This document shows, one piece after another, positions 1 through 6,048 of a stretch of 6,048 bases of DNA. Both the position numbers and the translations under genes were made by a program. Within the stretch, counting starts at the first letter, position 1. Each line of letters opens with the position of its first letter. This stretch comes from Clostridia bacterium (GTDB taxonomy: Bacteria > Bacillota > Clostridia > Oscillospirales > CAG-272), in the NCBI GenBank assembly GCA_017559555.1, contig JAFYRH010000250.1:1-6048 (forward strand), given 5' to 3'. The notes under the pieces are model-generated. The model searched no databases. It was not told the origin of the DNA and worked only from the letters and a program-made list of their open reading frames with translations.

Positions 1-9
1 ATGCATTTA

Positions 10-15
10 TGTCAA
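10..15 (-). promoter_or_regulatory. possible -35 box of the next downstream gene
   Basis: On the minus strand a perfect TTGACA lies just beyond the terminator of the apbE gene. Its -10 element, about 17 nt further on, would fall outside the window, so the promoter cannot be confirmed. The position after a terminator fits the start of a new transcription unit, but a single hexamer in AT-rich DNA can arise by chance. Confidence 0.2.
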
Positions 16-18
16 TAC

Positions 19-49
19 AAAAACCGATAGTTATAATTTTAACTATCGG
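19..49 (-). terminator. rho-independent terminator after apbE
   Basis: A 9-bp perfect stem (CCGATAGTT with AACTATCGG) and an 8-nt loop are followed on the minus strand by TTTTTGT. It starts 38 nt after the apbE stop codon. This is the likely 3' end of the flavoprotein/apbE unit. Confidence 0.8.
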
Positions 50-86
50 CTTATATTATAAAAGATTTGCAAAAATTCACCTGCGT

Positions 87-1169
87 TTATTTCACAAAAT
101 GCACTCCGTCGGTCTTTCTTAAGGTGCCATCCTTGTATATCCAAAGAACCTCTACCCCGCCAATGCGCTCGACAAGTGCCAAGCCTTCTTCGTAGGACAT
201 ACAGAACAAAGCCGTAGAAAGCGCATCTGCAAGACCGCTGTCTGCGGTAAATATCGAAACAGATGCAAAATAGTTTGCCGGCATCAGGGTTTCGGGATCG
301 ATGATGTGATGATAACGAACACCGTCACAAACAAAATAGCGTTCATAATCACCCGAGGTGACGAGAGCGGTCTCCCCTATTTCTACGCGACAAGCAAGAC
401 TGTTCTCTGCTGTCCTATTGGGGTTTGTGATTCCCGTTACCCATTTGCTACCGTTCGGCTTGAGACCAATTGTGATAATGTTGCCACCGGCATTGAGCGC
501 CATCGAATCTGCTCCCATATCCTTCAGCTTTTGAGCAACCTTTGCCGCGGCATAGCCTTTTGCAATAGCACCTACGTCAATGGATGCTTTTGCATCGGAA
601 ATGAAAACCGTTTTTGCCTCTTTATCAACAACAAGTGCATCGATCGAGGTGTGCTGATTTGCCGCTGAAAGCGCAGACGTGGATGGCAATTCATCGATAT
701 TCAAGTTACCGCCCCGCTCATCTGCAGTCTCTCTTGCATCGTGCCAAATGGAAAGAACACTGCCAAGCATTACGTTGGTCTTGCCGTTTGTAAGCGTGTA
801 CAATTCTTTGCAATAAAGCAAAAAGTCGATGAGTTCCGCATCAACCGGAACGGGCTCTTTTCCCGCTTTGCGATTGATTGTTCTGAGATTGTTTTTTCCG
901 GAGTATTCAAAATAGATATCAAACAGTTCGTGGTAATACCCAAACATTTCATCAACCGTTTTTACATAACCGTTGAATTCTTCCTCCGAAGTATCACCGT
1001 AAGAAGAAAGAATGGTAACTGTGTTGAAATGCAGGTAGGAGACCTGTTGAGATCGAGTAGTATACTTTTTCTCTTCCGCTACCTTGTTCCCATCATTACA
1101 GCCAACAAAGCAGAAAAAGGAGGAGAGCAGAAAGAGAAAAGCCAATAATAGAGAGAGTGTTTTTTTCAT
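87..1169 (-). CDS. apbE: FAD:protein FMN transferase (ApbE family lipoprotein)
   Basis: This 360-residue enzyme transfers FMN from FAD to a threonine of a partner protein, outside the membrane, using a divalent metal. Residues 1-24 form a lipoprotein signal: MKK, a hydrophobic stretch and the lipobox FVGC with Cys24, so the mature protein should be lipid-anchored. ApbE hallmarks follow in order: DVGAIAKGYA (198-207), NAGGN (226-230), TSGDYERYF (271-279), HHIIDPET (287-294) and ADALSTALF (314-322), whose Asp315 and Thr319 match the family's metal-site positions. The start at 1169 is preferred because AAAGGGA lies about 6 nt upstream and the signal peptide begins with MKK; an in-frame ATG at 1190 would add seven residues (MYCKGIK) ahead of it and lacks a comparable site. 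The gene follows the FMN-binding repeat protein by 71 nt, with a terminator-like hairpin between them, and that protein is its most likely substrate. Length is normal for the family. Confidence 0.95.
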   Translation of the reverse strand: MKKTLSLLLAFLFLLSSFFCFVGCNDGNKVAEEKKYTTRSQQVSYLHFNTVTILSSYGDTSEEEFNGYVKTVDEMFGYYHELFDIYFEYSGKNNLRTINRKAGKEPVPVDAELIDFLLYCKELYTLTNGKTNVMLGSVLSIWHDARETADERGGNLNIDELPSTSALSAANQHTSIDALVVDKEAKTVFISDAKASIDVGAIAKGYAAAKVAQKLKDMGADSMALNAGGNIITIGLKPNGSKWVTGITNPNRTAENSLACRVEIGETALVTSGDYERYFVCDGVRYHHIIDPETLMPANYFASVSIFTADSGLADALSTALFCMSYEEGLALVERIGGVEVLWIYKDGTLRKTDGVHFVK

Positions 1170-1202
1170 TTTTATCCCTTTGCAATACACATAAAAAGCA
1201 GT

Positions 1203-1224
1203 AAAAAGGGGCTGAAAAGCCCCT
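1203..1224 (-). terminator. intercistronic terminator or attenuator
   Basis: On the minus strand a 7-bp stem (AGGGGCT with AGCCCCT, loop TTTC) is followed by TTTTTAC, a good intrinsic terminator. It lies in the 71-nt gap between the FMN-binding repeat gene and apbE. I see no convincing separate promoter for apbE after it, so it may act as a partial terminator that lowers apbE expression relative to its substrate gene. Confidence 0.75.
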
Positions 1225-1240
1225 CTTTATTGTCATTGAA

Positions 1241-2290
1241 TTATCTTGCGTAGCCTGCTGCTGCAATGATGGTGGTCTTGTAGCCGCCGGTGGTGTTTTT
1301 CATGGTGCAACCTGCCGCTGCAAGTGCATCGCTTACGAGTTCGAGATCAGCGAGCTCTGCAACGGTCTTGCCAAGGGTGGAGTTTGCAAATGCTTGCGCT
1401 TGCTTGTACCAAGGACCGGCTTCCATGCCGGTGTAAGCATCGCCTTGCTCATTCTTGGTGCCCTTGAATTCGCCAAAGGTGATGGTGCCTTCTGCAACGG
1501 TGAAGGATTGCTCGGAAGAATCGAGAACAGTAGCAACTACCTTGCCACCTGCCATTACAACGCCTGCAAAGTCTGCAGTAACTTTGTTGGATCTGCCGGT
1601 GGTAACAGTGGTAGAAACAGCCAAACCAACCGTGATTGCTTCACTGGTTTTGAAGGTCACCTTCAAAGTGGACGCTGCTGCTTCGGCAACGAGTGCTTGG
1701 AATTGAGGAACAGAACTGGTCATGGTGCAACCTGCAACCAGAGGAGTGTCGCCCTTTACGCTTTCGGCGGAAGTATCGAGTGCTGCAACCTCTGCGGGAG
1801 TCTTACCAACGAGGAAGTTCTCAAAAGCCTTGGCTTGATCAGCCCAAGAACCTGCCTCCATGCCGGTGTATGCGTCGCCTTGTTCAACCTTGGTAGCTAC
1901 GGAATCAACGGTCTTAACAGTGCCATCCTCGTTGAGTTCGGGGGTAACTTCGGAAGTGTCAAAACGAGCTGCTGCAATTTTGCCTGCTTCATCAAGAACA
2001 AGAACCAAAGCTATGTTGGCTGCCTTAGCCTTGCCTCTGCTGATAGAAGAAGAGCTGTCTGCTGCGATTGCAACGGTGTAGGTCTTTTCTACGGGATCAT
2101 TGTTTGCGGGATCATTGTTTGCGGGATCATTGTTTGCGGGATCATTATTGCCCTTGGGAAGCAGAATGATAACGGGGACGAGTACTGCAACTACAACAAC
2201 TGCTGCAATGATAGCGATGAGTTGCTTTTTGCTAAGACCCTTGAAGAAGCCTGTTACTTTTTCAAGGAAATTGGGTGCTTTGTTTTCCAT
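1241..2290 (-). CDS. membrane-anchored protein with two FMN-binding-like repeats (PplA-like)
   Basis: This 349-residue protein has a short cytoplasmic N-terminus, one transmembrane helix (about 24-45), a low-complexity NNDPA linker (48-66) and two homologous extracellular repeats (about 70-206 and 211-347). Both repeats share EQGDAYTGMEAG (136-147, 281-292), a W..QA.AF segment, GKT(P/V)AE and AGCTM (186-190, 326-330). This layout resembles firmicute flavoproteins such as Listeria PplA, which carries two domains flavinylated by an ApbE-type enzyme. I infer that Thr189 and Thr329 are the FMN acceptors, since AGCT sits where related domains have SGAT. The adjacent apbE supports this. There is no lipobox, so anchoring is by the helix. 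The start at 2290 has AGGAGA 6 nt upstream; the in-frame ATG at 2419 lies upstream of the promoter and is rejected. Likely role: extracytosolic electron carrier. The electron donor and acceptor cannot be told from this window. Confidence 0.82.
   Translation of the reverse strand: MENKAPNFLEKVTGFFKGLSKKQLIAIIAAVVVVAVLVPVIILLPKGNNDPANNDPANNDPANNDPVEKTYTVAIAADSSSSISRGKAKAANIALVLVLDEAGKIAAARFDTSEVTPELNEDGTVKTVDSVATKVEQGDAYTGMEAGSWADQAKAFENFLVGKTPAEVAALDTSAESVKGDTPLVAGCTMTSSVPQFQALVAEAAASTLKVTFKTSEAITVGLAVSTTVTTGRSNKVTADFAGVVMAGGKVVATVLDSSEQSFTVAEGTITFGEFKGTKNEQGDAYTGMEAGPWYKQAQAFANSTLGKTVAELADLELVSDALAAAGCTMKNTTGGYKTTIIAAAGYAR
2093..2146 (-). repeat. 15-bp tandem repeat coding the NNDPA linker
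   Basis: Three perfect copies of GGGATCATTGTTTGC (plus-strand reading) run from 2093 to 2137, followed by a fourth partial copy. They stay in frame and encode NNDPA units just after the membrane helix of the flavoprotein. Slippage of this array would lengthen or shorten the linker by five residues without a frameshift. Confidence 0.95.
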
Positions 2291-2335
2291 AATTTTCTCC
2301 TGTTTTTTGTTTTTTATTTTTTGCATACGCAATTT

Positions 2336-2364
2336 ATTATACACCATATTTTTTAAAATGTCAA
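2336..2364 (-). promoter_or_regulatory. consensus sigma-A promoter of the flavoprotein/apbE unit
   Basis: TTGACA (2359-2364) and TATAAT (2336-2341) on the minus strand are separated by exactly 17 nt, a perfect vegetative promoter. AT-rich DNA upstream of the -35 could act as an UP element. Initiation is expected near 2329, giving a leader of about 40 nt before the AGGAGA site and the ATG at 2290. Confidence 0.9.
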
Positions 2365-2503
2365 GTATTTTTTCAAAAAAGTACGTTCCAACGTCAGCAC
2401 AAGGAACAACGCTTTGCAATTTAAGTTTAAATTCAGGTTAAAATGTGTAATTTTTAAAAGCGCACAATTCGGCAAAGCTTCCATGCTTATATTCAATCAT
2501 AAT

Positions 2504-2619
2504 CACCCGTCAACGGGTGCCCGCTACATAGTAGTTTGTTGCCTGTTTCGTGCTTCGCGCTCAACTGCCTAAAGGCATTTAATGCGGCGGGCGAGCAACC
2601 TACGTTGCCCGCCCGCATT
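2504..2619. repeat. stem-loop array, possible palindromic intergenic repeat
   Basis: The 333-nt gap 2291-2623 holds the flavoprotein promoter, about 140 nt without visible signals (2365-2503), and then this element. It consists of successive hairpins: CACCCGT/ACGGGTG (2504-2519), CTAC/GTAG (2524-2534), GTTG/CAAC (2538-2565) enclosing GTGC/GCGC (2550-2560), TGCC/GGCA (2566-2577), and a 13-bp hairpin (2587-2616). GCCCGC at 2519-2524 can also pair with GCGGGC at 2587-2592 and close the inner hairpins into a multiloop. No coding frame or tRNA consensus fits. It resembles REP-like or small non-autonomous palindromic elements, but only one copy is present here. Confidence 0.5.
2587..2616 (-). terminator. 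strong hairpin after the CorC-type gene
   Basis: On the minus strand, GCGGGCGGGCAAC and GTTGCTCGCCCGC form a 13-bp stem with loop GTAG, starting 7 nt after the stop codon. One pair is G-U when read on the minus strand but A-C on the plus strand, so the minus transcript folds better. A clear U-run is missing after it, so it may act in 3'-end protection or as an imperfect terminator. Confidence 0.5.
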
Positions 2620-2623
2620 GTAT

Positions 2624-3922
2624 TTAATTATCCGATTCGTTTTCCTTGCGCTCTTCGGACTTTTCCTCATCCTTTTCATCTTCGTCTTCGTCATCCTTGT
2701 GGAAAACGGTGATTTCTGCCGAGATGATACGTTGAACGTCCATTTCGCGAACAGTGATACTCATGTTTTCATCGGTGTAGGTTTGACCCTCTTCGGGAAG
2801 TCCACCGAATTTTTCCATGACGTAACCCGCAAGCGTACCGCTTTCGGTTTCCAGATCCAAATCGACTTCATCCAAAAAGTCGTCCAAATTTGTGGAACCG
2901 TCAACAAGATAGGTGTTCTCACCGATTTCTTGAATATCTTCTTCAACCTCGTCGTGCTCATCCCAAATTTCGCCTACGAGCTCTTCGAGAATATCTTCCA
3001 TTGTAACAATACCCAACGTTCCGCCGTACTCATCAAGAACAACCGCGATGTGGGTCTTTTCTTTTTGCAGGGACATCAACAAATCGTTGACACGCTCACC
3101 GTGTTGAACGTAAACAACGGGAGTCATAATTTTGGTAATATCATCGGTGGTAATACCGTTTTTGCCGAAGAAATCCTTTTGATGTACTACACCAACAATG
3201 GTATCGATGCTATCACGATAAACCAACAGACGGGAGAACTGCGAGTTTGCAAAGGTGTCGGCAACCTCATCAACGGGGGTGTCGATTGCAACCGCCTCAA
3301 GATCCATACGGTGTGTCAAAATATCATCTGCGCGACGCTCGGTAAATTCAATTGCGTTACGAAGCAAATTGGATTCGTTTTTATCAATGGTTCCCTCTTG
3401 CTCAACCTCTTCCACAAGCATCAAAAGCTCTTCCTGGGACATTTTGTCGTCTTCTTCGTTCTTTTTGATGGCTTTGGAAATCAGCTTCTTCCAAGCGGAG
3501 AAAACCGCATTCAAGGGCAACAGAATGCCAATAAAGAAGCGGATAACGGGAGCCGAGAACATAGCAAACTTCTCAGGGAAATCTTTTGCCAAGCTCTTGG
3601 GAGTGATTTCGCCAAAAATCAGTACAACAACGGTAATGATGATAGTTGCTACTGTAGGAGCAGCCGCGTGATTGTTCATCAAATCGATGAAGTACACCGT
3701 TGCAATGGCAGAAAGCGCAATATTAACAATGTTGTTGCCGATGAGAATGGTGGAAATCAAACGGTCGTAGTTATCGCACAGTTTGAGAACCAACTTGGCT
3801 TTGCGGTCGCCATCTTCGGCAAGGGTTTTGAGTTTAATTTTATTTACGGCAGAAAAAGCCGTTTCGGTGGCGGAAAAATATCCTGACATAATAACAAGTG
3901 CCACCATAATCAATATAAGCAT
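2624..3922 (-). CDS. CNNM/CorC (HlyC/TlyC) family cation transporter
   Basis: This 432-residue integral membrane protein belongs to the family of magnesium/cobalt exporters that includes firmicute YhdP/MpfA-type proteins; older databases call them hemolysins. The N-terminal CNNM (DUF21) domain covers about 1-150, with [13 protein letters not shown] (13-25), GNNIVNI (62-68) and [10 protein letters not shown] (103-112). A CBS pair follows (about 198-315), containing the family signature [20 protein letters not shown] (297-316) and ending in GEIWDE. A CorC/HlyC C-terminal domain lies at about 333-408, then a highly charged tail (409-432). Length is typical and no key motif is missing. The ATG at 3922 has AGAGGAGA about 5 nt upstream. 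The gene stands alone, with its own consensus promoter and a leader of about 245 nt, so post-initiation control is likely. The transported ion cannot be told from sequence; Mg2+ efflux is the best guess. Confidence 0.95.
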
Positions 3923-4167
3923 TTTAGTCTCCTCTAAATCAAAATTTTAATCGTTTTTGTGTTCTCATAAAAATGTGGCAAAAAGATCAGGAAATGATTT
4001 TTTCGCACGCTTTGTGTCTAAAAACGACACAAAAAGGCGCACCCACCCTGTCCTGTGCAGTGTAGATGTGCCGCTCACATACTAAAATTCGATTCAAAGG
4101 GATACAGTTCGCCTCACCGCTACTGTCGCCGTCCATTTCGAGTTCGGATCCTCCTTTTTGCAAGATT
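3923..4167 (-). promoter_or_regulatory. long structured 5' leader of the CorC-type gene, riboswitch candidate
   Basis: From the predicted start site near 4167 to the ATG at 3922 the transcript has about 245 untranslated nt. Visible pairings are an outer stem joining 4148-4157 with 4096-4103 (8 bp, 2-nt bulge), ACAGT/ACTGT inside it (4104-4126), ATGTG/CACAT (4066-4080), GCAC/GTGC (4039-4058), and TTTGTGTC/GACACAAA (4011-4033). The last hairpin's loop contains TCGTTTTT on the minus strand, complementary to AAAAACGA (3951-3958) close to the ribosome binding site. I do not recognise the conserved core of the M-box, yybP-ykoY or another leader I know. A cation-sensing RNA would suit the gene, but that is inference. 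Confidence 0.55.
3987..4136 (-). other. 49-codon ORF in the leader, doubtful coding
   Basis: An ATG-initiated frame of 49 codons ending in TGA lies within the leader and begins MDGDSSGEANCIPLNR, with cysteines at 11, 20, 36 and 44. GGAGG (4150-4154) precedes it, but 13 nt from the ATG, which is long. That GGAGG is also paired in the predicted outer stem. Its four arginine codons are CGA, CGG, AGG and AGA, while nearby genes mostly use CGT and CGC. I lean towards non-coding structured RNA. A leader peptide remains possible. I recognise no domain. Confidence 0.25.
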
Positions 4168-4173
4168 GCGATT

Positions 4174-4202
4174 ATTATAGCATATTTTTAAAAGTTTGTC
4201 AA
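4174..4202 (-). promoter_or_regulatory. consensus sigma-A promoter of the CorC-type gene
   Basis: TTGACA (4197-4202) and TATAAT (4174-4179) on the minus strand are 17 nt apart, and TGC directly before the -10 gives an extended -10. A-tracts upstream of the -35 (about 4203-4223) may strengthen it. It lies 252 nt upstream of the start codon, which defines the long leader. Confidence 0.92.
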
Positions 4203-4235
4203 GAGTTTTTTACATTTTTATCGATAACGCAAATC

Positions 4236-4265
4236 GCCGACGGGAAACACAATATTCCCGTCGGC
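4236..4265 (-). terminator. stem-loop ending the methyltransferase operon
   Basis: A perfect 11-bp stem (GCCGACGGGAA with TTCCCGTCGGC) and an 8-nt loop lie 28 nt after the methyltransferase stop codon. The minus-strand tail, GATTTGCGTT, is only moderately U-rich. The next unit's promoter starts about 34 nt further on, so this is the natural operon end. Confidence 0.7.
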
Positions 4266-4293
4266 AGTTTTAAACAAGGAAAAGCACAGTCTT

Positions 4294-5091
4294 TTATGGC
4301 TTGCAACTCTTCTTTTGATATTCAAACAAACGATACAGCTTTTTGGAAAAACCGCCGGCATAAAGCCTTTGAAAAATCTTCTTTTCCATACCCTTGAGCT
4401 CATCAATATACTTTTGCGGTGTCATTTCACGCTCACAAGCAAAGAGGAAGTCATCGGTTTGCCAAGCGGTGGGCTCATCTATGCCGTACACCTGTGTTAC
4501 CCCCACCTCGTTGATGGGATTTTTGTATTTTGACATTTTTGCCGCAAGTGTAGTATAGCAATCTACCAACAGAGACACCTCACCGAAATGCGCGCACAGA
4601 TTGTTGATCAGATTTTGCATCTCCTCATAGGAAAGATACATACTCACGCCCTCGAGCACAATAACCGCATGCCCTTTTGGGGGAATTTGAGAAAGCCAAT
4701 CGCGCTCTTTTGCATCACCTGCAAGCATTTTGTAATCCTCTGTTTCGGTATAATAGCGACCGCGCTCGGTGATAACGTCAGAAAAATCAACGTCATACCA
4801 CTTATGCCCTTTTGTTCCTACACGCAACACACGCGAGTCCATTCCGCAACCGATGTGAAGAACGACAGCGTTTTCAAGCTCATCCATTTTTTGAGAGAGC
4901 CATTCGTCAAACACCGCAGAACGAATGCCCATATAGTAAGCAAGCCACTTGGATTTGGACTTTCCGCCAAGCTTAAATCCCTCGGCAGCCCAAATTTCTT
5001 CGGCTTTTTTATCGGAGAGCAGAATTCCCTTTTGGCTGACGTAAGCCTTGCCGTAAAGGGGAATATATAGCGTTTTGTTAACGTTGTTCAT
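4294..5091 (-). CDS. class I SAM-dependent O-methyltransferase, leucine carboxyl methyltransferase (LCM/Tcmp) family
   Basis: This 265-residue cytosolic protein has the fold signatures of the LCM/PPM1/TcmP-like family (COG3315 type), which methylates carboxyl or hydroxyl groups of proteins or small molecules. Seen in order: RSAVFDEWL (57-65), resembling the family's R..FD start; the SAM-binding loop VLHIGCGMDSRVLRV (77-91); WYDVDFSDVI..R (98-110) with the acidic ribose-contacting position; GDAKERDW (125-132); and LEGVSMYLSYEE (146-157), the family's EGv..YL motif. Length is normal. The start has AGAGG about 8 nt upstream. It begins 12 nt after the stop of the dehydrogenase gene, so the two are very probably cotranscribed and may act on the same small molecule. 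The substrate is unknown; family annotations such as polyketide methyltransferase should not be taken literally. Confidence 0.88.
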   Translation of the reverse strand: MNNVNKTLYIPLYGKAYVSQKGILLSDKKAEEIWAAEGFKLGGKSKSKWLAYYMGIRSAVFDEWLSQKMDELENAVVLHIGCGMDSRVLRVGTKGHKWYDVDFSDVITERGRYYTETEDYKMLAGDAKERDWLSQIPPKGHAVIVLEGVSMYLSYEEMQNLINNLCAHFGEVSLLVDCYTTLAAKMSKYKNPINEVGVTQVYGIDEPTAWQTDDFLFACEREMTPQKYIDELKGMEKKIFQRLYAGGFSKKLYRLFEYQKKSCKP

Positions 5092-5103
5092 CGTATACCT
5101 CTG

Positions 5104-5895
5104 TTATTTCAAAATCAACTTAATAACCCAAAGTTGCAAGCGCTTGGGAAGAACGTTCAAAAGCAACAGCAAGGGGTTTCGGTTGATACTGTAGGCAAAT
5201 TGGGGACTGCGCTTACTAAGTATACGCGCGCACTTCTCTGCGATTTTGACAGGCGGAACACATCTTGCCTCCACACTTTCCACAATCCTCTTAAATCGCT
5301 TTGCGTTGCAGGAATAGAGTTCTGTATTCTCACAAAAGCGATCGAGCGCGGTGGTCGATGCACCGAGCATTCCCGTTTCCACCGCACCTGCGCGCAAAAC
5401 GGAAACCTTGATGCCTTGCAGCTGAAGTTCCATCGCCAAGGAATACGCATATTTATCGAGTGCCGCCTTTGTGATTGCATAAATGCCCGTAAACGGAAGC
5501 GGATCGAGAGGCGCTAACTCACTTGTGGTAATAATTATACGCCCATTCTCTTTGAGAAACGGTAAGAAGTATTTGTTAACCAAATACACACCGCGCACGT
5601 TGATGTCAAAAATGCGATCGTATGCATCGGTTGACATTTCCACAAGAGAATCGAGCATATAAACGCCCGCAAAGTGCAAAACGGCATCGATTTTGTCGGT
5701 TATTTGAGAAACCGCTGTGACGGCTTTTTGAACACTTGCTTCGTCGGTGAGGTCGGCGACAATAGAGGTAACGTTTTCGGTCTCTTCGATCGCCACGCGG
5801 TCAAGTGCAAACACGCGCCAACCGCTCTTTTCAAAAAGCGACACCGTCGCATGTCCCATGCCCCCTGCGGCACCTGTAATCAGTATTGTTTTCAT
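5104..5895 (-). CDS. short-chain dehydrogenase/reductase (classical SDR)
   Basis: This 263-residue NAD(P)-dependent oxidoreductase has the Rossmann glycine motif TGAAGGMG (7-14), Asp32 after the second strand (which favours NAD over NADP), ADL (47-49), and the catalytic set Asn99, Ser125, Tyr139 and Lys143 (YAITK). Two usual motifs are altered: the NNAG stretch reads HFAG (74-77) and the PG after the active site reads RAGAVETGM (168-176). Catalytic residues are intact, so it should be active. The C-terminus (about 240-263) is hydrophobic and basic (PLLLLLNVLP, LQLWVIKLILK) and might associate with membrane. The ATG has AAGGA 5 nt upstream and lies 2 nt after the stop of the URO-D family gene, so translational coupling is likely. 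Substrate unknown; probably a hydroxyl/ketone conversion in the same pathway as its neighbours. Confidence 0.92.
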   Translation of the reverse strand: MKTILITGAAGGMGHATVSLFEKSGWRVFALDRVAIEETENVTSIVADLTDEASVQKAVTAVSQITDKIDAVLHFAGVYMLDSLVEMSTDAYDRIFDINVRGVYLVNKYFLPFLKENGRIIITTSELAPLDPLPFTGIYAITKAALDKYAYSLAMELQLQGIKVSVLRAGAVETGMLGASTTALDRFCENTELYSCNAKRFKRIVESVEARCVPPVKIAEKCARILSKRSPQFAYSINRNPLLLLLNVLPKRLQLWVIKLILK

Positions 5896-5897
5896 AG

Positions 5898-6048
5898 TTA
5901 TCCTTTGTAAAAATCCTCCGCTGCCGCAAAGAATGCGTCAAGATTCTCCCACGGAGTTTTCGGGGGAATATCGCACCCCGAGGAAAGCACAAAATTGGGG
6001 TACGTACTGCATTTTTGAAGCAATTCCGTTGTCGCTTCGCGCACAGAA
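5898..6048 (-). CDS. uroporphyrinogen decarboxylase (URO-D) family protein, C-terminal fragment
   Basis: The last 49 codons of a gene that enters from beyond the window end at a TAA 2 nt before the dehydrogenase ATG. The fragment contains NFVLSSGCDIPPKTPWENLD (18-37), which matches the C-terminal signature of the URO-D superfamily, where HemE has a LGHG..P.TP.EN version. The SSGCDIPP form, with Cys next to Asp, is in my recollection more typical of the corrinoid/cobamide methyltransferase-like branch (MtaA/MtbA/CmuA relatives, COG0407) than of heme-pathway HemE. That subfamily call is inference from a short piece. It is the first visible gene of the operon with the dehydrogenase and methyltransferase. 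Confidence 0.75.
   Translation of the reverse strand, partial: SVREATTELLQKCSTYPNFVLSSGCDIPPKTPWENLDAFFAAAEDFYKG

Follow-up and report, generated by a model that had tools for sequence, protein, structure and literature searches.

A candidate leader-peptide attenuator ahead of the gene for a likely clostridial magnesium exporter of the CNNM/CorC family

How might a long leader control the cation transporter gene that it precedes, and does it do so as a riboswitch? The leader considered here lies in a window of 6,048 nt, the whole stretch of DNA that was analysed, from a Clostridia bacterium (CAG-272, Oscillospirales; assembly GCA_017559555.1, contig JAFYRH010000250.1), and stands ahead of a gene (3922-2624, minus strand, like all leader features below) for a CNNM/CorC-family protein of 432 amino acids with matches to PF01595 (CNNM), PF00571 (CBS) and PF03471 (CorC_HlyC). 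The product is likely a Mg2+ exporter, the direction of transport being taken from the family. A first-pass annotation had placed a perfect extended −10 promoter about 245 nt ahead of this gene and proposed that the leader is a cation-sensing RNA. The promoter is borne out: the predicted site (4202-4174) consists of TTGACA (4202-4197), a spacer of 17 nt and TATAAT (4179-4174) with TG before the −10 box, matching the consensus at 12 of 12 positions, in a window with two promoter-like sites compared to 0.8 in shuffled sequences. The leader length also agrees, as transcription is predicted to start at about 4167 and the gene begins with the ATG at 3922, behind the Shine-Dalgarno sequence AGAGGAG (3935-3929). 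Elsewhere in the window, next to an ApbE flavin transferase gene (87-1190), is a gene (1241-2419) whose product has no Pfam match; it contains a NNDPANNDPA repeat stretch and consists of two halves that resemble each other (DAYTGMEAG..).

Layout of the leader and the riboswitch idea

In addition to what had been noticed before, the leader contains a short upstream open reading frame (uORF) and a terminator-like hairpin. The uORF (4136-3987), which follows the Shine-Dalgarno sequence AAGGAGG (4156-4150), has 49 codons and a start that is conserved in relatives, and its predicted leader peptide, MDGDSSGEANCIPLNRILVCERHIYTAQDRVGAPFCVVFRHKACEKIIS, begins MDGDSSGEANCIPL. The first eight codons (4136-4113) give the acidic start MDGDSSGE, as delineated by codon counts and by an alignment of 22 relatives picked by motif. 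Codon 5 is AGU (4124-4122) and codon 16 is CGA (4091-4089), and many related uORFs have CGA between codons 10 and 16. The uORF overlaps the hairpin (4072-4036; −16.8 kcal/mol with flanks, −16.5 kcal/mol alone, and similar in relatives), which together with the TTTTT on its 3′ side (4035-4031) looks like an intrinsic terminator. The T-run is followed by GTG, and a second small hairpin, TTTGTGTCG...AGACACAAA (4033-4011), has a predicted energy of −8.7 kcal/mol. Across the CNNM leaders with a uORF, GTG or GCG often stands directly after the T-run (4035-4025 in the window), even where the uORF has already ended.

A metal-binding riboswitch would act on the terminator through an aptamer for Mg2+, Mn2+, Co2+ or Ni2+ folded in the first 110 nt of the leader. 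The identity of the downstream gene, a cation transporter, speaks for such an element, as does the fold of the entire leader, which is more stable than its shuffles (z −3.2, equalled by none of 200). The terminator-like hairpin lies in the later half of the leader, but the 5′ 108 nt, with the motif singled out earlier, are no more stable than shuffles (z +0.33, equalled by 118 of 200). The 8-bp outer stem proposed around GGTGAGGCGAACTG does not behave as a conserved element: in 22 relatives, chosen by the uORF-start motif, 59.7% of cells are paired compared to 59.2% in shuffles, and none of the 7 pairs of this stem as we interpreted it, to which the covariation test was confined, has a two-sided change. 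A search of the leader against Rfam 15, which includes M-box, yybP-ykoY and NiCo, gave nothing near the gathering score even with permissive filters, in agreement with the earlier remark that the leader could not be matched to known metal riboswitch cores. Though the M-box (RF00380), which senses Mg2+ by RNA folding, is likewise found on leaders of Mg2+ transporter genes, the window contains no match to it. Conservation attaches to the beginning of the reading frame and to the terminator-like hairpin, rather than to the proposed stem, and a riboswitch or other ligand-binding aptamer at this place is very unlikely. The broader view of a long, conserved and probably regulatory leader on a cation transporter gene survives, since relatives share the layout, which has no match in Rfam.

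The shared layout can be seen in six relatives with 52 to 82% identity (L003, L004, L006, L007, L008 and L009). In all of them the uORF is acidic, the hairpin (−17.5 to −29.9 kcal/mol) is accompanied by a T-run, and the uORF stop lies past the point where the 5′ arm begins; no Shine-Dalgarno sequence was found for the uORF of L008, and a further relative (L005, 71% identity), cut by a contig end, stands outside this comparison. Among near orthologues the start of the frame is kept while its end varies: L039 and L042 have their stop immediately ahead of the hairpin, the frame runs through the hairpin in the window and in L003, and L004 does likewise in another frame. A kept start and a variable end are what would be expected if the leader depends on the first residues and on how far the ribosome travels.

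Acidic starts and codon choice ahead of CNNM genes

We looked for the uORF-start pattern in one genome each of 84,980 species and obtained 18 stretches, 16 of them from Clostridia or Oscillospiraceae assemblies. A CNNM frame follows in 14 of these 16 (13 by phmmer and L041 by eye), and the sequences of L046 and L048 stop before a frame of this kind could show. The remaining stretches come from Planctomycetales, with no CNNM gene nearby, and from Cellulomonas, at a CNNM gene whose domain was confirmed (G331:C404:5278-5856). The Cellulomonas uORF (L040, 5180-5245), MDGDSSTDPLRPYETATGGEI, has the same start nucleotides as in Clostridia and a stop that overlaps the CNNM start (TGATG), although just 2 of 30 other CNNM loci from Actinomycetota carry an acidic uORF; transfer and convergence are both possible origins of the shared start. 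A search that tolerated up to one mismatch and covered 295 genomes from the order to which the window belongs gave 34 matches in 28 genomes. Of the 30 matches that we read, 12 have no CNNM or MgtE gene and 18 lie at one, seven of the latter being the first codons of the CNNM gene itself and not uORFs (e.g. MDSDSII, MDGDSWP and MDSDSWL). One chance match (L051, from 1440) sits inside a CRISPR-like array with repeats of about 30 bases, as judged by eye. The fixed motif ATGGANRGCGACAGTAG was discarded as the essence of the feature, as CNNM genes selected by domain carry other codons and other acidic peptides.

To avoid selection by motif, CNNM genes were chosen by a PF01595 search of 147 genomes, giving 110 genes among the matches listed, that of the window included (30 given as loci and 80 fetched); the selection passed over the second gene of tandem pairs, several loci that had been read before and some of the weaker matches. 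We counted a start as acidic when at least two of residues 2-5, either of a uORF or of the CNNM gene itself, were D or E. Such a start is found in 59 of the 110 CNNM genes among the matches listed, compared to 38 of 434 control genes from the same loci (Fisher 2e-23, kinship ignored). The 110 CNNM genes divide into 34 with an acidic uORF, 20 with an acidic start of their own, 5 with both and 51 with neither, and the controls, which include genes of MgtE loci, into 19, 16, 3 and 396; gene starts and controls were both chosen by script rather than by annotation. Of the 18 families in the CNNM set, 11 contain an acidic uORF whose residue 2 is D or E (12 before one uORF call, in L149, was removed as spurious). 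The uORF peptides are diverse, for instance MDGDSS, MDSDDGD, MDTDEGD, MDSDDSDCDD, MDDGGS, MDEPPR and VDEPPPS, and the genes' own acidic starts include MDPDP, MDPDS and MDSDG. Synonymous codons also differ among starts, as in ATGGATTCGGATGAC and ATGGACAGCGACGAC. That the starts of other relatives vary in sequence yet remain acidic is a further point against a riboswitch.

The 51 CNNM genes among the matches listed that show neither feature count against an attenuator. They would be expected if no regulation by the uORF takes place, with frame and hairpin as by-products and the acidic start as a trait of the CNNM N-terminus or of efficient initiation. An acidic start is not a general property of CNNM proteins, however, as only 2 of 30 CNNM loci in Actinomycetota pass the same threshold and 0 of 30 a stricter one. 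This rarity, matched by that in the control genes, argues against by-products, as do the acidity common to separate uORFs and to genes' own starts, and the codon skew and stop positions described below, which are far from chance. We consider it improbable that the uORF has no part in regulation.

Codon choice was examined in 32 CNNM uORFs, 38 own starts of the acidic type and 13 MgtE uORFs, all distinct, with starts that share their first 24 bases counted once. Six uORF calls judged spurious were dropped from this set (L083 at −316, L099 at −398, L149 at −398, L115, L167 and L168) and three uORFs picked by eye were added (L103, L136 and L123). At the CNNM and MgtE starts 78 of 141 serines are encoded by AGU, compared to 8% in gene bodies, 18 of 208 at the starts of control genes and 14% in control uORFs; at codon 5 the figure is 28 of 31 serines among 100 distinct starts. 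Of the AGU triplets at these starts 79 are in frame and 10 are not, and they stand at several codon positions, so that AGU appears to be decoded rather than to be part of a fixed nucleotide site, which again disagrees with a riboswitch. Other codons are skewed as well: CGA accounts for 39 of 69 arginines (10% background), CCU for 31 of 78 prolines (15%) and GAC for 124 of 172 aspartates (48%). Codons 10-16 hold 13 of the 20 CGA codons of the CNNM uORFs and 13 of the 19 of the MgtE uORFs. A combined signature, which asks for D or E as the second or third residue, for AGU or CCU among codons 3-9 and for CGA among codons 6-24, marks 13 of 32 CNNM uORFs, 9 of 13 MgtE uORFs and 1 of 174 control uORFs, the sole control sitting upstream of an MgtE gene (L069). 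General use of rare codons was rejected as an explanation, as other uORFs of the same loci have no enrichment of AGU, CGA or CCU over background and the bodies of 30 CNNM genes use AGU for 28 of 780 serines and CGA in 12 of 485 cases. The AGU skew is a sharp clue that the sensor may include the identity of codons beyond the charge of the peptide.

Ribosome reach and a proposed response to Mg2+

Downstream of 24 of 31 distinct uORFs is a strong hairpin with a T-run, and in 23 of these 24 the uORF stop lies at most 9 nt before the 5′ arm of the hairpin or past it, compared to 18 of 48 alternative frames (Fisher 9e-7, kinship ignored). With the stop at or near the 5′ arm, a finishing ribosome would be expected to cover that arm. 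The leaders therefore have the layout of a ribosome-mediated transcription attenuator, with a uORF open to translation and placed so that a ribosome on it could act on the terminator. The presence of a terminator by itself is weak evidence, as a terminator-like hairpin lies within 200 nt upstream of 30 of 39 CNNM genes that have an acidic uORF and also of 39 of 69 that lack one. Pairing of the uORF with downstream RNA, which could act as an antiterminator, is not above shuffles in 28 CNNM leaders (mean z −0.3).

Several known systems suggest what the ribosome might report. In MgtL low Mg2+ favours dissociation of the ribosome at the EPDP start, according to the excerpted text of PMC11282234, and the same kind of feature, an acidic uORF start before a Mg2+ transporter gene, is present in the window as MDGDSSGE. 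Excerpts of PMC12421838 report a ribosome-destabilising sequence at the start of CorC, for which higher levels at high Mg2+ are proposed, and those of PMC6711546 describe MpfA, a CNNM-family protein, as required for Mg2+ export in another Gram-positive. Taken together with the geometry, these precedents suggest that surviving ribosomes block the terminator and that their loss at low Mg2+ frees it. We thus favour, with moderate confidence, the view that the conserved 49-codon uORF, with its acidic start and its passage through the hairpin, is a leader-peptide attenuator in which cytosolic Mg2+ is read from the survival of ribosomes over the first codons. Ribosomes would enter the uORF of each transcript, and the acidic nascent chain (MDGDSS...) together with the wobble codons AGU, CGA and CCU would make them unstable when Mg2+ is low. 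Early loss of the ribosome would then let the terminator form and keep the exporter off, and with enough Mg2+ the ribosome would reach the 5′ arm, prevent the hairpin and allow RNA polymerase into the CNNM gene. We infer translation of the uORF, the response to Mg2+ and its sign; frame, acidic start, codon signature and geometry are seen directly in the leaders. A cation response, as the first-pass annotation had it, remains likely, with translation of a leader peptide as the route in place of a cation-sensing RNA.

Some observations fit this attenuator model less well. Destabilisation by charge does not alone predict AGU and CGA. Excerpts of PMC11282234 report no EttA dependence for EE or DE alone, with DPEE as the minimum motif in one E. 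coli reporter, and acidic pairs alone can often be too weak, which would count against the model. It also requires a ribosome close behind RNA polymerase, and the coupling of transcription and translation, considered loose in Bacillus, may be loose in this group.

The strong skew to particular codons also recalls amino-acid attenuators, and the sign or the input could be another, with stalling at AGU or CGA altering read-through and Mg2+ acting indirectly; serine or arginine supply, tRNA modification, the general translation state and antibiotics are candidate inputs. There are precedents for such control in the mgtA leader, where excerpts of PMC6335274 describe codon-specific Mg2+ sensing through m1G37-dependent codons (CCC/CCU, CUC/CUU and CGG), and in the B. 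subtilis transporter operon bmrCD, known for ribosome-mediated attenuation (PMC4191407). Against this, AGU, CGA and CCU span three amino acids, CCU being the only one among the m1G37 codons named in that text, and the combined signature precedes CNNM and MgtE genes, with even its single control occurrence upstream of an MgtE gene. Additionally, the uORF reaches the terminator, and the CNNM uORFs lack any special antiterminator-like pairing. An attenuator with opposite sign or other input is on the whole unlikely.

Related systems and the leaders of MgtE and CorA genes

The attenuator proposed here shares with MgtL of mgtA (E. coli and Salmonella) a short uORF with an acidic start, a Mg2+ transporter gene and control of termination. 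MgtL controls an importer gene by way of Rho and switches it on upon ribosome loss, whereas here the gene is for a likely exporter, the terminator is of the intrinsic type and the gene is predicted to be on when ribosomes finish. The two peptides differ by eye, and the codons of mgtL are m1G37-dependent ones (PMC6335274). CorC (YbeX) of Salmonella and E. coli, with a destabilising start and proposed synthesis at high Mg2+, resembles the CNNM genes with acidic starts of their own; it differs in being cytoplasmic and without a membrane domain, and the excerpted text of PMC12421838 describes no uORF-terminator arrangement. In the YoaL-mgpA leader YoaL overlaps its gene, unlike the uORF in the window. 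The bmrCD operon (PMC4191407) shows that ribosome-mediated attenuation occurs in Gram-positives, with antibiotics as input rather than ribosome survival.

A similar arrangement is known from pyrBI, where the leader frame enters the terminator and a close ribosome prevents termination. The likeness lies in the frame running into the terminator and the difference in the input, UTP in pyrBI compared to ribosome survival as the sensor here. Among the literature matches listed, in which subscription journals were mostly outside the search, no title or beginning of an abstract describes a leader peptide before a clostridial CNNM or MgtE gene. Though the principle of ribosome-based Mg2+ sensing is known from enterobacterial MgtL and CorC, we found no report among these matches of the present peptides, of their codon signature or of the wiring to an exporter. 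If the model holds, ribosome-based sensing of Mg2+ would reach beyond enterobacterial importers to a group of gut Clostridia and to Mg2+ export, and would account for the switching of many CNNM genes in the absence of a riboswitch. As such short uORFs are easily overlooked in annotation, the layout can serve as a simple search rule for other genomes.

MgtE genes provide a second family. A uORF that begins M[DE] behind a Shine-Dalgarno sequence is found in the window's order at 15 of 28 MgtE genes and at 40 of 108 CNNM genes, compared to 13 of 321 controls, which here exclude the MgtE loci but retain the MgtE gene of L069. The MgtE uORFs emerge by this measure and not by the strict acidity threshold, and they are of a distinct type, MDAGSSxG...GR, with AGU and CGA codons (L191, L192, L194-L197, L199, L200, L202-L205, L213, L217 and L219). 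Two further cases are MDGDSR.. in L069 and MNSDSS.. in L070. When stretches of 60 and 45 nt were compared with shuffles that preserve base composition only, the MgtE uORFs paired with the downstream leader beyond expectation (mean z −2.6, 15 leaders), in contrast to the CNNM leaders above. An Rfam scan of 20 of the 30 MgtE loci found the M-box (RF00380) at two (L207 and L209) and at the gathering score in none of the other 18. These results suggest that the importer MgtE uses a related sensor with other wiring. A more general reading, which we put forward tentatively and regard as somewhat doubtful, is that bacteria of this order sense Mg2+ in the cytosol by how a small set of wobble codons (AGU, CGA and CCU) is decoded in acidic or Gly/Ser-rich leader peptides. 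This one ribosome-based sensor would be wired with opposite signs to the exporter and the importer, such that completion of the CNNM uORF would block a terminator and loss of the ribosome at MgtE would free the uORF RNA to pair downstream.

CorA leaders were considered as a third family and set aside, with M[DE] uORFs at 3 of 28, which is not significant. Individual uORFs upstream of CorA genes, MDPAPG.. (L257), MNPDPRSRKK.. (L267) and MSPDPSRSRR.. (L285), look similar to MgtL, with acidic residues and proline followed by basic residues.
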